A stretch of DNA of 64,000 bases, from contig NZ_KI913949.1 of NCBI RefSeq assembly GCF_000332095.2, positions 3,075,715 to 3,139,714 of the forward strand, read 5' to 3'. Positions 1 through 64,000 of this stretch are shown here, one piece after another. Numbering within the stretch: the stretch's first letter is position 1; every line of letters starts with the position of its first letter. Under the pieces are notes generated by a model. That model did not search any database, was not told the DNA's origin, and worked only from the letters and a program-made list of their open reading frames with translations. The DNA comes from Leptolyngbya sp. PCC 6406 (lineage in GTDB: Bacteria; Cyanobacteriota; Cyanobacteriia; Phormidesmidales; Phormidesmidaceae). A program made the translations under genes and the position numbers.

Positions 1-204
1 CTGCATCTGCGCCTCATCCAGTTCCCTCGGTCGCCCAGGACTGGTCTTGGGGGCAAGCTCACCCGTTTCCCGATACTGCTTCAGCAGTTTCACGATAAAA
101 CTTAGAGTCACTCGAAATCGCTGGGCTAACTGGCGCTGCGAAATGCGCTCGTTCTCATAGGTCTCAATAATCTTCTGTCGCAAATCGGTGCTGTAGGCCT
201 TCAT
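1..204 (-). CDS. IS630-family transposase, N-terminal 68 residues (partial)
   Basis: The visible part starts MKAYSTDLRQKIIETYENE and continues with a helix-turn-helix region (RISQRQLAQRFRVTLSFIVK) and the basic linker ending in PGRPRELDEAQMQ. This is the standard N-terminus of IS630-type transposases, where a winged HTH binds the terminal repeats before the DDE catalytic domain. The catalytic part lies outside the window, so integrity cannot be judged. The ATG at 204 is the natural start: the non-coding terminus of the element lies just upstream of it. Confidence 0.8.
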   Translation of the reverse strand, partial: MKAYSTDLRQKIIETYENERISQRQLAQRFRVTLSFIVKLLKQYRETGELAPKTSPGRPRELDEAQMQ

Positions 205-262
205 CGGCTCCTCGCGCTTTTTCTACCCGCTATTCGTACCACATCTTTGTGAAATCCGCTAT
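1..262 (-). mobile_element. IS630-family insertion sequence, 5' end only (runs off the left edge)
   Basis: The element begins, read on the minus strand, with TATAGCGGATTTCACAAAG near 262 and continues into a transposase gene that leaves the window. It sits directly inside a PIN-domain gene whose reading frame loses similarity exactly here, so this is the insertion point. IS630/Tc1 elements insert at TA dinucleotides, and the junction is TA-rich as expected. Only one end is visible, so element length and target duplication cannot be checked. Confidence 0.7.
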
Positions 263-370
263 AAATCCCTCAATCTCTCCAGTATTGATGCGCTCAAACA
301 GTCTGGCTGCATTTTCTACAAATGGCTCCCGCTCTTGCAGAAAGTCAAGAACCACGTTGGTGTCAATCAG
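263..370 (-). pseudogene. VapC-like PIN-domain toxin, truncated by IS630
   Basis: The minus strand reads LIDTNVVLDFLQEREPF followed by about 20 more residues typical of the first third of a PIN-domain ribonuclease, including the first acidic active-site residue (D of LIDTN). It then runs into the IS630 end and stops after a few element-encoded codons. The 5' end is also damaged: in this frame a TGA lies between the antitoxin stop and the LIDTN segment and no ATG or GTG is available, suggesting a small indel at the start. The remaining acidic residues of the PIN site are absent, so no active toxin is made from here. Confidence 0.75.
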
Positions 371-378
371 ACCTCACA

Positions 379-600
379 TTACTGATATTTCTCAGTAAGG
401 TAGGACACGTAATCCTCTCTGGCATCATGCTTCTCTGTTACTGCCGAACTTTTTGCAATCCCTCGAAGCCGCGATAAGTTTCTGTGCTTCAACTGGGGAG
501 GGGGTTCCCGTTTTAGTGACGCCAAAAGAGTTTGCACCAATTGCCAGCGATCGCTCGTTGACAGTTGTAGTACTTGTTTCTGTAGTTCTTGTAATGTCAT
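379..600 (-). CDS. type II antitoxin (partner of the truncated PIN toxin)
   Basis: A 73-residue protein beginning MTLQELQKQVLQLSTSDRWQ, the pattern of a small cyanobacterial antitoxin family usually found directly upstream of PIN-domain toxins (compare VapB/DUF2281-like proteins). It is an N-terminal dimerisation helix followed by a charged C-terminal tail that would wrap the toxin. The toxin remnant starts a few bases after its stop codon, the classic overlapping arrangement. With the toxin disrupted, this antitoxin is an orphan; it could still protect against related toxins elsewhere, which is inference. Assignment rests on pattern and context, not on a diagnostic motif. Confidence 0.65.
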   Translation of the reverse strand: MTLQELQKQVLQLSTSDRWQLVQTLLASLKREPPPQLKHRNLSRLRGIAKSSAVTEKHDAREDYVSYLTEKYQ

Positions 601-763
601 TTGTCTAGAGATATATGAGTTTGCTGTATACCAATTGTAAGTTCTTCGGATTCACAAAAGACTCAACAAAGGGTTCACTTCAATGACATCTGCAACTGAC
701 GCTATCTGAATCTTGAAACACTAACAAGAATGATCTCGGTTGCGCCTCACCGAGGACTGAGTC

Positions 764-851
764 GCATAACGTTGCCCATCACCCGCCGCAGATAGCTTTT
801 GATACTTACAGACAACCTCTCGGCGGTCGGTGTGCATGGGCGTTGTTAGGG
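764..851 (-). other. attC-like recombination site (integron cassette end)
   Basis: Read on the minus strand the site opens CCTAACAACGCCCATGC and closes GATGGGCAACGTTATGC. The two ends form a long imperfect palindrome with arms TAACgttGCCCAT and ATGGGCgttGTTA, an inner CCGCCG/CGGCGG pair, and a variable centre of about 25 bases. This is the architecture of integron attC sites (R''-L'' ... L'-R'). It lies about 40 bases after the stop of the HNH gene on the same strand, where a cassette's attC belongs. The core boxes do not match the consensus perfectly, and no integron integrase is in the window, so this would be a lone or integrase-less cassette site. Confidence 0.55.
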
Positions 852-889
852 TGCGAACTTTCCTAACACAGTCAAGAGGCTGAAATACA

Positions 890-1261
890 TTAGAACTTCT
901 TACTCTTTCTTTTATTACAAGGTGTGCAAAGCAAATGCATATTACTTTTGTCCAATGCTAGGTGAGGGTAGGACGAAACTGGCAATTTGTGATCAATCTC
1001 AAAATAGTCAATATGGAACTCATGTCCTAACATCTTACAGGTAGGACTTGCACACTTCTTCTCCTGCTTTTTGTAGAGCTTTTTTTTGAAGATTTTTCCA
1101 TCATCACTGTCGCGCCAAGAGTTAAATTGAGCACGAGCTAACTTGATAGGATCATATTTATCTTTTATCTCAATACGATCTAACTTTAAAGCCTCTAGAG
1201 AAGCATCTGTCTTTTTTATTGCTGATAGCAAATCAGCAATAATTTGATGGAGAGTACTCAT
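890..1261 (-). CDS. small HNH endonuclease
   Basis: A 123-residue protein. Residues 70 and 75 form a CxxxxC pair, EIDH (about 88-91) supplies the HNH histidine, and LLCTPCN (about 110-116) gives the second metal-binding cysteine pair and the asparagine, so the beta-beta-alpha-metal fold and catalytic residues look complete. The first 40 residues are a helical segment (KKTDASLEALKLDRIEIKD) that closely resembles the C-terminus of the protein encoded just upstream. Its ATG overlaps that gene's stop (ATGA), implying translational coupling. An attC-like site follows the gene. Such small HNH proteins occur in mobile elements and defence loci; the target here is unknown. Confidence 0.8.
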   Translation of the reverse strand: MSTLHQIIADLLSAIKKTDASLEALKLDRIEIKDKYDPIKLARAQFNSWRDSDDGKIFKKKLYKKQEKKCASPTCKMLGHEFHIDYFEIDHKLPVSSYPHLALDKSNMHLLCTPCNKRKSKKF

Positions 1262-1644
1262 TGTGTAGCGTCATATCTCTGTTTTATTTCAGCAGCATCG
1301 GCTTTTAAGGCAGCTAAAGAAGCATCTGTCTTAGCCATTGCCTGAGTAAGTTTTGCAACTACCTTACGAATTTCTGGATCACCGTCTTCTGAAAAAGGAA
1401 TTTCTACGACATTACCTAAAAGCTCTCGTAGGACAGTTAGAATTTCTTCTAAAGTCTTACGAGTAGCTTTCTGAATACGTGGTCGTTTTATATAGTCATT
1501 AATGCTGGCAATAACTTGGCTTAAATCATATATATAAGCTTGCCCTTGCCTACCAAGGGGAGATAAACCCTTCGTTATAATCTGTGCATGATACTTAGAC
1601 ATCCCATAGGCTTGCAATTGTCTACGGGTTACTATCTGAGTCAT
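1258..1644 (-). CDS. conserved hypothetical protein, helical, upstream partner of the HNH nuclease
   Basis: A 128-residue protein I recognise only as a cyanobacterial conserved hypothetical. The N-terminus (TRRQLQAYGMSKYHAQIITK) looks like a small helix-turn-helix or winged-helix segment, followed by a basic stretch and a C-terminal helix. The last 30 residues (MAKTDASLAALKADAAEIK) repeat, with changes, the first 35 residues of the HNH protein encoded next. The stop overlaps the HNH start by the sequence ATGA. It may be a DNA-binding or docking partner for the nuclease; that is inference from coupling and the shared segment. Confidence 0.6.
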   Translation of the reverse strand: MTQIVTRRQLQAYGMSKYHAQIITKGLSPLGRQGQAYIYDLSQVIASINDYIKRPRIQKATRKTLEEILTVLRELLGNVVEIPFSEDGDPEIRKVVAKLTQAMAKTDASLAALKADAAEIKQRYDATQ

Positions 1645-1654
1645 CTGTTAATAC

Positions 1655-2053
1655 TCATGCAACTTTGCTATCATCGTCGTCTTCCTTGAGAACGTGTTCA
1701 ACCATCGGATCTTTTGGAGAACCAAGTTCCCTAGCCTTGTCATAAACACGACCTACAAGACCACGCCAAAAGCCACGCTCTTCTCTAAGATCCTTTTCAT
1801 ACTTCTCAATTTTGGATGCGTGTTCTTTATCTCTGCGCTCCATTTCATCAGTTTTCTTCTTAACCAAACCCTTCTGAGCGCGCTGAAGGTTTTGGCGCTT
1901 GCTTAATTCAGGACCAGCAAATGGAGAGGTAACTCTACGGATTGTAAGCTCATCAGGATTGGTACTAAAGTCAACTGACTCTAGAGCGCGGCTAGCATCA
2001 GCTTTCGTCCATCCTTCGTGCTGGAGCAACTTAATCGCCTGTGACTTGTTCAC
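1655..2053 (-). CDS. conserved hypothetical protein with charged coiled-coil centre
   Basis: A 132-residue protein starting MNKSQAIKLLQHEGWTKADA, which resembles a small UBA- or HTH-like three-helix unit. The middle (about residues 58-95) is rich in K, E and R and likely forms a coiled coil, and the tail is acidic (KEDDDDSK). It has no catalytic motif I recognise. It lies 10 bases upstream of the next gene on the same strand, so the three minus-strand genes between 890 and 2053 probably form one operon whose promoter lies toward the hairpin-repeat array at 2196-2449. Confidence 0.55.
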   Translation of the reverse strand: MNKSQAIKLLQHEGWTKADASRALESVDFSTNPDELTIRRVTSPFAGPELSKRQNLQRAQKGLVKKKTDEMERRDKEHASKIEKYEKDLREERGFWRGLVGRVYDKARELGSPKDPMVEHVLKEDDDDSKVA

Positions 2054-2195
2054 GGGTGTTTAGAAAAACATATATCTTTGTGATCCTAGCTACTACGTAC
2101 AGTTGAGTCAACATTCAACTGCAAGATTGGCAGGCAACCTCAAGGCACTGCCCCACCAAGAACCAAGCACCCTAACTCGTTTTTAGACAGCTCAG
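2054..2195. other. intergenic stretch between the three-gene cluster and the repeat array
   Basis: No gene is visible in these 142 bases. The likely promoter of the minus-strand cluster should be here or inside the adjacent repeat array, but I cannot point to convincing -35 and -10 boxes. Confidence 0.4.
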
Positions 2196-2449
2196 GGCAC
2201 CTCCGCTCTGCCTATCCACCTTGTGTAGGGAAGATAGGCAGAGTTGGTGCCGTCTATCTCCCTGCTGAGGGGATATAGGCAGATTACAGTCTTTATAAGC
2301 ACCCAAATTGGTGGATTAGGCAGATTATAGTCTGTCTATCTCTCTGCTAGAGCGAGATAGGTAGATCATGATCTGTCTATCTCGTCTACATGGGGTGTTT
2401 AGGCAGATCACAGTCTGTCTAAACACCCTGAGCAGAGGAGTTGGGCAGA
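2196..2449. repeat. array of 41-42 bp hairpin repeats (six to seven units)
   Basis: Units start with GGCAGA (GGCACC in the first, GGTAGA in the fifth) at 2196, 2237, 2278, 2319, 2360, 2402 and a partial one at 2444, giving spacings of 41, 41, 41, 41, 42 and 42. The best-conserved core is GGCAGATyAyAGTCTGTCTA, itself an imperfect palindrome. Flanking arms vary between units but stay complementary in several: GGGAAGATAG with CTATCTCCC around the unit at 2237, CGAGATAG with CTATCTCG around 2360, and GGGTGTTTAG with CTAAACACCC around 2402. Unit size is too short for a CRISPR repeat plus spacer. Direct observation; function unknown. Confidence 0.85.
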
Positions 2450-2489
2450 CAGCTTCACAAAAGTTTTATGCGGTACTGTGCCGCATTAC

Positions 2490-3166
2490 TGAAAGAGAAA
2501 GTGATCCAGCCGATCCCCCAACCCCACCAACTCCAGCGCCATCTCCGGCAACACCGGGCGGGGGGCGATGTCCATCACCAAAGCCACATTTTCCCGCGCC
2601 GTCAAACTGGGGGTCAGGTTGTAGAACTAGAAAATGAAGCCGATGGACTCCTGCCGAAACCGAGTCAGCAGGCGATCGCCCCCCTGACTCAGATTTTGCT
2701 GACGAAAATACACTTCCCCGCTGGTGGGCACGTCTAACCCCCCCCAGAATATTCAGCAGGGTAGACTTGCCACTGCCCGACGGCCCCAGCAGCACCACAA
2801 ATTCCCCTTCATACAAATCCAGATCCACCGCCCGCAGAGCGTGAACTTCCACCTCCCCCATGCGGTAGATCTTGGTGATGTGGTGACTGTGGAAAATGGC
2901 TGGAGCCGCGATCGCAGCAGGAACTCTGGTTGACTGACAAAAGTTGCCTCTCAAAGCCCCAAAGGCTCTCGTCACAAGGGTTTCAGGAATCAAGCTCAAG
3001 CTCCTTGTCTGATGGGCATTATGGGGGCTCAATCGTGGTAAAGAGTTTCGCCCTGAAAGCACTGTGCTGTACGCCTTTCAGGGTTTAGTCAGCCAGAACG
3101 CTACACCCCTTACTTTGCGGGCAGTTCAGAAGTTTTGTCAGTCAACCAGGCAGGAACTTGGGCCAT
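2490..3166 (-). pseudogene. ABC transporter ATP-binding protein (LolD/MacB type), degraded
   Basis: Once the inserted MITE is ignored, the minus strand starts ATGGCCCAAGTTCCTGC at 3166 and reads through [18 protein letters not shown] to an intact Walker A (GPSGSGKST). After LLNILGG the frame shifts within a run of G, then continues in another frame as [10 protein letters not shown] and later hits a TAG where the family has the Q-loop glutamine of FIFQFYNL. Similarity ends near 2500, before the signature motif and Walker B. The gene thus carries an insertion, a frameshift, a nonsense codon and a 3' truncation. The family powers lipoprotein or macrolide exporters; this copy cannot work. Confidence 0.85.
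2926..3149. mobile_element. 224-bp MITE inside the ABC ATPase gene
   Basis: Both ends carry the 17-bp inverted repeat CTGGTTGACTGACAAAA. The element is flanked by perfect 9-bp direct repeats GCAGGAACT at 2917-2925 and 3150-3158. Removing the element and one repeat restores the ABC ATPase N-terminus ([16 protein letters not shown]), which proves the insertion and its boundaries. There is no transposase inside, so it is non-autonomous and must have been mobilised by an IS with these ends; a 9-bp duplication would suit some IS4-type elements. Confidence 0.9.
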
Positions 3167-3184
3167 GGCGGGATTCCCCCGTAA

Positions 3185-4095
3185 GAGGGTGTCTGAGAAG
3201 TAGAAAGGCCCTCAAAAACGCTACTCTATCAGTCAGTAAGTACACTTGATAGGGTTTTTGAGGGCAATGCGATTATCCTACCCCACCGATTTGACTGATG
3301 AACAATGGGATATTCTCTCTCTCTTGATTCCTCCGGCGAAGCCTGGTGGACGACCTCGGAGCACGGATATGCGAGAAGTGGTCAATGCGATTCTGTACGT
3401 TCTGGACAATAGCACCAAGTGGCGGTGCTTACCCCATGATTTCCCGAAGGCCAAAACGGTCTACCATTATTTTCGCCAATGGCGCAATGATGGGGTGTGG
3501 GAACACATCAATCACCGATTGCGGGAGTTGGTGCGGTTAACGGAGGGGCGCGAAGCGTCTCCCAGTGCAGCGGTGATGGATAGTCAGTCGGTGAACAGCG
3601 ATGTCTACATTTCGGAGTCGGTCGGCTTCGATGCAAACAAAAAGGTCAAAGGTCGGAAGCGAAACGTGGTGGTCGACACAATGGGTTTAGTGCTGATGGT
3701 TGTGGTTACCGCAGCGAGTCTCCCTGAGCGGGATGGCGCACGAAAGGTGCTAGAAAAAATGCATCAGGTTAGTCAGTGGTTCACTCGCCTGTGTGTCATT
3801 TGGGTTGATGGGGGATATAGCGGTAACGATTTCATGAAAGAGATCATGGACCGCTTTCGATGGGTGATTGAGGTGATCAAGCGCCCCGACTGTGCGCAGG
3901 GATTTGTGCTGTTACCCAAGCGGTGGGTGGTGGAGCGCACATTTGGCTGGTTTACTTTTTGCCGCCGCTTGAGTAAAGACTATGAGCGCCTACCAGAGAC
4001 CGCTGAGGCATGGATTTATGTGGCCAATATTCGAGTCATGTTAAGGCGACTAACGTGCTAATTCATACCTACATTCCAGCTTTTCAGACACCCTC
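3185..4095 (+). mobile_element. complete IS5-family insertion sequence (911 bp)
   Basis: The ends are GAGGGTGTCTGAgAAG at the left and, inverted, GAGGGTGTCTGAaAAG at the right. A 3-bp target duplication TAA flanks the element (3182-3184 and 4096-4098), matching the TNA target of the IS1031-like subgroup. One transposase gene fills the interior. A strong hairpin (CCCTCAAAAACGCTA paired with TTTTTGAGGGC) lies between the left end and the transposase start and may dampen read-through translation. It landed just upstream of the dead ABC ATPase gene. Confidence 0.9.
3267..4061 (+). CDS. IS5-family transposase (DDE)
   Basis: About 264 residues from the ATG at 3267 (MRLSYPTDLTDEQWDIL); a TTG at 3246 in the same frame falls inside the upstream hairpin and is less likely. 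The N-terminal DUF4096-type region (TDEQW ... GGRPRSTDMREVVNAILY) is followed by the catalytic triad: D in VMDSQSV, D in WVDGGYSG and E in VVERTFGWF with the expected arginine and lysine around it. Length is normal for a single-frame IS5 transposase and no frame break is seen, so the element may still be active. Confidence 0.92.
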   Translation: MRLSYPTDLTDEQWDILSLLIPPAKPGGRPRSTDMREVVNAILYVLDNSTKWRCLPHDFPKAKTVYHYFRQWRNDGVWEHINHRLRELVRLTEGREASPSAAVMDSQSVNSDVYISESVGFDANKKVKGRKRNVVVDTMGLVLMVVVTAASLPERDGARKVLEKMHQVSQWFTRLCVIWVDGGYSGNDFMKEIMDRFRWVIEVIKRPDCAQGFVLLPKRWVVERTFGWFTFCRRLSKDYERLPETAEAWIYVANIRVMLRRLTC

Positions 4096-4143
4096 TAACA
4101 TCAAGACTACCCGGAACTCAAATACCAATATCGCTCGAAATCA

Positions 4144-4623
4144 CTACATCAGTGTTTGAATTGCAGCCAGAATGTCCTGATCAGGGGCTGGAGTATTATT
4201 GTCAATTTCCAAGTCCCAGTCATAGGTTACAGCAGCAGCAATTTGGTTGTATTGCTCCACCTTATCGTCTGAAATGGGGATATGCTCGGCATTATTCCGG
4301 TGTTTAACCCGATATAAACAGGTATCTAGGGCGGCATAGATTCGAATAAGCTTAAGGGCATATTTTTCCGCCAGTGCCGCTCGAAACTGGCCAAAGGCTT
4401 CCCCAGCCCCTAGGCTTTCAATCATCACTTTGGGGTAACTTTCAAAGGCTTGATCGATGGCCTGCTCCACCTTTTTCCAGCCATTTTCACCGGGTTTGAG
4501 GGCGAGCCAAATGGATTCCACCCGAATGAATTGGATCTCCGTGTTTTGGGCAACCAGGGTGCCGACATAGGTCTTGCCAGCTCCTTTTGGCCCGATCAGC
4601 ATATAGAGTGTGCGCTGGGTCAT
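4144..4623 (-). CDS. P-loop ATPase/kinase-like protein
   Basis: A 159-residue protein starting MTQRTLYMLIGPKGAGKT; the Walker A (GPKGAGKT) is at residues 10-17. A longer reading to 4677 exists, but upstream residues look random. The size and layout match the AAA_33/shikimate-kinase-like group of small nucleotide-dependent kinases, with a later IRIYAALDTCLYR strand and an acceptor/lid segment (RVKHRNNAEHIPISDDK). The substrate cannot be told. It follows the IS5 element and lies 127 bp from the next minus-strand gene, with no operon evidence. Confidence 0.7.
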   Translation of the reverse strand: MTQRTLYMLIGPKGAGKTYVGTLVAQNTEIQFIRVESIWLALKPGENGWKKVEQAIDQAFESYPKVMIESLGAGEAFGQFRAALAEKYALKLIRIYAALDTCLYRVKHRNNAEHIPISDDKVEQYNQIAAAVTYDWDLEIDNNTPAPDQDILAAIQTLM

Positions 4624-4750
4624 GGTCAGATTTAGCAGAAGTATCAAGAATTGGTGGTGTAAGCGGCACAACACCATGGGTTGTTAGGAAGCAGCCCTAG
4701 CTGTTGCAAAAATAGGGCGATCGCCCATGTTCTGCCCTGGATACTGGAGG

Positions 4751-6388
4751 CTAGATTGAGCAGGTCAGGGCTTGGGTTTGCTTGCTGAAAAGGATATTTT
4801 CCCGATAGTCCACGGGGCAGTCGATCACCGTCGGCACATCCTGCTCCAGGGCTTCCTTCAGGGTTGGAACCAAGTCCTCCGTGGACTCGATGCGATAGCC
4901 CTTTAGCCCCATACTCTCCGCCAGCTTGACGAAATCGGGATTGGTGAAGTGGACAAAGGCAGACTCACCGTAGGCGTTCTGCTGCTTCCACTCAATCAGA
5001 CCGTAGGCTCCATCATTGAAGATCAGGGTGACAAAGGGGGTACCCACCCGCAGGGCCGTTTCTAGCTCCTGGCAGTTCATCATGAAGCCGCCGTCTCCGG
5101 TCACCGCCACCACCCGACGGTTGGGGTGGACTAATTTAGCCGCGATCGCACCTGGAATCGCAATGCCCATAGCGGCAAACCCATTGGAAATCAGACAGGT
5201 ATTGGGGCGATCGCAGTGGTAATTGCGAGCGATCCACATTTTGTGGGCTCCCACATCGGAAATGACGATATCCTCCGGCCCCATCACCTGGCGCAGGTCA
5301 TAGATCAGCTTTTGGGGCTTCACCGGAAAGCCGTAATCATCGCTATAGCGCTCATAGTCAGCGCGGATCTCCTCTCGCAGCGTCAGGTTGATGGGGTCGG
5401 GCATCCCCTTGCGATTTACCCGCTTCAAGATTTCCGTCAGGGAGTCGGCAATATCCCCCACCACCTCTACACGGGGAATGTAGCTGCTATCAATTTCCGC
5501 CGGGGTGGTGTTGATGTGGATAATGGGCAGCTCCCCCTCAGGGTTCCACTTTTTTGGGGAATATTCCACTAGGTCATAGCCAATGGCAATCAGCAGGTCG
5601 GCCCGCTCTAGGCCGCAGGTGATGTAGTCCCGCTGCTGGAGGCCAAAGGTCCACAGGGCCAGGGGATGGGTGTAGGGCAGCACCCCCTTACCCATGAAGG
5701 TATTGGCCACGGGCACATTCAAGGTCGTGGCGAACTGGATCAGGGCGTCGCTTGCCTGGGCGCGAATGGCCCCATTGCCCACCAGAATCAAGGGATTCGT
5801 CGCCTGGGAAATGGCTACCGCCGCCTGCTGGATACTCTGGAGGGAAGAATAGGATTTGCCCTGGCCATTGCGGTGTAGGGGCTTACCCTCCACTGGCATA
5901 GCGGCGATATTTTCCGGCAGGTCAATGTGGACCGCACCGGGATTTTCGGTTTGGGCCAGTTTGAAGGCTTTGCGGACAATCTCTGGGGTAATGCTGGGGC
6001 GCACAATCTGGGCGTTCCACTTGGTCACCGGGGCGAACATGGCCACCAGATCTAGGTATTGGTGGGATTCAATGTGCATCCGGTCCGTGCCCACCTGCCC
6101 GGTGATCGCCACTAGGGGAGCCCGATCTAGGTTGGCATCCGCCACCCCGGTCATCAGGTTAGTGGCCCCCGGCCCCAGGGTGGAAAGGCACACCCCCGCC
6201 TTTCCCGTGAGGCGACCGTAGACATCCGCCATGAAGGCGGCTCCCTGCTCGTGGCGGGTGGTGATGAATTGAATGGAGGATTTTTTTAACGCTTGGAGCA
6301 CTTGGAGATTTTCTTCCCCCGGTACTCCGAAAATATATTCTACCCCTTCATTTTCTAGGCACTGGACGAGTAATGTGGCGGTATCCAT
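4751..6388 (-). CDS. 2-oxoglutarate decarboxylase (acetolactate-synthase-like, ThDP-dependent)
   Basis: A 545-residue ThDP enzyme. The N-terminal Pyr domain has the catalytic glutamate in TTRHEQGAAFMADVYGR (about residue 47), and the C-terminal PP domain has GDGGFMMN followed by IFNDGAYG for Mg-ThDP binding. By sequence alone it would be called a catabolic AlsS-type acetolactate synthase. Established work in Synechococcus PCC 7002 showed that the cyanobacterial protein of this type next to succinate-semialdehyde dehydrogenase is 2-oxoglutarate decarboxylase, making succinate semialdehyde for the TCA bypass. Here the dehydrogenase gene lies 1.8 kb upstream on the same strand with DarTG between. 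An AlsS role remains possible. Confidence 0.75.
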   Translation of the reverse strand: MDTATLLVQCLENEGVEYIFGVPGEENLQVLQALKKSSIQFITTRHEQGAAFMADVYGRLTGKAGVCLSTLGPGATNLMTGVADANLDRAPLVAITGQVGTDRMHIESHQYLDLVAMFAPVTKWNAQIVRPSITPEIVRKAFKLAQTENPGAVHIDLPENIAAMPVEGKPLHRNGQGKSYSSLQSIQQAAVAISQATNPLILVGNGAIRAQASDALIQFATTLNVPVANTFMGKGVLPYTHPLALWTFGLQQRDYITCGLERADLLIAIGYDLVEYSPKKWNPEGELPIIHINTTPAEIDSSYIPRVEVVGDIADSLTEILKRVNRKGMPDPINLTLREEIRADYERYSDDYGFPVKPQKLIYDLRQVMGPEDIVISDVGAHKMWIARNYHCDRPNTCLISNGFAAMGIAIPGAIAAKLVHPNRRVVAVTGDGGFMMNCQELETALRVGTPFVTLIFNDGAYGLIEWKQQNAYGESAFVHFTNPDFVKLAESMGLKGYRIESTEDLVPTLKEALEQDVPTVIDCPVDYRENILFSKQTQALTCSI

Positions 6389-6460
6389 GGCAATATCCTT
6401 GGTATTTCTCGTTCCCAGGCTCCGCCCAGGAACACTGACTAGCGGCTCTGCCGCCTTGAT

Positions 6461-7540
6461 TCAGGAGGCGGAGCCTCCCATGGGGATGGCTGAGTCAGAA
6501 AATCCGCCTACCCAACCCTGCCTCGACAATACATCCAGGGCCAGAGCAATCTGGCGCTGGGTAAACTGGCGCTTACGGGGATTCCAGTTATAGACATGGC
6601 TTACGATTTCCTCTACGGACGTGATGGGCTCGTGGGTCGCAACCCAGTGCACCGTAGACAGCAGTTCTAGGCCAAAGGATGACTCGAAGCCCTCCACGAG
6701 GGCAGAAACTTTATCAAAGCGATCGCGGGTTTCTGGGTGATGTTGTAAAAAGCTTGTTGCTTGTTCAGTAGCTCCAGGCACCAACTGGAGCTGTTTGTGG
6801 GGAGTATCACCACCATCGGCATAGCCAGAAATCAGATGGCCCTCCACAGCATTTAGGACATGGCGGAGATTTTCAGCATAGGGACCATAGGGGGCTTGCT
6901 GGTACCTCAGTCTCAAGGGTTCGCCTGCTACCTGCATGAAGTACATCAACTTATGAACTTCTAGCAGCGTCACAAATGGATCCAGCAAACCCGACAGATA
7001 GTTCCTGATCAACTCCACCATCACAGCCCTTCCCGGAGTCATGGCCGGAACCTCACGGGAAGGGAGCATAGTCTCGGCTGAGGGGGCTCCAGCAGGCTCA
7101 TAGACAACAGCACTTACCTCCGTCAAGGGTTCTAGGGCAGCGATAATCCGTTCCTTCACAACTGACCATTCCAATCCACCCAGACCACATCCCAATGGAG
7201 GAATCGCAATAGACTGAATTTGATGCTGCTGGATAGTCAAGATCAATGACTCCAAGCCCATCTCAATATCTTCAAGTCGACTCTTGCCTCGCCAATGGCG
7301 CTTGGTGGGAAAATTGATGATGTAGCGGGGGTTCGTCAGTTGCCCTGTCTCGAAAACAAATAGCTTTCCTGGCTGCACTATTTTCTGCTTGCAAGCAGCG
7401 GCGTAGGCTTTGAAATTCTCTGGATAGGCACGCTTGAATTGAAGCGCGATGCCTCGCCCCATGACTCCAACACAATTAACGGTGTTGACTAGAGCTTCAA
7501 CGTCCTCTCTGAGAATATCGCCACACTTATACTTAATCAT
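6461..7540 (-). CDS. darG: DarG, macrodomain antitoxin of a DarTG system
   Basis: A 359-residue protein from MIKYKCGDILREDVEALVNT (ATG at 7540, 16 bp after the darT stop). The N-terminal macrodomain shows NTVNCVGVMGRGIALQF (ADP-ribose binding), NFPTKRHWRGKS with the lysine needed in DarG for removing ADP-ribose from DNA, and PPLGCGLGGL. The C-terminal half (MVELIRNYLSGLLDPFV onward) matches the DarG region that binds and blocks DarT. Role: hydrolyses thymidine-ADP-ribose on single-stranded DNA and sequesters the toxin. The last residues (PMGGSAS) are encoded by a GC-rich palindromic repeat, suggesting a repeat-derived end. Confidence 0.93.
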   Translation of the reverse strand: MIKYKCGDILREDVEALVNTVNCVGVMGRGIALQFKRAYPENFKAYAAACKQKIVQPGKLFVFETGQLTNPRYIINFPTKRHWRGKSRLEDIEMGLESLILTIQQHQIQSIAIPPLGCGLGGLEWSVVKERIIAALEPLTEVSAVVYEPAGAPSAETMLPSREVPAMTPGRAVMVELIRNYLSGLLDPFVTLLEVHKLMYFMQVAGEPLRLRYQQAPYGPYAENLRHVLNAVEGHLISGYADGGDTPHKQLQLVPGATEQATSFLQHHPETRDRFDKVSALVEGFESSFGLELLSTVHWVATHEPITSVEEIVSHVYNWNPRKRQFTQRQIALALDVLSRQGWVGGFSDSAIPMGGSAS

Positions 7541-7556
7541 TGCAGCCGCCTTGTAC

Positions 7557-8216
7557 TCAGTAATACCAGTCTGGTTTGATCTCCACCTGTGGTCGATGTC
7601 CACCCCCAGGAAAGGCATTGACCACTTGCTGGTAGATGTTCTGGGAATAGATGCCAATGCGCTCAATTAAATGCCATGGAAAGCAATATTCCATGAGAAA
7701 TTCTGCCTGCTTGCCTTCCTTGATCGATGGATCAATACCGTTGCCACCCCATCGATTGGCTTGTATGGCCTGCCAGTTCAGATCATTCAACTGGGCTAAG
7801 TCATTGCGATCTTCAAAGTAATAGGCTCCGGCATTGGAGAGCGTAAAAACCCATTTTTGTTGATGAGTGTTTGCCCAGGCCACTGAAGCATGTAAGTCTG
7901 CCTCCAAGTGAATAATGGGCGCTTGCCCACCACGGTAGGTCAAGTCTGAATGATTGGCTTGATGGATGAGGTACAGCATGACCGATCGGGGACAGAAATA
8001 GAAGGGTACACAGTCGCCGACTCGTAAATCGGGATGGCTAGGCAGGGTTAATTCCTCAAGTCGCCGTTGTTTGATGCGGTTCATGCCAATGGTGGTTCCT
8101 GACGGAGCGCGGCACAGAATTTCACGATCGCACCATAGACACCCCTCTGAGACAATCGACGAAAGCCGATCTACATGAACAATATGGTAGATTTTCGGCT
8201 GCTCAGGAATAGGCAT
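7557..8216 (-). CDS. darT: DarT, single-stranded DNA thymidine ADP-ribosyltransferase toxin
   Basis: A 219-residue DUF4433 protein. Key parts are YHIVHVDRLSSIVSEG near the N-terminus (NAD-binding histidine), GDCVPFYFCPRSVMLYLIH, and KQAEFLMEY near residue 165 carrying the catalytic glutamate. DarT attaches ADP-ribose from NAD to thymidine in DNA, halting replication; DarTG modules are known anti-phage systems. All expected regions are present, so the toxin looks functional. It starts 9 bp after the stop of the succinate-semialdehyde dehydrogenase gene on the same strand, so it is probably read from the metabolic promoter as well as any of its own. Confidence 0.93.
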   Translation of the reverse strand: MPIPEQPKIYHIVHVDRLSSIVSEGCLWCDREILCRAPSGTTIGMNRIKQRRLEELTLPSHPDLRVGDCVPFYFCPRSVMLYLIHQANHSDLTYRGGQAPIIHLEADLHASVAWANTHQQKWVFTLSNAGAYYFEDRNDLAQLNDLNWQAIQANRWGGNGIDPSIKEGKQAEFLMEYCFPWHLIERIGIYSQNIYQQVVNAFPGGGHRPQVEIKPDWYY

Positions 8217-8225
8217 ACTATCTCT

Positions 8226-9617
8226 TCATCGAATCCAGACTGTCTTCGCGTTGACGAAGGCGCGGATGCCCGGTTGCCCCAGTTCCCGGCCATAGCCCGA
8301 TCGCTTGATGCCGCCGAAGGGGAGGCGGGGGTCGGATTTGACTAGGCCGTTGATGAAGACGGCTCCGGCTTCTAGCTCAGCGATCGCCCGTTCCTGCTCA
8401 GAGGAATCTGCCGTCCACACACTGGCCCCCAACCCCAGGGACGTGCTGTTGGCCAGGGCCAGGGCGCTGTCCCAATCTGGCACTCGGAAGGTCAGGGCCA
8501 CGGGGCCAAAGAACTCCTCCTGGTCGGCGGGGGTGCCGGGGGGAATATCCGCCAGCACCGTGGGGGGATAGAAGCTGCCCCCCCGTAGGGACTCCGGCAA
8601 TTGGGCTTGGAGGGCGGGGAGATTGCCCCCCACCAGCGCCTTGGCTCCGGCATCCACACAAGCCTGCACCTGCTGGGCCAGTTCGTCCCGAATGGATGGG
8701 GTGGCTAGGGGGCCGACATCAATGGCGGCATCCCTGGGGTCGCCGACGGTGAGGGCGCGGAATTTCTCCACCAGGAGGACAAGGAACTGATCTGCGATCG
8801 CATCGTGCAAAATAAACCGCTTCGCCGCAATACAGGACTGGCCATTGTTCAACATCCGGGCCGTCACCGCCGTCGCCGCCGCCTGCTCAATATCCGCACT
8901 GGGCATCACGATGAAGGGATCACTCCCCCCCAGTTCCAATAGGGTCGGTTTGATGGCCTTGCCCGCCGCCGCCGCCAGGGATGCCCCCGCCGGTTCACTC
9001 CCGGTCAGGGTCGCCGCTTGGACGCGATCGTCCTGGATAATATTCGCCACCGCATCCGCCCCCACCAGCAGGGTTTGAAATACGCCAGGGGGGAATCCGG
9101 CTTTGGCAAGGATTTCCTCAATGGCCAGGGCACATTGGGGCACATTGGAGGCGTGTTTCAGCAGCGCCACATTCCCCGCCATCAGGGTCGGGGCGGCGAA
9201 GCGCAGCACCTGCCAAAAGGGAAAATTCCAGGGCATCACCGCCAGCACCGCCCCCAGGGGTTGATAGCGGACAAAACTGCGGCTGGCATCGGTCTCAGTA
9301 ACATCATCCTGAAGGAATGCGGCCCCCTGGTCAGCATAGAAGCGACAAACCCAGGCGCATTTTTCTACCTCTGCGATCGCACTTTTAATCGGCTTGCCCA
9401 CCTCCAGGGTCATCAGTTCCCCGTAGGCTTGCTTCTGGGTCTCCAAAATCTCGGCGACTTGATGCAGCCAGTGCGATCGCTGTTCAAAGGAGGTAGTCCG
9501 ATAGGTCTGGAACCCTTGCTGGGCCTGGGTCAGACGCTGATCAATGGCGGCAGCGGTCAGAGCCTCGTAGGGTTGAATCAGAGTTCCGGTGGCGGGGTTA
9601 ATTGTGGCAATGGCCAT
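8226..9617 (-). CDS. gabD: succinate-semialdehyde dehydrogenase
   Basis: A 463-residue aldehyde dehydrogenase. Visible motifs are MPWNFPFWQVLR, the glutamate motif LLELGGSDPFIV and the cysteine motif NNGQSCIAAKR, with the C-terminal PFGGIKRSGYGRE. The closely related cyanobacterial enzyme oxidises succinate semialdehyde to succinate in the 2-oxoglutarate decarboxylase bypass; GABA breakdown is an alternative source of substrate. It is the first gene of a same-strand run with darT, darG and the decarboxylase. No truncation or unusual composition is seen. Confidence 0.88.
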   Translation of the reverse strand: MAIATINPATGTLIQPYEALTAAAIDQRLTQAQQGFQTYRTTSFEQRSHWLHQVAEILETQKQAYGELMTLEVGKPIKSAIAEVEKCAWVCRFYADQGAAFLQDDVTETDASRSFVRYQPLGAVLAVMPWNFPFWQVLRFAAPTLMAGNVALLKHASNVPQCALAIEEILAKAGFPPGVFQTLLVGADAVANIIQDDRVQAATLTGSEPAGASLAAAAGKAIKPTLLELGGSDPFIVMPSADIEQAAATAVTARMLNNGQSCIAAKRFILHDAIADQFLVLLVEKFRALTVGDPRDAAIDVGPLATPSIRDELAQQVQACVDAGAKALVGGNLPALQAQLPESLRGGSFYPPTVLADIPPGTPADQEEFFGPVALTFRVPDWDSALALANSTSLGLGASVWTADSSEQERAIAELEAGAVFINGLVKSDPRLPFGGIKRSGYGRELGQPGIRAFVNAKTVWIR

Positions 9618-9953
9618 GGCGTATTCTCCTAGTCCGTAACAGGGCCGTGCCTGGGGATCTCGGGGGCGGGATATTCAGAAGGCTGTTTCTACTGTGGCAA
9701 GGGGAGGATTCCCCCACGATGAAATCGTATAGATTGTTCACCCTTAACAGTAAAATTCTCGAAAACTTGCATGGGTTGAGGTTTCGGGCGTTTTAGATGT
9801 ATTTTTTCTGTCACCAAACAGTGACTCTGCGGCGATATGTTAACGATTGAAACGATTAGATCTTCTAAGCATTAAGAAGTTATTAAGGGAGTAGACGTTC
9901 TGAATTGGAGCCGCTTAAGGTTGACGAACAAGATACCTCCTAACTGCGTCTCC
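9618..9953. other. upstream region of gabD and possible small RNA gene
   Basis: No protein gene is visible. The region is AT-richer than its surroundings around 9720-9900 and ends at a strong terminator (9954-9985) that has no protein gene before it on the plus strand. A short plus-strand transcript starting somewhere around 9870-9910 and containing AGATACCTCCTAACTGCG would explain this. I cannot assign it to a named RNA family with certainty. Confidence 0.35.
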
Positions 9954-9985
9954 AGCCCTGTCAAGCCTTGACAGGGCTGCTTTTT
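9954..9985 (+). terminator. intrinsic terminator
   Basis: AGCCCTGTCAA and TTGACAGGGCT form an 11-bp perfect stem around a three-base loop, followed by GCTTTTTGG. It is oriented for plus-strand transcription, yet the only gene nearby on that strand would be a small RNA. Confidence 0.8.
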
Positions 9986-9999
9986 GGTTGCAATTAATC

Positions 10000-10215
10000 A
10001 CACCCCACCACCCGTCCCATATCGGTCACCCGGCAACAAGGGCAACCACAAGATTGTCCCTACGGATCCAGATCAATATCGGTCACCCGGCACTGGGTAG
10101 GGCGGGTTTTGAACCTCCCATTTGGGATTTCCCAGTAGACACGAGCTAAACCCGCCCCTACGGGATTTACCCCTCCACCCCATCACCCCATCACCCCATC
10201 ACCCCCACACCTTGC
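10000..10215. repeat. dispersed intergenic repeat cluster
   Basis: The text is built from modules such as ATCGGTCACCCGGCAACAAG, GGGCGGGTTTTGA, CCCCTACGGG and runs of CCATCACC. The same modules recur at about 15900-15950, 17565-18010, 24010-24230, 43230-43400 and 59940-60130. They fill the gaps between genes and carry no open reading frame of note. Confidence 0.75.
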
Positions 10216-10233
10216 CCATCATCTCGTTGCTGG

Positions 10234-10593
10234 CTAAGCATCACGGGTCAGGGTTATGACAATCTGCCCTGTGAATTCGGGGATAGGGGGCGTGAGTTTT
10301 GTTAACTTCACCTGGATCCGCTGGAGACGGGGATCTGTTTTCAGGACGGCCTGGGCAATGGCACTGGCTAGGACTTCGATCAGCTTGAAGGGATGGTTGC
10401 GAATCAGGTCATGGACTATCGCGATCGCACCGCAATAGTCGTGGGTGTCCTCCAAGCGATCCGATTGCCCCGCTAGGGATAGGTCCAGCCAGAGGGTCAG
10501 ATCTACCCGAAACCACTGGCCAAGGGTGGTTTCCTCTGGCAAGACTCCGGTGTAGCCATAGGCGCGAATGTCGTTAATTTCTAAGGTGTCCAA
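10234..10593 (-). CDS. folB: dihydroneopterin aldolase
   Basis: A 119-residue protein of normal length. It starts MDTLEINDIRAYGYTGVLPE, with the FolB pattern I-x-x-YGYTG-x-x-x-EE (usually GVLPEE), then FRVDLTLWLDLSLAGQSD, the conserved DTHDYC segment with the tyrosine of the active site, and LIEVLASAIAQAVL. It converts 7,8-dihydroneopterin to 6-hydroxymethyl-dihydropterin and glycolaldehyde in folate synthesis. It follows tsaB on the same strand, with 122 bp of palindromic repeats between. Confidence 0.92.
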   Translation of the reverse strand: MDTLEINDIRAYGYTGVLPEETTLGQWFRVDLTLWLDLSLAGQSDRLEDTHDYCGAIAIVHDLIRNHPFKLIEVLASAIAQAVLKTDPRLQRIQVKLTKLTPPIPEFTGQIVITLTRDA

Positions 10594-10626
10594 GGTTGCT
10601 CAGGAGTAGAGATCAAATCAAATAAT

Positions 10627-10676
10627 GTGGGATAGCCGTCCCGGCTGTCCACGGTCAGGCCAGATGCCTGACCCAC
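10627..10676. repeat. double-hairpin intergenic repeat, copy 1
   Basis: Two adjacent stems, GTGGgatAGCCG/CGGCTgtCCAC and GGTCAGGC/GCCTGACC, lie between tsaB and folB. Read on the minus strand, about 35 bases (GGCCTGACCGTGGACAGCCG and flanks) recur near 51565-51600 downstream of the YajQ gene. The position right after gene ends suggests a terminator-like or mRNA-protecting role, which is inference. Confidence 0.7.
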
Positions 10677-10715
10677 AAGAGTTGCACATTATAAGGGTCC
10701 GGTTCAGCCCGATTC

Positions 10716-11390
10716 TTAGCCCAGGGGATGTTGGCCGTAGAAGGGCAGCACCGTAGACCAGTGGGGGCGATGCTGCTGCTGCCATTGGGCCAGAGCCAAG
10801 GATAGTACCCCCGTTACCGCATGGGCGCTGTCCCCGTCGCCAGAAATGCGATCGCAGTCCACAGGCCAGTTCCCTAGCACCTCTTCCCAATCCGCTTGAG
10901 GCTGGACCCGTTCTTCATAGGCCACCTGAAGATCCGTAGGCGTAGGGGTATAGATGGCCCCAAACACCTCCCCCCGTTGGGCCGACAATTCCACCGCCAA
11001 GTCACGGGGCGGCGTGGGGGCGGCTCTAGAACCGCTGTCTTCTAACTTGTCTTCCAACGTGTCTTCTAACGGTGCAAAACGCTGGAGGTGGCGCTGTGCC
11101 ATCGCCGCCAGACTGGAAATGCCAAAGAGGGGCAGATCTAGCTGCTGGGCCAGAGTGCGGGCGGTAACGACGCCAATGCGAGTACCCGTAAATCCCCCTG
11201 GACCTTGGGCCACGGCAATAAAAGCCAGATCCCCCCAGTCCTGGGGTTGGATAAACGCCGCCAGATGAGCGTGCAAGTAGGCACTCAACTCCCGTCCCAG
11301 AGGCCAAGTTTGGTGGCGCAGGGGCAGGGTGGCTCCCCCCAGGGCCAGCCCCAACCCAGGCCCACTAGTATGAATGGCAAGGCCCAGCAT
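10716..11390 (-). CDS. tsaB: tRNA threonylcarbamoyladenosine biosynthesis protein TsaB
   Basis: A 224-residue protein of the ASKHA fold. The N-terminus MLGLAIHTSGPGLGLALG is the phosphate-1-like strand pair, and the family-defining AQGPGGFTGTRIGVVTARTL lies at about residues 61-80. TsaB pairs with TsaD and TsaE to make t6A37 in ANN-decoding tRNAs. An insertion of acidic repeats (LEDTLEDKLEDSG) around residue 115 sits in a loop where family length is variable. Length and ends are otherwise normal. Confidence 0.92.
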   Translation of the reverse strand: MLGLAIHTSGPGLGLALGGATLPLRHQTWPLGRELSAYLHAHLAAFIQPQDWGDLAFIAVAQGPGGFTGTRIGVVTARTLAQQLDLPLFGISSLAAMAQRHLQRFAPLEDTLEDKLEDSGSRAAPTPPRDLAVELSAQRGEVFGAIYTPTPTDLQVAYEERVQPQADWEEVLGNWPVDCDRISGDGDSAHAVTGVLSLALAQWQQQHRPHWSTVLPFYGQHPLG

Positions 11391-11541
11391 AGGATCCGCT
11401 CAATCCGCTTAATACGCCCAATACGCAAAATCGCCACTGGTGTTCCCTCAGGAAAATTTTGACGGGTCGAAGACCCTCAAAATTCAACCCCAACTAAACT
11501 CCAGGATTTCGGTCACCCGTCAATCATTAATTGACTGAGCA

Positions 11542-12453
11542 CTAGTCGTGGACCGTGCCGTCGGGCATGGTGGCCTGGGTGAGGTTGGCCTCCGTTAAAA
11601 CCGCCTCCTCCAGGTTGGCTTCAGTGAGGTTGGCCCCCGCCAGATTAGCCTGGGTCAGATTGGTCCCCGCTAGGTTCAACCCCGTGAGATCCAGACCCGC
11701 CAGGTTGGCATAGCTGAGATCTGCACCACTGAGATTCGCCTCCGCGAGCAGCGCCTCGGTGAAGTTGGCATAGCTGAGGTCGGCCCCCAGCAGATTGGTT
11801 TCCTTGAGATTGGCGGCAGTGAGATCTGTGCGAGTTAAGTTGGCGCGGTTGAGGCGAGCGCCGCTGAGGTTGGTTTCCTGAAGAATGGCATCGCTAAAGT
11901 CGGCGTGCAACATGCGGGCATCGGCCAGATTGGCACGGGTAAGATTGGCTTTCCCCAGTTGCGCCCGCTGGAGTTCCACCCGCCGCAGGTTGGCCTCGGT
12001 GAAGTTAGCTTCCCTTAGGTTGGCCCGGTTCAACTCGACGCCGATGAGGCTAGCTTTAGTGAGATTAGCCTGGTGCAGGTTGACCCCACTCAGGTCTGAA
12101 CGATTCAGGTTCGCCTCCACCAAAATCGCCTGACTCAGATCCGTCTCCCCCAGGTCGGCCCCCAGGAGGTTGGCTTTGGTGAGGTTGGCTCCACTGAGGT
12201 TGGCTTTATTGATATCGGCTCCGCTCAGGTCAGTTCGCACCAGGGTCGCCCCACTGAGATCCGCCTCGCTAAGGATGACGCCGATACAATTGGCGCGGGT
12301 GAGGTCTGCACCGCTGAGGTTAGCGCCCTTCAGGTCAAAATTGCCCAGGTTGGCGTGGGCTAAATCAATGGCGATGTCGGGGTGGTCGGTTCGCCACTGA
12401 TTCCAGGTGGCACTACCCGCCCGCAGTTGTGTGAGATGGTCTTCGTTTGCCAT
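11542..12453 (-). CDS. pentapeptide-repeat protein
   Basis: A 303-residue protein. After a short N-terminal segment (about 30 residues) nearly the whole chain is A(N/D)Lxx pentapeptides, roughly 50 in a row, such as GANLSGADLTRANC, with no signal peptide or membrane segment. These fold as a right-handed quadrilateral beta helix. Cytosolic and lumenal members are common in cyanobacteria and functions are mostly unknown; some mimic DNA and inhibit gyrase, but nothing here points to that. It ends 151 bp after the tsaB start on the same strand. Confidence 0.9.
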   Translation of the reverse strand: MANEDHLTQLRAGSATWNQWRTDHPDIAIDLAHANLGNFDLKGANLSGADLTRANCIGVILSEADLSGATLVRTDLSGADINKANLSGANLTKANLLGADLGETDLSQAILVEANLNRSDLSGVNLHQANLTKASLIGVELNRANLREANFTEANLRRVELQRAQLGKANLTRANLADARMLHADFSDAILQETNLSGARLNRANLTRTDLTAANLKETNLLGADLSYANFTEALLAEANLSGADLSYANLAGLDLTGLNLAGTNLTQANLAGANLTEANLEEAVLTEANLTQATMPDGTVHD

Positions 12454-12944
12454 GGTGCGCCCTCACCCTTGTCGGTCTCCTAAGATGCTGTGGTGTCTGG
12501 AGTTGCGATGGCCAGAGACCATCGCGACCCAGCCCGTTTACCACGCTACACCAGGAGTCATCATGACACAATTTTCCCGCCCATCTTTAGGGGGCGCAAT
12601 CCTGGGGTAGCGAATAGGGAGGTGATAAGGTACCCGCTGATCGGACTTGCTCCCTAGGGGAGCCATTACATGACACCAGACATGCCAGGTTATGTCTTGA
12701 AATGAGCTGGAAAGCCTGCCACGTCGTCGTTGTCATTGTCTCCATACAGATATCCAGTTCCCTGTTCGCGTTAGCGGCTCCCCTAGGGAGCAACGGAGTC
12801 GTTGGCTTTGCCGCCCCAGAGGGGCTAGGGAACGGCAAGAAGCCGGTGGTGTGGCTGGCTTTCTCCCTTCGGGAGACGCTGCGCGTTGGCGTAGCCTGTC
12901 TGAAAGACTTACGACTCCGCTCAGCCAGCAGTCAACGTATGCGA
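12454..12944. other. repeat-filled gap
   Basis: No convincing gene. The gap holds a short palindrome at 12505-12525 and a common cyanobacterial palindromic module around 12770-12900 (GGCTCCCCTAGGGAGC and CCCTTCGGGAGACGCTGCGC). Short open frames here have repeat-derived amino-acid runs and no ribosome-binding site. Confidence 0.6.
12505..12525. repeat. GCGATGG...CCATCGC palindrome, short copy
   Basis: Inverted repeats GCGATGG and CCATCGC enclose CCAGAGA. Longer copies with the same arms and related loop occur at 45227-45258 and 60546-60577, so this belongs to a small dispersed palindromic family. Confidence 0.7.
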
Positions 12945-14858
12945 TTAACCCGCAGATCCCTCAGCGGAATCAGGGGCGACCCACTGGGCGAGGGTGCCAG
13001 ACTGGCTGACGCTGACCCACTGGGCCGGGGTGCCCGCCGCCCCCGGTAGGGGCAGTAGGGCCAGGATGGGGCTGGCACTGGGTTGGGCTTGGGCGATCGC
13101 AGTAGAGGTATTCCCTGAGGTGTTTCCTGACCACAGTTGCAGATGACCATCTTGGCTACCGCTCACCACCCGTTGGTCCGGGAGGGAGAGGAGCGATCGC
13201 ACTGGCAGCATAAAGCCCGCCGCCGTCACCCGCTGCTGAGATCCCCCCGTCGCCGCCCGTCGCCACCAGAGACAGACATCCCACCCGGCGCTGATCACTG
13301 TGTTTTCCGACGACCAAGCCAGGGCGCTGATGGCCCCGGTGTGGCCCGTCAGGGTCCGCAGACAGAGGCCGGTGTTCAGGGACCAGAGCTTGACCCGTCC
13401 GGCGCGATCGCCACTGGCGAGGGTCTGGCCATCTCCGCCTAGGGCCAGGGCTTGGACCGGATGGGGGCCGTGGTCGTGCCAGGTGGCGCGGAGGGCTCCG
13501 GTTTGTCCATCCCAGCGGCGCAGGGTGCCGTCTTCTCCCGCCGTGATTAGGTCCAGGGCGGCGGTGGGGGTTGCACTAGAAGCGGCAGCAGTGGATCTGG
13601 CAGGAGTAGACCTGGCAGCAGTGAAACAGATCTGGGTAATGCCGCCCCGATGCCCCAAAAACGGGCCTTGCCAGCGCCAGGGGGGCGTGATTTCTGCGCC
13701 TTCTCCTCGGGCCAGCCACAGTTCTCCTCGGCGGGTACCCAGGGCCAAGACCGGAAGCTGGGGATGGGCTGCAATGGCGCTGGCTTGGGGGGGACTGTCG
13801 GGCCAAGGCAGCGGCGGGGTCGTCAAATTCGTGGGGGATTGGAGGTGCAAGTCCCCGGTGGGGGTGAGCAGTAGGACTAGGGCAGGGCGGGCCAGGACCG
13901 TCGCCGCCAGCAGGGGACCGATTCCCTGGTGTTGGGACTGGGGCTGCCAGGGCAAGGGACGCAAGGGGGGTAGGGGCGCTTGGAGCACCGTCTCCGGCAG
14001 GGGCAGGCCCAGCATCGCCATGAGATCCTCGGTACTGGAAACGCGATCGCACAAGTTAGGCTGCACCATCCGATCAATCAGCGTGGCCAGAGCCGGGGGC
14101 ATCTCCGGCACCAAACTGCGCCAGTACCAACAGCCATTCACCCCATCAAACAGCTCAAAGGGCCGCAGTCCCGTCAGGACATGGAGACAGCTCACCCCCA
14201 GACTGTAGAGATCACTGGCGTAGGTCGCCTCCCCCCGCAGTTGCTCCGGGGCCGCATATTCCGCACTCCCGATCAGGGTGCCGGGTTGGGCCAAACGGGT
14301 TTTAGTTAAGGCTTTGGCACTCCCCAGGCCCACCAGCCACCAATGGGGGTCGCCCGGTGGCTGCAACAGGTTTTGGGGTTTGATGTCCCGGTGGATGATG
14401 CCGTGGTGGTGGAGGTGGTGCAGCACCGGCAGCAGATCCACCAGCAGTCTGCGGATCGCCTCCGGTTCAAAGGTGCCCCAGGCTTGGAGCCGCTGGTCCA
14501 GCTTTTCCCCCACCACGTAGTCCTGCACCAGGTACTGATGGCCACCCTGCTCGAAATAGCCCAGCAGTTGCGGCAGTTGGGGATGCTGGCTAGCCTCGTC
14601 TAGACGGGCAATGTCCCGGCGCAGGCGGTCGGCGGCGATCGCCCGGTCCTGCTGGGGTTCCTGCCGGGGAAACCGCTGGATCAGGCATTGGGGCTTAACC
14701 AGGGTATTGCGATCGCGCCCCAGCCAGGTGTGTACCCCCAGGACTTGCACCGCCTCATAGCGCTCCCCCAACCGTAGCCGAGATCCACAACCGTGACAAA
14801 ACCGATGGCTCTCAGGGTTCTGGGGCCGGGAACAGTCGGGATTGACGCAATGACTCAT
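12945..14858 (-). CDS. zinc-ribbon / degenerate Ser-Thr kinase / WD40 protein
   Basis: A 637-residue protein. A zinc ribbon (CVNPDC ... FCHGCG, residues 4-25) precedes a kinase-like domain (about 33-285) and then WD40-type repeats (about 310-630). The kinase keeps HRDIKPQNLL and APEQLRG, but the glycine loop is replaced by VLGVHTWLG, the ATP-lysine of the usual VIKQF reads LIQRF, and DFG reads GLG. Active cyanobacterial relatives have all three. It is therefore probably a pseudokinase acting as a scaffold. Its start overlaps the stop of the upstream gene by ATGA, so the two are translationally coupled. Confidence 0.85.
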   Translation of the reverse strand: MSHCVNPDCSRPQNPESHRFCHGCGSRLRLGERYEAVQVLGVHTWLGRDRNTLVKPQCLIQRFPRQEPQQDRAIAADRLRRDIARLDEASQHPQLPQLLGYFEQGGHQYLVQDYVVGEKLDQRLQAWGTFEPEAIRRLLVDLLPVLHHLHHHGIIHRDIKPQNLLQPPGDPHWWLVGLGSAKALTKTRLAQPGTLIGSAEYAAPEQLRGEATYASDLYSLGVSCLHVLTGLRPFELFDGVNGCWYWRSLVPEMPPALATLIDRMVQPNLCDRVSSTEDLMAMLGLPLPETVLQAPLPPLRPLPWQPQSQHQGIGPLLAATVLARPALVLLLTPTGDLHLQSPTNLTTPPLPWPDSPPQASAIAAHPQLPVLALGTRRGELWLARGEGAEITPPWRWQGPFLGHRGGITQICFTAARSTPARSTAAASSATPTAALDLITAGEDGTLRRWDGQTGALRATWHDHGPHPVQALALGGDGQTLASGDRAGRVKLWSLNTGLCLRTLTGHTGAISALAWSSENTVISAGWDVCLWWRRAATGGSQQRVTAAGFMLPVRSLLSLPDQRVVSGSQDGHLQLWSGNTSGNTSTAIAQAQPSASPILALLPLPGAAGTPAQWVSVSQSGTLAQWVAPDSAEGSAG

Positions 14859-15883
14859 CGCAGGCGCAGTTCCAGCACGACGGGCAGATGGTCCGAGGCT
14901 TGGGCTGCCGCAGTCACCACCTCCGTTTTCACCAGCTCCAGGGTGGCGGGGGTGTAGAACCCGTAGTCCAGCCGATAGGCGGGCTGGTCCGAGGGAAAGG
15001 TGAACTGCTCTGGCGCGGTGAATTGCTCTGGAGCCAAGGCCGGACTCAGCACATCGGACTGGAGCAAAACCTCCAAGGTGGGCGGCGTTCCTTCCTCGGG
15101 ACGATTCACCGCACTGTTGAAGTCCCCCAGCAACAGTACGGGAAAAGACTCGGCATAGCCCTCCGCCAAGTCCCGCACATACTCAGTTTGGCGGCGACGG
15201 GTGGGGGCATCAAACGCTTCTAAATGAACATTGATCACCACCAGGGATTTCGCCCCCACCGCAATCTCGGCCACATGGGCCACCCGATCCAGATAAAACG
15301 CCCGATAGAAAAAGGGCTGACTCGCCACGGGCTCCAAAACATGGCGACGGTGAGAGGGGATAGGAAATCGGCTGAGAATGGCTTGAGCCGCTAGGGTGGG
15401 TCCAAACTGCGCCGCCGGAGGCCAGTAGGGAAAGGGGATATAGCGCTTGTCCCAATTCACCGCGATCGCACCCACAGGAAGATTCAACCCCGCCGCCAGC
15501 GCCTCAACCTGATTCACCCCATAGGAGCGACGGGCATCCAGATCAATTTCTTGCAAAGCCACAATATCCGGATCCAGCGCCGCCAAAGCCGCGATCGCAG
15601 TACGCTGATTCTCCTCAAAAAACGCCGGAGATAACACAATATCCCCCGTATCCTCCCCCGCCGCATTTCCCAACCCCGACAGGTAGCCCAAGTTATAGGT
15701 CACCACCCTCAGCGTCTCAGGAGCCCCCCCGGCCTCAGCCTCCCCGTAGGACAACACCTCCGCATATTGTTCAGGATCCAGGCGACCCGAACTCGCCCAG
15801 ACAAAGAACAGCGCCACCGCCACGATCAAGCCGCCTACCCCAGCACCAATGGCGATCAGTATCTTCCACAAAATCTTTCCCAT
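14855..15883 (-). CDS. membrane-anchored endonuclease/exonuclease/phosphatase-family protein
   Basis: A 342-residue protein. One N-terminal membrane helix (about residues 7-30) anchors an EEP domain facing outward. Family motifs are present: VVTYNLGYL, ALQEIDLD with the metal-binding glutamate, VVINVHLEAF, LLLGDFNSA and the terminal SDHLPVVLEL with the catalytic histidine. Substrates in this superfamily range from DNA to phosphoinositides and sphingomyelin; the target here cannot be told. It is coupled to the pseudokinase gene by a 4-bp overlap. Confidence 0.88.
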   Translation of the reverse strand: MGKILWKILIAIGAGVGGLIVAVALFFVWASSGRLDPEQYAEVLSYGEAEAGGAPETLRVVTYNLGYLSGLGNAAGEDTGDIVLSPAFFEENQRTAIAALAALDPDIVALQEIDLDARRSYGVNQVEALAAGLNLPVGAIAVNWDKRYIPFPYWPPAAQFGPTLAAQAILSRFPIPSHRRHVLEPVASQPFFYRAFYLDRVAHVAEIAVGAKSLVVINVHLEAFDAPTRRRQTEYVRDLAEGYAESFPVLLLGDFNSAVNRPEEGTPPTLEVLLQSDVLSPALAPEQFTAPEQFTFPSDQPAYRLDYGFYTPATLELVKTEVVTAAAQASDHLPVVLELRLR

Positions 15884-16033
15884 TTCCCCATCACCCTAAT
15901 ACCCCACCACGGGTCACCCGGCAACAAGGGCAACCACCCTACGACTATGTTGCTCCTCCGGAGCACCAGACCCAACCCAAAATGTTGGGTAATGCACGGA
16001 AGAAACAGGGGGATGGGTCTATCGTAATCGTAA
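15884..16033. repeat. intergenic repeat modules before the IS110 element
   Basis: Contains the CGGGTCACCCGGCAACAAGG module seen elsewhere in the window and a GGTTGGGTT-like segment. No gene is seen. The left boundary of the IS110 element probably lies near 16020-16034. Confidence 0.5.
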
Positions 16034-16174
16034 GCTCTAACAGTTAAGGCCGCAGCGCCACTGGTGCCTCAGTGCCCGTTACGGAGCATGGTCCTGGGAT
16101 ATATGGTGATGACACTGGTGAAGCCCTAGCTATCCCGTTTAGAAGACTCTCTAACAACCGTCCCAGGTTAGAGC
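16034..16174 (+). ncRNA. candidate bridge RNA of the IS110 element
   Basis: The 141-base stretch just before the transposase is bounded by GCTCTAAC and GTTAGAGC, which pair, and contains further inverted segments (for example CAGCGCCACTGG and CACTGGTG, and TGGGATA with TATCCCG). Established knowledge: IS110-group elements encode in the left non-coding end a structured bridge RNA whose loops pair with target and donor DNA. Position, length and structure fit; the loops have not been matched to target or donor. Confidence 0.5.
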
Positions 16175-16198
16175 CCCTTATCTTCTCCTAGAATTGCC

Positions 16199-17554
16199 AT
16201 GACTCAGCCATCTACCAAGAGTTCGGTGCATCAGCTCTGTCCTAACGCCGCCGGAATTGACATTGGTGCAGATACCCACTGGGTCAGTGTGCCGCCTGAG
16301 CGAGATCGGCAGCCCGTCCGCCCGTTTGGGTGCTTTACCAATGATCTCCATGGGTTAGCGGACTGGCTGCAACAATGTGGTATCACCAGCGTCGCGATGG
16401 AATCGACCGGAGTCTATTGGATACCGGTGTTTCAAATCCTAGAAATCCGAGGGTTTGAGGTCTGCTTGGTCAACGCGCATCATCTGAAAACGGTACCGGG
16501 ACGAAAGAGTGATGTCTTAGATTGCCAGTGGTTGCGGCAGTTGCATAGTTATGGCCTACTGGCAGCGTCGTTTCGTCCCGACGATGCCATCTGCGTCTTA
16601 CGAAGCTATATCCGGCAGCGCGAGCGGCTGACCGAGTGTGCCAGCGTTCATATTCAACGGATGCAAAAGGCGTTGACGGAAATGAATCTGCAGCTACCTC
16701 GGGTGGTCAGCGACATTACGGGGGTAACTGGCATGAAGATTATTCGCGCCATTGTGGCGGGTCAACGAGACCCGCTCCAGTTAGCGGCGATGCGAGACCC
16801 ACGCACCAAACGCAGTACGGACGAGATTGCGGCAGCTTTAGAGGGGGACTACCGGGGGGAACACGTGTTTGTGCTGGAGCAAGAATTGCTGTTATATGAC
16901 ACCTACCTTCAGCAAATTGCCCGGTGCGACGACCAGATTCAAGCCTGTCTGGAGACCTTTGAGGATAAGAGTGCTCCGGATGCGCCGTTGCCGCCAAGAC
17001 CTAAAGGTCGAAAGCCCAGTCGCAATGCGCCCCAGTTTGACCTGCGCTCCCATCTCTATCGCCTCTGTGGCATTGACTTCACCCAGATTGATGGTCTCGA
17101 AGTGCTAACCGTGCAAACGATTCTCTCCGAAGTCGGACTTGATCCCAGGCGCTTTCCGTCGGTGAAACACTTCGCCTCTTGGTTAGGGCTCTGTCCCGGT
17201 AGCCGAGTCAGTGGGGGTAAAGTCTTGAGCTCCAAAACCCGTAAAGTTGTCAACCGAGCGGCAAAGGCGTTTCGGATAGCGGCACAATCGTTGGCTCATA
17301 GTCAGACTGCTATGGGCGCGTTCTATCGACGGATTCGCAATCGCCTTGGGGCACCGAAAGCCGTTACCGCAACTGCGCACAAACTGGCATGCCTCTTCTA
17401 TCGGTTATGGTCAACTGGCGAGGCTTATGTCGATATTGGAGCTGATGCTTATGAACAGCAGTATCAGCAACGAGTGCTTAAGCACCTTAAACAGCGAGCC
17501 CAGCAGATGGGGTTCGAGCTTGTCCCTAAACCCCCGCTCCCGGAAGTTTCTTAG
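16199..17554 (+). CDS. IS110-family transposase/recombinase (DEDD + serine domain)
   Basis: A 451-residue protein. The RuvC-like N-terminal domain shows GIDIGADTHW, MESTGVYWIPV and GRKSDVLDCQWL (acidic residues of the DEDD site). The C-terminal Transposase_20 domain has the glycine-rich VLTVQTILSEVG region and WLGLCPGSRVSGGK, where a serine provides the nucleophile in this family. The frame is intact from ATG 16199 to TAA 17554. A structured non-coding leader of about 160 bases precedes it, consistent with a bridge RNA. Confidence 0.93.
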   Translation: MTQPSTKSSVHQLCPNAAGIDIGADTHWVSVPPERDRQPVRPFGCFTNDLHGLADWLQQCGITSVAMESTGVYWIPVFQILEIRGFEVCLVNAHHLKTVPGRKSDVLDCQWLRQLHSYGLLAASFRPDDAICVLRSYIRQRERLTECASVHIQRMQKALTEMNLQLPRVVSDITGVTGMKIIRAIVAGQRDPLQLAAMRDPRTKRSTDEIAAALEGDYRGEHVFVLEQELLLYDTYLQQIARCDDQIQACLETFEDKSAPDAPLPPRPKGRKPSRNAPQFDLRSHLYRLCGIDFTQIDGLEVLTVQTILSEVGLDPRRFPSVKHFASWLGLCPGSRVSGGKVLSSKTRKVVNRAAKAFRIAAQSLAHSQTAMGAFYRRIRNRLGAPKAVTATAHKLACLFYRLWSTGEAYVDIGADAYEQQYQQRVLKHLKQRAQQMGFELVPKPPLPEVS

Positions 17555-18011
17555 AAGCCGCTACGCGAACAGGGCAGGCAAGGGATTGCCCCTACGGGAT
17601 CTACCCCAATATCCCTAATGTCCACCCTCTGACAGGGCGAGCGCCGCTCGCCCCTACGACACCCCACTAATACCGGTCATCCGGCAACAAGGACAACCAT
17701 CCTTCGGCTCCGCTCAGGACAGGCAAGGGATTGCCCCTACGGATTCAGGCCCATATCGGTCACCCGGCACAGGGCGGGGCGGGTTTTGAGCCTTCCATGT
17801 TGGATTTCCCGGTGAATACGAGCCAAACCCGCCCCTACGGTAATCACCCCAACACGAATCACCCGGCAACAAGGGCAACCACAAGGGATTGCCCCTACGG
17901 GATCTACCCCAATATCGGTCACCCAGTCACCCCCTGCACTGGGCGCGGAAACCGCGCCCCTACCCGACCAACTCAAAACTCAAAACTCAAAACTCCTCTC
18001 ACCCCCCACCC
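17555..18011. repeat. dispersed intergenic repeat cluster
   Basis: About 450 bp of the modules described at 10000-10215: repeated CCCCTACGGG, ATCGGTCACCCGG, GGGCGGGTTTTGAG and GGGCGCGGAAACCGCGCCCC, the last a strong palindrome. No gene. The right end of the IS110 element lies somewhere in the first tens of bases and cannot be fixed by eye. Confidence 0.75.
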
Positions 18012-19796
18012 TCACACTCCCCCACGCAACGCATCCGCCTGAGTCAACAGGGCATCGGCAAAAGAGAGAGAATCCTGATGGGATTGTCCCCCGGCCAATT
18101 GGGCCAGTTCCTCCCGCCGGGTGGCGTGGTCAAGGGCGACGACCCGCACCACGGTCCGCACTTGGTCAGCGGTGGCGACCGTGCTCTGCTGGGTTTTACG
18201 GCCCTTATTGCCCCCACTATTGCCCCCAATATTGCCAGCGCTGGGGGACTCGATCACCTCCTTGCCCACCCGGAAATGGGCGTCTGCCATGGCGGCGATG
18301 ATGGGCTGGTGGGTGACACAAAGGATCTGTTGCCCGGTACCCAGGTGGTGTAGTTTTTCTGCGATCGCTTGGGCCACCCGCCCCGAGACCCCGACATCAA
18401 TTTCGTCAAAAACCAGGGTGCCCACAATGTCTTGGCGCGAAAAGCTGGCCTTGAGCGCTAAGAGAAAGCGGCTCATTTCCCCCCCCGAAGCCGTTTCCGC
18501 CAGAGGTTGCAGCGGTTCCCCAGGATTAGGGCTAAACAAAAACTCCACCCGGTCTGCCCCCGTGGGACCAGGGGCAGTGGCTTCCAGAGCAACTTGAAAC
18601 TGGACCTGGGCCATAGCCAGGGGCTTGAGTTCCTCTACCAAACGCTTTTCCAGAGTGCGGGCTGCTTTTTGACGCAGTTTCGTCAGGGCGGCGCAGGATT
18701 TTTCCAACTCGGCTTGGCGATCGCGATAGGTTGCCTCCAGCACCTCCACCGACTGGCCCTCCCCATTCAGCAGATTCAGGGAATCCTGGATCTCGCTGTA
18801 GTAGTCGATCAGGTCCGGTAGAGACCGTCCGTACTTGCGGCAGAGTTGCTTGAGCTGGGTGATGCGAATTTCCACCGCCTGCAACCGCTCCGGATCCGTC
18901 TCCAGCCCTTCTCCGTAGGCATTAATCTGCCGCCCCGCTTCCTCAATTTGGGCTAGGGCATCGTTCACCAAGTCCAGAATTGGCTCCACGGTGTTGTCGT
19001 AGCGCAGCATATCCTCCAAGGTTTGCACCGCGCGCCCCAGCAGATCCGCCCCAGCGGGTGCCCCCTGATCATTTTCATAGAGGGTTTGGTAGACCTGGTA
19101 GCTCTGCTGCTGGAGTTCCACCGCATGGGAGAGGCGCTGCCGTTCCTGCTCTAGACGCAGGATTTCCTCGGGATCCTCCAGGGCGGCGGCATCCAGTTCC
19201 CGACTTTGGTAGTCAAAGAGATCAAGCTGTTCCTGGCGCTGCTGCTCCGCCCGACGGCGGCGCTCCAAGGCGGTATAGGCTTCGGCGGCGGCGGCGTAAG
19301 CAGTGGCAGCGATCTGGCGCTGGCGGACTAGGGCATCGCCGCCGACACTATCCAGCCATTCCAACTGCAAGAAGGGATCCCCTACTTGGAGGGTCTGGCC
19401 CTGGGCGGTGATTTCCACCAAACGCAGCCGCAGGGCTTCCACCAAGGGCTTGTTGACCGCAATGCCGTTGAGGCGCGATCGGCTGCGGACGGTGCCCCGT
19501 CCAGCGGTCAATTCCCGAGTACAGGTGAGGCGATTGCCCTCTACGGCCACCCCCTCGCTCCCCAGCCAATCCACCACCGTCGGCAGCACTTGAAAGGTGG
19601 CTTCCACCAAGGCCCGCTTTTCTCCGGCGCGGACCATGCGCTGGCTGACACGCCCCCCCAGCACCGCATCAATCGCGTCTAAAATAATCGACTTTCCCGC
19701 CCCCGTTTCTCCGGTGAGAACATTGAGGCCCGCCTGAAAGTCCAGTTGCAGCCAGTCAATCAGCGCAAAGTTCTCGATCCGCAGAGAAACTAGCAT
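18012..19796 (-). CDS. recN: DNA repair protein RecN
   Basis: A 594-residue SMC-like protein from MLVSLRIENFALIDWLQLDF (ATG at 19796); a longer frame to 19976 adds unrelated residues. Walker A is GETGAGKS near residue 32, two long coiled-coil arms follow, then the signature ETASGGEMSRFLLALK and Walker B GTLVFDEIDVGVSG. RecN binds DNA ends and promotes recombination repair of double-strand breaks. A low-complexity insert (AGNIGGNSGGNKG) near residue 520 breaks the C-terminal ATPase lobe in a surface loop, of a kind often seen in cyanobacteria. Confidence 0.93.
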   Translation of the reverse strand: MLVSLRIENFALIDWLQLDFQAGLNVLTGETGAGKSIILDAIDAVLGGRVSQRMVRAGEKRALVEATFQVLPTVVDWLGSEGVAVEGNRLTCTRELTAGRGTVRSRSRLNGIAVNKPLVEALRLRLVEITAQGQTLQVGDPFLQLEWLDSVGGDALVRQRQIAATAYAAAAEAYTALERRRRAEQQRQEQLDLFDYQSRELDAAALEDPEEILRLEQERQRLSHAVELQQQSYQVYQTLYENDQGAPAGADLLGRAVQTLEDMLRYDNTVEPILDLVNDALAQIEEAGRQINAYGEGLETDPERLQAVEIRITQLKQLCRKYGRSLPDLIDYYSEIQDSLNLLNGEGQSVEVLEATYRDRQAELEKSCAALTKLRQKAARTLEKRLVEELKPLAMAQVQFQVALEATAPGPTGADRVEFLFSPNPGEPLQPLAETASGGEMSRFLLALKASFSRQDIVGTLVFDEIDVGVSGRVAQAIAEKLHHLGTGQQILCVTHQPIIAAMADAHFRVGKEVIESPSAGNIGGNSGGNKGRKTQQSTVATADQVRTVVRVVALDHATRREELAQLAGGQSHQDSLSFADALLTQADALRGGV

Positions 19797-19884
19797 AGGC
19801 AGGGCGGGGGAAGGACGGCAGTTCAGATCTACTATGACATGATCCCAATGGGGCTGGGCCATAATTTCAATGGGGCTGGGGAGG

Positions 19885-20685
19885 CTATAAACTGCGGGAT
19901 TCGAGCTGGTTTTGCAGATCTTCAGTCCGCAGGAAGGTGAGGATGGCAAGGCAGGTATTGGTGTCGCCTGTGGCATAGGCGCAGTGGCGATCGCGGTAGG
20001 TAATCCAGGCCAGTTGGGCGGTGGTGAGCAGGGATTGGTCCGCCACTGATAGGGAGGATTTGAGGGCTTGATAGGTGGCGTTCAAATCCGCATCGGCGGT
20101 GGCATAGTCCGGGGCGGTGGGGGTGAAGCCCTGGAGAATGTCGGTGCGATCGCGGGTTGTCGTGGTCATGCAGCCAGAATACACCAGGGGTTGAATGCTA
20201 CCCCCAGCGAACTGGGCCTGGACAAAATCACAGTTAGTATCTCGAAACGTGATCCAAGCCAGTTCCGCAGAAACCAGTTGCTCCGCCTTGGCCGCCGAGA
20301 GAGGAGACTTGACGGCCTGGTAAACCTGATTCAACTTGGCGTCCGCCTGGGCATACTCCGCCGCTGCACAGCGATTCATATCGACCTGAGTCTGGGGGTT
20401 GTTGCACTCCTCCGGCAACGGCGGCGGCGGTGCAACAGCAGGGGCCGTCGCCGTGGGGCTGGGGGTTGGGGTGCCCCCTTCAATCCCCGGTGTATCCGAG
20501 GCGGTGGGCGCTTGAGCCGCGTCCGCTGGGACGGAATCCCCTGGGACCGATGGGGCCAAATCCGCCGGAACGGAATCCCCAAGTCCCATCTCTGGGGTCG
20601 AGCGGCAGCCTGCCGCGATCGCAAGCAGCAGCCCCAGGGCAATCCCCCCCAATGAAAATGATGGTTTCAGAAGTCGTTTTGCCAT
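19885..20685 (-). CDS. lipoprotein with two LprI/DUF1311 domains
   Basis: A 266-residue precursor with a signal peptide ending in the lipobox LAIAAGC (cysteine about residue 27), then a proline/alanine-rich linker to about residue 92. Two DUF1311-type domains follow (about 93-190 and 193-266), each with the ADAxLNxxYQAxKSxLS helix and the (L)AWITxRDxxC motif. Such domains occur in lysozyme-inhibitor-like periplasmic proteins. The tandem duplication is visible from the repeated motif. It starts 126 bp before a divergent secreted-protein gene. Confidence 0.82.
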   Translation of the reverse strand: MAKRLLKPSFSLGGIALGLLLAIAAGCRSTPEMGLGDSVPADLAPSVPGDSVPADAAQAPTASDTPGIEGGTPTPSPTATAPAVAPPPPLPEECNNPQTQVDMNRCAAAEYAQADAKLNQVYQAVKSPLSAAKAEQLVSAELAWITFRDTNCDFVQAQFAGGSIQPLVYSGCMTTTTRDRTDILQGFTPTAPDYATADADLNATYQALKSSLSVADQSLLTTAQLAWITYRDRHCAYATGDTNTCLAILTFLRTEDLQNQLESRSL

Positions 20686-20811
20686 GGATATAAGTCGCTT
20701 TAGTCCCCATCCTCAGGATAGCCCGCGACATTGCCGCCGTTTGCACCTGAAAATGACCCGAATACGCTACCGTCAGGATGACGTAGGACTGGTAAAGGGC
20801 ACTGGATACCC

Positions 20812-21183
20812 ATGGCACAACGGATCACGGTTTTTCCCCAATGGACCACCGCCTTAGCACCCCCCCTGGTCACTTTGGGCTTAAGCCTATTGGGGCTGGC
20901 ATCGCCCGTCCGGGCCGAGGCCCCTGGGGTCTACTATGCTTGGCGGTCCCTGGCGGTGAGTCCGATAGCCTGTGCGACCCAAGCCCGCCAAGCGTTGGAA
21001 AGTCAGGCGCTGCAAAACATTCAGACCGAGGGCAATAGTGTGTCTGGGCAATCCGCCAATGCCACGGCGGTTTTTGTCTGCCTAGAGCAGGATATCGACA
21101 TCACCACAGTCATGCTGTTTGTCTCCAGCCCCAGCGATGACGATGCCTTCACCCTAAGGGAAGCCCTCAAGGATCGGTTCTAA
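20812..21183 (+). CDS. small secreted hypothetical protein
   Basis: A 123-residue protein. The N-terminal hydrophobic stretch (about residues 14-33) ending in SPVRAEA looks like a cleavable signal peptide. The mature part has two cysteines (SPIACATQ and VFVCLEQ) that could form a disulfide and a repeated acidic tail. I do not recognise the family; the pattern of a short conserved domain with two cysteines is common for periplasmic cyanobacterial proteins. It precedes tRNA-Cys on the same strand. Confidence 0.7.
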   Translation: MAQRITVFPQWTTALAPPLVTLGLSLLGLASPVRAEAPGVYYAWRSLAVSPIACATQARQALESQALQNIQTEGNSVSGQSANATAVFVCLEQDIDITTVMLFVSSPSDDDAFTLREALKDRF

Positions 21184-21249
21184 AGCACGAGAAGGGTTAA
21201 CTATTTGATATATTGAAACTCCGAGGGAGATGCCTATCTCCTTGAGTCC

Positions 21250-21321
<72 letters not shown>

Positions 21322-21340
21322 TTTAAGGAATAAACAACCT

Positions 21341-22087
21341 GTGACCGATTCCTGCTTCTATCTCTATGGACTGTTTCCCGCCCCTGGTCCCGGTGCCCTG
21401 GAGGTCCAGGGACTGGACGGGCAAGCCATCCAGACCCACGTGATTGGGGATTTTGCCTTTCTCTATTCCCCTACCCTCCAGAGTCGCTATCTGGCCAGTC
21501 GCAAGCATTTGCTGGGCCACGAGCGAGTCTTGGAAGCGGCCATGACGGCGGGCGATCGCACCTTACTCCCCCTCCAGTTCGGGCTGATTATTGAAGCCTG
21601 GGATCAGGTTGTCACCGATTTGCTCACTCCCCATGGTGACAGTCTCAAGAGGCTCTTTACCGAGCTAGAGGGCAAACGGGAAGTGGGGGTGAAGGTGATG
21701 TGGGCGGCGGATCAGGAGCTAAATCAACTGATGGCGGAGGATGCGGGGCTACGGCAACAGCGCGATCGCCTAGAGGGCAAGCAACTGAGCATGGATGAAA
21801 TCGTCACCATCGGCCAAGCCATTGAGCGGGGGGTCCAGGCCCGGAAGGAAGCGATCATCGCCGCCTTTCAAGAGCGACTGAATCCCCTGGCGAGCCAGGT
21901 GGTGGAGAACGATCCCCTCACGGACACGATGATTTACAATGCTGCCTACCTGATTCCCTGGGACAGCGAACCCCAGGTGGCGGCTGAGATTGAAGCCCTG
22001 GACGCCACCTTTGAAGACCGTCTCCGCATTCGCTACAACAACTTCACTGCCCCCTACAATTTCGCCCAACTCAACCAGCTAAACTAG
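21341..22087 (+). CDS. gas vesicle protein GvpF/GvpL
   Basis: A 248-residue GvpL/GvpF-family protein starting at GTG 21341 (MTDSCFYLYGLFPAPGPG), with AAGGA eight to ten bases before. It keeps the family pattern of an N-terminal ferredoxin-like domain (LYGL, DFAFLYSP, HERVLEAAM, LLPLQFG) and a C-terminal domain with the ENDPLTDTMIYNAAYLIP and RIRYNNFTAPYNF segments. These proteins are minor parts of the gas vesicle or its assembly machinery. No other gvp gene is in the window. The stop TAG coincides with the CTAG target of the mobile element that follows. Confidence 0.88.
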   Translation: MTDSCFYLYGLFPAPGPGALEVQGLDGQAIQTHVIGDFAFLYSPTLQSRYLASRKHLLGHERVLEAAMTAGDRTLLPLQFGLIIEAWDQVVTDLLTPHGDSLKRLFTELEGKREVGVKVMWAADQELNQLMAEDAGLRQQRDRLEGKQLSMDEIVTIGQAIERGVQARKEAIIAAFQERLNPLASQVVENDPLTDTMIYNAAYLIPWDSEPQVAAEIEALDATFEDRLRIRYNNFTAPYNFAQLNQLN

Positions 22088-22121
22088 GGGTCTGTCAATC
22101 CTAAATTTGTAGATACTGTGT

Positions 22122-22160
22122 TAGCGCCTTAGGGTCAAGACTGCTGAGGCGCTAGCTTTT
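22122..22160 (+). terminator. intrinsic terminator after gvpF/L
   Basis: TAGCGCCTTAG and CTGAGGCGCTA pair around a short loop and are followed by GCTTTTTGG on the plus strand. The right half overlaps the last codons of the opposite-strand transposase. Confidence 0.65.
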
Positions 22161-23133
22161 TGGGGTCAAATTCCTGTCCAGAGGACAAGACCGCATAGAT
22201 CACACGAATGAGCTTGTGCATCACCGCCCCCACCACCGCCATCTTGTGCTTGCCATTGTCCAAGAGCCGTTGGCGAAAAGCTCTGACCTCAGGGCAATGA
22301 CGCATCAGACTCAGCGCTGGGAAAAAAAGAGCTTCGCGCAGATGGGCATTGCCAATTTTGCACAACCGCGCCTTGCCATTGATAGAAGAGCCAGACTGAT
22401 GCTCCTGGGGAGTCAACCCAGCAAAAGCCGCCAGTTGAGCGGCAGAGCCAAAGACCTTAATCGAGCCAATTTCCGCCAGGATAATGCTAGCGCTATGTTC
22501 AGCAATGCCAGTAATGGAGGTCAACAAGCGGCAGGGCTCCGCCAACGATTCCTCCCCTTGAATATGCTGCTGGCAGCGCTCCTTGAGAGCCTTAGCCTGT
22601 TTTTCGAGAAACTCGATATGGGCCTCAATATCCGTTCTCAGTTCCGAGTCACGACAGAGCTCAAGGCGATTTTTCTCTTGGGTGAGCATCTGCTCCAGCG
22701 CCTTCAGACGGCGGGTGAGGCTCTGGAGCTGGGCGATCGCCGCTGGCGTGGGATGCCACAGACTGGGCTGGATATCTCGACAAAAGCGGGCAATCAGGGC
22801 GGCATCAGCGGCATCGTTCTTGGTGCGGCTGAGTTGACTTTTGGCATACCCCTTGATGCGGGCTGGGTTGACGATACTGACCTGGTGGCCCTGCTCATGG
22901 AGATAGGTAGCTAAGTCATGGCCATAGATGTTGGTCGCCTCCAGACAGGCATGAATTGCCCCGAGAGCATTCCCTTGGAGCCAATGGCTCAACTGCTCAA
23001 AGCCGCTGGGGGTGTTGTCAAACTTGGCGTGTTTAGAGGATTTGCCATTACGCTTACCACCACTCAGTAAAGCTACGTCAAAGGTGGCTTTGCTGATATC
23101 AATACCGAGGAAGATGATGGGGGCTGTACTCAT
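22135..23133 (-). CDS. IS110-family transposase/recombinase
   Basis: A 332-residue protein from MSTAPIIFLGIDISKATFDV (ATG at 23133); codons further upstream are not conserved. The DEDD domain shows GIDISK, CLEATNIYGHDLATYL and SRTKNDAADAALIARF. The C-terminal domain has SITGIAEHSASIILAEIG and AFAGLTPQEHQSGSSINGK with the expected serine and glycine residues. It differs clearly from the other IS110 protein at 16199 and is a shorter subgroup. The frame is intact. About 200 non-coding bases before the start could hold its bridge RNA. Confidence 0.92.
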   Translation of the reverse strand: MSTAPIIFLGIDISKATFDVALLSGGKRNGKSSKHAKFDNTPSGFEQLSHWLQGNALGAIHACLEATNIYGHDLATYLHEQGHQVSIVNPARIKGYAKSQLSRTKNDAADAALIARFCRDIQPSLWHPTPAAIAQLQSLTRRLKALEQMLTQEKNRLELCRDSELRTDIEAHIEFLEKQAKALKERCQQHIQGEESLAEPCRLLTSITGIAEHSASIILAEIGSIKVFGSAAQLAAFAGLTPQEHQSGSSINGKARLCKIGNAHLREALFFPALSLMRHCPEVRAFRQRLLDNGKHKMAVVGAVMHKLIRVIYAVLSSGQEFDPKKLAPQQS

Positions 23134-23557
23134 TGGACTGGCTCCAGAGAATAGAGGTTGGCAGGGGCTCAACAATCGCACTATCCTTGCTAAATTCGAG
23201 GTGCCCAGTCGGGCCGCTCATGATACTGTCCAGGCTGATTGGCGATGCCCTTGGGGGAGGGGGGAGGCTCAATGAATCTACGAAACAAGCTTGAAGGCTT
23301 GGGGTTGGGTTCGGAGTTCTCCCCTGACGGTCTGCTTCCAAAATAACTCTCGATGGCAGGCCGCTTACATACAAGGTTGGGTGCAGCGCTAGCGGAACCC
23401 AACATGGCCTACCGCTGTTGGGTTCCACTTCGTTTCACCCAACCTACGCAGACTCACAAAGGTAAAGTTGACAGACCACTAGGGTCATGGGTCAGTTCTC
23501 GGGGTAGGCTAGAGATCGGCTCCGTAGGGATGCTACGCCTCTGGACTGCCTCACCCC

Positions 23558-24001
23558 ATGGATTTACCTTCTTTTATCTGGCTTTGGCGCATGGCTGCAT
23601 GGTCGATGGGGTTTGCCCTATCGGCCTATTTTTTATTAGGGATTAGCGGGGGCTGGCTGCTATCCCGGCGTTTGCTCAAAGATCGGCAACCGCCTTGGGT
23701 ACGATCGCTCCACATTGTCACGGGCATCACCCTCGTTACCCTAGTACTCCTGTTGCTCAGTATCGGCATTGTCGGCACCCTGGGAGAATACGGCAGTCTG
23801 GGCCATTCCCCCCATTTAATCGCCGGGATCACGGTGGTGCTCTTGGTGGCGCTCTCCGCCTGGAGCGGTAGCCGCATCCACCCCACTCGCCCCTGGGCGC
23901 GCCCCCTTCATTGGTCGGTGAATGGTACCCTGGGCCTCGGATTTGCGATCGTGACGTTGACCGGATGGCAGGTCGTCCAGAAATATTTGCCCGTCTCCTA
24001 G
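23558..24001 (+). CDS. DUF4079 membrane protein
   Basis: A 147-residue protein with four hydrophobic segments (about residues 18-36, 52-70, 83-100 and 118-137). It contains the histidine-bearing pattern LHIVTGITL, SLGHSPHLIAG and LHWSVNGTLG, which recalls the cytochrome b561-like haem-binding four-helix arrangement of DUF4079 proteins in cyanobacteria and plastids. Function is not established. The gene stands alone, 75 bp after the mobile element's right flank, and is followed by intergenic repeats. Confidence 0.8.
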   Translation: MDLPSFIWLWRMAAWSMGFALSAYFLLGISGGWLLSRRLLKDRQPPWVRSLHIVTGITLVTLVLLLLSIGIVGTLGEYGSLGHSPHLIAGITVVLLVALSAWSGSRIHPTRPWARPLHWSVNGTLGLGFAIVTLTGWQVVQKYLPVS

Positions 24002-24009
24002 AAGCACCG

Positions 24010-24213
24010 CATTACCCTGCCCTACGCCCTGTCACTCTCTGCATTGGGCGCGGAAACTGCGCCCCTACGGGTAATTCAAAATTCAAAACTTTCTGTCACC
24101 CCCTGCATTGGGCGCGGAAACTGCGCCCCTACGCTCACACCCTCACACCCTCACACCCTCACACCCCCTACGCTCACACCCTCACACCCTCACACCCCCA
24201 CCCCCACACACCC
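24010..24213. repeat. intergenic repeats (GGGCGCGGAAACTGCGCCCC and TCACACCC runs)
   Basis: Two copies of CTGCATTGGGCGCGGAAACT are followed by a low-complexity tract of ACCCTCACACCCTCACA repeats running up to the murG stop. The same palindromic module occurs at 17940, 43285 and 60010. Confidence 0.8.
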
Positions 24214-25281
24214 TCACCCCATCGTCCGCCGCACCAGCCCCGCCAACTGAGCCGCACTGTCGCGGATTGCCAGAGTCGCCGCCGCTGTTGCCATTGCCTC
24301 CAACCGGGCCGGATCCTGAATCAATTTCAACACCTTGTCCCGCAGCTCATCCACCGTCAAATCCCGCTGGCGGCTGACCAAGGCCGCATTCGCAGCCGCA
24401 AAGGCTGCCGCGTTGTAGGACTGGTGGTCCTCTGCTGCAAAGGGATAGGGAATCAGTAGAGCGGGCGTTCCGGTGAAGGCCAGTTCCGTCAACGTTCCGG
24501 CCCCAGCGCGGCTAATGACCAGGCTGGCCCGCTGGAATAGTGCTGCCATCTGGTCAAAGAAGGGCCGATGAATGTATTGGGGATGGTCGAGACTGTCGGC
24601 TCCTGGATCGCTGGTGCCGGTTTGATGGACCACCCAAGCCCCCGCCTCAAACCAAGCCGGAGCGGCAGCCCGCACCAAGTCATTCACCGCCACCGCCCCT
24701 TGGCTACCACCTACGACGACAACGACGGGCACATCGGCGGGAATCACCACATCTCCCAGGTCGGTGGAGTGGGTCAGGAATTGCGATCGCACCGGAGTAC
24801 CCACTACCACACTTTTGGCACGGGGTAGGTAGGTGGCTGCGGCCTCAAAACCCAGCCCCACGAGGGAACACCAGGGGCTCAGCCAGCGGGTAACCTTTCC
24901 CGGTAGGGCATTGGACTCGTGCAAAATAGCGGGCAACCCCAGGGATCGCGCCGCCAAAATGGCCGGGGCGGCAATGTAACCTCCGGTGGTGAAGACCCCG
25001 TTAAACTGACCCTGCTGCAATAGCGATCGCACCTTCACCGTCGCGGCGATCACCTGGGCCAGTAGCCGCAGGTATCCCAGTCCCAGCCGCCCCTGGAAGC
25101 CCCCCAGGCGTACCCTATGGAGCTGATAGGCAGCGGGTACAAGTTGAGTTTCCAGGCGATCGGGGACTCCCAGCCACTCGATAGCATAGTCGGATAACTG
25201 CTCCGCCGTTGCGATCGCGGGAAACAAATGGCCCCCCGTCCCACTAGCGGCAATGAGAAGTTTTACCGGAGTCTCTGTCAA
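24214..25281 (-). CDS. murG: UDP-GlcNAc:undecaprenyl-pyrophosphoryl-MurNAc-pentapeptide transferase
   Basis: A 355-residue GT28 glycosyltransferase of normal length. The N-terminal glycine loop is AASGTGGHLFPAIATAE, the central G-loop is VVVGGSQGAVAVND and the UDP-binding loop is SRAGAGTLTELAFTGTPALLIPYP. MurG adds GlcNAc to lipid I at the inner face of the membrane to make lipid II. The stop codon lies in the low-complexity repeat tract. No neighbour on the same strand suggests an operon. Confidence 0.95.
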   Translation of the reverse strand: MTETPVKLLIAASGTGGHLFPAIATAEQLSDYAIEWLGVPDRLETQLVPAAYQLHRVRLGGFQGRLGLGYLRLLAQVIAATVKVRSLLQQGQFNGVFTTGGYIAAPAILAARSLGLPAILHESNALPGKVTRWLSPWCSLVGLGFEAAATYLPRAKSVVVGTPVRSQFLTHSTDLGDVVIPADVPVVVVVGGSQGAVAVNDLVRAAAPAWFEAGAWVVHQTGTSDPGADSLDHPQYIHRPFFDQMAALFQRASLVISRAGAGTLTELAFTGTPALLIPYPFAAEDHQSYNAAAFAAANAALVSRQRDLTVDELRDKVLKLIQDPARLEAMATAAATLAIRDSAAQLAGLVRRTMG

Positions 25282-25418
25282 GGTTTTGCCTCCCTGTTCA
25301 AGCCTCCTTTATACCTGATTTAAGGCAACTGCTTTAAGGCATGGCCTGGGGAGATCTGACCCGAATCTGACCAGAACAAGGAGCTTGCACACCCTATTTC
25401 AGAACGTGTCCCAGTCTT

Positions 25419-25548
25419 TATCGCGGTTCTCACTCGGCTTAAGCCCCTTGTTCGCCGAAGTGTCATTAAGGAGCTTAGGCCCCTTGTTCGCCGAAGTGTT
25501 ATTCAGTTGAGGGTTGAGGTGTACTTCATATATTAAGGAACCGCTATA
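25419..25548. mobile_element. IS630-type MITE, copy 1
   Basis: Left end TATcGCGGTTCTCACTCGG and right end AAGGAACCGCTATA form the inverted repeat seen in the copy at 57758-57860. The inside holds CCCCTTGTTCGCCGAAGTGT twice in tandem, an internal duplication absent from the other copies. It lies between murG and ndhS and brings no gene. Confidence 0.75.
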
Positions 25549-25655
25549 TCCCGGTTTTTATCCCGGTCCTTACCCCACGAAGATTGCAGCAGCGGGTTTT
25601 GTGCTAGAAGATGGGAGAGTTAATGTATTGCAGTTTTTAAGGAATAATTCTGGCC

Positions 25656-25847
25656 ATGCTTCTTCCCGGTGCAGCGGTTCGCGTGGTGAATGGGGACGAC
25701 ACCTACTACGGATTCCAAGGTCAAGTGCAACGCATTGCCGATGGCAAAATTGCGGTTCTGTTTGAGGGGGGCAACTGGGATAAGCTAGTCACCTTCAACG
25801 CTACCGAGCTAGAAGCCATTGACACCTCCCGGCGCGGCAAGAAATAA
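25656..25847 (+). CDS. ndhS: NAD(P)H dehydrogenase-like complex subunit S
   Basis: A 63-residue protein starting [20 protein letters not shown]. It is a single SH3-like barrel with the pattern [28 protein letters not shown], matching NdhS (CRR31-like, DUF3252), the subunit that helps dock ferredoxin on the cyanobacterial and plastid NDH-1 complex in cyclic electron flow. Length is typical for the cyanobacterial form. A palindromic repeat starts 10 bp after the stop. Confidence 0.9.
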
Positions 25848-25856
25848 ACCTTGCCC

Positions 25857-25915
25857 AAGTCCAGAAGTGGAGTTTTCCCGGTGGGGAAACTCTAGATTTC
25901 GAGCTGGACTTGGTA
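25857..25915. repeat. CCAAGTCCAG...CTGGACTTGG palindrome, decayed copy
   Basis: Outer arms CCAAGTCCAG and CTGGACTTGG are intact; the inner stem (AGTTTTCCC/GGGGAAACT) is imperfect. A perfect copy is at 29712-29764. Both begin about 10 bp after the stop of a plus-strand gene, so they may serve as 3'-end hairpins. Confidence 0.8.
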
Positions 25916-25977
25916 TAGCGCCGGAATTCCTCAGTCGGGAGTTCTCCGCAGCGCGTCCCTTCCCCATCCTTCCTAAT

Positions 25978-26622
25978 ATGCGACTGCCCCTGCCCCAATT
26001 TCCAACCCCCGCCCGGTCGCCCCGCCACATTGCCGAAGTGGTAGAAACGACGACCACGGAATTTTTGGCCCAATGTCTAGACCCCGAATCCCTAGACTTT
26101 GCCCAGATGCCCCCCTTTGGCAGTTGGGTGCAGGCCATGGATGAGGTATCGGGCAATCCCATCTATGGCGTGGTCTACCATGCCACCACCAGTCCCCTGG
26201 ATTCCGTCCATCGGGCCACCGCCTTGGGGCTCTCCTTGGTGGAACTGCGGGAGCAGCAGCCCCAGATTTTTGCCATGCTAAAGACGGAATTTCGGGTCGC
26301 GATCGTCGGCTATCGAGACGGAGCCGCAGGCAATCTCTGTTACCAACATCTACCGCCCCGTCCTCCCCAGGTCCACCAGGCGGTGTATCGCTGCGACCCA
26401 GCGGATATCATTACCTTCACCGAACAGCTCGACTTTTTGCGGATTCTGATGGATCTGGGAGGAGCCCCGGTGGATGGGCTGCTTGGGGCAGTGATCCGGA
26501 CCGTATACCAACTGCGGAAATTGGATCGGGACTGGCTGGTGGCGGCGGGCCGCACCCTGAATGTGCTGCTCAAGGATGACTACGATCGCCTACGGGTGAT
26601 TCTCTCCCAGATTCATCCCTAG
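25978..26622 (+). CDS. HAS-barrel-like conserved cyanobacterial protein
   Basis: A 214-residue protein from MRLPLPQFPTPARSPRHIAE; the frame is open further upstream, but that part overlaps the palindromic repeat. The N-terminal half (VVETTTTEFLAQCL ... GSWVQAMDEVSGNPIYGVVYHATT) is a small beta barrel of the HAS-barrel type seen at the start of HerA-like ATPases, and the rest (about 120-214) is helical. No ATPase domain follows, so this is a stand-alone form, known in cyanobacteria without a defined role. Confidence 0.7.
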   Translation: MRLPLPQFPTPARSPRHIAEVVETTTTEFLAQCLDPESLDFAQMPPFGSWVQAMDEVSGNPIYGVVYHATTSPLDSVHRATALGLSLVELREQQPQIFAMLKTEFRVAIVGYRDGAAGNLCYQHLPPRPPQVHQAVYRCDPADIITFTEQLDFLRILMDLGGAPVDGLLGAVIRTVYQLRKLDRDWLVAAGRTLNVLLKDDYDRLRVILSQIHP

Positions 26623-26715
26623 ACCCGTAGGATGGGCACTGCCACCAGCACTCAGCACCATTTATCGCCAGATATGGCTCCAGACATCGCTCCCGGATAA
26701 CCATCTTCTAAACCC

Positions 26716-27882
26716 ATGCCAAGTTTCGACTGGATTGTAGTGGGCAACGGTCTGACGGGGGCCGCCCTCGGCTATGAACTTGCCCGTCAGGGATTTTCAG
26801 TCCTCCTACTAGACCGCAGTCCCCAGCCCCCCAGTGCCACCCTCTACAGCTACGGCGGCATTCCCCACTGGACGGGCAAGACGGACCTCACTCGGCAACT
26901 TTGCAAGGCGGGGATGGCCCGCCATCGCGCTCTGCTGGAGGAAACCGGGGTCGATACGGAACTACGAGAGTTGGATTTGCTGCTGACGGTGCCCGTGGGG
27001 GCTGATCCTGTCGCCGTAGCCCAGGGCTACGCTGGGGTGGAGACGCTTCCGGTGCCCCTAGAGGTGGCAGAGGCGGTGGCTCTAGAACCGCTGTTGAATC
27101 CCGATGCTATTGGGGGGGCGCTGACGGTGCGCCATGGCCATGTCAACCCCACTGCGTTGGTGCGGGCCTACAACGAAGGCTTGCAGGCGCTGGGAGGACA
27201 GCGGGTAATTGCGCCAGTGACGGGACTCGTGCGGGTGGGCGATCGCGTCACGGGTGTCCTCACTCCGAGTCAAGCCTATGCAGCGGGGCAAGTTGCGATC
27301 GCGGCAGGGGGAGATACCCGCGCCCTCCTCCAGACCCACGGACTCAAGGTGCCCGTCTACTTTACCTATGCCGAACTGATCGAGACACTGCCCCTAGACC
27401 TGACCCTCCGCACCCTAGTCATGCCCGCTAACCTGACCCGATCGACGTTGGAGCAAGAGGCCACCCTACCGGAGACTGAGCCCCACTGGGAAAAGGGCGA
27501 TCTAGAACTGATGGCCCCCATTCTGGATGTGGGGGTGGTGCAGTTCCAGGATGGCCACTGCCGCATTGGCCAAATCAGCCGCATCCACACCAACCCCCAT
27601 CCCACGGTGGATGCAATGGAGAGTGAGGCTAAAATTCGCCACGGAATTGAACAATATGTGCCTGATCTAGTCTCAGTACCAGGGCAGTGGCGGGGCTGTA
27701 CCGTAGCCTTTAGCCGCGATGGCTTGCCCTTAGCGGGTCCGATTCCTGGGGTGGAGGGGTTGGCGGTGTTTTCGGGCTTCAGCGGTCCCTTTATCTTGGT
27801 ACCAGGACTCGCGGAGCAGTTTGCCCGATGGGCAACAGGGGCCTCGGTATCGATAATGGCGGCAGTAGCTCCGGGACGCTAG
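26716..27882 (+). CDS. FAD-dependent oxidoreductase (DAO/glycine-oxidase-like)
   Basis: A 388-residue protein. The N-terminal dinucleotide-binding motif is IVVGNGLTGAALGYELARQG, and the second FAD contact is the C-terminal SRDGLPLAGPIPGVEGLAVF. Between them lies a substrate domain with the DAO-fold strand pattern GHVNPTALVRAYNEG. This places it among D-amino-acid-oxidase/glycine-oxidase-like flavoenzymes. The amine substrate cannot be inferred. It follows the HAS-barrel gene by 93 bp on the same strand. Confidence 0.85.
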   Translation: MPSFDWIVVGNGLTGAALGYELARQGFSVLLLDRSPQPPSATLYSYGGIPHWTGKTDLTRQLCKAGMARHRALLEETGVDTELRELDLLLTVPVGADPVAVAQGYAGVETLPVPLEVAEAVALEPLLNPDAIGGALTVRHGHVNPTALVRAYNEGLQALGGQRVIAPVTGLVRVGDRVTGVLTPSQAYAAGQVAIAAGGDTRALLQTHGLKVPVYFTYAELIETLPLDLTLRTLVMPANLTRSTLEQEATLPETEPHWEKGDLELMAPILDVGVVQFQDGHCRIGQISRIHTNPHPTVDAMESEAKIRHGIEQYVPDLVSVPGQWRGCTVAFSRDGLPLAGPIPGVEGLAVFSGFSGPFILVPGLAEQFARWATGASVSIMAAVAPGR

Positions 27883-28094
27883 CTCCGGGATGGCACAGCT
27901 CCTCTACTAAGGGACTTGGATGCGCCTGAGCCACCTTGTCAACCTTTAAGGTATGGAGCAGGCATTGGTCACACTATCGCTACCCATCTGGCGCTACCCA
28001 TCTGGGCCTTATTGGAAAAAAAGCAGGATAAGCAGCGCCAAGCTGCTCTGCTCCGAGCCCCAGATTGTTACAAAGTCATCACAAAAAGCCCATA
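27883..28094. other. intergenic gap before the twin RNA genes
   Basis: No gene is visible. Short direct repeats (GCGCTACCCATCTGG-like) and an AT-rich patch near 28060-28085 precede the conserved promoter-like block of the first small-RNA copy. Confidence 0.5.
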
Positions 28095-28188
28095 GGGGGT
28101 GACACCCCCCCTCACGTATATGGCATACTGTGTTATGTAGATGCACCCTGATGGTAAGGAGAACTGCTTGCAGTTCTCCTTTTTTTTG
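28095..28188 (+). ncRNA. small RNA gene candidate, copy A
   Basis: A promoter-like block with GTGACA, an 18-19 base gap and CATACT is followed by ATGTAGATGCACCCTGATGG and a perfect terminator hairpin (GGAGAACTG-CTTG-CAGTTCTCC) with eight T. The predicted transcript is about 55-60 bases. A hairpin GGGGGTgacACCCCC overlaps the -35 position. No open frame of useful length exists. Copy B lies exactly 270 bases downstream with more than 50 identical consecutive bases. Confidence 0.7.
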
Positions 28189-28364
28189 CCTTGTCCAGCA
28201 AGAGGCTGATTGGTTCAGGCGCGCACACCCCAGGGTGGGAAAGGATGTAATGCCTGCCTAAGGGACTCGCAGGAAAATAACGTACCCGCAGATCCCTAAG
28301 GCCAAGAGCTTTACCCAGTTTTGTCCCTGAGCCTCCATCGCTAAACTTTATTGAAACTTCAAAT
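28189..28364. other. spacer between the twin small RNA genes
   Basis: No gene. It includes CCTAAGGGACTCGCAGGAAA and a matching inverted end GATCCCTAAGG, a short repeat that recurs at about 35982-36022 upstream of xseB. Confidence 0.5.
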
Positions 28365-28458
28365 AAGGGGTGACACCCCCCTTACATATATGGCATACTG
28401 TGTTATGTAGATGCACCCTGATGGTAAGGAGAACTGCTTGCGGTTCTCCTCTTTTTTT
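28365..28458 (+). ncRNA. small RNA gene candidate, copy B
   Basis: Same layout as copy A. From TATATGGCATACTG to GAACTGCTTG the two are identical. The terminator hairpin keeps pairing despite a base change (CAGTTC to CGGTTC) through a G-U pair, and a C interrupts the T run. Differences gather at the promoter flank and terminator edge, as expected for a kept RNA rather than a fresh duplication. Confidence 0.7.
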
Positions 28459-28900
28459 GCGTTTAAGTCAATAGGAAGGCAGGGTCAGCGGTGGGTTAGC
28501 GTATTCCATCTACAAATCATCCCGTAGGCCGATGAGGCTTGCTGGCCTAGGGATTGCATCAATATTGCCGCCCCCAGTGGCCCCATGGAACCGTGTAGGC
28601 CGATGAGGCTTGCTGGGCTAGGGATTGCATCCCCTGGATTGCTGATGAACATGCTGAACAAGTATTGAACTGGAACTCTCGGAGCAAAGTTTGTCGCAAG
28701 TCTGCCACGCTGCTGGGCATCTTCCTTTGAGACAAGTTTGGGTACCCTAGGGTATGACTCGCAGAGAGATATAATCCACTTTCGATCCACTTAAGATTGA
28801 GGATAATTCTCAGGAAAGACTTAAGCCACCCTGGAGAATGGGCAAGCGATTGGCCTCGATATTGCCTAGGTGGTCGCCCTGCTTATGAAAGGACTACCCT
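28459..28900. other. intergenic gap with a direct repeat
   Basis: Two direct copies of GGCCGATGAGGCTTGCTGG with CTAGGGATTGCATC following lie at about 28527-28560 and 28596-28630. A short minus-strand open frame spans them but has repeat-derived residues and no clear ribosome-binding site, so I do not call a gene. Confidence 0.55.
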
Positions 28901-29701
28901 ATGGAGCGCTCGACAACCCGCATTGCCCTCTTGATTGATGCTGACAATGCCCCTGCATCTAAAATCGAAGTGATTTTAGATCGACTCAAGTATCTGGGCA
29001 CAGTGAGAGTGCGGCGGGCCTACGGCAACTGGAAAAAGGATCATCTCCAGGGATGGGCCAAAATTCTTCATAAATACGCCATTACCCCCGTTCAGCAATT
29101 TGACTATGTGGCCGGGAAAAATGCCACCGACATCGCCCTCACCATTGACGCCATGGATCTACTGCAAACTATGCAGCCAGATATCTTCGGTATTGTGGCG
29201 GGGGACAGCGACTACACTCCCCTCGTGGTGCGGTTAATGGCATCGGGATCTCAGGTCTTTGGCTTCGGTCGGTTGAATAGCACCTCTTTAGTGTTTCGGG
29301 AGTCTTGTACGGAGTTCGTATCTCTCGGGGGCAACGACAGTAAGCTCAAGGGTATCGGATCTGCGGGGCCATCTCTAGCTGCGATCTCGGTGGCCAGTCA
29401 CCCCGCCCTAGACAAAGGGGAAGATATCCATGGTCTGCTGCCAGCGGGGACACCCCAGGGCAACGGCAACGGAAGCTATGCCCTCCCAGAGCAAATCTTC
29501 ATTGATGCGGTCACAAAACACCAAAACAAAACCGGCTGGGCGGATGTGAAATCCATTGGTGCCTACCTGAGTCAGCGAAAAATCTTCAAGGCCCAGTACA
29601 ACGTCAATCGCTGGGTGAGCTATTTCAAAGGGTTTCCCACCCAGTTCGAGGTGCGAGAACAGGATGGGAAAACCACGATTCGGTTAATCGAACGGACCTA
29701 A
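28901..29701 (+). CDS. NYN-domain ribonuclease-like protein with OST-HTH/LOTUS domain
   Basis: A 266-residue protein. The NYN (PIN-like) domain occupies about residues 6-140, with acidic residues in LLIDADNAPASK, KNATDIALTIDAMDLL and IVAGDSDYTPLV that would bind metal. A linker leads to a C-terminal OST-HTH/LOTUS-like domain (about 190-262: IDAVTKHQNKTGWADVKSIG). Bacterial proteins with this pairing are thought to act on RNA; LOTUS domains bind structured RNA. It lies 440 bp downstream of the twin small RNA genes, which may be coincidence. Confidence 0.88.
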   Translation: MERSTTRIALLIDADNAPASKIEVILDRLKYLGTVRVRRAYGNWKKDHLQGWAKILHKYAITPVQQFDYVAGKNATDIALTIDAMDLLQTMQPDIFGIVAGDSDYTPLVVRLMASGSQVFGFGRLNSTSLVFRESCTEFVSLGGNDSKLKGIGSAGPSLAAISVASHPALDKGEDIHGLLPAGTPQGNGNGSYALPEQIFIDAVTKHQNKTGWADVKSIGAYLSQRKIFKAQYNVNRWVSYFKGFPTQFEVREQDGKTTIRLIERT

Positions 29702-29711
29702 TAAATCTTGT

Positions 29712-29764
29712 CCAAGTCCAGAAGTGGCGTTTTCCCGGCGGGAAAACGCCACTTCTGGACTTGG
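29712..29764. repeat. CCAAGTCCAG...CTGGACTTGG palindrome, perfect copy
   Basis: A 53-base palindrome whose arms pair over their full length (CCAAGTCCAGAAGTGGCG against CGCCACTTCTGGACTTGG), with the inner TTTTCCC/GGGAAAA also pairing. It begins 11 bp after the NYN gene stop. It matches the decayed copy after ndhS. Confidence 0.85.
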
Positions 29765-29890
29765 TATAGCAAGCCTAATCAGGTGTCAGTGTGCGCCATG
29801 GTATGGAGCACGCAGGATAGATTGGTTCTGGGTTCCCTCAGCGGGGATGCCCTGTGTCAGGATGGGAATATTTGATACATAGCTGAAGCG

Positions 29891-30187
29891 ATGGACGCAA
29901 TCATTTTGGCTTTGATTGCCCTGGGGTGTCTGATTGTGTGGTTGAATCGACAACGATTCCGGGGTCGGAGACAGAATCCTAGAGTTCAGGCCAGTCCGCA
30001 ATCTTTGCGATCGCACTCCAGTGACACCGTCTCTCCCCGATTGATGGGGAGATTGGACCGCCTCACCCGCGATCGCAGAGTTTCAGAACGACTGATTGAG
30101 CGGTTAGCCTTCGACAATCCCAATCGATCCAAACGCTGGTGCGTAGAAAAGGCCATCTACGACATTCAGCGCGATCGCCGTGCTTAA
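29891..30187 (+). CDS. small membrane-anchored basic hypothetical protein
   Basis: A 98-residue protein: one N-terminal membrane helix (MDAIILALIALGCLIVWL) followed by a very basic cytoplasmic part with many arginines, ending in a compact segment (RVSERLIERLAFDNPNRSKRWCVEKAIYDIQRD). The last segment looks like a folded domain; similar short proteins occur across cyanobacteria without known function. Its stop overlaps the stop of the convergent small gene on the other strand. Confidence 0.7.
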   Translation: MDAIILALIALGCLIVWLNRQRFRGRRQNPRVQASPQSLRSHSSDTVSPRLMGRLDRLTRDRRVSERLIERLAFDNPNRSKRWCVEKAIYDIQRDRRA

Positions 30188-30315
30188 CGGCGGGGAGGCT
30201 TGAAATCCTTTCCACCCATGTCCTTAACGCCGCTGAAGAGCATCCACAACCCCCCCGCCAAAATAGTGAGGGCGAGGCCACCCAGCAGCCCATCCATCCA
30301 GGGCATTGTATCCAT
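30184..30315 (-). CDS. 43-residue single-pass membrane protein
   Basis: Starts MDTMPWMDGLLGGLALTIL at ATG 30315, preceded by GAGAAG at a good distance. One hydrophobic helix covers about residues 9-29 and the tail is basic (KDFKPPRR). The gene is convergent with, and overlaps by four bases, the small membrane protein at 29891. Small size makes the call tentative, but start, ribosome-binding site and topology agree. Confidence 0.5.
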   Translation of the reverse strand: MDTMPWMDGLLGGLALTILAGGLWMLFSGVKDMGGKDFKPPRR

Positions 30316-30373
30316 GACGTTCTTCTCGGTACAGTGTGCTGTTGAATAGCATAGCGAGCCCAGGGGACAGCCC

Positions 30374-31198
30374 ATGACCACACCCGACTACCTGTTTGCC
30401 AGCACTCAGGCTAAGCCGGAATATGAACGCCTCCAACTGATCGAAGCGGTGTTTGACGGCCAAAGTCAGCGGCGACTCCTGCAAACTGGGCTGACGGGGG
30501 GCTGGAGCTGTCTGGAGGTAGGGGCGGGAGCAGGCTCAATCACCCGCTGGCTAGCCGCGATCGCGGGAGATTCAGGTCAGGTTACGGCACTGGATCGGGA
30601 TACCCGCTTTCTGAAGGGAGCATTACCCGGCTCAGTGCAGGTGATCGAAGGCGATATTTGTACCGAGGAGCTACCTGCGGCTAGTTTTGACCTGATCCAT
30701 GCCCGCTTCGTACTCATCCACATTCCTACCGTCGAGGTGGCCTTGGAGCAGATGGTGCGATTACTGAAGTCGGGGGGCTGGCTCGTGCTAGAGGAGCCGG
30801 ACTTTTTAGCTGCACGGCCTGCCGGGATGACGGCTGATCTGGGCGGGTCGATCACTCCAGAGACCCTGACCACTGCCATGACCCGCGTCAACCAAGCTAT
30901 TCTCCAGACCTTTGTAGACCGAGGTATCGACCCTGCCGTTAGCCTGCAATTGCCGCAACGACTAGAAACCTTGGGGTTACGGGTGCAGACAGTAGACAAT
31001 CATGCGCCCTTGGTACGGGGCAATTCCGCCATGGCTCAGATCATGGCCCGGTCAGCCCGCCAGTTGGCCACCCTCTACACTGCCACGGGCAAAGCCAGTC
31101 CCCTAGATGTGGAGCACTACTGTCAATATGCTCAAAATTCTCATACTTGGGCTATTTACCACGGGATTGTGGGGATCCAGGCCCAAGCCCATCTGTAG
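30374..31198 (+). CDS. SAM-dependent methyltransferase
   Basis: A 274-residue class I methyltransferase. Motif I is CLEVGAGAGSITRWLA, the acidic ribose contact is TALDRDTRF, and the motif IV region is FDLIHARFVLIHIP with the following LLKSGGWLVLEEPD. This arrangement matches small-molecule methyltransferases of the Methyltransf_25/31 type. The C-terminal third is helical and would shape the substrate site; the substrate is unknown. It is divergent from the 43-residue gene. Confidence 0.85.
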   Translation: MTTPDYLFASTQAKPEYERLQLIEAVFDGQSQRRLLQTGLTGGWSCLEVGAGAGSITRWLAAIAGDSGQVTALDRDTRFLKGALPGSVQVIEGDICTEELPAASFDLIHARFVLIHIPTVEVALEQMVRLLKSGGWLVLEEPDFLAARPAGMTADLGGSITPETLTTAMTRVNQAILQTFVDRGIDPAVSLQLPQRLETLGLRVQTVDNHAPLVRGNSAMAQIMARSARQLATLYTATGKASPLDVEHYCQYAQNSHTWAIYHGIVGIQAQAHL

Positions 31199-31277
31199 TC
31201 AGGGTATTTTTCAGCAGGGCAGGAAAATCGCGAGGCCAGGACTTGGCATAATGACCAAAAGATTGGCTAGGAGGGCT

Positions 31278-31604
31278 ATGGAGAGCGAAATCATCACCAC
31301 CACCGCAGACGAGGCGATTGTTCTGTTTGAACTCAGCAGTGGGGGCGGAGCCTTACGATCGCCCAAACCCCATCCCCAAGAGTTGGCGACCAAATCTGCC
31401 CAAGCCTTAGGACAGGCCATGGGAACTATTCAAGCGCTTGCTAATCGCACCACGGAGACCCTAGCCAAGTTGCCAAAACAGCCCTCTGAATTTGAGTTGG
31501 AGTTTGGCATTAAAGTGGATGCCCAGGCCGGGGTGCTGGTGTCGGCCAGTGGGGCAGAGGGTAATCTGCGGGTAAAGTTGGTATGGAAGGCGGATCCCCT
31601 TTAA
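31278..31604 (+). CDS. CU044_2847-type (Trypco1-like) small protein
   Basis: A 108-residue protein from MESEIITTTADEAIVLFELS, with AGGAGGG just before the ATG; an in-frame ATG at 31251 is possible. Its pattern of an N-terminal beta strand, a helical middle (QALGQAMGTIQALANRT) and the closing strands ELEFGIKVDAQAGVLVSAS and LRVKLVWK matches the CU044_2847 / trypsin-co-occurring domain 1 family. Such domains often travel with trypsin-like or NTPase effector proteins; no such partner is adjacent here. Confidence 0.7.
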   Translation: MESEIITTTADEAIVLFELSSGGGALRSPKPHPQELATKSAQALGQAMGTIQALANRTTETLAKLPKQPSEFELEFGIKVDAQAGVLVSASGAEGNLRVKLVWKADPL

Positions 31605-31725
31605 TGCGGAATCCCCAGAAGCAGATTAGGTTATGTCTCCCAGTTCACCATGGGGGGAATTCTCGGGTAGGGGATGCCCTGTTCGACAACAGCCGCCTTG
31701 GCACGGCGGGAGAACTTGAATGCGC

Positions 31726-32322
31726 TTAACCTTGGACCGGCTCGGGAGTTGGATCTGATAGGGGGGTGCTCTGTTGCCGCTCCTTATCCAGACGGCGCTT
31801 GCGGGCATAGAGCTGAATCGTGACGGCCATAAACAGGACCAACCCGGCAATGAGCCAAGTGGTGGTATCCATGGGTAGGTTGTTCTTGAAGATCACCAGC
31901 ATCACGATCAACACCAGCAACAGGGTCGGCGCTTCATTCAGTGCCCGCAATTGCTGGCTACTCCACTTGCATTCCCCTCGCCAGAGCTGCTTCATCAGGC
32001 GGCCACAGTAGTGGTGATATCCCAGCAGCACTGCAACAAAACCCAGCTTGGCGTGCATCCATCCCTGTTTCAGCCAGTCGGGAGACAACACCAGCAGGCC
32101 GATGGCCATTGCTACCGTCACCACCATGCCGGGGGTGGTGATGATACGGTAGAGCCGCTTTTCCATCAGGGTGTACTGATTTTTCAGAATGGTGGCGGCG
32201 GGTTCTGGCTCGGCCTCAGCCTCGACATGGTAGATGAATAACCGCACTAGGTAGAACAATCCGGCGAACCAGACCACCACTCCGATAATGTGAAACGCTT
32301 TGAACCAGGAATAGGCCATCAT
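31726..32322 (-). CDS. hemJ: protoporphyrinogen IX oxidase HemJ
   Basis: About 198 residues from MMAYSWFKAFHIIGVVVWFA; the codons further upstream are not conserved. Four membrane helices are visible, with the conserved histidine in FKAFHIIG, the FAGLFYLVRLF segment, the MHAKLGFVAVLLGYHHY helix with its lysine, and NEAPTLLLVLIVMLV. HemJ oxidises protoporphyrinogen IX in haem and chlorophyll synthesis and is the usual enzyme of most cyanobacteria. It is divergent from menB. Confidence 0.92.
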   Translation of the reverse strand: MMAYSWFKAFHIIGVVVWFAGLFYLVRLFIYHVEAEAEPEPAATILKNQYTLMEKRLYRIITTPGMVVTVAMAIGLLVLSPDWLKQGWMHAKLGFVAVLLGYHHYCGRLMKQLWRGECKWSSQQLRALNEAPTLLLVLIVMLVIFKNNLPMDTTTWLIAGLVLFMAVTIQLYARKRRLDKERQQSTPLSDPTPEPVQG

Positions 32323-32533
32323 CGCTTGCTTGTAAGCTTGTTTCAATCCTGTATTGTCGGCCAGGGGATTCTTCTTGGGAAGGGGGCAGGACTGGATCTT
32401 AACGTTTTGAGAAGGAGCATTCCGCCCCAAGCAGCTTTCCCTAGGGCGGACAAAAAGGGACGCTCTAGCGGGTTCACCCAGTATTGAGCTGGAACACTCT
32501 AAGCTAATCCATAACCCCACTTCCCAGAACCCT

Positions 32534-33367
32534 ATGACTATCCAGTGGCAAGCGGCTCGGCAATATGAGGATATTCTCTACCACAAGGCCGAGGGCATCG
32601 CCAAAATCACCATCAACCGCCCCCACAAACGCAACGCCTTTCGTCCCAAGACGGTGGTGGAACTCTACGACGCCTTTGCCGATGCCCGCGAAGATACCAC
32701 CATTGGTGTTGTACTGCTGACGGGAGCCGGTCCACACACTGATGGGAAATACGCCTTCTGCGCCGGAGGGGATCAGAGTGTCCGGGGCAAGGGGGGCTAT
32801 GTGGACGAGGGGGGAATGCCTCGACTGAATGTACTGGACTTGCAGCGGTTGATTCGCTCCATGCCCAAGGTGGTAATTGCCCTCGTGGCCGGGTATGCCA
32901 TCGGGGGGGGGCATGTCCTGCATGTGATCTGTGACCTGACCATCGCGGCGGAGAATGCCGTCTTTGGCCAGACGGGACCGAAGGTAGGCAGCTTTGATGG
33001 TGGCTTTGGGGCAGGCTATTTAGCGCGGAGCGTGGGACAAAAAAAAGCACGGGAAATTTGGTTTCTCTGCCGCCAGTACAGCGCCCAGGATGCGCTAGAG
33101 ATGGGCTTGGTGAATACGGTGGTGCCAGTAGACGAGTTGGAACTAGAGGGGGTGCAGTGGGCGCGGGAAATTTTGCAAAAGAGCCCAATGGCCATCCGCT
33201 GTTTGAAGGCGGCCTTTAATGCGGACTGTGATGGGCAGGCAGGTATTCAGGAACTCGCGGGGAATGCCACCCTGCTCTACTACATGACGGAGGAGGGAGC
33301 AGAGGGCAAGCAGGCATTTCTAGACAAGCGATCGCCAGACTTTGGCCCCTATCCCTGGTTGCCCTAA
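32534..33367 (+). CDS. menB: 1,4-dihydroxy-2-naphthoyl-CoA synthase
   Basis: A 277-residue crotonase-fold enzyme. It has the MenB-specific [17 protein letters not shown] start, the oxyanion-hole segment [10 protein letters not shown], a second hole at [20 protein letters not shown], and [18 protein letters not shown]. It closes the second ring of the naphthoquinone; in cyanobacteria the product is phylloquinone of photosystem I. Its stop overlaps the convergent usp gene by four bases. Confidence 0.95.
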
Positions 33368-34251
33368 CGGGATTTGCGATCGGGGATGTAGAGGACGGGA
33401 TGCCAACTGCGGCGTAGAATTTCCCGCGTCAGGCTGGGGGCAGACCAGCGCATGAAGCCGCCAGCGCTACCGTGGCAGGCCGCGATCGCGCAGATATCGT
33501 ACTCCTCCGCCGCCCGCATAATCTCTTCCAGGGGATCCCCTTGTTTGACCAGCGTCTCTACAGTGACACCATGATCGCGCAGGCCAGTGCCCAAATGATC
33601 GAGCTTTTTCTTAGCCGCTTCCAGGGGATGGTCTCCTCGCATCTCTTCTCGGATGGCATCATCCACCACCCACACTGCCAAACAGCGATCCAGCACCCGG
33701 TTTTCTTCCGGGTCTGCTAAATGGTGCTGAAGATTGTCAATCAACCGCTCAGCGCTCTCGCTACCGTCGTAGGGAATCAGCAGATAGCGAAATAAGTTAC
33801 GACAGCGCAGATCCAACTCCCCCAGGGTATAGGTGGAAAGTAACTGGGGCCGTAGGATCAGCAGGGGCACCGGAGTCCGGTCCACCAGCCCCATCGTAGT
33901 GCTACCAAATAATTTCTCCGTCAGCAGACTCCGGGTCGGCATTCCCAGCACCACCACATCAGCCTTCTGACTTTCTACCTGGCGTAGGATGTTGTCACTA
34001 GGTCGCCCCGACATCACTTGCACCTCCACCTCGGCCCCCGCTGGCACATCCGCTAGGAGCGCCTCTAGACGCTGGTGGGCCTCAGCCATAGCCTCCTCAT
34101 CTACCCGAGGAATGGAGCGATCACTCTGGACGGCTACATTATGGAAAAATGTAATGTGCCTCAGTCCCCCCGCAACCAGACTAGGCATTACTTGGGCGAG
34201 GCGATGTAGACCATCCGAAAAATCGGTACAGATCAAAGCACGCTGAAACAT
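33364..34251 (-). CDS. two-domain universal stress protein
   Basis: A 295-residue protein made of two Usp domains (about 1-140 and 155-293). The first keeps [33 protein letters not shown], a G-2X-G-9X-G(S/T)-like nucleotide loop in altered form, and the second has [14 protein letters not shown] and [17 protein letters not shown]. These bind ATP or remain structural in stress survival. It is convergent with menB, with overlapping stops. Confidence 0.88.
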
Positions 34252-34530
34252 GGTAGGCGGCGCGTCCTATGGACAGTTGCGTCATTATAATGATGCATCT
34301 AGCAACGTTCCAGCAAATAACCATGGCTTCAGCTCGGGGCTTACACTCAATGGTCTCTGGATGAACGCCTCAAAGAAAAAAGATCTACACGGGTTTTAAG
34401 TGTCTAGATAGAACCTGGATAGAAGTAGACGCCCCATCATCCCCAGCTCGTTTCTCGCGGAACCAAGCAAGAGAGGGAGGTGGCTACTCAACCAGAATTA
34501 ACTGGAACGCAGAAAACAGCACCTCAAACC

Positions 34531-34725
34531 CTAGGCAACCTGGGGAGGCTCTAGCCCCCACTCGTGCTTCAGGAAGGTCTTGTACATGCTTTCCCGCATC
34601 ATCATCTGCCCATAGAGCTTGACCAGAAAGTCTTGGGCCTGCTCCCGGCTCATTTTCTGAACCTGGGTTTCAAAGGACCGCAAGTTAAACTGCTGCTCTA
34701 GAGAGAGGGACAGTTGGTCATCCAT
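34531..34725 (-). CDS. nblA: phycobilisome degradation protein NblA
   Basis: A 64-residue protein from MDDQLSLSLEQQFNLRSFE (ATG at 34725). It shows the NblA pattern LEQQFxLRxFExQVQKxSREQAQxxLVxLYxQMMxR and the final YKTFLKHEW. NblA is a small helical-hairpin proteolysis adaptor that attaches to phycobilisomes and directs them to Clp protease on nutrient starvation, so this organism almost certainly has phycobilisomes. The longer open frame upstream is not part of the gene. A GGTGGAG sequence lies in front of the ATG. Confidence 0.92.
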   Translation of the reverse strand: MDDQLSLSLEQQFNLRSFETQVQKMSREQAQDFLVKLYGQMMMRESMYKTFLKHEWGLEPPQVA

Positions 34726-35235
34726 AACACTCACTCCACCTTGAGAGACAACCAGCAGTAGCAAGCGCCATCGCTGTACTGCCATTGGGCGAGGCTTCCA
34801 GCAGCGTGCTACCTGCGGAAAGCTTAGCCATGGCAATAATCTTACAAAATATTTCAAGCGTTTGACAAATTGGTTACTTTTAGGTGCAAAACTTTCGTCA
34901 AAAGATAAAGATTCTTTCTGGCCTCTGAGTTGAAGCTGTTGTAGCAAGGGCATTCGCGGAAAAAGGCTCACTCTGAACCCCAAAAGCCAGAACCCGTCCA
35001 TCTCAGCGCGTTCCATTTTGTCAAGCATTCCCTGCGGATTGTCAGGGCTTTTCTACACTGATAGGGGGTAGTAGCCCTTGAACAGATCTAAGCAGCCGCC
35101 AGTCTGATTAGGTCAAGACTGGGAGCGAATTTGCTTTGGCACGAAGCATCAGAGAGGTGCCTGGTGTCTTCAGCAAGTGGCCCAAAGCCATACCAATCCC
35201 GACATCAGGGGTATTTTGTGATCCTTCAAAGACTT
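34726..35235. other. gap containing the nblA upstream region and a protein-like repeat
   Basis: The first 250 bases hold the promoter region of nblA on the minus strand, with AT-rich stretches near 34835-34925. The later part (35110-35195) matches a stretch before sigC at 41430-41513 and looks like a coding relic (see the findings). Confidence 0.5.
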
Positions 35236-35958
35236 ATGGCGCGTAAAAAAAAGGTTAGTTTATCCCTAACGCCCGCCGCTGTGGCGGTTTTAGATGAGTT
35301 AGCGACTCATACCGAGTTATCCCGATCGGCTTTGGTGGAGAGTCTGGTTCAGGGCCAGGGGACAGTGATGGCGACAGAACCCCAGTGGGCAGTACGTTTG
35401 GTGTCCGACCCGGCAGGCATGACCGTGGTCGAGAGGCTTCCTTTGGACCGGGCTCTGACCATCGCGCCGGAGATCTTGGATGCCCCTGAATCCCCAAGAT
35501 TAGTCGCAGATACAGGCAAGGATATAGCCATTGATTCAGCATCAGAGACACCCGAGGCGCTCACGGGGGAATCTCCTGTTATGGTCCCCGCTTCCCCAGA
35601 TCCGGAAGAGTCACCCGAGGCGCTAATGGGGGAATCTCCTGTTATGGTCCCTGCTTCCCCAGATCCAGAACTATTGGCCCTGCGGCAACAGGTGGCGGAC
35701 CTCCAAGCCCAACGGTTGGCGGCCCCATCTGCCCTTGCTCCGCCAGTAGTAGCGGTATTCGCTGCGCCCGATCCGGTGCCTGCTTTACAACAGCAACTCC
35801 TGGCCGCGATCGCAACCCAATCCGCCCTCAGAGCTGAAGTCCAGGCCCAGCAGCAAGAATTAACCCAACTCCGGCAAGATCTGGCTCACCAGCAGTCCTT
35901 GGCGGCGGTGGGAGAGCGGCAGTTAAACAAATGGCGGCACCAGACCTTTTCTCGCTAA
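35236..35958 (+). CDS. ribbon-helix-helix protein with coiled-coil tail
   Basis: About 240 residues from MARKKKVSLSLTPAAVAVLD. The first 45 residues match a ribbon-helix-helix DNA-binding unit (KVSLSLTPAAVAVLDELATHT, ELSRSALVESLV). The middle is a disordered, proline- and glutamate-rich linker with a near-perfect duplication of 21 residues (GESPVMVPASPDPE occurs twice, 63 bp apart). The last 100 residues are a glutamine-rich coiled coil. It may be a DNA-organising or regulatory protein; I know no named family beyond the RHH part. Confidence 0.75.
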   Translation: MARKKKVSLSLTPAAVAVLDELATHTELSRSALVESLVQGQGTVMATEPQWAVRLVSDPAGMTVVERLPLDRALTIAPEILDAPESPRLVADTGKDIAIDSASETPEALTGESPVMVPASPDPEESPEALMGESPVMVPASPDPELLALRQQVADLQAQRLAAPSALAPPVVAVFAAPDPVPALQQQLLAAIATQSALRAEVQAQQQELTQLRQDLAHQQSLAAVGERQLNKWRHQTFSR

Positions 35959-36019
35959 GGCTTTCCTTCTGCGCCCCCTGCTAAGGGACTCACAGGAAAA
36001 TAAGGTAACCGCTGATCCC

Positions 36020-36253
36020 TTACTCCTCCATCAAGGTTTCAATCAAGAGATCTACCTGCTGCTGTTTTTCCTGCAAAAAAGCCTCACACTGACGCAATTC
36101 AGTGACGGCAGCCTCAAAGGTCTCAAAGATCGTCGCCAGGGGCAGATCACCCTGCTCTAGACGGGCAACGGTTTCCTCAACGTGGGCGACCGCCTGCTCA
36201 TAGGTCCAATTGGGATCAGGGGCGCAGGATTCGGAAGTGCGGGATTTAGCCAT
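36020..36253 (-). CDS. xseB: exodeoxyribonuclease VII small subunit
   Basis: A 77-residue protein with the XseB pattern TYEQAVAHVEETVARLEQGDLPL followed by a helix with FEAAVTELRQCEAFL. Several small subunits wrap each XseA in the enzyme that degrades single-stranded DNA. It lies 112 bp after xseA on the same strand, as an operon partner. Confidence 0.93.
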   Translation of the reverse strand: MAKSRTSESCAPDPNWTYEQAVAHVEETVARLEQGDLPLATIFETFEAAVTELRQCEAFLQEKQQQVDLLIETLMEE

Positions 36254-36365
36254 GGAGATTGATTAAGCGTGATATTAGGAGATAGAAACGTTGCAGAGGA
36301 TATGGAAATCCTTGACGAAGCCCTTGACGCGAAATCAGCGGCGGTAGACCTTGGAAGGACTGAAA

Positions 36366-37643
36366 TCATCCTCGATCATCCCCTGTCGGGGGCGGTTGAG
36401 CCTCGTGAGCAGAATGCACAGCGCTGACTTGGGCCGTGACGGCCCCGACCCCAAGCTGAATGTGGAGGGTGTCCCCCACCTGGACCTGATCCACGTGGGC
36501 CACCACAGTATTTGTCTGAGGCTGACGCACGAGGGCATAGCCTCGGCGCAACACGGCCTCCGGATCCAAGCTTTGCAGGGTCTGCCCAAGGGCATCACAG
36601 TGGCGCTGGGCTGACTGGAGTTCATAGCGCACCCGCTGAACCCAGCGCTGTCTCAACCACCCTAGTCGCTGTTGCTCCTGTTCGAGGTGCTGATCTAGCC
36701 GCAGTTGCCCCAGACGGCGGCGGGCGTCTGCTACACGCTCGTAGTGCATTTGCATCGCCGATTGGAAGGTGGTCATTGCCTGCTGACGGCGCTGGCAATG
36801 GGCTTGCCACAAATCCCCTAGGGCTGGCACCGCCTGCTCCGCTGCCGCTGTGGGGGTATGGGCACAGCAATCGGCGGCCAGATCCGCCAGGGACTTGTCC
36901 CGATGGTGTCCGATGCCCGTAATCACCGGCACCGGACAGGTGACGATGGCCCGCACGACCCGTTCATCATCGAAACAGTCCAGATCCTCCCGTGCCCCGC
37001 CCCCCCGCGCCAGGATGACCAATTCGGCCCGTCCATCTTGGGCGACAAGGTCCATTGCCCGCGCGATCGCAGCGGGCGCTTGGTGGCCCTGTACGATGGC
37101 AGGGGCTAGGAGCACCCGCAGCCCCGGATACCGTTCTCCCAGGGTGCGCTGGATGTCGCCCCAGGCAGCAGCCTGAGGTGAGGTGACCACGGCGATGGTT
37201 TGGGGATAGCGGGGCAGAGGTCGTTTGTGCTCAGGGTCAAAGAGCCCTTCTGCCTGAAGGCGATCCTGGAGTTGTTGTCGCCGCAGAGCTTGGAGACCCG
37301 CCCCCGCTGGCAACAGTTGAAACACCATCAATTGATACGTACTGCGCTGGGGGTAGAGTCGCACCTGCCCCAACACCAATACCTGCTCTCCAGGAGTGGG
37401 ATCGGCAGCTAAACGCGATCGCAGCGATCGCCACGCCACACACTGAACCGCCGCCGTGCCATCTGGCTCCTGGAGCGTAAAAAAGAGATGACCGCCCCGG
37501 TCACTGGCACTGGACACCTCCCCCATAACCCAAAGGCGCAACAGGTGTTCATCCTGGGCAATTAAATCCTGGAGGTAGGCGGTCAACCCTCCTACACTCA
37601 GGGTTTCCGCCGGAAGCGTAACAGTATTATCGGAATACATCAT
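36366..37643 (-). CDS. xseA: exodeoxyribonuclease VII large subunit
   Basis: A 425-residue protein. It has the N-terminal OB fold (LWVMGEVSSASDRGGHLFFTL), the catalytic core with KRPLPRYPQTIAVVTSPQAAAWGDI, RGGGAREDLDCFDDERVVRAI and GHHRDKSLADLAAD, and the coiled-coil stem and C-terminal GYALVRQ segment. It trims single-stranded ends in mismatch and double-strand-break repair. It is divergent from recA, with a palindrome in the shared upstream region. Confidence 0.95.
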   Translation of the reverse strand: MMYSDNTVTLPAETLSVGGLTAYLQDLIAQDEHLLRLWVMGEVSSASDRGGHLFFTLQEPDGTAAVQCVAWRSLRSRLAADPTPGEQVLVLGQVRLYPQRSTYQLMVFQLLPAGAGLQALRRQQLQDRLQAEGLFDPEHKRPLPRYPQTIAVVTSPQAAAWGDIQRTLGERYPGLRVLLAPAIVQGHQAPAAIARAMDLVAQDGRAELVILARGGGAREDLDCFDDERVVRAIVTCPVPVITGIGHHRDKSLADLAADCCAHTPTAAAEQAVPALGDLWQAHCQRRQQAMTTFQSAMQMHYERVADARRRLGQLRLDQHLEQEQQRLGWLRQRWVQRVRYELQSAQRHCDALGQTLQSLDPEAVLRRGYALVRQPQTNTVVAHVDQVQVGDTLHIQLGVGAVTAQVSAVHSAHEAQPPPTGDDRG

Positions 37644-37694
37644 GCCTAGGAAAACACCCTTAGACCATCCCTATCAGAATACCCCGAGATTTTA

Positions 37695-37710
37695 GTACAA
37701 ACGTATGTAC
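37695..37710. promoter_or_regulatory. 16-bp palindrome between xseA and recA (candidate SOS-type operator)
   Basis: GTACAAACGTATGTAC is a near-perfect palindrome (GTACAwACGTwTGTAC), 52 bases from the xseA start and 94 from the recA start. Cyanobacterial LexA boxes have GTAC half-sites, but with a shorter spacing than the eight bases here, so the binding protein is uncertain. The site could control both repair genes. Confidence 0.5.
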
Positions 37711-37803
37711 AATTAAAGAACTCAATCCCTGGGATTATGGTTAAACTAACCCTGATCTGTTTCCCTTGGCCCCTAACCCACGAGACACCGAACCTAACTT
37801 CCC

Positions 37804-38850
37804 ATGGCTAAAACCACCACTGGCAACTCCGAGAAGGAAAAAGCCCTGACCATGGTGCTCAACCAAATTGAGCGCAACTTCGGCAAAGGGGCCATCATGC
37901 GATTGGGCGATGCCAGTCGCATGAAGGTAGAGACCATCCCCACCGGAGCCCTCACCCTCGATCTGGCCCTAGGGGGCGGCTTACCCAAGGGCCGCGTTAT
38001 TGAAATCTACGGCCCAGAAAGTTCCGGGAAAACCACCCTTGCCCTCCATGCCTTGGCGGAGGTTCAAAAACTGGGGGGCACCGCCGCCTTTGTGGATGCC
38101 GAGCACGCCCTAGACCCCGAATATTCCGAGGCTCTGGGGGTAAACGTGGCAGACCTGCTGGTCTCCCAGCCCGATACGGGGGAAGCTGCCCTAGAAATTG
38201 TGGATCAATTGGTACGCTCCTCCGCCATTGATTTAGTAGTGGTAGACTCCGTGGCCGCCCTGGTTCCCCGTGCCGAGATTGAGGGAGAAATGGGGGATTC
38301 CCACGTTGGTTTGCAGGCCCGCCTCATGAGTCAGGCACTGCGAAAAATCACCGGCAGCATTGGCAAGTCTGGCTGCACCGTCATTTTTCTGAACCAGCTC
38401 CGGCAGAAGATCGGCGTTGTCTATGGTAATCCTGAAACCACCACAGGGGGGAATGCCCTGAAATTCTATGCTTCGGTACGTCTTGACATTCGCCGGATTC
38501 AAACCCTGAAGAAGGGGACGGAGGAATACGGCATCCGGGCCAAGGTTAAGGTGGCTAAAAACAAGGTGGCCCCACCCTTTCGGATCGCTGAGTTTGATGT
38601 CATTTTCGGCCAGGGTATCTCGACCCTAGGCTGCATCATGGATCTGGCGGAGCAACACGCGGTAGTGGTCCGTAAGGGAGCTTGGTACAGCTATAAGGGC
38701 GAAAATATCAGCCAGGGGCGAGACAATGCCATTCGTCTGTTAGAAGAGAAGCCGGAACTGGCCAAGGAATTGGAAGCTCTTGTGCGGGAAAAACTTGCCA
38801 TAGGCCGCACTAGCATTCCCACAGAACCCGTAGCAGACGAGGAAGAGTAA
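37804..38850 (+). CDS. recA: recombinase RecA
   Basis: A 348-residue protein of normal length. It has the Walker [10 protein letters not shown], the MAW segment at [13 protein letters not shown], Walker [11 protein letters not shown], the L1 loop and the L2 loop [20 protein letters not shown], and the acidic C-terminus. RecA forms filaments on single-stranded DNA for strand exchange. The ATG at 37804 gives [16 protein letters not shown] thioredoxin-like gene starts four bases after the stop, so the two are likely co-transcribed. Confidence 0.97.
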
Positions 38851-38854
38851 AGCC

Positions 38855-39430
38855 ATGGCTATGGTCAGTTCCACCATGCTGACGCTAGGTACCCCGGCCC
38901 CCGAGTTTCACCTGCCGGATGTGGTCTCCGGTGAGACGATCACCCTAGCCACCTTCGCTGACAAAGCCGCTCTTGTGGTTATGTTCATCTGCAAGCACTG
39001 CCCCTTCGTCAAGCATGTCCAGGGAGAATTGGTCCGATTGGGGCAAGACTACGGTCCCAAAAATGTGGGCATTGTCGCCATTAGTGCCAACAGCGTCCAG
39101 ACCCATCCCCAGGATGGTCCTGAGCACCTGAAGGCGATGGCGCTAGAGCTGGGGTTTACCTTTCCCCTCTGTTACGACGAGTCCCAGGCTACGGCCAAAG
39201 CCTACACTGCTGCCTGTACACCGGATTTCTTTCTTTTTGATCGCGATCGCGACTTGGTCTATCGTGGTCAACTGGATAGCAGCCGTCCCAGCAACGGCTT
39301 GCCCGTCACTGGTGCAGACCTGCGGGCCGCCCTAGATCAGGTAATTGCAGGGCAACCGGTTTCCCCCGACCAGAAACCCAGTATCGGCTGCAATATCAAA
39401 TGGACACCGGGGAACGAGCCGAACTATTAA
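38855..39430 (+). CDS. thioredoxin-family protein (peroxiredoxin-like)
   Basis: A 191-residue thioredoxin-fold protein. The active site is CKHCPFVKH (CxxC, about residue 45), followed by VAISANSVQTHPQDGPEHL, the AAALGF-like helix and the resolving strand GFTFPLCYDESQATAKAY. This matches the cyanobacterial AhpC/TSA-like group with a CKHCPF motif, probably a disulfide reductase or peroxidase. It shares the recA transcript by position. Confidence 0.85.
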   Translation: MAMVSSTMLTLGTPAPEFHLPDVVSGETITLATFADKAALVVMFICKHCPFVKHVQGELVRLGQDYGPKNVGIVAISANSVQTHPQDGPEHLKAMALELGFTFPLCYDESQATAKAYTAACTPDFFLFDRDRDLVYRGQLDSSRPSNGLPVTGADLRAALDQVIAGQPVSPDQKPSIGCNIKWTPGNEPNY

Positions 39431-39817
39431 GCCTTCGCAGAATGGCATTGATTCCTTCAATCAACTTTCATGAAGTCCCCTTGAAGGGATCACAGTCTCC
39501 GTAAAGAGTTGGTTCAGAGATCGGGTTTAGTCCATTTAGGATATTTTTTGTTGAGTGGCCATTGCTATATTGGCGAACAGGGCTCACCCCCAGCCCACAG
39601 ATTGCGAGCAAATCGGGATGGCCCTAAAGACCGCTCTAGCCCCTTCGGGGCGACTACGCCAATGACCTCTTCGCAGGCAAGATTCACCCCCATCGGGAAT
39701 GTTCCTGAGACAGGGTGAAGCTGCCCTGAGCCCCCCACTCCTCACCCTTGATGGGTATAGGGATACCTTCCGAGTGGGCAACCTAGAGATCAAGCCATCA
39801 CACTGTACAGACGTTCC
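39431..39817. other. intergenic gap
   Basis: No gene is visible in these 387 bases. There is a GC-rich short module (GCCCCTTCGGGGCGAC) near 39645 of the common palindromic type, and nothing I can call a promoter with confidence. Confidence 0.5.
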
Positions 39818-40276
39818 GTGTTACGGACCCTGGAGGACATTGTCACCGTGCCTAGAACAGAAGAACGAATCCAAACCCCCTCTACCCTGCCCATGCCCGC
39901 CATTGCCCCTAAGAGCGTCGCCGCCACCGAGCTGCGGCCCTGGGGTTCTTTTACGGTACTGGAAGAAGGCAGCCGCTACAAAATCAAGCGCATTGAGGTG
40001 AAGCCCGGTCACCGCCTCAGTCTGCAAATGCACCACCACCGCAGTGAACATTGGATCGTGGTTGCGGGTACCGCTAAGGTCACCTGTGGTGAGCAGGAAA
40101 TTTTGCTCACTGCCAACCAATCCACCTACGTCCCCCCCTGTACGACCCACCGTCTAGAGAACTCCGGCGTCATTCCCCTGATTCTGATCGAGGTCCAAAA
40201 TGGAGAATACCTGGGCGAAGACGACATCGTACGCTTCCAAGACGACTATGCCCGCACGAATCAGCATCAGAAATAA
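39818..40276 (+). CDS. cupin, mannose-6-phosphate isomerase type II C-terminal type
   Basis: About 152 residues from GTG 39818; a second GTG at 39848 is equally possible. A single cupin domain covers residues 35-140: [49 protein letters not shown], and [14 protein letters not shown], with metal-binding histidines and glutamate present. It lacks the nucleotidyltransferase domain of the bifunctional ManC enzymes, as in other stand-alone cyanobacterial versions. The likely role is mannose/fructose-6-phosphate isomerisation for envelope sugars. Confidence 0.85.
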
Positions 40277-40665
40277 CCTTATATCAAGATATTCAGACAC
40301 GATAGTCGTCTAGTACCGCAGTGCGTAAATCAGCCCACTATTGTCGCCTCAGCCCAACATTTTCTGGTTCCCTCTCCCTGTGGGAGAGGGCTAGGGTGAG
40401 GGGCCGAGGTGTATCACGATAGAACGGTTAGGGTATTTACGCCGCAGAGTACTAGGTCCACCTGCGACTTTCCCACAACAAAGCCCCCAGCAGTATAGCT
40501 GGGGGCTTTGTTGTATCTTTTGTGTTTTTAAGTAGCCCTAGGGCGTGTGGATAATTAACGAGAAAACCCTTGCGGGGTAGACATGACCACGCCCGCCCTA
40601 CTGAAGCAAGCTAGGGGCTGTAACCGCCCCATAGCAAGGAATCTAGATTTGATTGTCCACAGACC
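40277..40665. other. gap between convergent genes with terminator and short repeats
   Basis: It holds the bidirectional hairpin at 40478-40511 and the CCCTCTCCCTGTGGGAGAGGG module (a strong palindrome near 40370-40392). No gene. Confidence 0.6.
40478..40511. terminator. bidirectional hairpin terminator
   Basis: ACAAAGCCCCCAGC and GCTGGGGGCTTTGT form a 14-bp perfect stem with a six-base loop, followed by a T-rich tract (TGTATCTTTTG). It lies between the convergent cupin and CHRD genes and can serve both. Confidence 0.75.
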
Positions 40666-41319
40666 CTAGTACTCCATCAAAATTGCCCGGAGTTCTCCGG
40701 CCCGATAGCGTGTCGTGTGCAGATCTACATAGAGCATGTTGTTATTCAGAGCCGCCACCTGCTCATCAGTGAGGGTGTACTCCCCTGTGGCGCTGCCGCC
40801 AGTTCCCATACTGTTGACCATGACATCCAGCGCGTACTGGAAAGGCCCATTTTCCATGGGGCTACCCCGGTGAATATGTAAGGCAGAGGTAATGTTGGGG
40901 TTAGGAGGATCCAACGGATCGGTGGCATAGTCCCGCAGGCCGCTAGACAACGCCCGGAAGCTCCCTCGCACAATGAGACGATTGCCTGCAAGGGCTGCCC
41001 CCACTGCACCACGGGCATCGGTTCTCACCCCCTTGGGAACAATCTCGCTACCGCTCATAACCGCCACATACTTCTTGAGCCCGCTGCTGGGAATCCCCTG
41101 GGCCAGGAATTCCAGTTCCGCAGCTTTGACATTCAGGTCGGCTTCCCTGGCCAACACATCCTGCACATTTAACATCTGAGCATCCCCAGGATTCTGGGAG
41201 GTGGGTGCCGTGAAACGAGTCACGACACTGCCAAAGGCAGGGGTTCCCAAACCGACGACTAGCAGAAAGCTCAGGATGGTCAATACGACCCCTTTGAGGC
41301 GAAGTTTGAATTGATTCAT
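40666..41319 (-). CDS. secreted CHRD-domain protein
   Basis: A 217-residue precursor with a signal peptide (about 1-30, ending GTPAFG). The CHRD domain spans about residues 83-215: YVAVMSGSEIVPKGVRTDARGAVG, the SALHIHRGSPMENGPF segment and the closing LHTTRYRAGELRAILM. The domain was named from chordin; in bacteria it occurs in exported, probably cell-surface proteins. Two sequence motifs repeat the His-x-Gly pattern. No operon partner. Confidence 0.85.
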   Translation of the reverse strand: MNQFKLRLKGVVLTILSFLLVVGLGTPAFGSVVTRFTAPTSQNPGDAQMLNVQDVLAREADLNVKAAELEFLAQGIPSSGLKKYVAVMSGSEIVPKGVRTDARGAVGAALAGNRLIVRGSFRALSSGLRDYATDPLDPPNPNITSALHIHRGSPMENGPFQYALDVMVNSMGTGGSATGEYTLTDEQVAALNNNMLYVDLHTTRYRAGELRAILMEY

Positions 41320-41738
41320 GGTTCTTAACCTTACTCAGTATCACAATCAGACCCGAGTTCACAGCAGCTTGCCCTGCCCTGGGTCGGCCCCAAAATCGTT
41401 AGGACAGCCGTTATCCAGTTAGGACAAGACTGCGAACCTATTTGCTGTGGTAAGTCTGTGGCAAGCAGTATCAGAGAGGTACCCGACCTCCTCGGCAAAT
41501 TGGCCAAGGCTGTAGCTATGAGAACTCAACCTTAAGTACGTCTCAAGGGGGGAATTGGATGTATCGACGGGCAAATTTAAGGACAGGTTAGTAGGGAGGG
41601 CGGTCAGATTTTGGCCAGATTGCAGCAACACTGTCAGGAAACTGGGGATAACAGCGAGTAGATCCAATCATCATAATTTTTGCCCCACCCGTCGGAGTAT
41701 GGCTTAGCTACAGCCCTAGCCTCCTAGAGGCCAATCCG
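41320..41738. other. gap upstream of sigC with a protein-like repeat
   Basis: The segment 41430-41535 resembles 35110-35195 and reads SIREVPDLLGKLAKAV in one frame, ending in MRTQP and a stop. It is probably a relic or tiny gene. The rest shows no feature. Confidence 0.45.
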
Positions 41739-43070
41739 ATGGGGGGCGGAACCCATGACCCTGATGCCTGGTCTGAAACAACTGGGCACAATAAAGCCAG
41801 CAGCCCCCGGAGCGACCGAAACGTCACCATGATGGACTCACCCCGCCACCCCATTCCTGATATGAAGCCCCTTGCTACCGCAGGTCTAAAAGACATAGCC
41901 CCGCCAGAGGATTTTGACCCCTTTGCTGCTCCTGGCGAAGAGGATCTAGAGGATGAACCCATCGCCCTCGGCATTACGGGATCGCGCCGCACCACTGACC
42001 TCGTGCGGCTTTACCTTCAGGAAATTGGCCGGGTAAGCCTCCTGCGGCGGGATGAGGAAGTGTCCGAAGCCCAAATGGTGCAGCGCTATATGCAACTCCT
42101 AGAGATGCGCAATAGTGCGGCGGCACAGGCTAGTGGTCCCCTGGAACGCTATGTCCACTTGATGGATACCCGCGATCGCCTCACCTCCCACCTAGGCCAC
42201 CGCCCTTCCCTAGAACGCTGGGCCGAAACGGCGGGTATTTCCGTAGTGGACCTGAAGCCCACTCTCTCTAGCGGTAAACGTCACTGGGCAGAACTGGCCA
42301 GCCTGACGGTGGCGGAACTGGAGGAGGCTATTCGGGAAGGGCTACGGGCGAAGGAACACATGATCAAGGCCAACCTCCGCCTGGTGGTGTCCGTGGCCAA
42401 AAAGTACCAAAACCGAGGGTTGGAACTGCTGGATCTGATCCAGGAAGGCACCCTCGGTTTGGAGCGGGCGGTGGAGAAATTTGACCCCACTAAGGGTTAT
42501 CGCTTCAGTACCTATGCCTACTGGTGGATCCGTCAGGGCATCACCCGCGCGATCGCAACCCAGAGCCGCACCATTCGTCTCCCGGTCCACATCACCGAAA
42601 AGCTCAACAAGATTAAAAAGGCCCAGCGCAAGATTTCCCAAGATCAAGGCCGTACCCCCACCCTAGATGATGTGGCGCGGGAACTGGATATGACCGCCGC
42701 TCAAGTGCGGGAGGTGTTGCTGCGGGTGCCCCGCTCTGTGTCTCTAGAAACCAAGGTGGGCAAAGAGCGGGATACGGAACTGGGGGATTTGTTGGAAACC
42801 GACAGCATTTCTCCAGAGGAACTGCTGATGCGAGAAGCCCTACGGCGAGACCTGCAACAGCTCATGGCGGATCTCACCGACCGAGAGCGGGAGGTCATCC
42901 GGCTGCGGTTTGGCCTCGGGGACGGCAATCCCTTTTCCCTAGCGGAAATTGGGCGGGCGCTGGATCTGTCCCGAGAGCGCGTGCGGCAGATTGAATCCAA
43001 GGCGCTGCAAAAGCTGCGCCAACCCAAGCGGCGCAACCGGGTGCGCGATTACCTAGAAGCCCTGGGGTAG
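41739..43070 (+). CDS. sigC: group 2 RNA polymerase sigma factor (SigC type)
   Basis: About 443 residues; ATGs at 41829 and 41832 are possible shorter starts. It has the sigma-70 parts: region 1.2 (TDLVRLYLQEIGRVSLL), region 2 (ANLRLVVSVAKKYQNRGLELLDLIQEG and YAYWWIRQGITRAI), region 3 (RLPVHITEKLNKI) and region 4 (DLSRERVRQIESKALQKLRQPKRRN). The insert after region 1.2 (SEAQMVQRYMQLLEMRN, then HLGHRPSLERWAETAGI) is the mark of cyanobacterial SigC. Such factors adjust transcription in stress and stationary phase. Confidence 0.88.
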   Translation: MGGGTHDPDAWSETTGHNKASSPRSDRNVTMMDSPRHPIPDMKPLATAGLKDIAPPEDFDPFAAPGEEDLEDEPIALGITGSRRTTDLVRLYLQEIGRVSLLRRDEEVSEAQMVQRYMQLLEMRNSAAAQASGPLERYVHLMDTRDRLTSHLGHRPSLERWAETAGISVVDLKPTLSSGKRHWAELASLTVAELEEAIREGLRAKEHMIKANLRLVVSVAKKYQNRGLELLDLIQEGTLGLERAVEKFDPTKGYRFSTYAYWWIRQGITRAIATQSRTIRLPVHITEKLNKIKKAQRKISQDQGRTPTLDDVARELDMTAAQVREVLLRVPRSVSLETKVGKERDTELGDLLETDSISPEELLMREALRRDLQQLMADLTDREREVIRLRFGLGDGNPFSLAEIGRALDLSRERVRQIESKALQKLRQPKRRNRVRDYLEALG

Positions 43071-43079
43071 ATCAGGGGC

Positions 43080-43420
43080 GTACAATTGAATATCTCCCCA
43101 TCTGCCCAATATCGGCCACCTGCCTCTATTTCCTCCGGGAAGGCTCCGCCTTAGCGTAGCCATGCCGGAGGCTATTGCCCACAGGGCTATACGGCTCCGT
43201 TGCTCCTCGCGAACAGGACAGGGATTACCCCTACAGCCGCATCCTGCATTAGCCACGCAACCCCACGTCCCTACAGCCCATCCTGCATTGGGCGCGGCAT
43301 CTCTGCGGTGCATTGCTTCGCGAATGCACCCTACGGGATATTTAATTCAAAACTCAAAACTCAAAACTTAAAATTCCCATCACCCCCCCACCCCATCCCC
43401 CCCTACTGATGGGACTTTAT
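43080..43420. repeat. intergenic repeat cluster
   Basis: Dispersed modules again: CATTGGGCGCGGCATC, ACCCTACGGGATATTTAA, runs of AACTCAAAACTCAAAAC and CACCCCCCCACCCC. No gene is visible. Confidence 0.7.
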
Positions 43421-43422
43421 TT

Positions 43423-45219
43423 GTGTACAAATCCCTAATGATCCTCCATCCCCTACTCCGTGTTGGCTTAGGCTTGCTGATCGTCAGTGAGGCCGGATTC
43501 GGGAGCTTGAGTGATCGCGCCATCGCTCAAGTTCCCGAGCCGCCTGAAATTGCCCAGATGACTCCGCCCAACCCCACTGGTGCCCTCAGCGGCGGGGCGG
43601 TGGTGGTGGGTAGTCAGCGACTGGCGGTGCCTTGGCAACAGCGGGGCGATCGCATTGGCATCGCTGATATCGCCCTGATGCAAACCCTAGGGGTGGATTT
43701 ACAAAATACCCAAAACCCCCAGCAGCAACCCGTCCAATGGTTTTCCGACACCGCCACAGCTCTAACACCCTGGTACAGCGGTGGCTACCGCTATCTGGAT
43801 ATCACCGACTGGGCACGACAGCATAATTGGCAGCTCACCCCCAGCAATAACGGAACCCTTACCCTACAAGCCCCCACCGGACAGGTGCTCGCTGCCCGTC
43901 GGGGTCGCCAGAGCTGGGGCGATCGCATTGTTCTAGATGTCGATCGCCCCCTCCTATGGGGCTTGGAAGAACAGCAGGATCGCTTTACCCTCACTGTCAC
44001 GGGGCAGACGGGGGGAGGCTTTGTTGCCAATAGTTTGCAAGATCCAGGTAATGCCCTCAGCGGGGTGCAGGTGCGCTCCGGGGGCGGCCAACTCGTGCTT
44101 CAGGGCCAGGTAGATACCCAGGCGCGGGTGCGGGTGTGGAGCCTGTCCAATCCCCCCCGCATTGTCATTGATGTGCGTCAAGACACCCTGCCCCGCGATA
44201 TTCTCTGGGCTCCCGGTGTGCGCTGGCAGGCGGGAATGGTATCTGTGGGTAACCGGGCCTTCTCCGTCCATCAGGTACGGTTGAACCTGCGCCAATCTGG
44301 CGTGGCGCTGCGGCCTCTGTGGGCCAGTGAGCCCCAAGTACCGGGCATTACACCCCTTATCACCTTGGCCCAACGGCATCAGGCCGTCGCCGCCATCAAT
44401 GCGGGCTTCTTTAACCGCAATAATCAGCTTCCCCTGGGGGCGGTGCGCCGCGATGGCCGCTGGATTTCCGGGCCGATTTTGAACCGGGGTGCGATCGCGT
44501 GGAATGACCAAGGGCGGGCGGTGATGAATCGCCTTTTCCTAGCCCATACCCTCACCACCCGTCAGGGGCAAAGCTTCACCGTCGGGCAGATCAACAGTGG
44601 CTATGTACAGGCGGGCATTGGTCTCTATACCCCCGATTGGGGCAGTGCCTACAGCCCCATCCTGGACGGCGAAACCCTAGTGAGTGTGGGCCAAAATCAA
44701 GTGGCGCGACAAAGCCCTGGGGGCGCGGCGGGGCAGGGATCGGTGCCGATTCCTATCGATGGCTATCTGTTAGCGGTGCGCTCCTTTAGTGAAGCAGCGC
44801 GATCGCTAGTCCCTGGCACCTCGGTGACCCTCACCCCTGACCTGCGCCCCCCCGAATTCATCGACTTGCCCCACGCCATGGGCGGCGGTCCCCTATTACT
44901 CAAGGATCAACGTATGGTCCTCAATCCCCAGACAGAGGGCTTTAGCGACGCCTTTGCCACCCAGGCAGCCCCCCGTAGTGCCATTGGTATCGCCGGGGAT
45001 GGACAGATTTTGCTCGTAGCCATCCACCACAGTCCCGGTGGGCGCGGCCCCACCCTCACCGAGACGGCCCAGATCATGGCCCAACTGGGCAGCGTTGATG
45101 CTCTCAACCTAGACGGCGGCAGTTCCGCCAGTCTCTATCTGGGGGGTACCCTGATCAATCGTCATCCCCAGACGGTAGGCCGCATCCACAATGCCCTCGG
45201 GGTTTACATCACTCCGTAA
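43423..45219 (+). CDS. phosphodiester glycosidase-family exported protein
   Basis: A 598-residue precursor with an N-terminal signal-like helix (about 8-36); GTG 43423 or ATG 43438 start it. The first half (about 55-270) has beta-rich copper-amine-oxidase-N-like and AMIN-like parts (RIVLDVDRPLLW, RIVIDVRQDTLP), which bind peptidoglycan-like ligands. The second half is the NAGPA (phosphodiester glycosidase) domain with AINAGFFNRNNQLPLG, YSPILDGE and ALNLDGGSSASLYLGG. It probably trims envelope glycans outside the inner membrane. A palindrome follows the stop immediately. Confidence 0.85.
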   Translation: MYKSLMILHPLLRVGLGLLIVSEAGFGSLSDRAIAQVPEPPEIAQMTPPNPTGALSGGAVVVGSQRLAVPWQQRGDRIGIADIALMQTLGVDLQNTQNPQQQPVQWFSDTATALTPWYSGGYRYLDITDWARQHNWQLTPSNNGTLTLQAPTGQVLAARRGRQSWGDRIVLDVDRPLLWGLEEQQDRFTLTVTGQTGGGFVANSLQDPGNALSGVQVRSGGGQLVLQGQVDTQARVRVWSLSNPPRIVIDVRQDTLPRDILWAPGVRWQAGMVSVGNRAFSVHQVRLNLRQSGVALRPLWASEPQVPGITPLITLAQRHQAVAAINAGFFNRNNQLPLGAVRRDGRWISGPILNRGAIAWNDQGRAVMNRLFLAHTLTTRQGQSFTVGQINSGYVQAGIGLYTPDWGSAYSPILDGETLVSVGQNQVARQSPGGAAGQGSVPIPIDGYLLAVRSFSEAARSLVPGTSVTLTPDLRPPEFIDLPHAMGGGPLLLKDQRMVLNPQTEGFSDAFATQAAPRSAIGIAGDGQILLVAIHHSPGGRGPTLTETAQIMAQLGSVDALNLDGGSSASLYLGGTLINRHPQTVGRIHNALGVYITP

Positions 45220-45226
45220 GGGATCT

Positions 45227-45258
45227 GCGATGGCCAGAGGCCGGTCAAAGACCATCGC
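45227..45258. repeat. GCGATGG...CCATCGC palindrome, 32-bp copy
   Basis: Arms GCGATGG and CCATCGC enclose CCAGAGGCCGGTCAAAGA. The layout and most of the loop match the copy inside the histidine kinase gene at 60546-60577 in the other orientation. It sits eight bases after the stop of the glycosidase gene. Confidence 0.8.
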
Positions 45259-45340
45259 AATACCCGGCGGCGCAATACCCGGCAGCACAACACTGGGCGG
45301 CGCTGTTGTCACAATGGAAGAGATGCACTGGGAAGAACCC

Positions 45341-45916
45341 ATGGGAAATCGACACTGGACAATAGCGACAGGGTTGGGGCTGATGCTTGCGATCGCACCG
45401 AGTCTCTTACCGCCCCCCGCCCCCGCCGTGCAGTTCCCCGACGGTACCGTTGCCTTTACCAGCCCGCCCCGACTGGCGGAGTTTAGGGCCAGCCGAGATC
45501 TGACTGGAGCCCGCAACGTCACCTACTACTTCACCATCACCCTGCCAGAGGAGGCGGAGGAAGCGCTGGCAACCCTTGACATTACCCTGATCGAAGGCAG
45601 CCCCCAGGGTCTGCGGTATCGGCTCGAGGAGACAGCAGCGTTTCAGGGAACCTACGGCGATCGCGGCGAAGCCATCCCCGTGGCGACCGCCACCTATGAC
45701 CGGGACGAACAGCGCTTTACCCTGACACTGGCGGAACCCGCCGCACCGGGACAGGACATCACCGTGGCCCTACGACCCGTTCAGAATCCGCTCTGGGAAG
45801 GCGTTTATCTATTTGAACTAGAAGCCAGTCCCGCAGGAGACTTAGTGCGATCGCAACGAGTCGGCACCGCCCGAATGCACATCTACAGCCGCGATCGCCC
45901 CTTTCGGCTGTTTTAG
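45341..45916 (+). CDS. DUF2808 exported protein
   Basis: A 191-residue precursor from MGNRHWTIATGLGLMLAIA; an in-frame ATG at 45314 also exists. A signal peptide (to about residue 28) precedes the DUF2808 region: VQFPDGTVAFTSPPRLAEF, TYYFTITLPEEAEEALATL, and the closing YLFELEASPAGDLV and ARMHIYSRD. This family is exported and almost confined to cyanobacteria; function unknown. It follows the glycosidase gene on the same strand. Confidence 0.82.
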   Translation: MGNRHWTIATGLGLMLAIAPSLLPPPAPAVQFPDGTVAFTSPPRLAEFRASRDLTGARNVTYYFTITLPEEAEEALATLDITLIEGSPQGLRYRLEETAAFQGTYGDRGEAIPVATATYDRDEQRFTLTLAEPAAPGQDITVALRPVQNPLWEGVYLFELEASPAGDLVRSQRVGTARMHIYSRDRPFRLF

Positions 45917-45967
45917 GGGTTGGTGATTGGTGATTGATCACATCAGAATGGACCAATCACCTGTCCC

Positions 45968-47368
45968 TTACTCCGAGACAGAAGCTCCAACGAAGGGCGG
46001 TTCCTCCAACCCCAGGTGATCCGTCTTCACCCAGCGCAGTCGCTTAGGGCGCAGCGCCATGCGGAGAGTTACCGTCGGCATCACCACCAGCCAGTGGAAC
46101 ATGTAGATCATGCCCCGCACCGCATTTACGCCGGATATCAGCCAAGGCTCCTTCCGGCTAATCCGCAACCCCTTCACCATACCCACCATCAAAAAGGTGG
46201 CCACCAGACTAGAAAGAGGTGTCAACACCGGAGGGCGGGTGCGGGCCACCGCCATCATTAGATCCGGTAGCGCCATCGTGGGCAGCGCGTACTGAATCAG
46301 CCAGAAGAAAAATAAATCTACAGTCTTGTTCAGACCCAAACGGCGAGGGGTTAATAGTCGCCAGTAGTCCAGATAGCGCTGATAGCCCCCCTCCGCCCAA
46401 CGATTGCGCTGGTGCCACAGGGACTTGAACTGGGTCACCCCCTCCTCCTCCACCGCTGGGAACAGAACCACCGGAATATCCCAGCCCGTGAGATGGAGGC
46501 GAAACGTCAGATCGAGATCATCGGTGATAGTAGCCTCATTCCAGCCCCCACAGGTTTCCAGCGCCTCCCGCCGGACAAACTGACCATTACCCCGCAGCTC
46601 TCCAATTCCCGCTACCGCAACCCGCTGCCGTTGACAGTAGGCATCGAAGGCCATCTCTGCCATCTGACCCCGAGTCCAAAAATTCGTGGCAGCATTTGCG
46701 ATCGCTTTTCGTACCTGCACCGCCCCCACCGATTTCCGCTGAAACAGGGGCACTACCCGCAGCAGCAGATCTGGAGGCACCTGGGCATCGGCGTCAAAGA
46801 CCACCACCACACTCCCCCGAGCCTGGGGCCAGACCTCATTCAAAGCTCCAGACTTGCCTCCCGTCGCTTGGTCACTGCGGTGCACCACACGAATGTTCGC
46901 CTGCTGAGCAGCGAGTCGATCCAGTAGTTCTGCCGTACCATCAGTGCTGTGATCATCGATCATCCAGACTTCAAACCGTTCCACGGGATAGTCCAAACTG
47001 ACGAGGGATTCCACAAGACGACCAATCACCGTCCGTTCATTCTTAGCCGCTACTAATATGGATACAGCGGGCCAGAGGGTTAAGTCTGGAGTCTCCCCAC
47101 CGCTGGCGAAGGCCGCATCCCTTCCTGGCAGCCCTACTGGCAGGATTTCCATGGGGGCAAACAGCAGTCGGGCAAGGTGCAACCCCGCAAACACCGTACA
47201 TCCGTAGACCAGCCAGTGTCCCCAGGCCAGGAGATGCAGCCCAATGGTAGCCAGCCATAGCCCTACGAGGACGACTCCAGCTTTGAACTGACGCCCGTAC
47301 AGCCCCGGAAAGGGATTTTGGTGAAAGGGAATGGGCTGGCTAATAGTGGATTGAGCCCCGTTAATCAT
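45968..47368 (-). CDS. mgdA: family 2 glycosyltransferase, probable beta-monoglucosyldiacylglycerol synthase
   Basis: A 466-residue membrane glycosyltransferase. After two N-terminal helices (about 30-70) comes a GT2 domain with SILVAAKNERTVIGRL, the metal site VVFDADAQ, TDDLDLTFRL and the QRNRWAEGGYQRYLDYW motif, then four C-terminal helices. The RWAEGGYQRYLDYW segment and overall length match the cyanobacterial enzyme that puts glucose on diacylglycerol as the first step to galactolipids of thylakoids. A cellulose/hyaluronan-type polymerase is less likely from size. Confidence 0.75.
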   Translation of the reverse strand: MINGAQSTISQPIPFHQNPFPGLYGRQFKAGVVLVGLWLATIGLHLLAWGHWLVYGCTVFAGLHLARLLFAPMEILPVGLPGRDAAFASGGETPDLTLWPAVSILVAAKNERTVIGRLVESLVSLDYPVERFEVWMIDDHSTDGTAELLDRLAAQQANIRVVHRSDQATGGKSGALNEVWPQARGSVVVVFDADAQVPPDLLLRVVPLFQRKSVGAVQVRKAIANAATNFWTRGQMAEMAFDAYCQRQRVAVAGIGELRGNGQFVRREALETCGGWNEATITDDLDLTFRLHLTGWDIPVVLFPAVEEEGVTQFKSLWHQRNRWAEGGYQRYLDYWRLLTPRRLGLNKTVDLFFFWLIQYALPTMALPDLMMAVARTRPPVLTPLSSLVATFLMVGMVKGLRISRKEPWLISGVNAVRGMIYMFHWLVVMPTVTLRMALRPKRLRWVKTDHLGLEEPPFVGASVSE

Positions 47369-48074
47369 GGCTGCACTCTCTCTCCTGTTGAATGACCCTC
47401 AATCCTAGGTTTCTGCAACAACGCTGACCAAGGCTCCTATCCTTAGGTGCCAATGGAATAGGCCAATCATGGTCTCTGATCTGGGACCATCGCTCACCCC
47501 TTGTCCTTGCCCCAAACCTGGGAAAGATCAATTTTTCCAATTCTGGAAAAGTCCAAATATCTGCTACGGGAATTGTTCTGAACAATGGATGCTCTGGGTA
47601 CCCTCTACAGGAAATCTTATCCCTGATTCTTAAGGGAGGCATAGCATCAGAACAGCCCCGTTACGCTCAAGACAATCTAGTTGTTCTGGGTCTTTCTCTG
47701 GTTTTGTGATCCCCATGGCGACTCCAGACATCAGATGACGAATCCCAAAATAGCGCCCCTCCTAGGGATGCCAACCCTTATCCTAACGGGTTATGGCCCC
47801 CCACAAATGGACTTCAGGAACGGTGCCGATAGAGATCCAGGGCATCCGGATCCTGCTGAAGACAGTTTGTCTAGACGTATAGATCCCTATTCCCAGGGAT
47901 CTGGAGGTTCACAGTATCCGACCTTGTGGTATCACTGAGGGCATTGCCCGAGCCATTCCGGGGATCTCATTTAGAGATCTGTGTAGATTGTTGAGTTGAT
48001 GATAGCGGCCTGATGGGGCGGTCCCGATTGGGTGACCCATCTCGCAGGTGGTAATGATAGGACCGGTGGACGCG
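47369..48074. other. long intergenic gap
   Basis: About 700 bases without a convincing gene. Short palindromes are present (GATCCCTATTCCCAGGGATC near 47882), and an inverted pair GGGGATCTCATTTAGAGATC near 47960. No match to a structured RNA that I can name. Confidence 0.5.
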
Positions 48075-48455
48075 ATGACGATAACCTTTGACGAGATCAA
48101 ACCCGCTGGCAAGCAGGATATTGGCGTATACATGCCCTATTACCAGGGTACAAAGCGCAATGCCCTGCCCTACGCCATCGGCCTTTACAAGCGCGGAAAC
48201 TTAGAGGGGGAACGGGTGATTGAAGGGGGCTCCAGCATTCCCTTCCTAGCGACCTGGAATATCTCTTCCTTGCCGGCGGACTTAACGCGCTGTCGGCTTC
48301 AGTTTGATGACGATGCCGATCTAAGCTACGAAATCACCATGGCGACCTTTGAATTTGTCGATTTTCTCTTTGATGTGGTGGTAGCCCTACGACAAAAACG
48401 CGAGGCGGACTTTTCTAAAGGGTTCTATCGCAAGCTCCTGCGTCTGGATGACTAG
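48075..48455 (+). CDS. EbsA-like type IV pilus biogenesis/biofilm protein
   Basis: A 126-residue protein from MTITFDEIKPAGKQDIGVYM. The strings YMPYYQGTKRNALPYAIGLYKRG, GGSSIPFLATWNISSLPADL and the terminal FSKGFYRKLLRLDD match, as I recall them, the cyanobacterial EbsA family, identified in Synechococcus elongatus through biofilm self-suppression and as part of a complex with type IV pilus assembly proteins. No pilus gene is adjacent. Identification is from memory of the pattern, hence moderate confidence. Confidence 0.62.
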   Translation: MTITFDEIKPAGKQDIGVYMPYYQGTKRNALPYAIGLYKRGNLEGERVIEGGSSIPFLATWNISSLPADLTRCRLQFDDDADLSYEITMATFEFVDFLFDVVVALRQKREADFSKGFYRKLLRLDD

Positions 48456-49108
48456 TCCAGAAAGTCAGAAGGCGGAAAGGGAATTCCATGTCACACAAGG
48501 GTTCCTGCCTTAGTAAATAGAGCGGCAGTGTAACGCATCAATCCGAGTTGAACGCCCTACTGGTACGACATAGCTAAAACTGTGCTTTAGAAATTCCAGC
48601 GAATTCCTTGTTGGTGGGCAAAGCCCACCCTAAGTAATGCACTACTTTAGCTGTGTCGATCCACTACGATGCGTTACGGTTTCACCTAACGCATCCTACT
48701 AGTGGGCGGAAATAACTGACCTATCAATGTCGCGCCAGGTCCTACTTGCCGCAGTCTAGGCTTCGACAGGCTCAGCCGAAGGTCTGCGGCACAGTCAGCC
48801 AATGAGCCCAGCCTGCGCGATGGAATGATATTGGATTTATGCCGCAAAGTACTGTTTTAGCCGGTGATCTCCCGAGTTCTGGCAATGGGATTTGGGGCTA
48901 GCTGCAATTAGCCCCAACCGACCATACTTAACTATGGCTTAACCCCTACTGGATGGTCGCATGCGGAGAAGATATGGGGATTGGCAGCTTGGCAGCAACG
49001 CCCAGCATAGGGGAAGTTATGGCGAACGACATTGGGAACATTCCAAGGGGGTGGCAGAATGGGAAGGGCAGTCCAGAGTTATGCAAGCATCGGTGAGGAG
49101 CAGAGGGA
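48456..49108. other. long intergenic gap
   Basis: About 650 bases. It holds short modules (GGTGGGCAAAGCCCACC palindrome near 48613, GGCTTCGACAGGCTCAGCC near 48760) and no gene I can support. The GTG start of the following gene is preceded by a GAGG-rich tract. Confidence 0.5.
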
Positions 49109-50197
49109 GTGCCCAAATTAGTTAAGCATTTGCTTATCGGTTCGACGGAAGCCAGTAGCGGCAAGTCAGCGGTGGTGCTAGCGATCGCATTTCAGCTTCA
49201 GGCCCAAGGACTAGCATTGAACTATGGCAAGCCTCTGGCTTCGGTGCAGGTGTCTGGGGAAAAAATAGGGCTGGCCGATACCGATCTCAATTTCATTCCG
49301 ACCATTCTGGGGTTAACCCCGGAAGCCTGCCGTCCTACCCTTATATCCTTGAGTGAAAAGGTCTTGGCGGAGCAGATTGGGGCCGGGGGAGAGCCAGATT
49401 TCAACAGTGACCTTCAGAAATATTGGGATGATTGCACCGGGGATGTGGTGTTGCTGGAAGGCCCTTCTACCCTAGAGGAGGGAGCCTTAGTCAAGCTATC
49501 GCTGCCAGACATGGCAGCAGCCTTAGATGCCTCGGTGTTGTTAGTGATGCGCTACACCCGGCAAATGGTGGACCAGCTCATCTCTGCCCAGGGACGCTTG
49601 GGAGAAGCGCTGATTGGGGTGGTGATCAATGGCGTAGCAGAGGATGACGCGGTCTGGGTTAGTGAAAAGGTCGTGCCCTACCTGGAGCAGCGGGGCATTC
49701 CTGTTGTAGCGACCCTACCCCACATGCCCTTTTTGCGAGGGATGCGGGTCAGTGAGATTGTGCGGCACCTAGATGCGGAGGTATTGTGCTGCGCAGACCA
49801 TCTTGACCTCATAGTGGAAAGTTTGAAAATTGGGGCAATGAATGTCAATGCCGCCCTACGATTCTTTAGCCAGGGCCACCATCAGGCGGTGGTAACTGGG
49901 GGAGATCGGCGGGATTTACAGATTGCTGCCCTAGAAACCTCGACCCACTGTCTCATTCTGACGGGTCAGATTGCGCCAGCGAAAGATGTTATTGATCTGG
50001 CACGGGACAAGGAGGTTCCGGTGTTGACGGTAGCAACAGATACTCTCTCTACCGTAGAGAGTATTGATGCCCTCTTTGGTCATGTGCCCCTCAATAACCC
50101 CGACAAGGTCCGTCTGGTACGGGAATTGATGGCGGAGGAGGTGGATATTGTGCGGCTGATGTCCCTGTTAGCTCTGCCTCCCCCTGCGATCGCATAG
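49109..50197 (+). CDS. phosphotransacetylase-family protein (BioD-like domain plus DRTGG)
   Basis: A 362-residue protein from GTG 49109. The N-terminal half is a P-loop AAA_26/BioD-like domain (LIGSTEASSGKSAVVLAIAF, with Walker-B-like DVVLLEGPSTLEEG). The C-terminal half is a DRTGG-type domain (AALRFFSQGHHQAVVTGGDRRDLQIAAL). It resembles the N-terminal part of the long Pta proteins without the acetyltransferase domain, so it is likely regulatory or metabolite-sensing rather than a phosphotransacetylase itself. Known and conserved in cyanobacteria. Confidence 0.82.
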   Translation: MPKLVKHLLIGSTEASSGKSAVVLAIAFQLQAQGLALNYGKPLASVQVSGEKIGLADTDLNFIPTILGLTPEACRPTLISLSEKVLAEQIGAGGEPDFNSDLQKYWDDCTGDVVLLEGPSTLEEGALVKLSLPDMAAALDASVLLVMRYTRQMVDQLISAQGRLGEALIGVVINGVAEDDAVWVSEKVVPYLEQRGIPVVATLPHMPFLRGMRVSEIVRHLDAEVLCCADHLDLIVESLKIGAMNVNAALRFFSQGHHQAVVTGGDRRDLQIAALETSTHCLILTGQIAPAKDVIDLARDKEVPVLTVATDTLSTVESIDALFGHVPLNNPDKVRLVRELMAEEVDIVRLMSLLALPPPAIA

Positions 50198-50328
50198 ACA
50201 GGGCTCAGGCCCAGGGTTGCCTACTGCGATCCGCGTGATGACTGGAAATACCGTCGAATTACCAGCAATGTAGAGGACACACCTGATGCTGATACAATAG
50301 GCGCGTCCTTGTAATCCGTGTATCTCCG

Positions 50329-50844
50329 TTGAGTCAGCCCACTGAAGCCCCACTGGAAACCTCCAAGGTTGACATATTCCTCCAAGAGCTTGCCGCCATT
50401 CAGCAAGCAGGCTCTAAGCGCGTAGCCATCCTTGGGTCTCGCCACGTCCCCATCACCCACCAGCAACTGATCGAGCTGATGACCTACGCCCTGGTGATGG
50501 CGGGCAATACAGTTTTGACCTCGGGGGCGACCGGAACAAATTCTGCCGTGATTCGAGGTGCCCTCAAGGCGAACTCTAATCTGCTGACAGTGATTTTGCC
50601 CCAAAGCCTTTCTCGCCAGCCGCGAGAATCCCAGGAACAGTTGGACCAAGTCATGCACTTGGTGGAAAATGCCGATAATGATGCCCTCTCCCTAGCGGAG
50701 GCCAGTGCCCTCTGCAACCAGGAAATCATTTCCCGCTGTCAGCAATTGATCTGCTTTGCCTTTCATGACAGTCACACCCTGCTGCAAACCTGCCAAGATG
50801 CGGAAGACCAGCGCAAAATTGTCACCCTGTTCTATTTTGATTAG
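50329..50844 (+). CDS. DprA-like Rossmann protein (DNA recombination-mediator type)
   Basis: A 171-residue protein from a TTG start at 50329 (MSQPTEAPLETSKVDIF). A single Rossmann-like fold has VAILGSRHVPITHQQLIEL, AGNTVLTSGATGTNSAVIRGAL and LLTVILPQSLSRQP, which echo the DprA/Smf core (GSR...SGGARGID...) in reduced form. The cyanobacterial version is usually labelled DNA recombination-mediator protein A. Direct involvement in natural transformation is not shown by sequence alone. Confidence 0.72.
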   Translation: MSQPTEAPLETSKVDIFLQELAAIQQAGSKRVAILGSRHVPITHQQLIELMTYALVMAGNTVLTSGATGTNSAVIRGALKANSNLLTVILPQSLSRQPRESQEQLDQVMHLVENADNDALSLAEASALCNQEIISRCQQLICFAFHDSHTLLQTCQDAEDQRKIVTLFYFD

Positions 50845-51031
50845 GGTGTAATCAGGGGCTGCTTTTTTGTCAGCAGAGCGCAAAGGTCTCGGTCTGGGAC
50901 TCTCGGTCTGGAACATTGTTGTCCTGGATAATTAATTCAGAGTTTTGTGCCGGGGTGCGGAGGGTTGACTTAGCACTGTGCCCTCAAATTCAAGGTTCTG
51001 TTCGTTTAGCTGCTTCAATAATTTCTTGCCC

Positions 51032-51523
51032 ATGGCTTCCACCTACTCCTTTGACATTGTCAGTGACTTCGACCGTCAAGAATTGGTGAATGCTCTAGAC
51101 CAGGCACGTCGAGAAATCATCACCCGTTACGACCTCAAGGACACGAAGACCCAGATTGATCTAGGGGAGACGGCGATTACTCTGGAAACTGATAGCGATC
51201 TAAGCCTGCAAGCGGTGCAGGTCGTGATTCAGACTAAGGCGGCGAAACGACAACTTTCCCTCAAAATTTTCGACTTTGGCGAGGTGGAATCCGCTAGTGG
51301 TAATCGCGTTCGCCAGCAGGTGACCTTGCAAAAGGGAATCGATAAGGAACTGGCGAAGAAAATGACCCAGCTTCTACGGGACAACTTTAAGAAGGTTCAG
51401 TCCTCGATTCAGGGAGATACGGTACGGGTCTCAGCTAAGTCTAAGGACGATCTGCAAGCAGCAATGCAGGTGATTAAGTCTGAGGATTGGCCCGTGGCAC
51501 TTCAGTTCACGAACTATCGCTAA
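51032..51523 (+). CDS. YajQ-family nucleotide-binding protein
   Basis: A 163-residue protein from [20 protein letters not shown]. It has the full YajQ pattern: two RRM-like domains, [60 protein letters not shown] and [22 protein letters not shown]. Members bind cyclic di-GMP in some bacteria and RNA or nucleotides in others. The ATG at 51032 fits the family start; the longer upstream frame does not. Confidence 0.9.
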
Positions 51524-51559
51524 GGAGCCCGGATCCTTTATTAATGTGAAAGTCTTGCC

Positions 51560-51600
51560 GGTTGAGCATCTGGCCTGACCGTGGACAGCCGGGACGACAT
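51560..51600. repeat. double-hairpin intergenic repeat, copy 2 (partial)
   Basis: GGCCTGACCGTGGACAGCCG and its flanks repeat, in inverted orientation, the double-hairpin repeat between tsaB and folB. Here the outer arms are partly lost. It follows the YajQ gene. Confidence 0.65.
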
Positions 51601-51758
51601 CGAAATCTGTAGTCCCGTCATTCCCGTTTTCCGCGTTCGCTTTGCGATTGCTTTGTACTTAGCGTGACCAGAGGCCGTAAACGGGAATCCATGTCGGCGG
51701 GATAGTGTATCTGGATTGGGTATGCGAGGCCAAGGTATGGGATCGTCACAAAAGGGTG

Positions 51759-52134
51759 GGAAAGAGCCGGACATAAGCCGGGTTCTGTTCCCTGGACTTG
51801 CATCCAGGGCGGGAGTTATCTATCTAGGACGCCTGTTACCAGACGCCTCTTGCGGTACACCAAAAACGGGGCTGGAAAAAGACCAACCATAGCCCCTGCG
51901 ACCTTGCTCCCAACCGGGGTTTACCGAGCCAGTACCTCTCGATACTGCTGGTGCGCTCTTACCGCACCCTTGCACCCTTACCTGTGGGCCAAAACCCCAT
52001 CGGCGGTATGTTTCTGTGGCACTCTCCTCACGGTCACCCGCACTGGGCGTTACCCAGCAAGTTTGGTCCTTTGGGAGCCCGGACTTTCCTCAGGCTGGCA
52101 TTGCCAACCCGCAACCCCCACGCCGACTCTTTCC
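51759..52134 (-). ncRNA. rnpB: RNase P RNA
   Basis: On the minus strand the RNA opens with GGAAAGAGTCGG, which pairs over 12 bases with the closing CCGGCTCTTTCC to form P1. The universal GAGGAAAGTCCGGGCTCC (CR-I) lies at about 52075-52092, the ACAG-rich and GGTAAGGGTGC-type core segments are present, and the 3' side has GAACCCGGCTTATGTCCGG. About 376 bases, normal for a type A RNA. It processes tRNA 5' ends with RnpA. Confidence 0.95.
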
Positions 52135-52738
52135 TGCCTCTAGTTTAGAGCCTAGTTCGTGTCCCGATTTATTCTCCATCCACCAGCAGCGTATGGAACA
52201 TCAATTCGGTATCAGCGCTGTCACCCCGCTGGGAATTCAAAATTCCCGGCTAACAGGCTCTAGTCCATTTTTAATGGCCATTCAGAATGGACGGGGATCT
52301 GGGGTGGGGATAGGGGGGCGAGTCCGTTTTAACGGACTTCTGCTATGAGCCAGGGCAATTTATTCCCTGGCGGATGAGCAGCGAAGCTTAAGTCGAACTC
52401 AGGTTATGGAATGCTCTGCCAATGGTGGGGAGAACTGGCAGCTATCCTCCAGAACCCGGAATTGGGCGGCATCCCTTTAGCGTCCTTATTCCTGCCCCTC
52501 CCCCGCAGGGCTATTGTGTATATACAAGTCATCAGCAGGACCAGGGCCAAGATTCCTAAGGCTTCCTTGAGAATCGGGGCTCTGGGCTAGGTTGCCTCTA
52601 TTACTGAAATAGAAGATAACCAGGGCGTTTTCGCCTTTCCCCTTGGCCATCGGCTCCGGAGTGCTGAGTTGAGATTCCCAGGGCAGTCCTGCTGCCACCA
52701 GGGGGGGAAACTCTCGCAACTGTTTGTAAGGTAGGCCC
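52135..52738. other. gap between rnpB and glgP
   Basis: About 600 bases holding the rnpB promoter on one strand and the glgP leader on the other. Imperfect palindromes occur near 52225-52340 (TTTTAATGGCCATTCAG, TTTTAACGGACTTCTGC). A minus-strand open frame at 52486-52741 looks fortuitous. Confidence 0.5.
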
Positions 52739-55294
52739 ATGACCACCCTTCCAGAATTTATTCCCCCTTCGACCGAGGTTCCCGAGAACTGTCCCACGGT
52801 TGCCGTGGAAGATGACCGTACCGGTCTCAGTGTTGAAACCCTGCGTCGGGCTTGGGCCGACCACCTGTTCTATCTCCAGGGCAAGTGGCCGGAAATTGCG
52901 ACCCAAAATGATCTCTACATGGCCTTGGCCTATGTAGTGCGCGATCGCATGTTGCAGCGGTGGCTAAATACCAGTCGCCTCTACCGTCACCCCCAGGCCC
53001 GCATCGTTTGCTATCTATCAGCGGAGTTTTTGCTGGGGCCACACCTGGGCAATAACTTGATCAGCCTTGGTATTGAAGACGAGGTGCGGGAAGCGGTCAA
53101 GCAATCTGGACTGGATTTCGATGCCCTCATGGCCCAAGAAGAAGAACCGGGCCTAGGTAATGGGGGGCTGGGTCGTTTGGCTGCCTGCTATATGGACTCC
53201 CTCGCCAGCTTAGAAATTCCCGCCATCGGCTACGGTATTCGTTACGAATTTGGCATTTTTGATCAACAAATCCAGGATGGCTGGCAGGTGGAAGTCACGG
53301 ATAAGTGGCTCCAGTTCGGCTACCCCTGGGAGATGGCCCGTCCTGAATACTCGGTAGAGGTGTGTTTTGGGGGCCGTACCGAATCCTACACCGACACCGA
53401 AGGACGGTACCGCGTGCGGTGGGTGCCCCACCAAGTTGTCCAGGGCATCCCCTACGACACGCCGATCATGGGCTATGAGGTCAATACCGTAAACACTCTC
53501 CGTCTTTGGAAGGCAGAGGCAGTAGAATCCTTTAACTTCCAATCCTTCAACGTCGGCGACTACTACGGGGCCGTGGGGGAAAAGGTGATGTCTGAAAACC
53601 TCACCAAGGTGCTCTATCCCAACGATGAGCCAATTCAGGGTAAACAACTGCGTTTAGAGCAGCAGTACTTCTTTGTCTCCTGTGCCCTTCAGGACATGAT
53701 TCGCCTGCACCTCTTGTCTGGTCGCACCCTAGAGACCTTCCATGAGCGGTTTACGGCCCAACTCAATGACACCCACCCTGCTGTTAGCGTGGCGGAACTG
53801 ATGCGGTTGTTGGTGGATGTGCATAATCTGGATTGGGAGGTGGCCTGGGAGGTCACCCGCCGTACCTTTGCCTATACCAACCACACGCTGCTGCCCGAAG
53901 CCCTAGAAAAGTGGCCCCTAGATCTCTTTGGCCAAAGCCTACCCCGCCATCTTCAGATCATCTTTGAGATCAATCACCGTTTCATGGATCAGGTGCGGAT
54001 TCAGTACATGGGCAATGAAGAGAAAATGGCCCGTCTGTCCTTGATTGATGAAGGGGGAGAACGGTACATCCGCATGGCCAATTTAGCCTGTGTGGGTAGT
54101 CATGCCATTAACGGCGTCGCCGCTCTGCATACAAAGTTGCTGAAGCAGACGGTGCTAAAGGACTTTTATGAGCTGTATCCCGAGAAGTTCAGCAATAAAA
54201 CCAATGGGGTGACGCCGCGCCGCTGGATCGTGTTGAGTAATCCCCGCCTGACGAAGCTGCTGAAGGACACCATTGGGTCGGATTGGATCAAGCATCTGGA
54301 TAAGTTAAAGCAGCTTGAAGGCCATGTCCAAAATCCATCTTTTTGTCAGCACTGGCGCGACATTAAGCGGGCCATCAAGGTAGATCTCACTAACTACATC
54401 TACAGCACCCAGGGCATTCAGGTGGATCCTGATTCTCTCTTTGATATTCAGGTGAAGCGCATTCACGAGTACAAGCGTCAGCACTTGAATGTTCTGCATA
54501 TCATCACTCTGTACGATCGCATTCGCCACGATCCCAACCTGGATATCGTGCCCCGCACCTTTATCTTTGGGGGCAAGGCGGCTCCGGGCTATTTTGTGGC
54601 CAAGCGCATCATTAAGTTGATTACGTCGGTGGCAGCGGTGGTGAATAATGATCCGGCGGTTCGCGATCGCATTAAGGTCGTGTTTATGCCGGACTACAAC
54701 GTCACCAATAGCCAGCGCATCTACCCCGCCGCTGACCTGTCGGAGCAGATTTCCACCGCTGGCAAGGAAGCCTCGGGTACTGGAAATATGAAGTTTTCCC
54801 TCAACGGAGCCCTCACTATCGGCACTCTGGATGGGGCCAATGTGGAGATCCGCGATGCGGTGGGGCCAGAAAACTTCTTCTTGTTTGGGCTGACGGCTCC
54901 CGAAGTGGAAGAGACTAAGGCCCAGGGGTATAACCCTTGGGATTACTACAGCCAAAATCCTGAACTGAAGGAAGTGATTGACTTGATCAATGCCGGGGTC
55001 TTTTCCCAAGGCGATCGCGAATTATTCAAACCCCTGGTGGACTCTCTGGTCTACCACGATCCCTACCTGTTGCTGGCGGATTACCAATCCTATGTGGACT
55101 GTCAGGCTCGGGTCAGTGAGACCTATCGCGATCGCGATGTTTGGACCCGGATGAGTATCACCAATACCGCCCGCATGGGGTACTTTTCTTCTGATCGCGC
55201 TATTCAGGAATACTGCGACGAGATCTGGAATGTCCAGCCTGTTGCGGTGGAGATGAAGCCCTATGTTCAAGCCAACGCCATGCTATCGGTCTAA
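52739..55294 (+). CDS. glgP: glycogen phosphorylase
   Basis: An 851-residue GT35 enzyme. It contains YLSAEFLLGPHLGNNL, EPGLGNGGLGRLAACY, the substrate loop QLNDTHPAVSVAELMR, KTNGVTPRRW, the PLP region EASGTGNMKFSLNGALTIGTLDGANVEI region (lysine of NMKF) and the C-terminal DQARVSETYRDR-type tail. It releases glucose-1-phosphate from glycogen in the dark. Regulatory N-terminal extension is short, as in cyanobacteria. The gene is complete and stands alone. Confidence 0.96.
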   Translation: MTTLPEFIPPSTEVPENCPTVAVEDDRTGLSVETLRRAWADHLFYLQGKWPEIATQNDLYMALAYVVRDRMLQRWLNTSRLYRHPQARIVCYLSAEFLLGPHLGNNLISLGIEDEVREAVKQSGLDFDALMAQEEEPGLGNGGLGRLAACYMDSLASLEIPAIGYGIRYEFGIFDQQIQDGWQVEVTDKWLQFGYPWEMARPEYSVEVCFGGRTESYTDTEGRYRVRWVPHQVVQGIPYDTPIMGYEVNTVNTLRLWKAEAVESFNFQSFNVGDYYGAVGEKVMSENLTKVLYPNDEPIQGKQLRLEQQYFFVSCALQDMIRLHLLSGRTLETFHERFTAQLNDTHPAVSVAELMRLLVDVHNLDWEVAWEVTRRTFAYTNHTLLPEALEKWPLDLFGQSLPRHLQIIFEINHRFMDQVRIQYMGNEEKMARLSLIDEGGERYIRMANLACVGSHAINGVAALHTKLLKQTVLKDFYELYPEKFSNKTNGVTPRRWIVLSNPRLTKLLKDTIGSDWIKHLDKLKQLEGHVQNPSFCQHWRDIKRAIKVDLTNYIYSTQGIQVDPDSLFDIQVKRIHEYKRQHLNVLHIITLYDRIRHDPNLDIVPRTFIFGGKAAPGYFVAKRIIKLITSVAAVVNNDPAVRDRIKVVFMPDYNVTNSQRIYPAADLSEQISTAGKEASGTGNMKFSLNGALTIGTLDGANVEIRDAVGPENFFLFGLTAPEVEETKAQGYNPWDYYSQNPELKEVIDLINAGVFSQGDRELFKPLVDSLVYHDPYLLLADYQSYVDCQARVSETYRDRDVWTRMSITNTARMGYFSSDRAIQEYCDEIWNVQPVAVEMKPYVQANAMLSV

Positions 55295-55322
55295 GCGTGT
55301 CCTCAGAAACATCCCTGTGGCC

Positions 55323-56384
55323 TTAGCCCTTGGGCATGGGGGTGGCTAACAGGGCCGCTAGGAGGGGATCTGGGCCAAAGCGGAGAACATCGGTGCAGGG
55401 CAGTCCCGTCTGCGTCTGGGTGGATTGGATGGCCGCGATCGCATCTTGTTCTCCCAGATGATGGGTATTCAACGCTACCCCTACCACCTGCGCCGCTAGA
55501 AACGCGCCCCCCGCTGTCACCAGGGTTTCACAGACGCGAATCGCCTCCGGCAGCGGGGGAATGGGAATCTCAGGACAATTCTTGATATGGGTTTGTCCGG
55601 CCCGATGGGCCAAGATCAGGTGGGTGGGCTGGCTACCCCGCATCAGGGGTAGCGTCGCCGTCGAGGCTGGATTGAAGAGAGATCCCTGACCCTCGATAAA
55701 GAGGATGTCGTGATCCGGACCATAGCGCATCACCACCTGCTCCACGGCCCCGGCAGCAAAATCCACCCGCACCGCATCCAGGGCAACCCCATCATCCCCC
55801 AGCATCAAATTAGTTTGTCCGGTGGCGATTACCTTAGATCTCAGACCCCGAGCCCTAGCGGCCCGATGCAGTTCTAGATTGGCGGACATTTTTCCCACCG
55901 CCATGTCGGTGCCCACCGCCAGCACTCGACGACAGGCCAGCGTTCGAGCGCGGGCCATACCCACCGATAACCCCGGCGGTTCTTGGCGCACATCCCAGAT
56001 CCACTGGTCTGGCTGGGTTAGGGGCAGGGCTGGATCTTGACCAAGGGGCCTATGGAGGCCATTCACCACCGACAAACCCGCCGCCACCGCCGCTTTCACC
56101 TCCTGATACCAGGGGTCGGGTAGGGCTCCGCCAGAGGGGGCAATGCCGATGGCCAGTACCGTGGGGTCATAGGCTAAGGCGGACTGGAGAGAAGCCACGA
56201 TGGGTACTTCTCGGGGAATGCCGGTGATCTGGGCCAGATTTCCCCCCGCTCGCCGTCGGTCAATTACCGCCACGATGGGCAAAGGACTATAGCGCAACAG
56301 GGCGAGGCCCGTTTTGCCCCCACTATTATCGGTGCCGTCGTGCATCAACAGGGCAAGACGGTGATTAGGGGTGAGGTAGTTCAT
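55323..56384 (-). CDS. DUF1611 / DgcN-like protein
   Basis: A 353-residue protein with an N-terminal Rossmann-like half (ALLMHDGTDNSGGKTGLAL, PIVAVIDRRRAGG) and a P-loop-type C-terminal half (VLAVGTDMAVGKMSANLEL, ILFIEGQGSLFNPAS). This is the DUF1611 family. In marine bacteria the relative DgcN works with the enolase-family DgcA in D-glutamate or D-amino-acid catabolism, as I recall. The epimerase gene overlaps its start here by 20 bases, so the pairing is conserved. Confidence 0.82.
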   Translation of the reverse strand: MNYLTPNHRLALLMHDGTDNSGGKTGLALLRYSPLPIVAVIDRRRAGGNLAQITGIPREVPIVASLQSALAYDPTVLAIGIAPSGGALPDPWYQEVKAAVAAGLSVVNGLHRPLGQDPALPLTQPDQWIWDVRQEPPGLSVGMARARTLACRRVLAVGTDMAVGKMSANLELHRAARARGLRSKVIATGQTNLMLGDDGVALDAVRVDFAAGAVEQVVMRYGPDHDILFIEGQGSLFNPASTATLPLMRGSQPTHLILAHRAGQTHIKNCPEIPIPPLPEAIRVCETLVTAGGAFLAAQVVGVALNTHHLGEQDAIAAIQSTQTQTGLPCTDVLRFGPDPLLAALLATPMPKG

Positions 56385-57420
56385 GGTGAGTCAAGCCCAG
56401 ACCGGGGAATGTAGGGGGATGGGGACAACCGGCAGCAAGGGTAACCCCGTGGAAGGGATCATCCCGCAAATTCAGGTGGCTATCGAGATCTAAATGATCC
56501 GCTAGGGGAGCTAGGTGGGACAGGGCGGTGTTGGACAGGGCGGTGTCGCCATAGCAGCCGAACATGACCTGCAACCCGCAGGCGCGAGCGGTGTGGATCA
56601 TCCGTAGCGCCTCCGACAGCCCTCCGGACTTCATTAGCTTAATGTTGATGCCCTGGACCTGTCCGGCCAAGGGGGGAATATCCCCACTGGTGAAGCAGCT
56701 TTCGTCTACAAAGATGGGCAGGGGCGATCGCGCTGAAAGTTGACCCAAATCCCCATCCTGTTCGACGGGGAGGGGCTGCTCAATGTAGGTCACTCCCCGC
56801 GCTGCCAGCCAGTCTGCCATGATCAGGGCATCCCCTAGGGACCAGCCGCCGTTAGCATCGACGCTGATCTTGCACCCTGTCGTGATCAGGGGCAGTAGGG
56901 CCGTCACCAAGCCCTGATCGGCCTCAATCCCGACGGGGTTACCCAGCTTGAGTTTCACGGACTGTAATTCGGGCACCTGCTGTTGCCATTGGCGCAGGCG
57001 ATGGCAGGCTGCTTCTGGGGTGTTGATGCCGACGGTGACGGCGGTGGGGCCAATGAGATCGCAGTCTAGCCCCCACAATTGCCACAGGGGGAGTCCTACC
57101 TGTTTACCCAACCAGTCGTGGAGGGCAACATCCACCGCCGCCCGTGCAGCGGAGTTGAGGGGGCGCAAGTGGGGCTCCAGCCGCTGGCGATCGAGGGGAT
57201 GCAGGGATGCCAACTGCGGAATGAGGCGGGTGAGGTCGGCTGCGATCGCGGCAGTGGTTTGGGTCTGGGTGCCAATAGAAAAGGGCGTCGCCTCCCCCCA
57301 GCCCTCAATGCCATCCTGACGAATCCGCACCCAAAGATTTGTAGACTGCGAAGCTGTACCCCGACTAATGGTTAGGGGCACGCGCTTATGGACCGTGATT
57401 GGGGTAACCGTAACCTCCAT
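56365..57420 (-). CDS. dipeptide epimerase (enolase superfamily)
   Basis: A 351-residue protein from MEVTVTPITVHKRVPLTISRG (ATG at 57420). The enolase-superfamily barrel shows the catalytic lysine motif SVKLKLGNP, metal ligands in ISVDANGGWSLG, YIEQPLP and IFVDESCFT, and the second lysine in INIKLMKSGGLSEAL. These match L-Ala-D/L-Glu epimerases of muropeptide recycling. It overlaps the DUF1611 gene by 20 bases. The end of a truncated DUF5615 gene abuts its start. Confidence 0.88.
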   Translation of the reverse strand: MEVTVTPITVHKRVPLTISRGTASQSTNLWVRIRQDGIEGWGEATPFSIGTQTQTTAAIAADLTRLIPQLASLHPLDRQRLEPHLRPLNSAARAAVDVALHDWLGKQVGLPLWQLWGLDCDLIGPTAVTVGINTPEAACHRLRQWQQQVPELQSVKLKLGNPVGIEADQGLVTALLPLITTGCKISVDANGGWSLGDALIMADWLAARGVTYIEQPLPVEQDGDLGQLSARSPLPIFVDESCFTSGDIPPLAGQVQGINIKLMKSGGLSEALRMIHTARACGLQVMFGCYGDTALSNTALSHLAPLADHLDLDSHLNLRDDPFHGVTLAAGCPHPPTFPGLGLTHHELPHP

Positions 57421-57592
57421 GGGCAATCTCAATTGTAAGGACAATTCGATTTTCAATTCTAACTTTGTGAATGATCTCTTCATCCAAGAGACATTGGAGT
57501 CCCTCTTCAGCAAGATGAACGGAATCGTAGCCTTGATTCCTTAACCACTCAACTGTGTGAGGCGAGATACCCATATCCGCAAGAAACCTCAT
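57421..57592 (-). pseudogene. DUF5615 PIN-like toxin, 3' truncated
   Basis: From ATG 57592 it reads MRFLADMGISPHTVEWLRN and continues to ENRIVLT, normal for the first half of DUF5615 (Mut7-C-like PIN) toxins. The next residues should be HDLDFG, carrying the acidic metal ligands, but instead IEIAHGGYGYP follows and the frame runs into the epimerase start. The active site is therefore incomplete. The partner DUF433 gene lies directly upstream and is also broken. Confidence 0.8.
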
Positions 57593-57927
57593 TAAGCACC
57601 AACAGCCCAGTAAGCTCGCTCTGAAGCTAGCCAAGCCGCATATTTCAGGGATTGCTGTATATCCTCAGGCTCTAGATAAGGATAGTCTTTGATAATGTCT
57701 TCTGTGGTCTTACCATTAGCAATAAGATTCAAAACTAGCGAAATTGGAACTCGTATATAGCGGTTCCCTAATGTATGAGGTACACCTCTAACTTAATGAC
57801 ACTTCGGCGAACAAGGGGCTTAAGCCCCTTGTCTGGACTTGACCCGAGTGAGAACCGCTATATCTCGAATGCAAGCTTGCCCTGCCATCTTCTTGGGATC
57901 AACGGCAATACGGTCAAAAGCAATCAT
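57592..57927 (-). pseudogene. DUF433 antitoxin gene interrupted by a MITE
   Basis: The N-terminal part MIAFDRIAVDPKKMAGQACI starts at ATG 57927, and the rest, IRVPISLVLNLIANGKTTED and onward to SERAYWAVGA, resumes after the MITE in the same register once the element and one TA are removed. DUF433 proteins are the HTH antitoxins of DUF5615 toxins. The stop overlaps the toxin start (TTAATG). Function is lost unless the MITE is excised. Confidence 0.88.
57758..57860. mobile_element. IS630-type MITE, copy 2 (complete)
   Basis: Ends TAGCGGTTCCC and GAGAACCGCTA form inverted repeats flanked by TA on both sides, inside an otherwise intact DUF433 reading frame. The centre is AAGGGGCTTAAGCCCCTT with CGAACAAGG/CTTGTC arms. 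Related copies are at 25419-25548 and 63377-63450. The ends resemble the TATAGCGGATTTCAC terminus of the IS630 at the left edge of the window, a plausible source of transposase. Confidence 0.85.
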
Positions 57928-57954
57928 AGGTAAGCTCCTATTGTTTGCAAAGGA

Positions 57955-58375
57955 CTGATTTAGGTGTTGAGCAAATCAATATCCTCGTATAAGTCTGCAA
58001 TTCTAAGTCGGTGCGCCCTGTCTGTAGCTTCAGTGCTTGGGGTATCACCATCACATCGGGATACGTGTAGAGATTACAGGCCGGAATCCACAGGCGTTGG
58101 CCATTTGGCGCGGATATCGTAGGCTACATCAATGACGTGTAGAGATTACAGGCCGGAATCCACAGGCGTTGGTCAGTTACAAAGGTGCTGTAGGACTTGC
58201 CGCGCAGGGCCAGCTTAAGCACTAACAGCAGATTGCCAGCAATAACATTGTGGTCGGGTGTGCCCCCAGTCATCAGCCTTATGTCTCCATCCACAAATTC
58301 ATGGCGCTCTGCTGAGTTGAGTTCTAACTCTAGATATTCTTCGGTAGTATAGATTCGTTCAGCCGTTTGCATCAT
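57955..58375 (-). pseudogene. Uma2-family (DUF820) nuclease gene broken by an internal duplication
   Basis: From ATG 58375 it reads MMQTAERIYTTEEYLELELN, then EFVDGDIRLMTGGTPDHNVI and TDQRLWIPACNLYT, the front two thirds of a Uma2 protein. It should go on to YPDVMV, but a duplicated 38-bp segment with 34 bp of spacer intervenes and brings a stop. The continuation (YPDVMVIPQALKLQTGRTD) is found further along and then frameshifts. So the gene has a tandem duplication and later decay. Confidence 0.82.
58063..58172. repeat. 38-bp direct duplication within the Uma2 gene
   Basis: The identical segment starting ACGTGTAGAGATTACAGG is found at 58063-58100 and 58135-58172, separated by 34 bases (CCATTTGGCGCGGATATCG and on). 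The perfect identity suggests a recent event. Confidence 0.9.
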
Positions 58376-58474
58376 GGCAGTTACTGGGGCTTCTCGTACA
58401 GCAGGTCTTTTATTTCGGCCAGTTGTGCTTCTTATCTTAGTCTGCTCCCCTATTTTGCAGAGACCATTAACCCA

Positions 58475-58822
58475 ATGGCACTGTCCATGCTGAAGACTGT
58501 GCGTAAGTTCCATGCTGCTTTAGCCCCCATCGTGCTGCTGCCCTTGCTGGTCACGGTGATGACGGGGGTATCCTATCGCTTAGGCAAAAGCTGGTTTGGC
58601 CTAAGTCGCGACCAAGTCCACATTCTCATGACGATTCATGAGGGGGAATACCTTGGCCCCACCCTAGAGCCTATCTATGTCCTTCTCAACGGCTTAGGGC
58701 TGCTATGGATGATGACGACTGGGGCGATGATGGCATGGCAAAACCTGACCCGATCGCGCTGGTGGCGAGATCGGCAACGCTCCACCCCGAAAGCCCCTGA
58801 GCCAGAAAATACTGAATCCTGA
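58475..58822 (+). CDS. PepSY-type small membrane protein
   Basis: A 115-residue protein from MALSMLKTVRKFHAALAPIV; an ATG at 58487 is an alternative. Two membrane helices (about 12-36 and 73-92) flank a short loop (YRLGKSWFGLSRDQVHILMT IHEGEYLG region). It resembles the cyanobacterial single-unit relatives of PepSY-associated TM proteins, with conserved histidines on both sides of the membrane that might bind haem or metal. Function unknown. Confidence 0.75.
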   Translation: MALSMLKTVRKFHAALAPIVLLPLLVTVMTGVSYRLGKSWFGLSRDQVHILMTIHEGEYLGPTLEPIYVLLNGLGLLWMMTTGAMMAWQNLTRSRWWRDRQRSTPKAPEPENTES

Positions 58823-58904
58823 TGGGTGACATCCCCAACCTATGACGCTATTGGGCCCCTTGGCAGCGATGGGGATTGGTCTTCGCTTTAAGCAACGTGT
58901 CTTA

Positions 58905-59011
58905 GAGGATATTTGGAAAGTCCTCTGGATTCCTTGTATGACAATGGTTTCAGCTAAAATCGCTAGGAGCTAGCTGTGCCAAGGGTTTGAGCTGAGTTTC
59001 CAAATATCCTC
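58905..59011. mobile_element. 107-bp MITE with TNA target (IS5/IS1031-like)
   Basis: Perfect 15-bp inverted ends GAGGATATTTGGAAA and TTTCCAAATATCCTC are flanked by TTA on both sides (58902-58904 and 59012-59014). No coding capacity. The TNA target and GAGG start agree with the IS5-family element at 3185, though the ends differ, so a related transposase elsewhere is more likely. Confidence 0.85.
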
Positions 59012-59112
59012 TTAGGCTAGAGATCTCTATTAGCTTTCCTCTCTAACACGGCATATCTTCCACTCCAGTCCCCTCTCTCTCTCTTCCCAATGCAGAAACA
59101 GAGGGGGATTTT

Positions 59113-59877
59113 TTATCTGCGATCGCGATACTTGAAGCCATAGCCCATGGTGACAAATAGTGCGATCGCGATCGCGCCAATACCAATGGGACTGGGAACC
59201 CAAAATCCAGCCTCATAGGTGTTGATCTGCCCAGGGATCAAGGGCCAGGGGTTGGATTCTGGCGGCTGATTGCCCCCATTCGTTTCTGCAATTTTTTCAG
59301 TTCCCTCAGTTTCCGCCTCCGTCCCCTGGGATGTCTGCGCCCAACGCAGACCCCAGGGTGTGGTGAAACTTACCTGTCCCGTCAGCCACCGCACCGATTG
59401 CAGTCGGGATGCAGGTAATGTCGCGCCATCAGGCACCGCCCGTAAATCCAAGCTCAACGTCAAGTGAGTGTAGATCGCCACAATCCAGTTGCCCTGGGTG
59501 AGATCAATGTGGGCTGAGACAGGTTCGCCGCTGGGCAGCGTCAAGGGGGTTCCCGTCCCCTCACTGCCGAAGAACTGATTGAAGCGATGGGCCAAATCCC
59601 CGCCATTGTTAAAGGGCACAATAATTTCCAACGTGTCTGGGCTAGGAGACCGCAGCCGCCCCCCAACCTGACGCGATCGCGCCGCCAACGCCTGCTGCCA
59701 GTCTTGACGCAGTTCCGGCGCAGTCGCCGCCCCCCCGACCCAATGGAGACGCTGCACCACTTGGCCATGGGTTTGGCTATCGAATTTCAGATCCAGGTCG
59801 TACTGAATACAACCCGTCAATAACAGCGTCCCCAGCACCACCAGTAATCGCAGCCATCGGGTAACTTGCATCGCCAT
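59113..59877 (-). CDS. DUF3153 lipoprotein
   Basis: A 254-residue precursor from MAMQVTRWLRLLVVLGTLLL (ATG at 59877), with a lipobox LLLTGC at about residue 22. The DUF3153 region (IQYDLDLKFDSQTHGQVVQR and on to WLTGQVSFTTPWGLRW) is followed by a glutamate-rich linker and a C-terminal membrane helix (about 228-248). So the protein has a lipid anchor and a membrane anchor with the domain outside. Cyanobacteria-specific, function unknown. Confidence 0.85.
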   Translation of the reverse strand: MAMQVTRWLRLLVVLGTLLLTGCIQYDLDLKFDSQTHGQVVQRLHWVGGAATAPELRQDWQQALAARSRQVGGRLRSPSPDTLEIIVPFNNGGDLAHRFNQFFGSEGTGTPLTLPSGEPVSAHIDLTQGNWIVAIYTHLTLSLDLRAVPDGATLPASRLQSVRWLTGQVSFTTPWGLRWAQTSQGTEAETEGTEKIAETNGGNQPPESNPWPLIPGQINTYEAGFWVPSPIGIGAIAIALFVTMGYGFKYRDRR

Positions 59878-59939
59878 AGGGTTTGGGCTTACCAAGATTT
59901 CATGGGCATTATGCGCTAATTCCCATCTGTCTGGATAGG

Positions 59940-60082
59940 GCAGGTTTTGAAGAACCCCCACGGCGGCATCCTGCCTTGGGCGCAGGCACCGCACCCCCAC
60001 GGCGACATCCTGCATTGGGCGCGGAAACCGCGCCCCTACCCCATCAACTCAAAATTCAAAACTCAAAACTCAAAATTCTCTG
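59940..60082. repeat. intergenic repeat cluster
   Basis: Two variants of the CCCACGGCGGCATCCTGCCT / TTGGGCGC module in tandem, then the GGGCGCGGAAACCGCGCCCC palindrome, AACTCAAAATTCAAAACTC runs and CACCCCATCACCCC tracts that run into the end of the histidine kinase gene. Confidence 0.75.
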
Positions 60083-61852
60083 TCACCCCATCACCCCATC
60101 ACCCTCACTCCCCCACTCCCCCACTCCCCCACTCCCCACCAACGCCAACTTCCCCCCCCCCGACTGCCGCACTGGAATCTCAATAGTGAAGGTGGTACCA
60201 GTACCTGGTTCAGAGGTGCAGTGAAGCTGGCCATGGTGGCGGTCCACAACAATTTGGTAGCTGATGGCGAGCCCCAGCCCGGTTCCCTTGCCCACGGGTT
60301 TTGTGGTGAAGAAAGGATCAAAGAGGCGAGATTGGGCCTCTGGAGAGATGCCGCCGCCGTTGTCGTGGATGGTGATGTGGGCGTAGTCACCGTGACGTTC
60401 GGTGCAAATGGTGATGACGGGAGGAGCTATCTGGGGTTCAGTGTCCAGAGCATCAATGGCATTGCCCAAGATATTCATAAAGACCTGATTGAGCTGTCCG
60501 GCATAGCATTCCACCTTGGGCAAGTCACCGTAGTGCTTTTCAACTGCGATGGTCGTCGACCGACCTCTGGCCATCGCGGCCCCGTTGACAGGATTTTTGA
60601 GCCGACTGTTGAGAATCATCAGAGTACTATCGATGCCCTCATGGATATCCACCGCCTTCACATCAGACTCATCCAGGCGGGAGAAATTCCGTAGGGACTG
60701 AACAATAGTGCGAATACGATCGGCCCCCAGACGCATGGAATCAAGCACCTTGGGAAAATCGGTCATGACGAAATTCAGATCCAGATCTGAATCTGGGTCC
60801 GTAGCCTCAGCCTGAAAATCCTTTGAGAGAAGTTGGAGTTGGGTTTGGTTATGGGCAACTAGGGCCATCAAACTTTTGGCATAGTCTTCGGCGTAGTTGA
60901 TATTGCAGGCAATAAAGCTGACGGGATTATTAATTTCATGGGCCACCCCTGCGACCAACTGTCCCAAACTCGACATTTTTTCATGCTGGATCAGTTGAGT
61001 CTGGGTGCTTTGCAATTCTGCCAAAGCATCCTCTAGCTGACCAATAAAGATTTGAATATCCATGGCCATACTTTGCATTGTGGTCGCTAGTAGACCAATT
61101 TCATCCTTGCTGGTAATCGAAACCGTGGAGGAAAAATTTCGATTGGCAAGGCGTTGAGCATAGTCCGTGAGCTGATTTAGAGGTTGGGAAATACGCCGCA
61201 CCATGAAATAGGTGGCCACAATACTGAGGATAAAAAGCCCCAACATAACCCGAAATTGAATCGAAGCAGCAGCTCGAATCTGGTGAATCATCCGCACCTG
61301 ATCCATCCCGACATAGACGTAACCCAGATCTCCACCTTGGATAGGCAAAGATAGGTTGATGACATAGCCCACTTCTGGAAGCAGCATGTAATCGATACCA
61401 ACGCCGCCTTCGGTGTTTTCAAAATTGGGAGAATGGACAAAGCGCCGCAGCTTAGGATCAATGCCCTCAACATTACGGTTGGCCTGAGGCTTAAATCGAG
61501 GCCGTTGGAAGGCTTCAGGAATACCCTGTTCAAAGGTATGGCCCAGAATTTCCCCCTCTGGGGTAGTGACAAAGACATAGGCCACCCCCTGGAGGTCCCG
61601 AAACTCGTCCAAGAGATCCGGCAAAATCTCCAGGGAATCTGTTTCTAGCAGGTTAGCGCTGGCCCCGGCAATGCTGCGAGCAACGGCGCTGCCCCGGCTA
61701 CTGTATTCCCCCGCCAGGTACCAGCGGAGGCTGTAGGCGGAGGTAATCGAGAGGGTGCCGACCACTAGCCCAAAGAGTAGGGTCTGACCCATCAGAGTTT
61801 TGCGAAATAGACTAGAAAGCTTCATGGGGGATGCGCTACCGTGATCGTCCAA
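60083..61852 (-). CDS. membrane sensor histidine kinase
   Basis: A 589-residue protein (a later start at residue 10, MKLSSLFRKTLMG, is likely). Two membrane helices (about 20-43 and 200-222) enclose an extracytoplasmic sensor domain, then HAMP (about 223-275), a coiled coil, the H-box VAGVAHEINNPVSF (H about 312), the N box MNILGNAIDAL, and G boxes DNGGGI and GKGTGLGLA. Between the dimerisation domain and N box it carries an extra AMARGRSTTIA encoded by a palindromic repeat. The last 20 residues (SGGVGEWGSEGDG) come from a low-complexity intergenic tract. No response regulator is adjacent. Confidence 0.9.
   Translation of the reverse strand: MDDHGSASPMKLSSLFRKTLMGQTLLFGLVVGTLSITSAYSLRWYLAGEYSSRGSAVARSIAGASANLLETDSLEILPDLLDEFRDLQGVAYVFVTTPEGEILGHTFEQGIPEAFQRPRFKPQANRNVEGIDPKLRRFVHSPNFENTEGGVGIDYMLLPEVGYVINLSLPIQGGDLGYVYVGMDQVRMIHQIRAAASIQFRVMLGLFILSIVATYFMVRRISQPLNQLTDYAQRLANRNFSSTVSITSKDEIGLLATTMQSMAMDIQIFIGQLEDALAELQSTQTQLIQHEKMSSLGQLVAGVAHEINNPVSFIACNINYAEDYAKSLMALVAHNQTQLQLLSKDFQAEATDPDSDLDLNFVMTDFPKVLDSMRLGADRIRTIVQSLRNFSRLDESDVKAVDIHEGIDSTLMILNSRLKNPVNGAAMARGRSTTIAVEKHYGDLPKVECYAGQLNQVFMNILGNAIDALDTEPQIAPPVITICTERHGDYAHITIHDNGGGISPEAQSRLFDPFFTTKPVGKGTGLGLAISYQIVVDRHHGQLHCTSEPGTGTTFTIEIPVRQSGGGKLALVGSGGVGEWGSEGDGVMG
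60546..60577. repeat. GCGATGG...CCATCGC palindrome inside the histidine kinase gene
   Basis: Arms GCGATGG and CCATCGC enclose TCGTCGACCGACCTCTGG. Translated on the minus strand it yields the AMARGRSTTIA insert without breaking the reading frame. It matches the copies at 12505 and 45227, which are intergenic. Confidence 0.85.
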
Positions 61853-62186
61853 AAGCAGCGCCGATGTTCAATCCCCAGATCCCGAAATCCTCAGGGTAAA
61901 CCATAGACCCGACCGCAGGGTTACAGCCCCAAAGTGGATGATGGCGAGACGGTTAAGAAACCAAGTCTTAGGGATGACAGCGACGGCAATTGCGGTAGTG
62001 CGGCCCGAATTAAGAATCAGTTCAGCAATAGAGGTGAGCCTGACGCCTACCGCAGTATGCCCATTGTTTCTTGGCTTTCTGCCTAGATTCCGGTTAGGTT
62101 GGGCAAAATTACGGGGAATTACTTAGGCAATGCTGCTCTTATGACACTTCTGCCCCACACCTTCCGTCGGTCTTCCGTAGGATTTT
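61853..62186. other. intergenic gap
   Basis: No convincing gene in 334 bases; short open frames lack family resemblance. An inverted AAGAATCAGTTC / GAATTAAGAATC region near 62000 is weak. Confidence 0.5.
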
Positions 62187-63374
62187 CTAGGCCCCAGAGA
62201 GGCGCTGCACTGCTTTGCCCTGGAGACGCTCATGGGTTGCCGCCAAGAGGGCTGGAATGCGAGCAGCATGGGGACTACTGGCCAGAACTGCCGCTAGGTC
62301 TTGGGTCAGTTGGGAAACGGCCTGGGCCTGCTGACCGGGGAACCAGTGGCCCCCGTTACCCAGTAGGTTGTAGCGGGCCTGGGCATAGTCCTCCATGTCA
62401 AAGGCTGTCATTAGGTTGTGTAGCCAGAGGATGATGGGGATATTGATCTGACCGGGGGTTTCTTCTGGAGTGGGAAGGCCCTGTTTCCAGGTGCGGAGCC
62501 AATCCTCGCCGAGGGCCGCGATCGCAGCTTGCTCCAACCGGGCCAGAATTGGCGGCAGGATCTCCTGGGCCTGGGCCAGTAGGGGCAGGGTCTTCAAATG
62601 TTCCTCAAAGTCAGAGGGCCGCGCCGCACCGATACTGAGGGTGTGGACCTGGGGATGGCTGAGGCAAAACAGGTCGTTAAACACCATGGGACTGAGAGGA
62701 GCACACAGGTCCACAAGCTTTTGGGGCGGGTTGTATAAATGGCCTCCCTTGTCCGATGGGCTGATGATGAAAACCCCCATGTCATGGCGAGTGGCATCTG
62801 CGATCGCACTCCAGTTGTCCTGATTGATGTAGTACCAGTGCAGATTCACATAGTCGAACTGGTCCGATGCGATCGCTTGCCGAATGACTCCAATAGGGGC
62901 ATGGGTAGAGAAGCCAATGAAGCGTACCCGGCCCTGGTGCTGAAAACGGTGCGCGACCTCCAAGCAGCCCCCCGGTCGCAGCGTGTAGTCCAGCAGTTCC
63001 GATGTATTTACCCCATGGATACCGAGGAGATCCACCGTCTCCAATCCCAAATTGTCCAAGGACTCCTGAAGATGCCGCTCAAACTCCCGAGGGTTAGCGG
63101 TGGGAGACACCTTGGTCTGCACAATCAGAGTCTCCCGAGGCAGTTGGGGCAAAATGCGTCCCAACTGCACCTCCGAGGTGCCATAGCCCCGCGCCGTTTC
63201 AATATGATTAATGCCCGCCTCTAGGGCACGGTGGATGGTGGCCTCTAGATTCTCCTGGTTCTTCTGGGGAATCTCCTGGGGCGGTACATCCTTCCAGGAA
63301 TGCTGATAGCGCATTCCCCCACAGGAAAAAACGGGCATCTGAAGCTCAGTGCGACCAAAGCGACGGTATTGCAT
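62187..63374 (-). CDS. aldo/keto reductase
   Basis: A 395-residue protein from MQYRRFGRTELQMPVFSCGG (ATG at 63374). The (beta/alpha)8 barrel has the active-site set in HIETARGYGTSE (tyrosine; the usual aspartate is glutamate), IVQTKVSP (lysine) and LLGIHGVN (histidine), then IGFSTHAP and the NADP-binding LSIGAARPSDFEEHL. A C-terminal extension of about 130 residues without the CxxCxxC cluster of the iron-sulfur subgroup follows. The substrate is unknown. A MITE fragment sits right at its 5' end. Confidence 0.85.
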   Translation of the reverse strand: MQYRRFGRTELQMPVFSCGGMRYQHSWKDVPPQEIPQKNQENLEATIHRALEAGINHIETARGYGTSEVQLGRILPQLPRETLIVQTKVSPTANPREFERHLQESLDNLGLETVDLLGIHGVNTSELLDYTLRPGGCLEVAHRFQHQGRVRFIGFSTHAPIGVIRQAIASDQFDYVNLHWYYINQDNWSAIADATRHDMGVFIISPSDKGGHLYNPPQKLVDLCAPLSPMVFNDLFCLSHPQVHTLSIGAARPSDFEEHLKTLPLLAQAQEILPPILARLEQAAIAALGEDWLRTWKQGLPTPEETPGQINIPIILWLHNLMTAFDMEDYAQARYNLLGNGGHWFPGQQAQAVSQLTQDLAAVLASSPHAARIPALLAATHERLQGKAVQRLSGA

Positions 63375-63376
63375 GA

Positions 63377-63450
63377 TGTAGCGGTTCTCACTCGGGTTAA
63401 GTATAGACAAGGGGCTGAAGCCCCTTGTTCGCCGAAGTGTCATTAAAACT
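63377..63450. mobile_element. IS630-type MITE, copy 3 (fragment)
   Basis: The left end TAGCGGTTCTCACTCGGG and the core GGGGCTGAAGCCCC with TTCGCCGAAGTGTCATTAA match the other copies, but the right inverted end is missing. It starts three bases upstream of the aldo/keto reductase ATG, so it replaced or supplies the leader of that gene. Confidence 0.8.
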
Positions 63451-63470
63451 CAAATTTCCCTGACTGAATC

Positions 63471-64000
63471 CTAGCTTCCTAGCCCACAAGCAATGGGATA
63501 GAGGAGGTATTCCAGAAAAAAGAGTTGCCAAATGAATTGGTAAAAGGCCGTGAAGGATAGGGGACATTTGAGGGTGTCCGAGCCTCCGCTCTGATCGGGC
63601 CAAGATACCCGACGACTGCGCCACCAAAACAGCGCCAATATCACGCCATGGGCCACGAGTAAAAATACCCCATTCAGCCCCGGAATCCAGGGAGCGGCTA
63701 GGGCCAGCCCCAGATAACAGGCCGTAAGAATCCAGCGAGCCAGGTTAAACACCCGCTGCTGACCCAGTCGCACTGTGAAGGTGGCAATGTTGTAGCGGAG
63801 GTCGCCCTCTAGGTCAGGAATGTCCTTGAAAATGGCAATCACGATGCTGAACACTAGCACAAAGGCCGTCAGTGCCCAGATTTTTGCCGGAACCACCAAG
63901 GGCAGTCCCAATTGTTCGCTGTAGTGGAGAAATAGCCCCAAATTCACCACCGCCCCCCGCACCGTCAAGATGCAAATAGAGGCCCAAAAGGGAAACCGTT
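63471..64000 (-). CDS. hpt: homogentisate phytyltransferase, C-terminal part
   Basis: The partial frame runs off the right edge. The visible 175 residues read FPFWASICILTVRGAVVNLG, then IFKDIPDLEGDLRYNIAT with the second aspartate-rich motif of UbiA-type prenyltransferases, and four hydrophobic helices to the end. The combination RGAVVNLGLFLHY and KDIPDLEGD is that of homogentisate phytyltransferase, the committed step of tocopherol synthesis. Other UbiA proteins (chlorophyll synthase, MenA) have different motifs. Confidence 0.85.
   Translation of the reverse strand, partial: RFPFWASICILTVRGAVVNLGLFLHYSEQLGLPLVVPAKIWALTAFVLVFSIVIAIFKDIPDLEGDLRYNIATFTVRLGQQRVFNLARWILTACYLGLALAAPWIPGLNGVFLLVAHGVILALFWWRSRRVSWPDQSGGSDTLKCPLSFTAFYQFIWQLFFLEYLLYPIACGLGS

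Follow-up and report, generated by a model that had tools for sequence, protein, structure and literature searches.

Three small, adjacent genes on the minus strand of the Leptolyngbya sp. PCC 6406 genome form one conserved operon, encoding two small helical proteins and an HNH nuclease. Three-gene cyanobacterial HNH operons of this kind look undescribed: no description was found in the literature, as judged by titles and the opening of abstracts, and according to the sequence searches made here the first two proteins appear to fall into no named family. The window, i.e., the whole stretch of 64,000 nt that was analyzed (G000:C1:3075715-3139714), is part of a 5.78-Mb genome and carries the following features in and around the operon:

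756 to 852, minus strand: attC-like (integron-type) site, some 40 nt past the HNH gene
890 to 1261, minus strand: gene 3, HNH nuclease of 123 aa, with an N-terminal helix similar to the C-terminal helix of gene 2
1258 to 1644, minus strand: gene 2 (P2), 128 aa, with a predicted MerR/excisionase-type winged helix-turn-helix at the N-terminus (about residues 4 to 52) followed by two helices
1655 to 2053, minus strand: gene 1 (P3), 132 aa with a GTG start, a small helical N-terminal domain and a 75-residue helix
2083 to 2111, minus strand: putative promoter 5′ of gene 1
2207 to 2449, no strand assigned: tandem hairpin array, a dispersed repeat of the genome

The ORF coordinates bear out the first-pass annotation in that the three genes are tightly packed on the minus strand and the last two are coupled: genes 2 and 3 share 4 nt (1258–1261, ATGA), and the gap from gene 1 to gene 2 is 10 nt. 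The stretch at 2083–2111, which matches the promoter consensus at 9 of 12 positions with a 17-nt spacer, is a possible promoter-like site between the hairpin array and gene 1; a scan of the region found three such sites, with 3.5 expected by chance.

Searches of 386 cyanobacterial genomes with gene 2 and gene 1 gave matches in 10 and 8 genomes, respectively, and the flanks of these matches showed the same trio again, also on a Gloeothece verrucosa PCC 7822 plasmid. With a gene 1 profile, 46 loci, all titled as cyanobacteria, were found in the genomes of 84,980 species, and one further locus (L109, IMG/VR) was found among viral contigs. The three genes had been proposed to form one unit, and we looked for homologues occurring singly: 43 of the 47 loci retain the full set in the fixed order gene 1, middle gene, HNH, and this synteny rules out an accidental grouping. 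The exceptions are L068 and L098, which have gene 1 only, L080, which has no HNH gene, and L108, which lies at a contig end. Some of the 47 rows are dependent, as L094 and L095 are two copies from one genome, and L100 and L083 appear to be the same as loci L042 and L051, respectively.

The middle gene comes in two kinds, type A, to which that of the window belongs, in 17 loci and type B, which represents another family, in 26. Independent searches with middle and HNH proteins recovered the fixed order as well. Those that started from HNH or the middle protein of type B added sets whose gene 1 has a different N-terminus, as well as sets in which the middle and HNH proteins are even more divergent. 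Among the distant sets, the HNH match of L177 is only weak and L178, L179, and L189 gave none, and gene 1 of the most distant sets was assigned by position and look only. At L043, the gene order is HNH, gene 1, gene 2. Overall, the distribution of the operon is patchy and mobile, and at most 31 of the 386 genomes have a match to gene 2, to the profile of gene 1, or to that of the type B middle protein, a union in which the weaker matches are unverified. Scanning genome contigs with only the gene 2 protein as query gave no matches, nor did scanning viral contigs with the HNH profile of type B. The gene 1 profile (A7) was built from the window and 33 of the 46 relatives of gene 1 in L063 to L109, and the gene 2 profile (A6) from the window and 16 of the 17 relatives of gene 2 in these loci; the relatives excluded are mostly near copies.

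The identification of the third gene as an HNH nuclease was confirmed by a match of its product to Pfam HNH (PF01844; E 2.3e-8, 34.5 bits, cut-off 21.4). The residues C70, C75, D90, H91, N107, C115, N116, and K119 are invariant across the 17 type A HNH proteins, and the passed cut-off together with the conserved H, N, and zinc cysteines places the predicted protein in the HNH endonuclease superfamily. Its nearest relatives are phage and defence HNH proteins, with the similarity extending over the generic motif only. The best PADLOC match (E 1.2e-9) is to PtuB (TIGR02646) of Septu and retron-associated systems, likewise a small HNH nuclease with a similar motif, encoded in a defence-type operon. 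However, this match spans only about 60 residues and reaches 23.2 bits for TIGR02646, below the cut-off of 52.15. Moreover, in contrast to Septu, the operon has no gene for a PtuA-type ATPase, and the partners of the nuclease are two small helical proteins (128 and 132 aa) without a PADLOC match.

Neither gene 1 nor gene 2 matches a Pfam, NCBIfam, or PADLOC family above threshold, and their PHROGs rows are at most at chance level. The AlphaFold model of gene 2 (mean pLDDT 83.6) shows a winged helix-turn-helix followed by helices, and Foldseek against a viral library weakly matched it to phage proteins of the excisionase and MerR-like kinds (E 0.028 and 0.034, prob 1.00). The protein would resemble MerR-like and excisionase proteins in its N-terminal winged helix-turn-helix, but the fold scores are weak, there is no family match, and gene 2 has additional C-terminal helices that resemble the N-terminus of the nuclease. 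In the window, this resemblance corresponds to a 76-nt repeat with 71% identity between the stretches encoding the two helices, and the proteins of genes 2 and 3 cross-match with an E of about 6e-7. The likeness was equaled by at most 3 of 300 shuffles in 10 of the 17 type A operons, and the remaining 7 fall short of this level. A type B middle protein (L066, 8547–8987) has a weak match to AbiEi (E 1.2e-5, 23.3 bits), which might hint at a DNA-binding role.

For gene 1, the AlphaFold model (132 residues, alignment A7, mean pLDDT 91.3) predicts helices at residues 3–12, 17–23, 35–109, and 116–130. The best fold match of the N-terminal domain in VIA is RuvA domain III (Z 5.6 over 49 residues); the rows for RuvA range from Z 4.4 to 5.6 and those for UBA domains from about 3 to 4, all below the safe level of the tool, according to whose own caution a Z under 8 may reflect a common arrangement. 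Foldseek searches with the gene 1 and gene 2 models gave no match with an E under 0.001. The fold matches of both proteins are weak, yet consistent in kind. No solved structure was believably related by sequence to either protein, and matches to a solved envelope protein were rejected as chance-level rows of an unrelated protein.

Comparison of gene 1 between the two types revealed a mosaic pattern in the window. Its N-terminus (residues 1–68) has a mean identity of 70% to 16 type B proteins and 43% to 17 type A proteins, whereas its C-terminus (85–132) has a mean identity of 13% to type B and 30% to type A. In a quick tree, the N-terminus groups with type B (SH-aLRT 98), and in a tree of the HNH proteins the nuclease of the window falls within type A, beside L079 (SH-aLRT 98). 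Gene 1 of the window is therefore a likely, not a proven, natural chimera that arose by domain swap, since neither forcing its N-terminal domain into type A (p-AU 0.78) nor forcing the HNH protein into type B (p-AU 0.38) was rejected.

From locus to locus, the genes next to the operon mostly bear no relation to one another, although a few small sets are shared, and the chromosomal copies, which are the majority, lie between unrelated and largely housekeeping-looking genes. The main exception comprises ten loci of the Nostoc type, with gene 1 directly divergent from recA (L068 has gene 1 only); in nine of them, xseA follows behind the HNH gene. Both recA and xseA were named by reading the sequences. 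At L046 (5209–9745) and L081 (3048–7609), two large tandem GTPase-like genes, which we read as dynamin-like, lie directly upstream of the type B operon, and at L046 an antitoxin gene of the same kind as one in the window and a PIN-like gene stand downstream of it (11555–12267). A location of the operon in defence islands, as the first-pass annotation had considered, found no support: among 129 neighbor proteins from 38 of 46 loci scanned with PADLOC, there was no clear excess of defence genes, and no PADLOC family had more than four members, a count made without a control set.

Three copies are in phage-like loci. At L100, the operon lies 65 nt behind an S24/CI-type repressor gene, with a tail protein encoded nearby in the overlapping locus L042. 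At L109, it lies behind a gene for a 117-aa regulator (phrog_8, E 3.6e-4), together with an integrase and an endolysin, and at L102 it is next to a Mu-type transposase and behind a 131-aa gene without a Pfam or PHROGs match, which we read as a regulator. On the Gloeothece verrucosa plasmid (L029), the operon is found behind a Cro/C1-type HTH gene. Thus, in all four mobile loci examined, the operon lies behind and codirectional with a small regulator-like gene, three of which have a family match. In addition, the genes upstream of L083 are read by us as parA and parB (the putative parB has no Pfam match), and a type B set is located on an Acaryochloris plasmid, where the upstream genes face in the opposite direction. 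In its position and direction beside a regulator, the operon of the phage-like loci is similar to lambda rexAB, an exclusion operon of temperate phages located beside the repressor gene. This comparison is one of position, with no sequence relation claimed, and in contrast to rexAB the present operon encodes a nuclease and proteins of a DNA-binding type.

We infer a protective function because the operon encodes a nuclease, is patchily distributed with links to phages, and is located beside regulators, and we tentatively favor a modular nuclease complex that attacks incoming DNA and is spread by temperate phages and plasmids. According to this model, the three gene products would assemble into one complex, in which gene 2 may contact DNA via its MerR/excisionase-like winged helix and the HNH protein would cut the DNA. 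Gene 1 would act as an elongated coiled-coil subunit whose small, exchangeable N-terminal domain probably senses or selects the target; the exchange of this domain is what a recognition part would show. The similar helices of gene 2 and the HNH protein could mediate docking, either mutually or onto gene 1. The operon would travel with temperate phages and plasmids beside and codirectional with a regulator or repressor gene, the place of genes expressed during lysogeny, and guard the cell or the prophage by attacking incoming DNA. Counting against a role in defence, no known defence family scored over its cut-off, the neighbors show no clear excess of defence genes, most copies lie on chromosomes among largely housekeeping-looking genes, and the ten loci beside recA also suit repair.

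A more far-reaching version of this model is possible but rather doubtful. It regards the operons as a large, undescribed family of modular three-subunit nucleases from cyanobacteria and their mobile elements that combine a swappable N-terminal recognition domain, carried by a long coiled-coil protein, with varied middle adaptors and an HNH cutter, exchange parts between subtypes, and operate without an ATPase or methyltransferase. If this modular reading is true, the proposed exchange of recognition parts between subtypes would be reminiscent of type I restriction enzymes.

Homing, repair, and phage-internal roles are less likely alternatives to a protective nuclease complex. The operon could be a selfish, free-standing HNH cassette that cuts a specific empty site and is copied into it by repair, in a homing-like manner and with no need for a benefit to the host. 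Such behavior would be in line with the patchy distribution, the insertion between unrelated genes, rapid divergence, and the combination of a nuclease with a protein of a DNA-binding type. Moreover, one recA-xseA junction without the operon was found in a genome that carries the operon elsewhere (L202); it is the only such junction among 10 xseA-positive genomes (14 searched), with recA lying outside the 1.5 kb fetched in the other nine. However, the insertion sites vary by lineage, whereas a homing enzyme retains one target, and no intron or intein was seen. Homing-type enzymes also need fewer than three conserved subunits, so that the operon exceeds their needs, and we regard this explanation as unlikely.

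The ten loci with gene 1 divergent from recA, nine of them with xseA behind, could instead reflect a cyanobacterial nuclease of DNA repair or recombination that acts with RecA and exonuclease VII. The first rank of RuvA domain III among the fold matches of the gene 1 N-terminal domain and the weak match of the HNH protein to NinG (PF05766; 20.3 bits, below the gathering score of 25.4) would agree with such a function. Yet L202 has recA next to xseA with no operon there, so the linkage to recA may go back to one old insertion, which weakens a function through recA and xseA. Other loci have different neighbors, a patchy and partly phage-borne operon is unlike a core repair gene, and the RuvA-like fold is within the range of Z that may be a common arrangement. 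A repair nuclease therefore seems quite unlikely.

Gene 2 faintly matches the small terminase family phrog_57 (E 0.018), and HNH proteins aid DNA packaging in some phages. Together with the place behind a regulator in phage-like loci, this could point to a phage module that controls lysogeny or packages DNA, composed of an HNH protein and a small-terminase-like DNA binder and left on chromosomes by prophages. However, gene 1 and gene 2 have no relative in 50,697 phage records, viral contigs yielded only a single locus, and most copies are far from recognizable phage genes, yet keep all three genes. We consider a phage module of this kind improbable.

The surroundings of the window operon are worn. 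Positions 1–263 are a repeat with seven more identical copies elsewhere in the genome, which we read as a transposase end, and at 240–600 an antitoxin-like gene (379–600) is followed by an apparent PIN-type toxin gene truncated by this repeat. On the other side, an ORF at 2466–3062 is in our reading a broken ABC-type gene, and an IS4/IS5-type transposase gene is found at 3246–4061. About 4.4 kb from the operon, a DarT/DarG pair is encoded on the minus strand (6461–8216; PADLOC E 1.6e-67 for DarT and 6e-139 for DarG). DarT/DarG is a known DNA-modifying toxin-antitoxin defence system.

The attC-like site that had been noted downstream of the operon is real and beyond chance. Folding of 740–860 gave a z of -3.49 on the minus strand (0 of 200 shuffles as good) and -2.06 on the plus strand (7 of 200). 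A covariance model (R1) built from seven copies in the genome scores the site at 104.8 bits, with the site itself included among the seven. These strong copies align well, and each is located just behind a gene in the same direction: besides the HNH operon, these are a C-5 cytosine methylase gene, a type I specificity-like gene, a small HTH gene next to a second C-5 methylase gene, and MtlR-like, DUF7000, and DUF6119 genes. R1 has 15 matches in the genome of the window. Counting this genome, 60 of the 63 family genomes contain matches, some of which lie in same-strand rows, e.g., four on G215:C24 between 42426 and 46107. In 20 of 29 family loci, the site is immediately preceded by the end of a reading frame of at least 60 codons, compared to 11 of 29 in a mirrored control, and integron integrases score over the cut-off in 30 of the 63 genomes. 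Based on the aligned copies behind genes, the matches across the family, and these integrases, the site at 756–852 is a real integron-type site. Integrons and attC sites of cyanobacteria are already known from passages of PMC8352920, PMC8618304, and PMC9668308, and a cyanobacterial attC model is described in a passage of the first of these.

Copies of the site occur behind or beside restriction-modification genes at L009 (3387–4803), L010 (4028–5553), and L015 (3970–5586), two of which have C-5 cytosine methylases and one a type I specificity-like gene. At another copy (L017, 693497–693594), a fragment of an integron integrase (G000:C1:691562-691705, L060) lies about 1.8 kb away and is divergent from the DUF6119 gene that precedes the site; this region looks like a decayed chromosomal integron.

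Conservation analysis showed that the attC-like site is a local addition and not part of the conserved operon. Across 61 sources (the window and 60 loci), R1 found a site directly behind the operon in the window only; other matches near operons, at L099 (4504–4596) and L043 (7189–7282), are about 2 kb or more away. Similar to cyanobacterial integron cassettes, the window copy has an attC-like fold with end motifs at its 3′ side, in fixed orientation, and belongs to a family with integron integrases. In contrast to such cassettes, it comprises three genes with a single site and no intact integrase, and other copies of the operon have no site. Accordingly, an integron array at this position, which had also been considered, is reduced to the one 3′ site: the window has no further R1 match except the same site on the opposite strand, and TIGR02249 gave no integrase match over the cut-off in the genome, only fragments. 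The window copy, a chromosomal operon followed by an integron-type site, may have been captured as an integron cassette in the past, or have become one.

Similarly, the hairpin array reported upstream of the operon is real and folds strongly, and it is a dispersed repeat outside the conserved unit. It consists of five 26-nt copies at 2235–2425 with spacings of 41, 41, 41, and 42, and the minus strand of 2170–2460 folds with -55.5 kcal/mol (DNA parameters; z -6.28, 0 of 200 shuffles as good). The repeat is present at five places in the genome, four of them without sign of the operon, and in four other genomes of the 63, clearly in one and weakly in three. No such array precedes any of 45 other operons, which rules it out as a conserved guide or control element; by a simple count of inverted repeats, 22 of these 45 upstream regions have none and no region has more than three, compared to four in the window. 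No Rfam family reached its gathering score in positions 1–5000 of the window (two chance-level rows). The attC-like site and the start of the flank of the array sit at the edges of the region delimited by the first-pass annotation, so that its description of the genes as bracketed by the two is correct as to position, but neither bracket belongs to the conserved unit. That operon, hairpins, and attC-like site make up one self-contained mobile cassette is highly improbable, despite the 3′ site in cassette orientation as in the six other strong copies of the genome and the integrases of the family, given that the site is directly behind this copy only and absent from its other side, the genome has no intact integrase, the hairpin repeat also stands elsewhere without the operon, and the operon family includes loci that have neither the site nor the hairpins, which already refutes it at the level of the family.

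To our knowledge, phage defence in filamentous and other cyanobacteria is little charted compared to enterobacteria. A conserved three-gene nuclease operon that is found in temperate phages and on plasmids and chromosomes would, as a compact system, lend itself to direct testing. Should the target be set by the N-terminal domain of gene 1, the likely chimera in the window would provide a ready pair of parts.

Follow-up and report, generated by a model that had tools for sequence, protein, structure and literature searches.

Conservation is poor among integron attI sites, and they are difficult to locate. The core of the class 1 site attI1, CTAA-AACAAAG-TTAGGC, combines inverted L and R boxes, CTAA-N7-TT spacing and a cut at G^TT; used as a query, the attI1 sequence has matches in at least 5000 plasmids. 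Extra integrase-binding repeats lie beside the core, in the form of two direct repeats within a site of about 65 bp (PMC8946536, PMC4792948), and these supplementary repeats favour attI x attC recombination (PMC8946536). The attIA site of Vibrio cholerae, located beside intI of a chromosomal integron, is reported without repeats next to its core (PMC8946536). CALINs are defined by attC alone, as two or more attC sites without intI, and one way in which they are proposed to arise is by losing intI (PMC8618304). Both intI and attC have already been reported in Cyanobacteria (PMC2426708, PMC8352920); the searched passages of these two papers yielded no description of an attI array or of its orphan copies.

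The window, by which we mean the whole 64-kb stretch of the Leptolyngbya sp. PCC 6406 genome analysed here, contains an array of six to seven tandem palindromic units of ~41 bp each. It is very probably of attI type, the place where a cyanobacterial integron primarily takes up cassettes, because arrays of this family are found beside intI, their end has the layout of an integron core, cassettes start at the cut, and attC is found at the cassette end. The array ends share with attI1 the inverted L and R boxes, the CTAA-N7-TT spacing and, presumably, the G^TT cut, as well as putative extra integrase-binding repeats beside the core; the arrays differ in having two to nine dyad units of 41 bp, where attI1 has its two direct repeats. 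The position beside intI is also that of attIA, which reportedly lacks such repeats. Like a CALIN, the window locus has a cassette with attC and no intI nearby, but it keeps the attI-type site; the window shows one clear attC. Tandem short palindromes in intergenic DNA are also typical of REP and BIME arrays, whereas our array shows no REP-type tag or REP transposase link and ends in an integron core. The features of the locus are as follows.

379..600, minus strand: gene of probable cassette 2, following the attC R' GTTATGC; weak antitoxin-like match
764..854, minus strand: attC closing cassette 1, starting with GCACCCTAAC; R'' CCCTAAC, R' GTTATGC; hairpin, DNA fold z -2.9
770..2175, minus strand: gene cassette 1, 1406 bp; its start TTAGGGTGC exactly complements the attC R'' GCACCCTAAC
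890..1261, minus strand: cassette gene c, 123 aa, HNH endonuclease (PF01844, 34.5 bits; partial similarity to PtuB HNH models)
1258..1644, minus strand: cassette gene b, 128 aa, no family above cut-off
1655..2053, minus strand: cassette gene a, 132 aa, no known family
2167..2176, minus strand: R box of the attI-type core with the presumed crossover point, GTTAGGGTGC (sharp paralogue boundary, logo of 44 ends, CTAA-N7-TT spacing)
2176..2182, minus strand: 7-nt central region AAACGAG (same spacing in 48 ends and attI1)
2183..2214: unit 1, irregular; outer half TTAGACAG (2183-2190) is the L box
2235..2256: unit 2, core TAGGCAGAGTTGGTGCCGTCTA
2276..2297: unit 3, core TAGGCAGATTACAGTCTTTATA
2317..2338: unit 4, core TAGGCAGATTATAGTCTGTCTA
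2358..2379: unit 5, core TAGGTAGATCATGATCTGTCTA
2400..2421: unit 6, core TAGGCAGATCACAGTCTGTCTA
2441..2463: right end, half unit TTGGGCAGACAGCTTCACAAAAG, where identity with the closest paralogue stops

The window units follow each other at 41, 41, 41 and 42 bp around the conserved core GGCAGATYAYAGTCTGTCTA, and the array folds far more strongly than its shuffles (z -10.2 on the plus strand and -6.8 on the minus strand). The first-pass annotation was thus correct in describing tandem hairpin-type units with 41-42 bp spacing and a conserved core, and in placing the array directly upstream of a three-gene cluster on the minus strand. Its extent of 2196-2449 is too short: the element common to the window and to the closest paralogue, found in the same genome at G000:C1:2990436-2990714 (87% over 279 bp), begins at about 2167-2176 and reaches about 2463. 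To the right of the array there is a fragment of an ABC transporter, probably a broken gene (2466-3062), followed by an IS4/5-type transposase (3246-4061).

BLAST revealed further copies beside unrelated genes in the PCC 6406 genome. For a wider search we built R1, a two-unit covariance model trained on 23 two-unit rows, which matches the window array with E = 9.5e-17, a value that holds by construction, since the window units are among the training rows. R1 finds about 12 array loci in PCC 6406 (E < 1e-3). Within the same family it detects arrays in 62 of the 65 genomes, within the cyanobacterial class in 154 of 291, and it gives up to dozens of matches per genome. A GTDB-wide search with an exact pattern, which was too strict, gave two matches, both cyanobacterial. 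The arrays are thus widespread in cyanobacteria and not peculiar to the HNH cluster.

The arrays, about 100-350 bp long overall, contain 2-9 units, mostly 4 (84 independent arrays), with a period of 41 bp (n=169), 40 bp (n=60) or 42 bp (n=19). Each unit consists of two inverted copies of the half-site TTAGRCAGA, which resembles the R box of the core (TTAGRC), and one matrix fits both halves. The arrays are polar: the left end has the form AACT-NN-T..TTAG (logo, 44 ends) and its boundary between paralogues is sharp, at G|TTA, while the right side is variable. The six-unit array L095:9844-10068 is a duplicated three-unit block, units 1-3 being near-identical to units 4-6, and thus provides an example of how arrays grow. 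Three arrays occur within 5.5 kb in L088:6203-11749, and every one of them is accompanied by a separate cassette gene and an attC that matches. Identical 422-aa transposases, which we take from their sequence to be ISL3-like, stand beside two arrays (L020:10828-12096 and L021:9796-11064) and are probably ordinary IS copies.

Of the 50 array ends that have CTAA, 48 show the minus-strand layout CTAA-N7-TTRNNY in which the TT is preceded by G. The window has this L and R box core with its G^TT site at 2167-2190, and by the same layout the cut would fall between G (2176) and TT (2175-2174).

At several array loci the right-hand gene, 64-156 bp off and pointing away, is an integron integrase, with the family confirmed by TIGR02249 (480 bits, cut-off 265). 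Among the 30 best intI loci, 27 have an R1 array directly upstream of intI, its end lying 57-177 bp from the conserved IntI N-terminal motif; the three loci without an array include one truncated intI and one at a contig end. By genome, arrays are present in 87 of the 106 intI genomes and give no match in the other 19 (291 genomes; odds ratio 8, p 1e-14, kinship ignored). Both the location directly upstream of intI and the co-occurrence by genome place the array where attI belongs. Beside some arrays in other genomes intI is truncated to various lengths at the expected place, which supports decay of integron platforms.

On the other side of the window array, the minus strand leads from the array through G^TTAGGGTGC (2176-2167) and the three genes (2053-890) to the attC (854-764). 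Within the 64 kb, the 10-mers TTAGGGTGC and GCACCCTAAC are found at these two positions and no others. A cassette whose R'' is complementary to its own start carries the signature of having once been circular. We infer that the three-gene HNH cluster is a mobile integron gene cassette docked at the array edge, because it begins exactly at the array-end cut and closes in an attC with complementary R''. The earlier suggestion that the array is a substrate is thereby right in kind, since the cluster would have entered by recombination at the array end. For the probable cassette 2 no attC of its own was found, and transposase-like sequence comes next.

A similar arrangement is observed at other array loci. 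In 47 of 53 cases the left-hand gene has its start next to the array and is read outwards. The left-hand genes are of the accessory kind that cassettes typically carry: GNAT, HNH, OLD-like ATPase, antitoxins, SnoaL, methyltransferases, a helicase and restriction genes, several of these names being our own reading of the sequences and not the result of a family search. An early lead, that the arrays are specific to defence genes, was dropped, the cargo being generic and cassette-like. The right-hand gene has random strand (25 minus, 26 plus), on which ground we rejected the array as a giant attC. Among 37 oriented candidates, 7 show an exact 10-nt match between cassette start and attC R'', the window being one of them, whereas swapped starts give 1.8%; only a minority of loci thus have an attC whose R'' matches exactly. 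Clear downstream attC candidates are near-constant in size, with 72-77 nt between the boxes. Tandem cassettes lie 308 bp apart in genome G185, and the left flanks of L094 and L095 carry tandem near-identical 308-bp cassettes with attC-like sites, beside full or truncated intI. In L023 (8017-8627) a group II intron (RF02001, RF01998, RF00029) on the strand opposite the cassette gene sits at the cassette 3' end, adjoining TTAGACCGT, and looks like an attC-targeting group II intron. The gene in cassette position at L022:7262-9715 encodes a UvrD/RNase T helicase that matches the PADLOC model RTasHel (DRT-associated) with 1094 bits. The empty-site comparison with L053 showed a rearrangement and an IS at that locus.

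By analogy with attI1, the integrase would bind the units and mediate attI x attC recombination at the arrays. The left end would act as the core, formed by the L box, the 7-nt centre and the R box with its cut G^TT, and is continued by 2-9, mostly 4, dyad units whose spacing of 40-42 bp is about four helical turns; integrase dimers could then occupy one face of the DNA and assist synapsis or topology, a part played in attI1 by its additional direct repeats.

The strong folding energy of the array may alternatively reflect a hairpin formed by each unit in single-stranded DNA or RNA, either as proposed in the first-pass annotation from co-varying arms or in an attC-like manner. The co-variation did not survive analysis: as many pairs changed on both sides in 336 of 500 shuffles (23 two-unit rows), and the outer arms of 358 distinct units from 103 arrays pair no better than shuffled partners (z 0.63; with one unit per locus z -0.86, and z -0.62 for the core). 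The array units thus show no compensatory stem changes of a structured RNA, either among the 358 units or in the alignment, and known integrons recombine attI as double strand (PMC8946536), which makes folding an improbable explanation. The fit of both unit halves to one half-site matrix, with no compensation, is the pattern expected of a site for a dimeric protein, and the symmetry, being a conserved dyad consensus, points to binding by such a dimer, probably the integrase, and not to RNA. Nothing observed speaks for the array as a source of RNA, another suggestion of the first-pass annotation. Such a protein might be mainly regulatory, the dyads controlling the cassette promoter or intI and recombination being restricted to the array end. 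The array does occupy the interval from which intI and the cassette genes diverge, the expected location of Pint and Pc, dyads at four-turn spacing suit a repressor array, and attI1 is likewise a regulatory region (PMC8876359); nevertheless, the half-sites match the recombination R box (TTAGRC) and integrase sites are the more economical explanation, so we regard a mainly regulatory role as rather unlikely, although it is the strongest of the competitors.

A dispersed palindromic repeat family of REP or MITE type, found near accessory genes by chance, would account for a palindromic, non-coding array with about a dozen loci in PCC 6406 and up to dozens of matches per genome. It is very improbable, given that side and orientation are fixed relative to the cassette genes (47/53) and intI, that the single sharp end coincides with the integron cut site while the other end is variable, and that neither target duplication nor terminal inverted repeat was seen. 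Hence the placement of arrays is not random, being set by intI and the cassette cut. By the criteria that the first-pass annotation itself set, the link to this one gene cluster fails: the array that adjoins the HNH cluster upstream in the window was earlier considered its control region, but none of 17 loci with homologues of the 132-aa protein, in 16 other genomes, has an array within about 1.5 kb, and arrays occur beside many unrelated cassette genes, leaving a dedicated control region with next to no likelihood. CRISPR was rejected, as the 19-20 nt spacers share sequence between arrays and the Rfam scan gave no CRISPR family; a type III toxin-antitoxin RNA was also considered and rejected.

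The attI-type reading leaves the window copy without its integrase. In complete integrons intI is found beyond the right end of the array, a place where the window has none, and the whole window lacks an intact intI and thus a complete integron. The PCC 6406 genome contains no TIGR02249 match above the cut-off, only three weak matches, two of them intI-like fragments, which may belong to other recombinases and stand beside no array; no intI was found beside the other PCC 6406 arrays examined. With no intI at either place, function here cannot be current in cis. The window array is therefore an orphan, in which intI was lost and the first cassette with its attC remains. We tentatively suggest, as a possibility below even odds, that in many cyanobacteria scattered orphan attI arrays, every one carrying a cassette of its own, are or once were served in trans by one integrase, with the tandem dyads as a loading platform for finding distant docking sites.

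No description of a tandem-dyad attI was found in the open-access papers searched. An attI built from tandem dyads, of which a genome can hold many orphan copies, thus appears provisionally to be a new variant. With as many as nine dyads in tandem, it also raises the question of their use by an integrase. If service in trans is true, the cassettes of many cyanobacteria would be spread over the chromosome instead of being collected in one array. The recognisable attI signature, widespread in cyanobacteria, makes platforms and first cassettes findable even without intI, and gives access to a large reservoir of cassette genes, of which many are defence-like.
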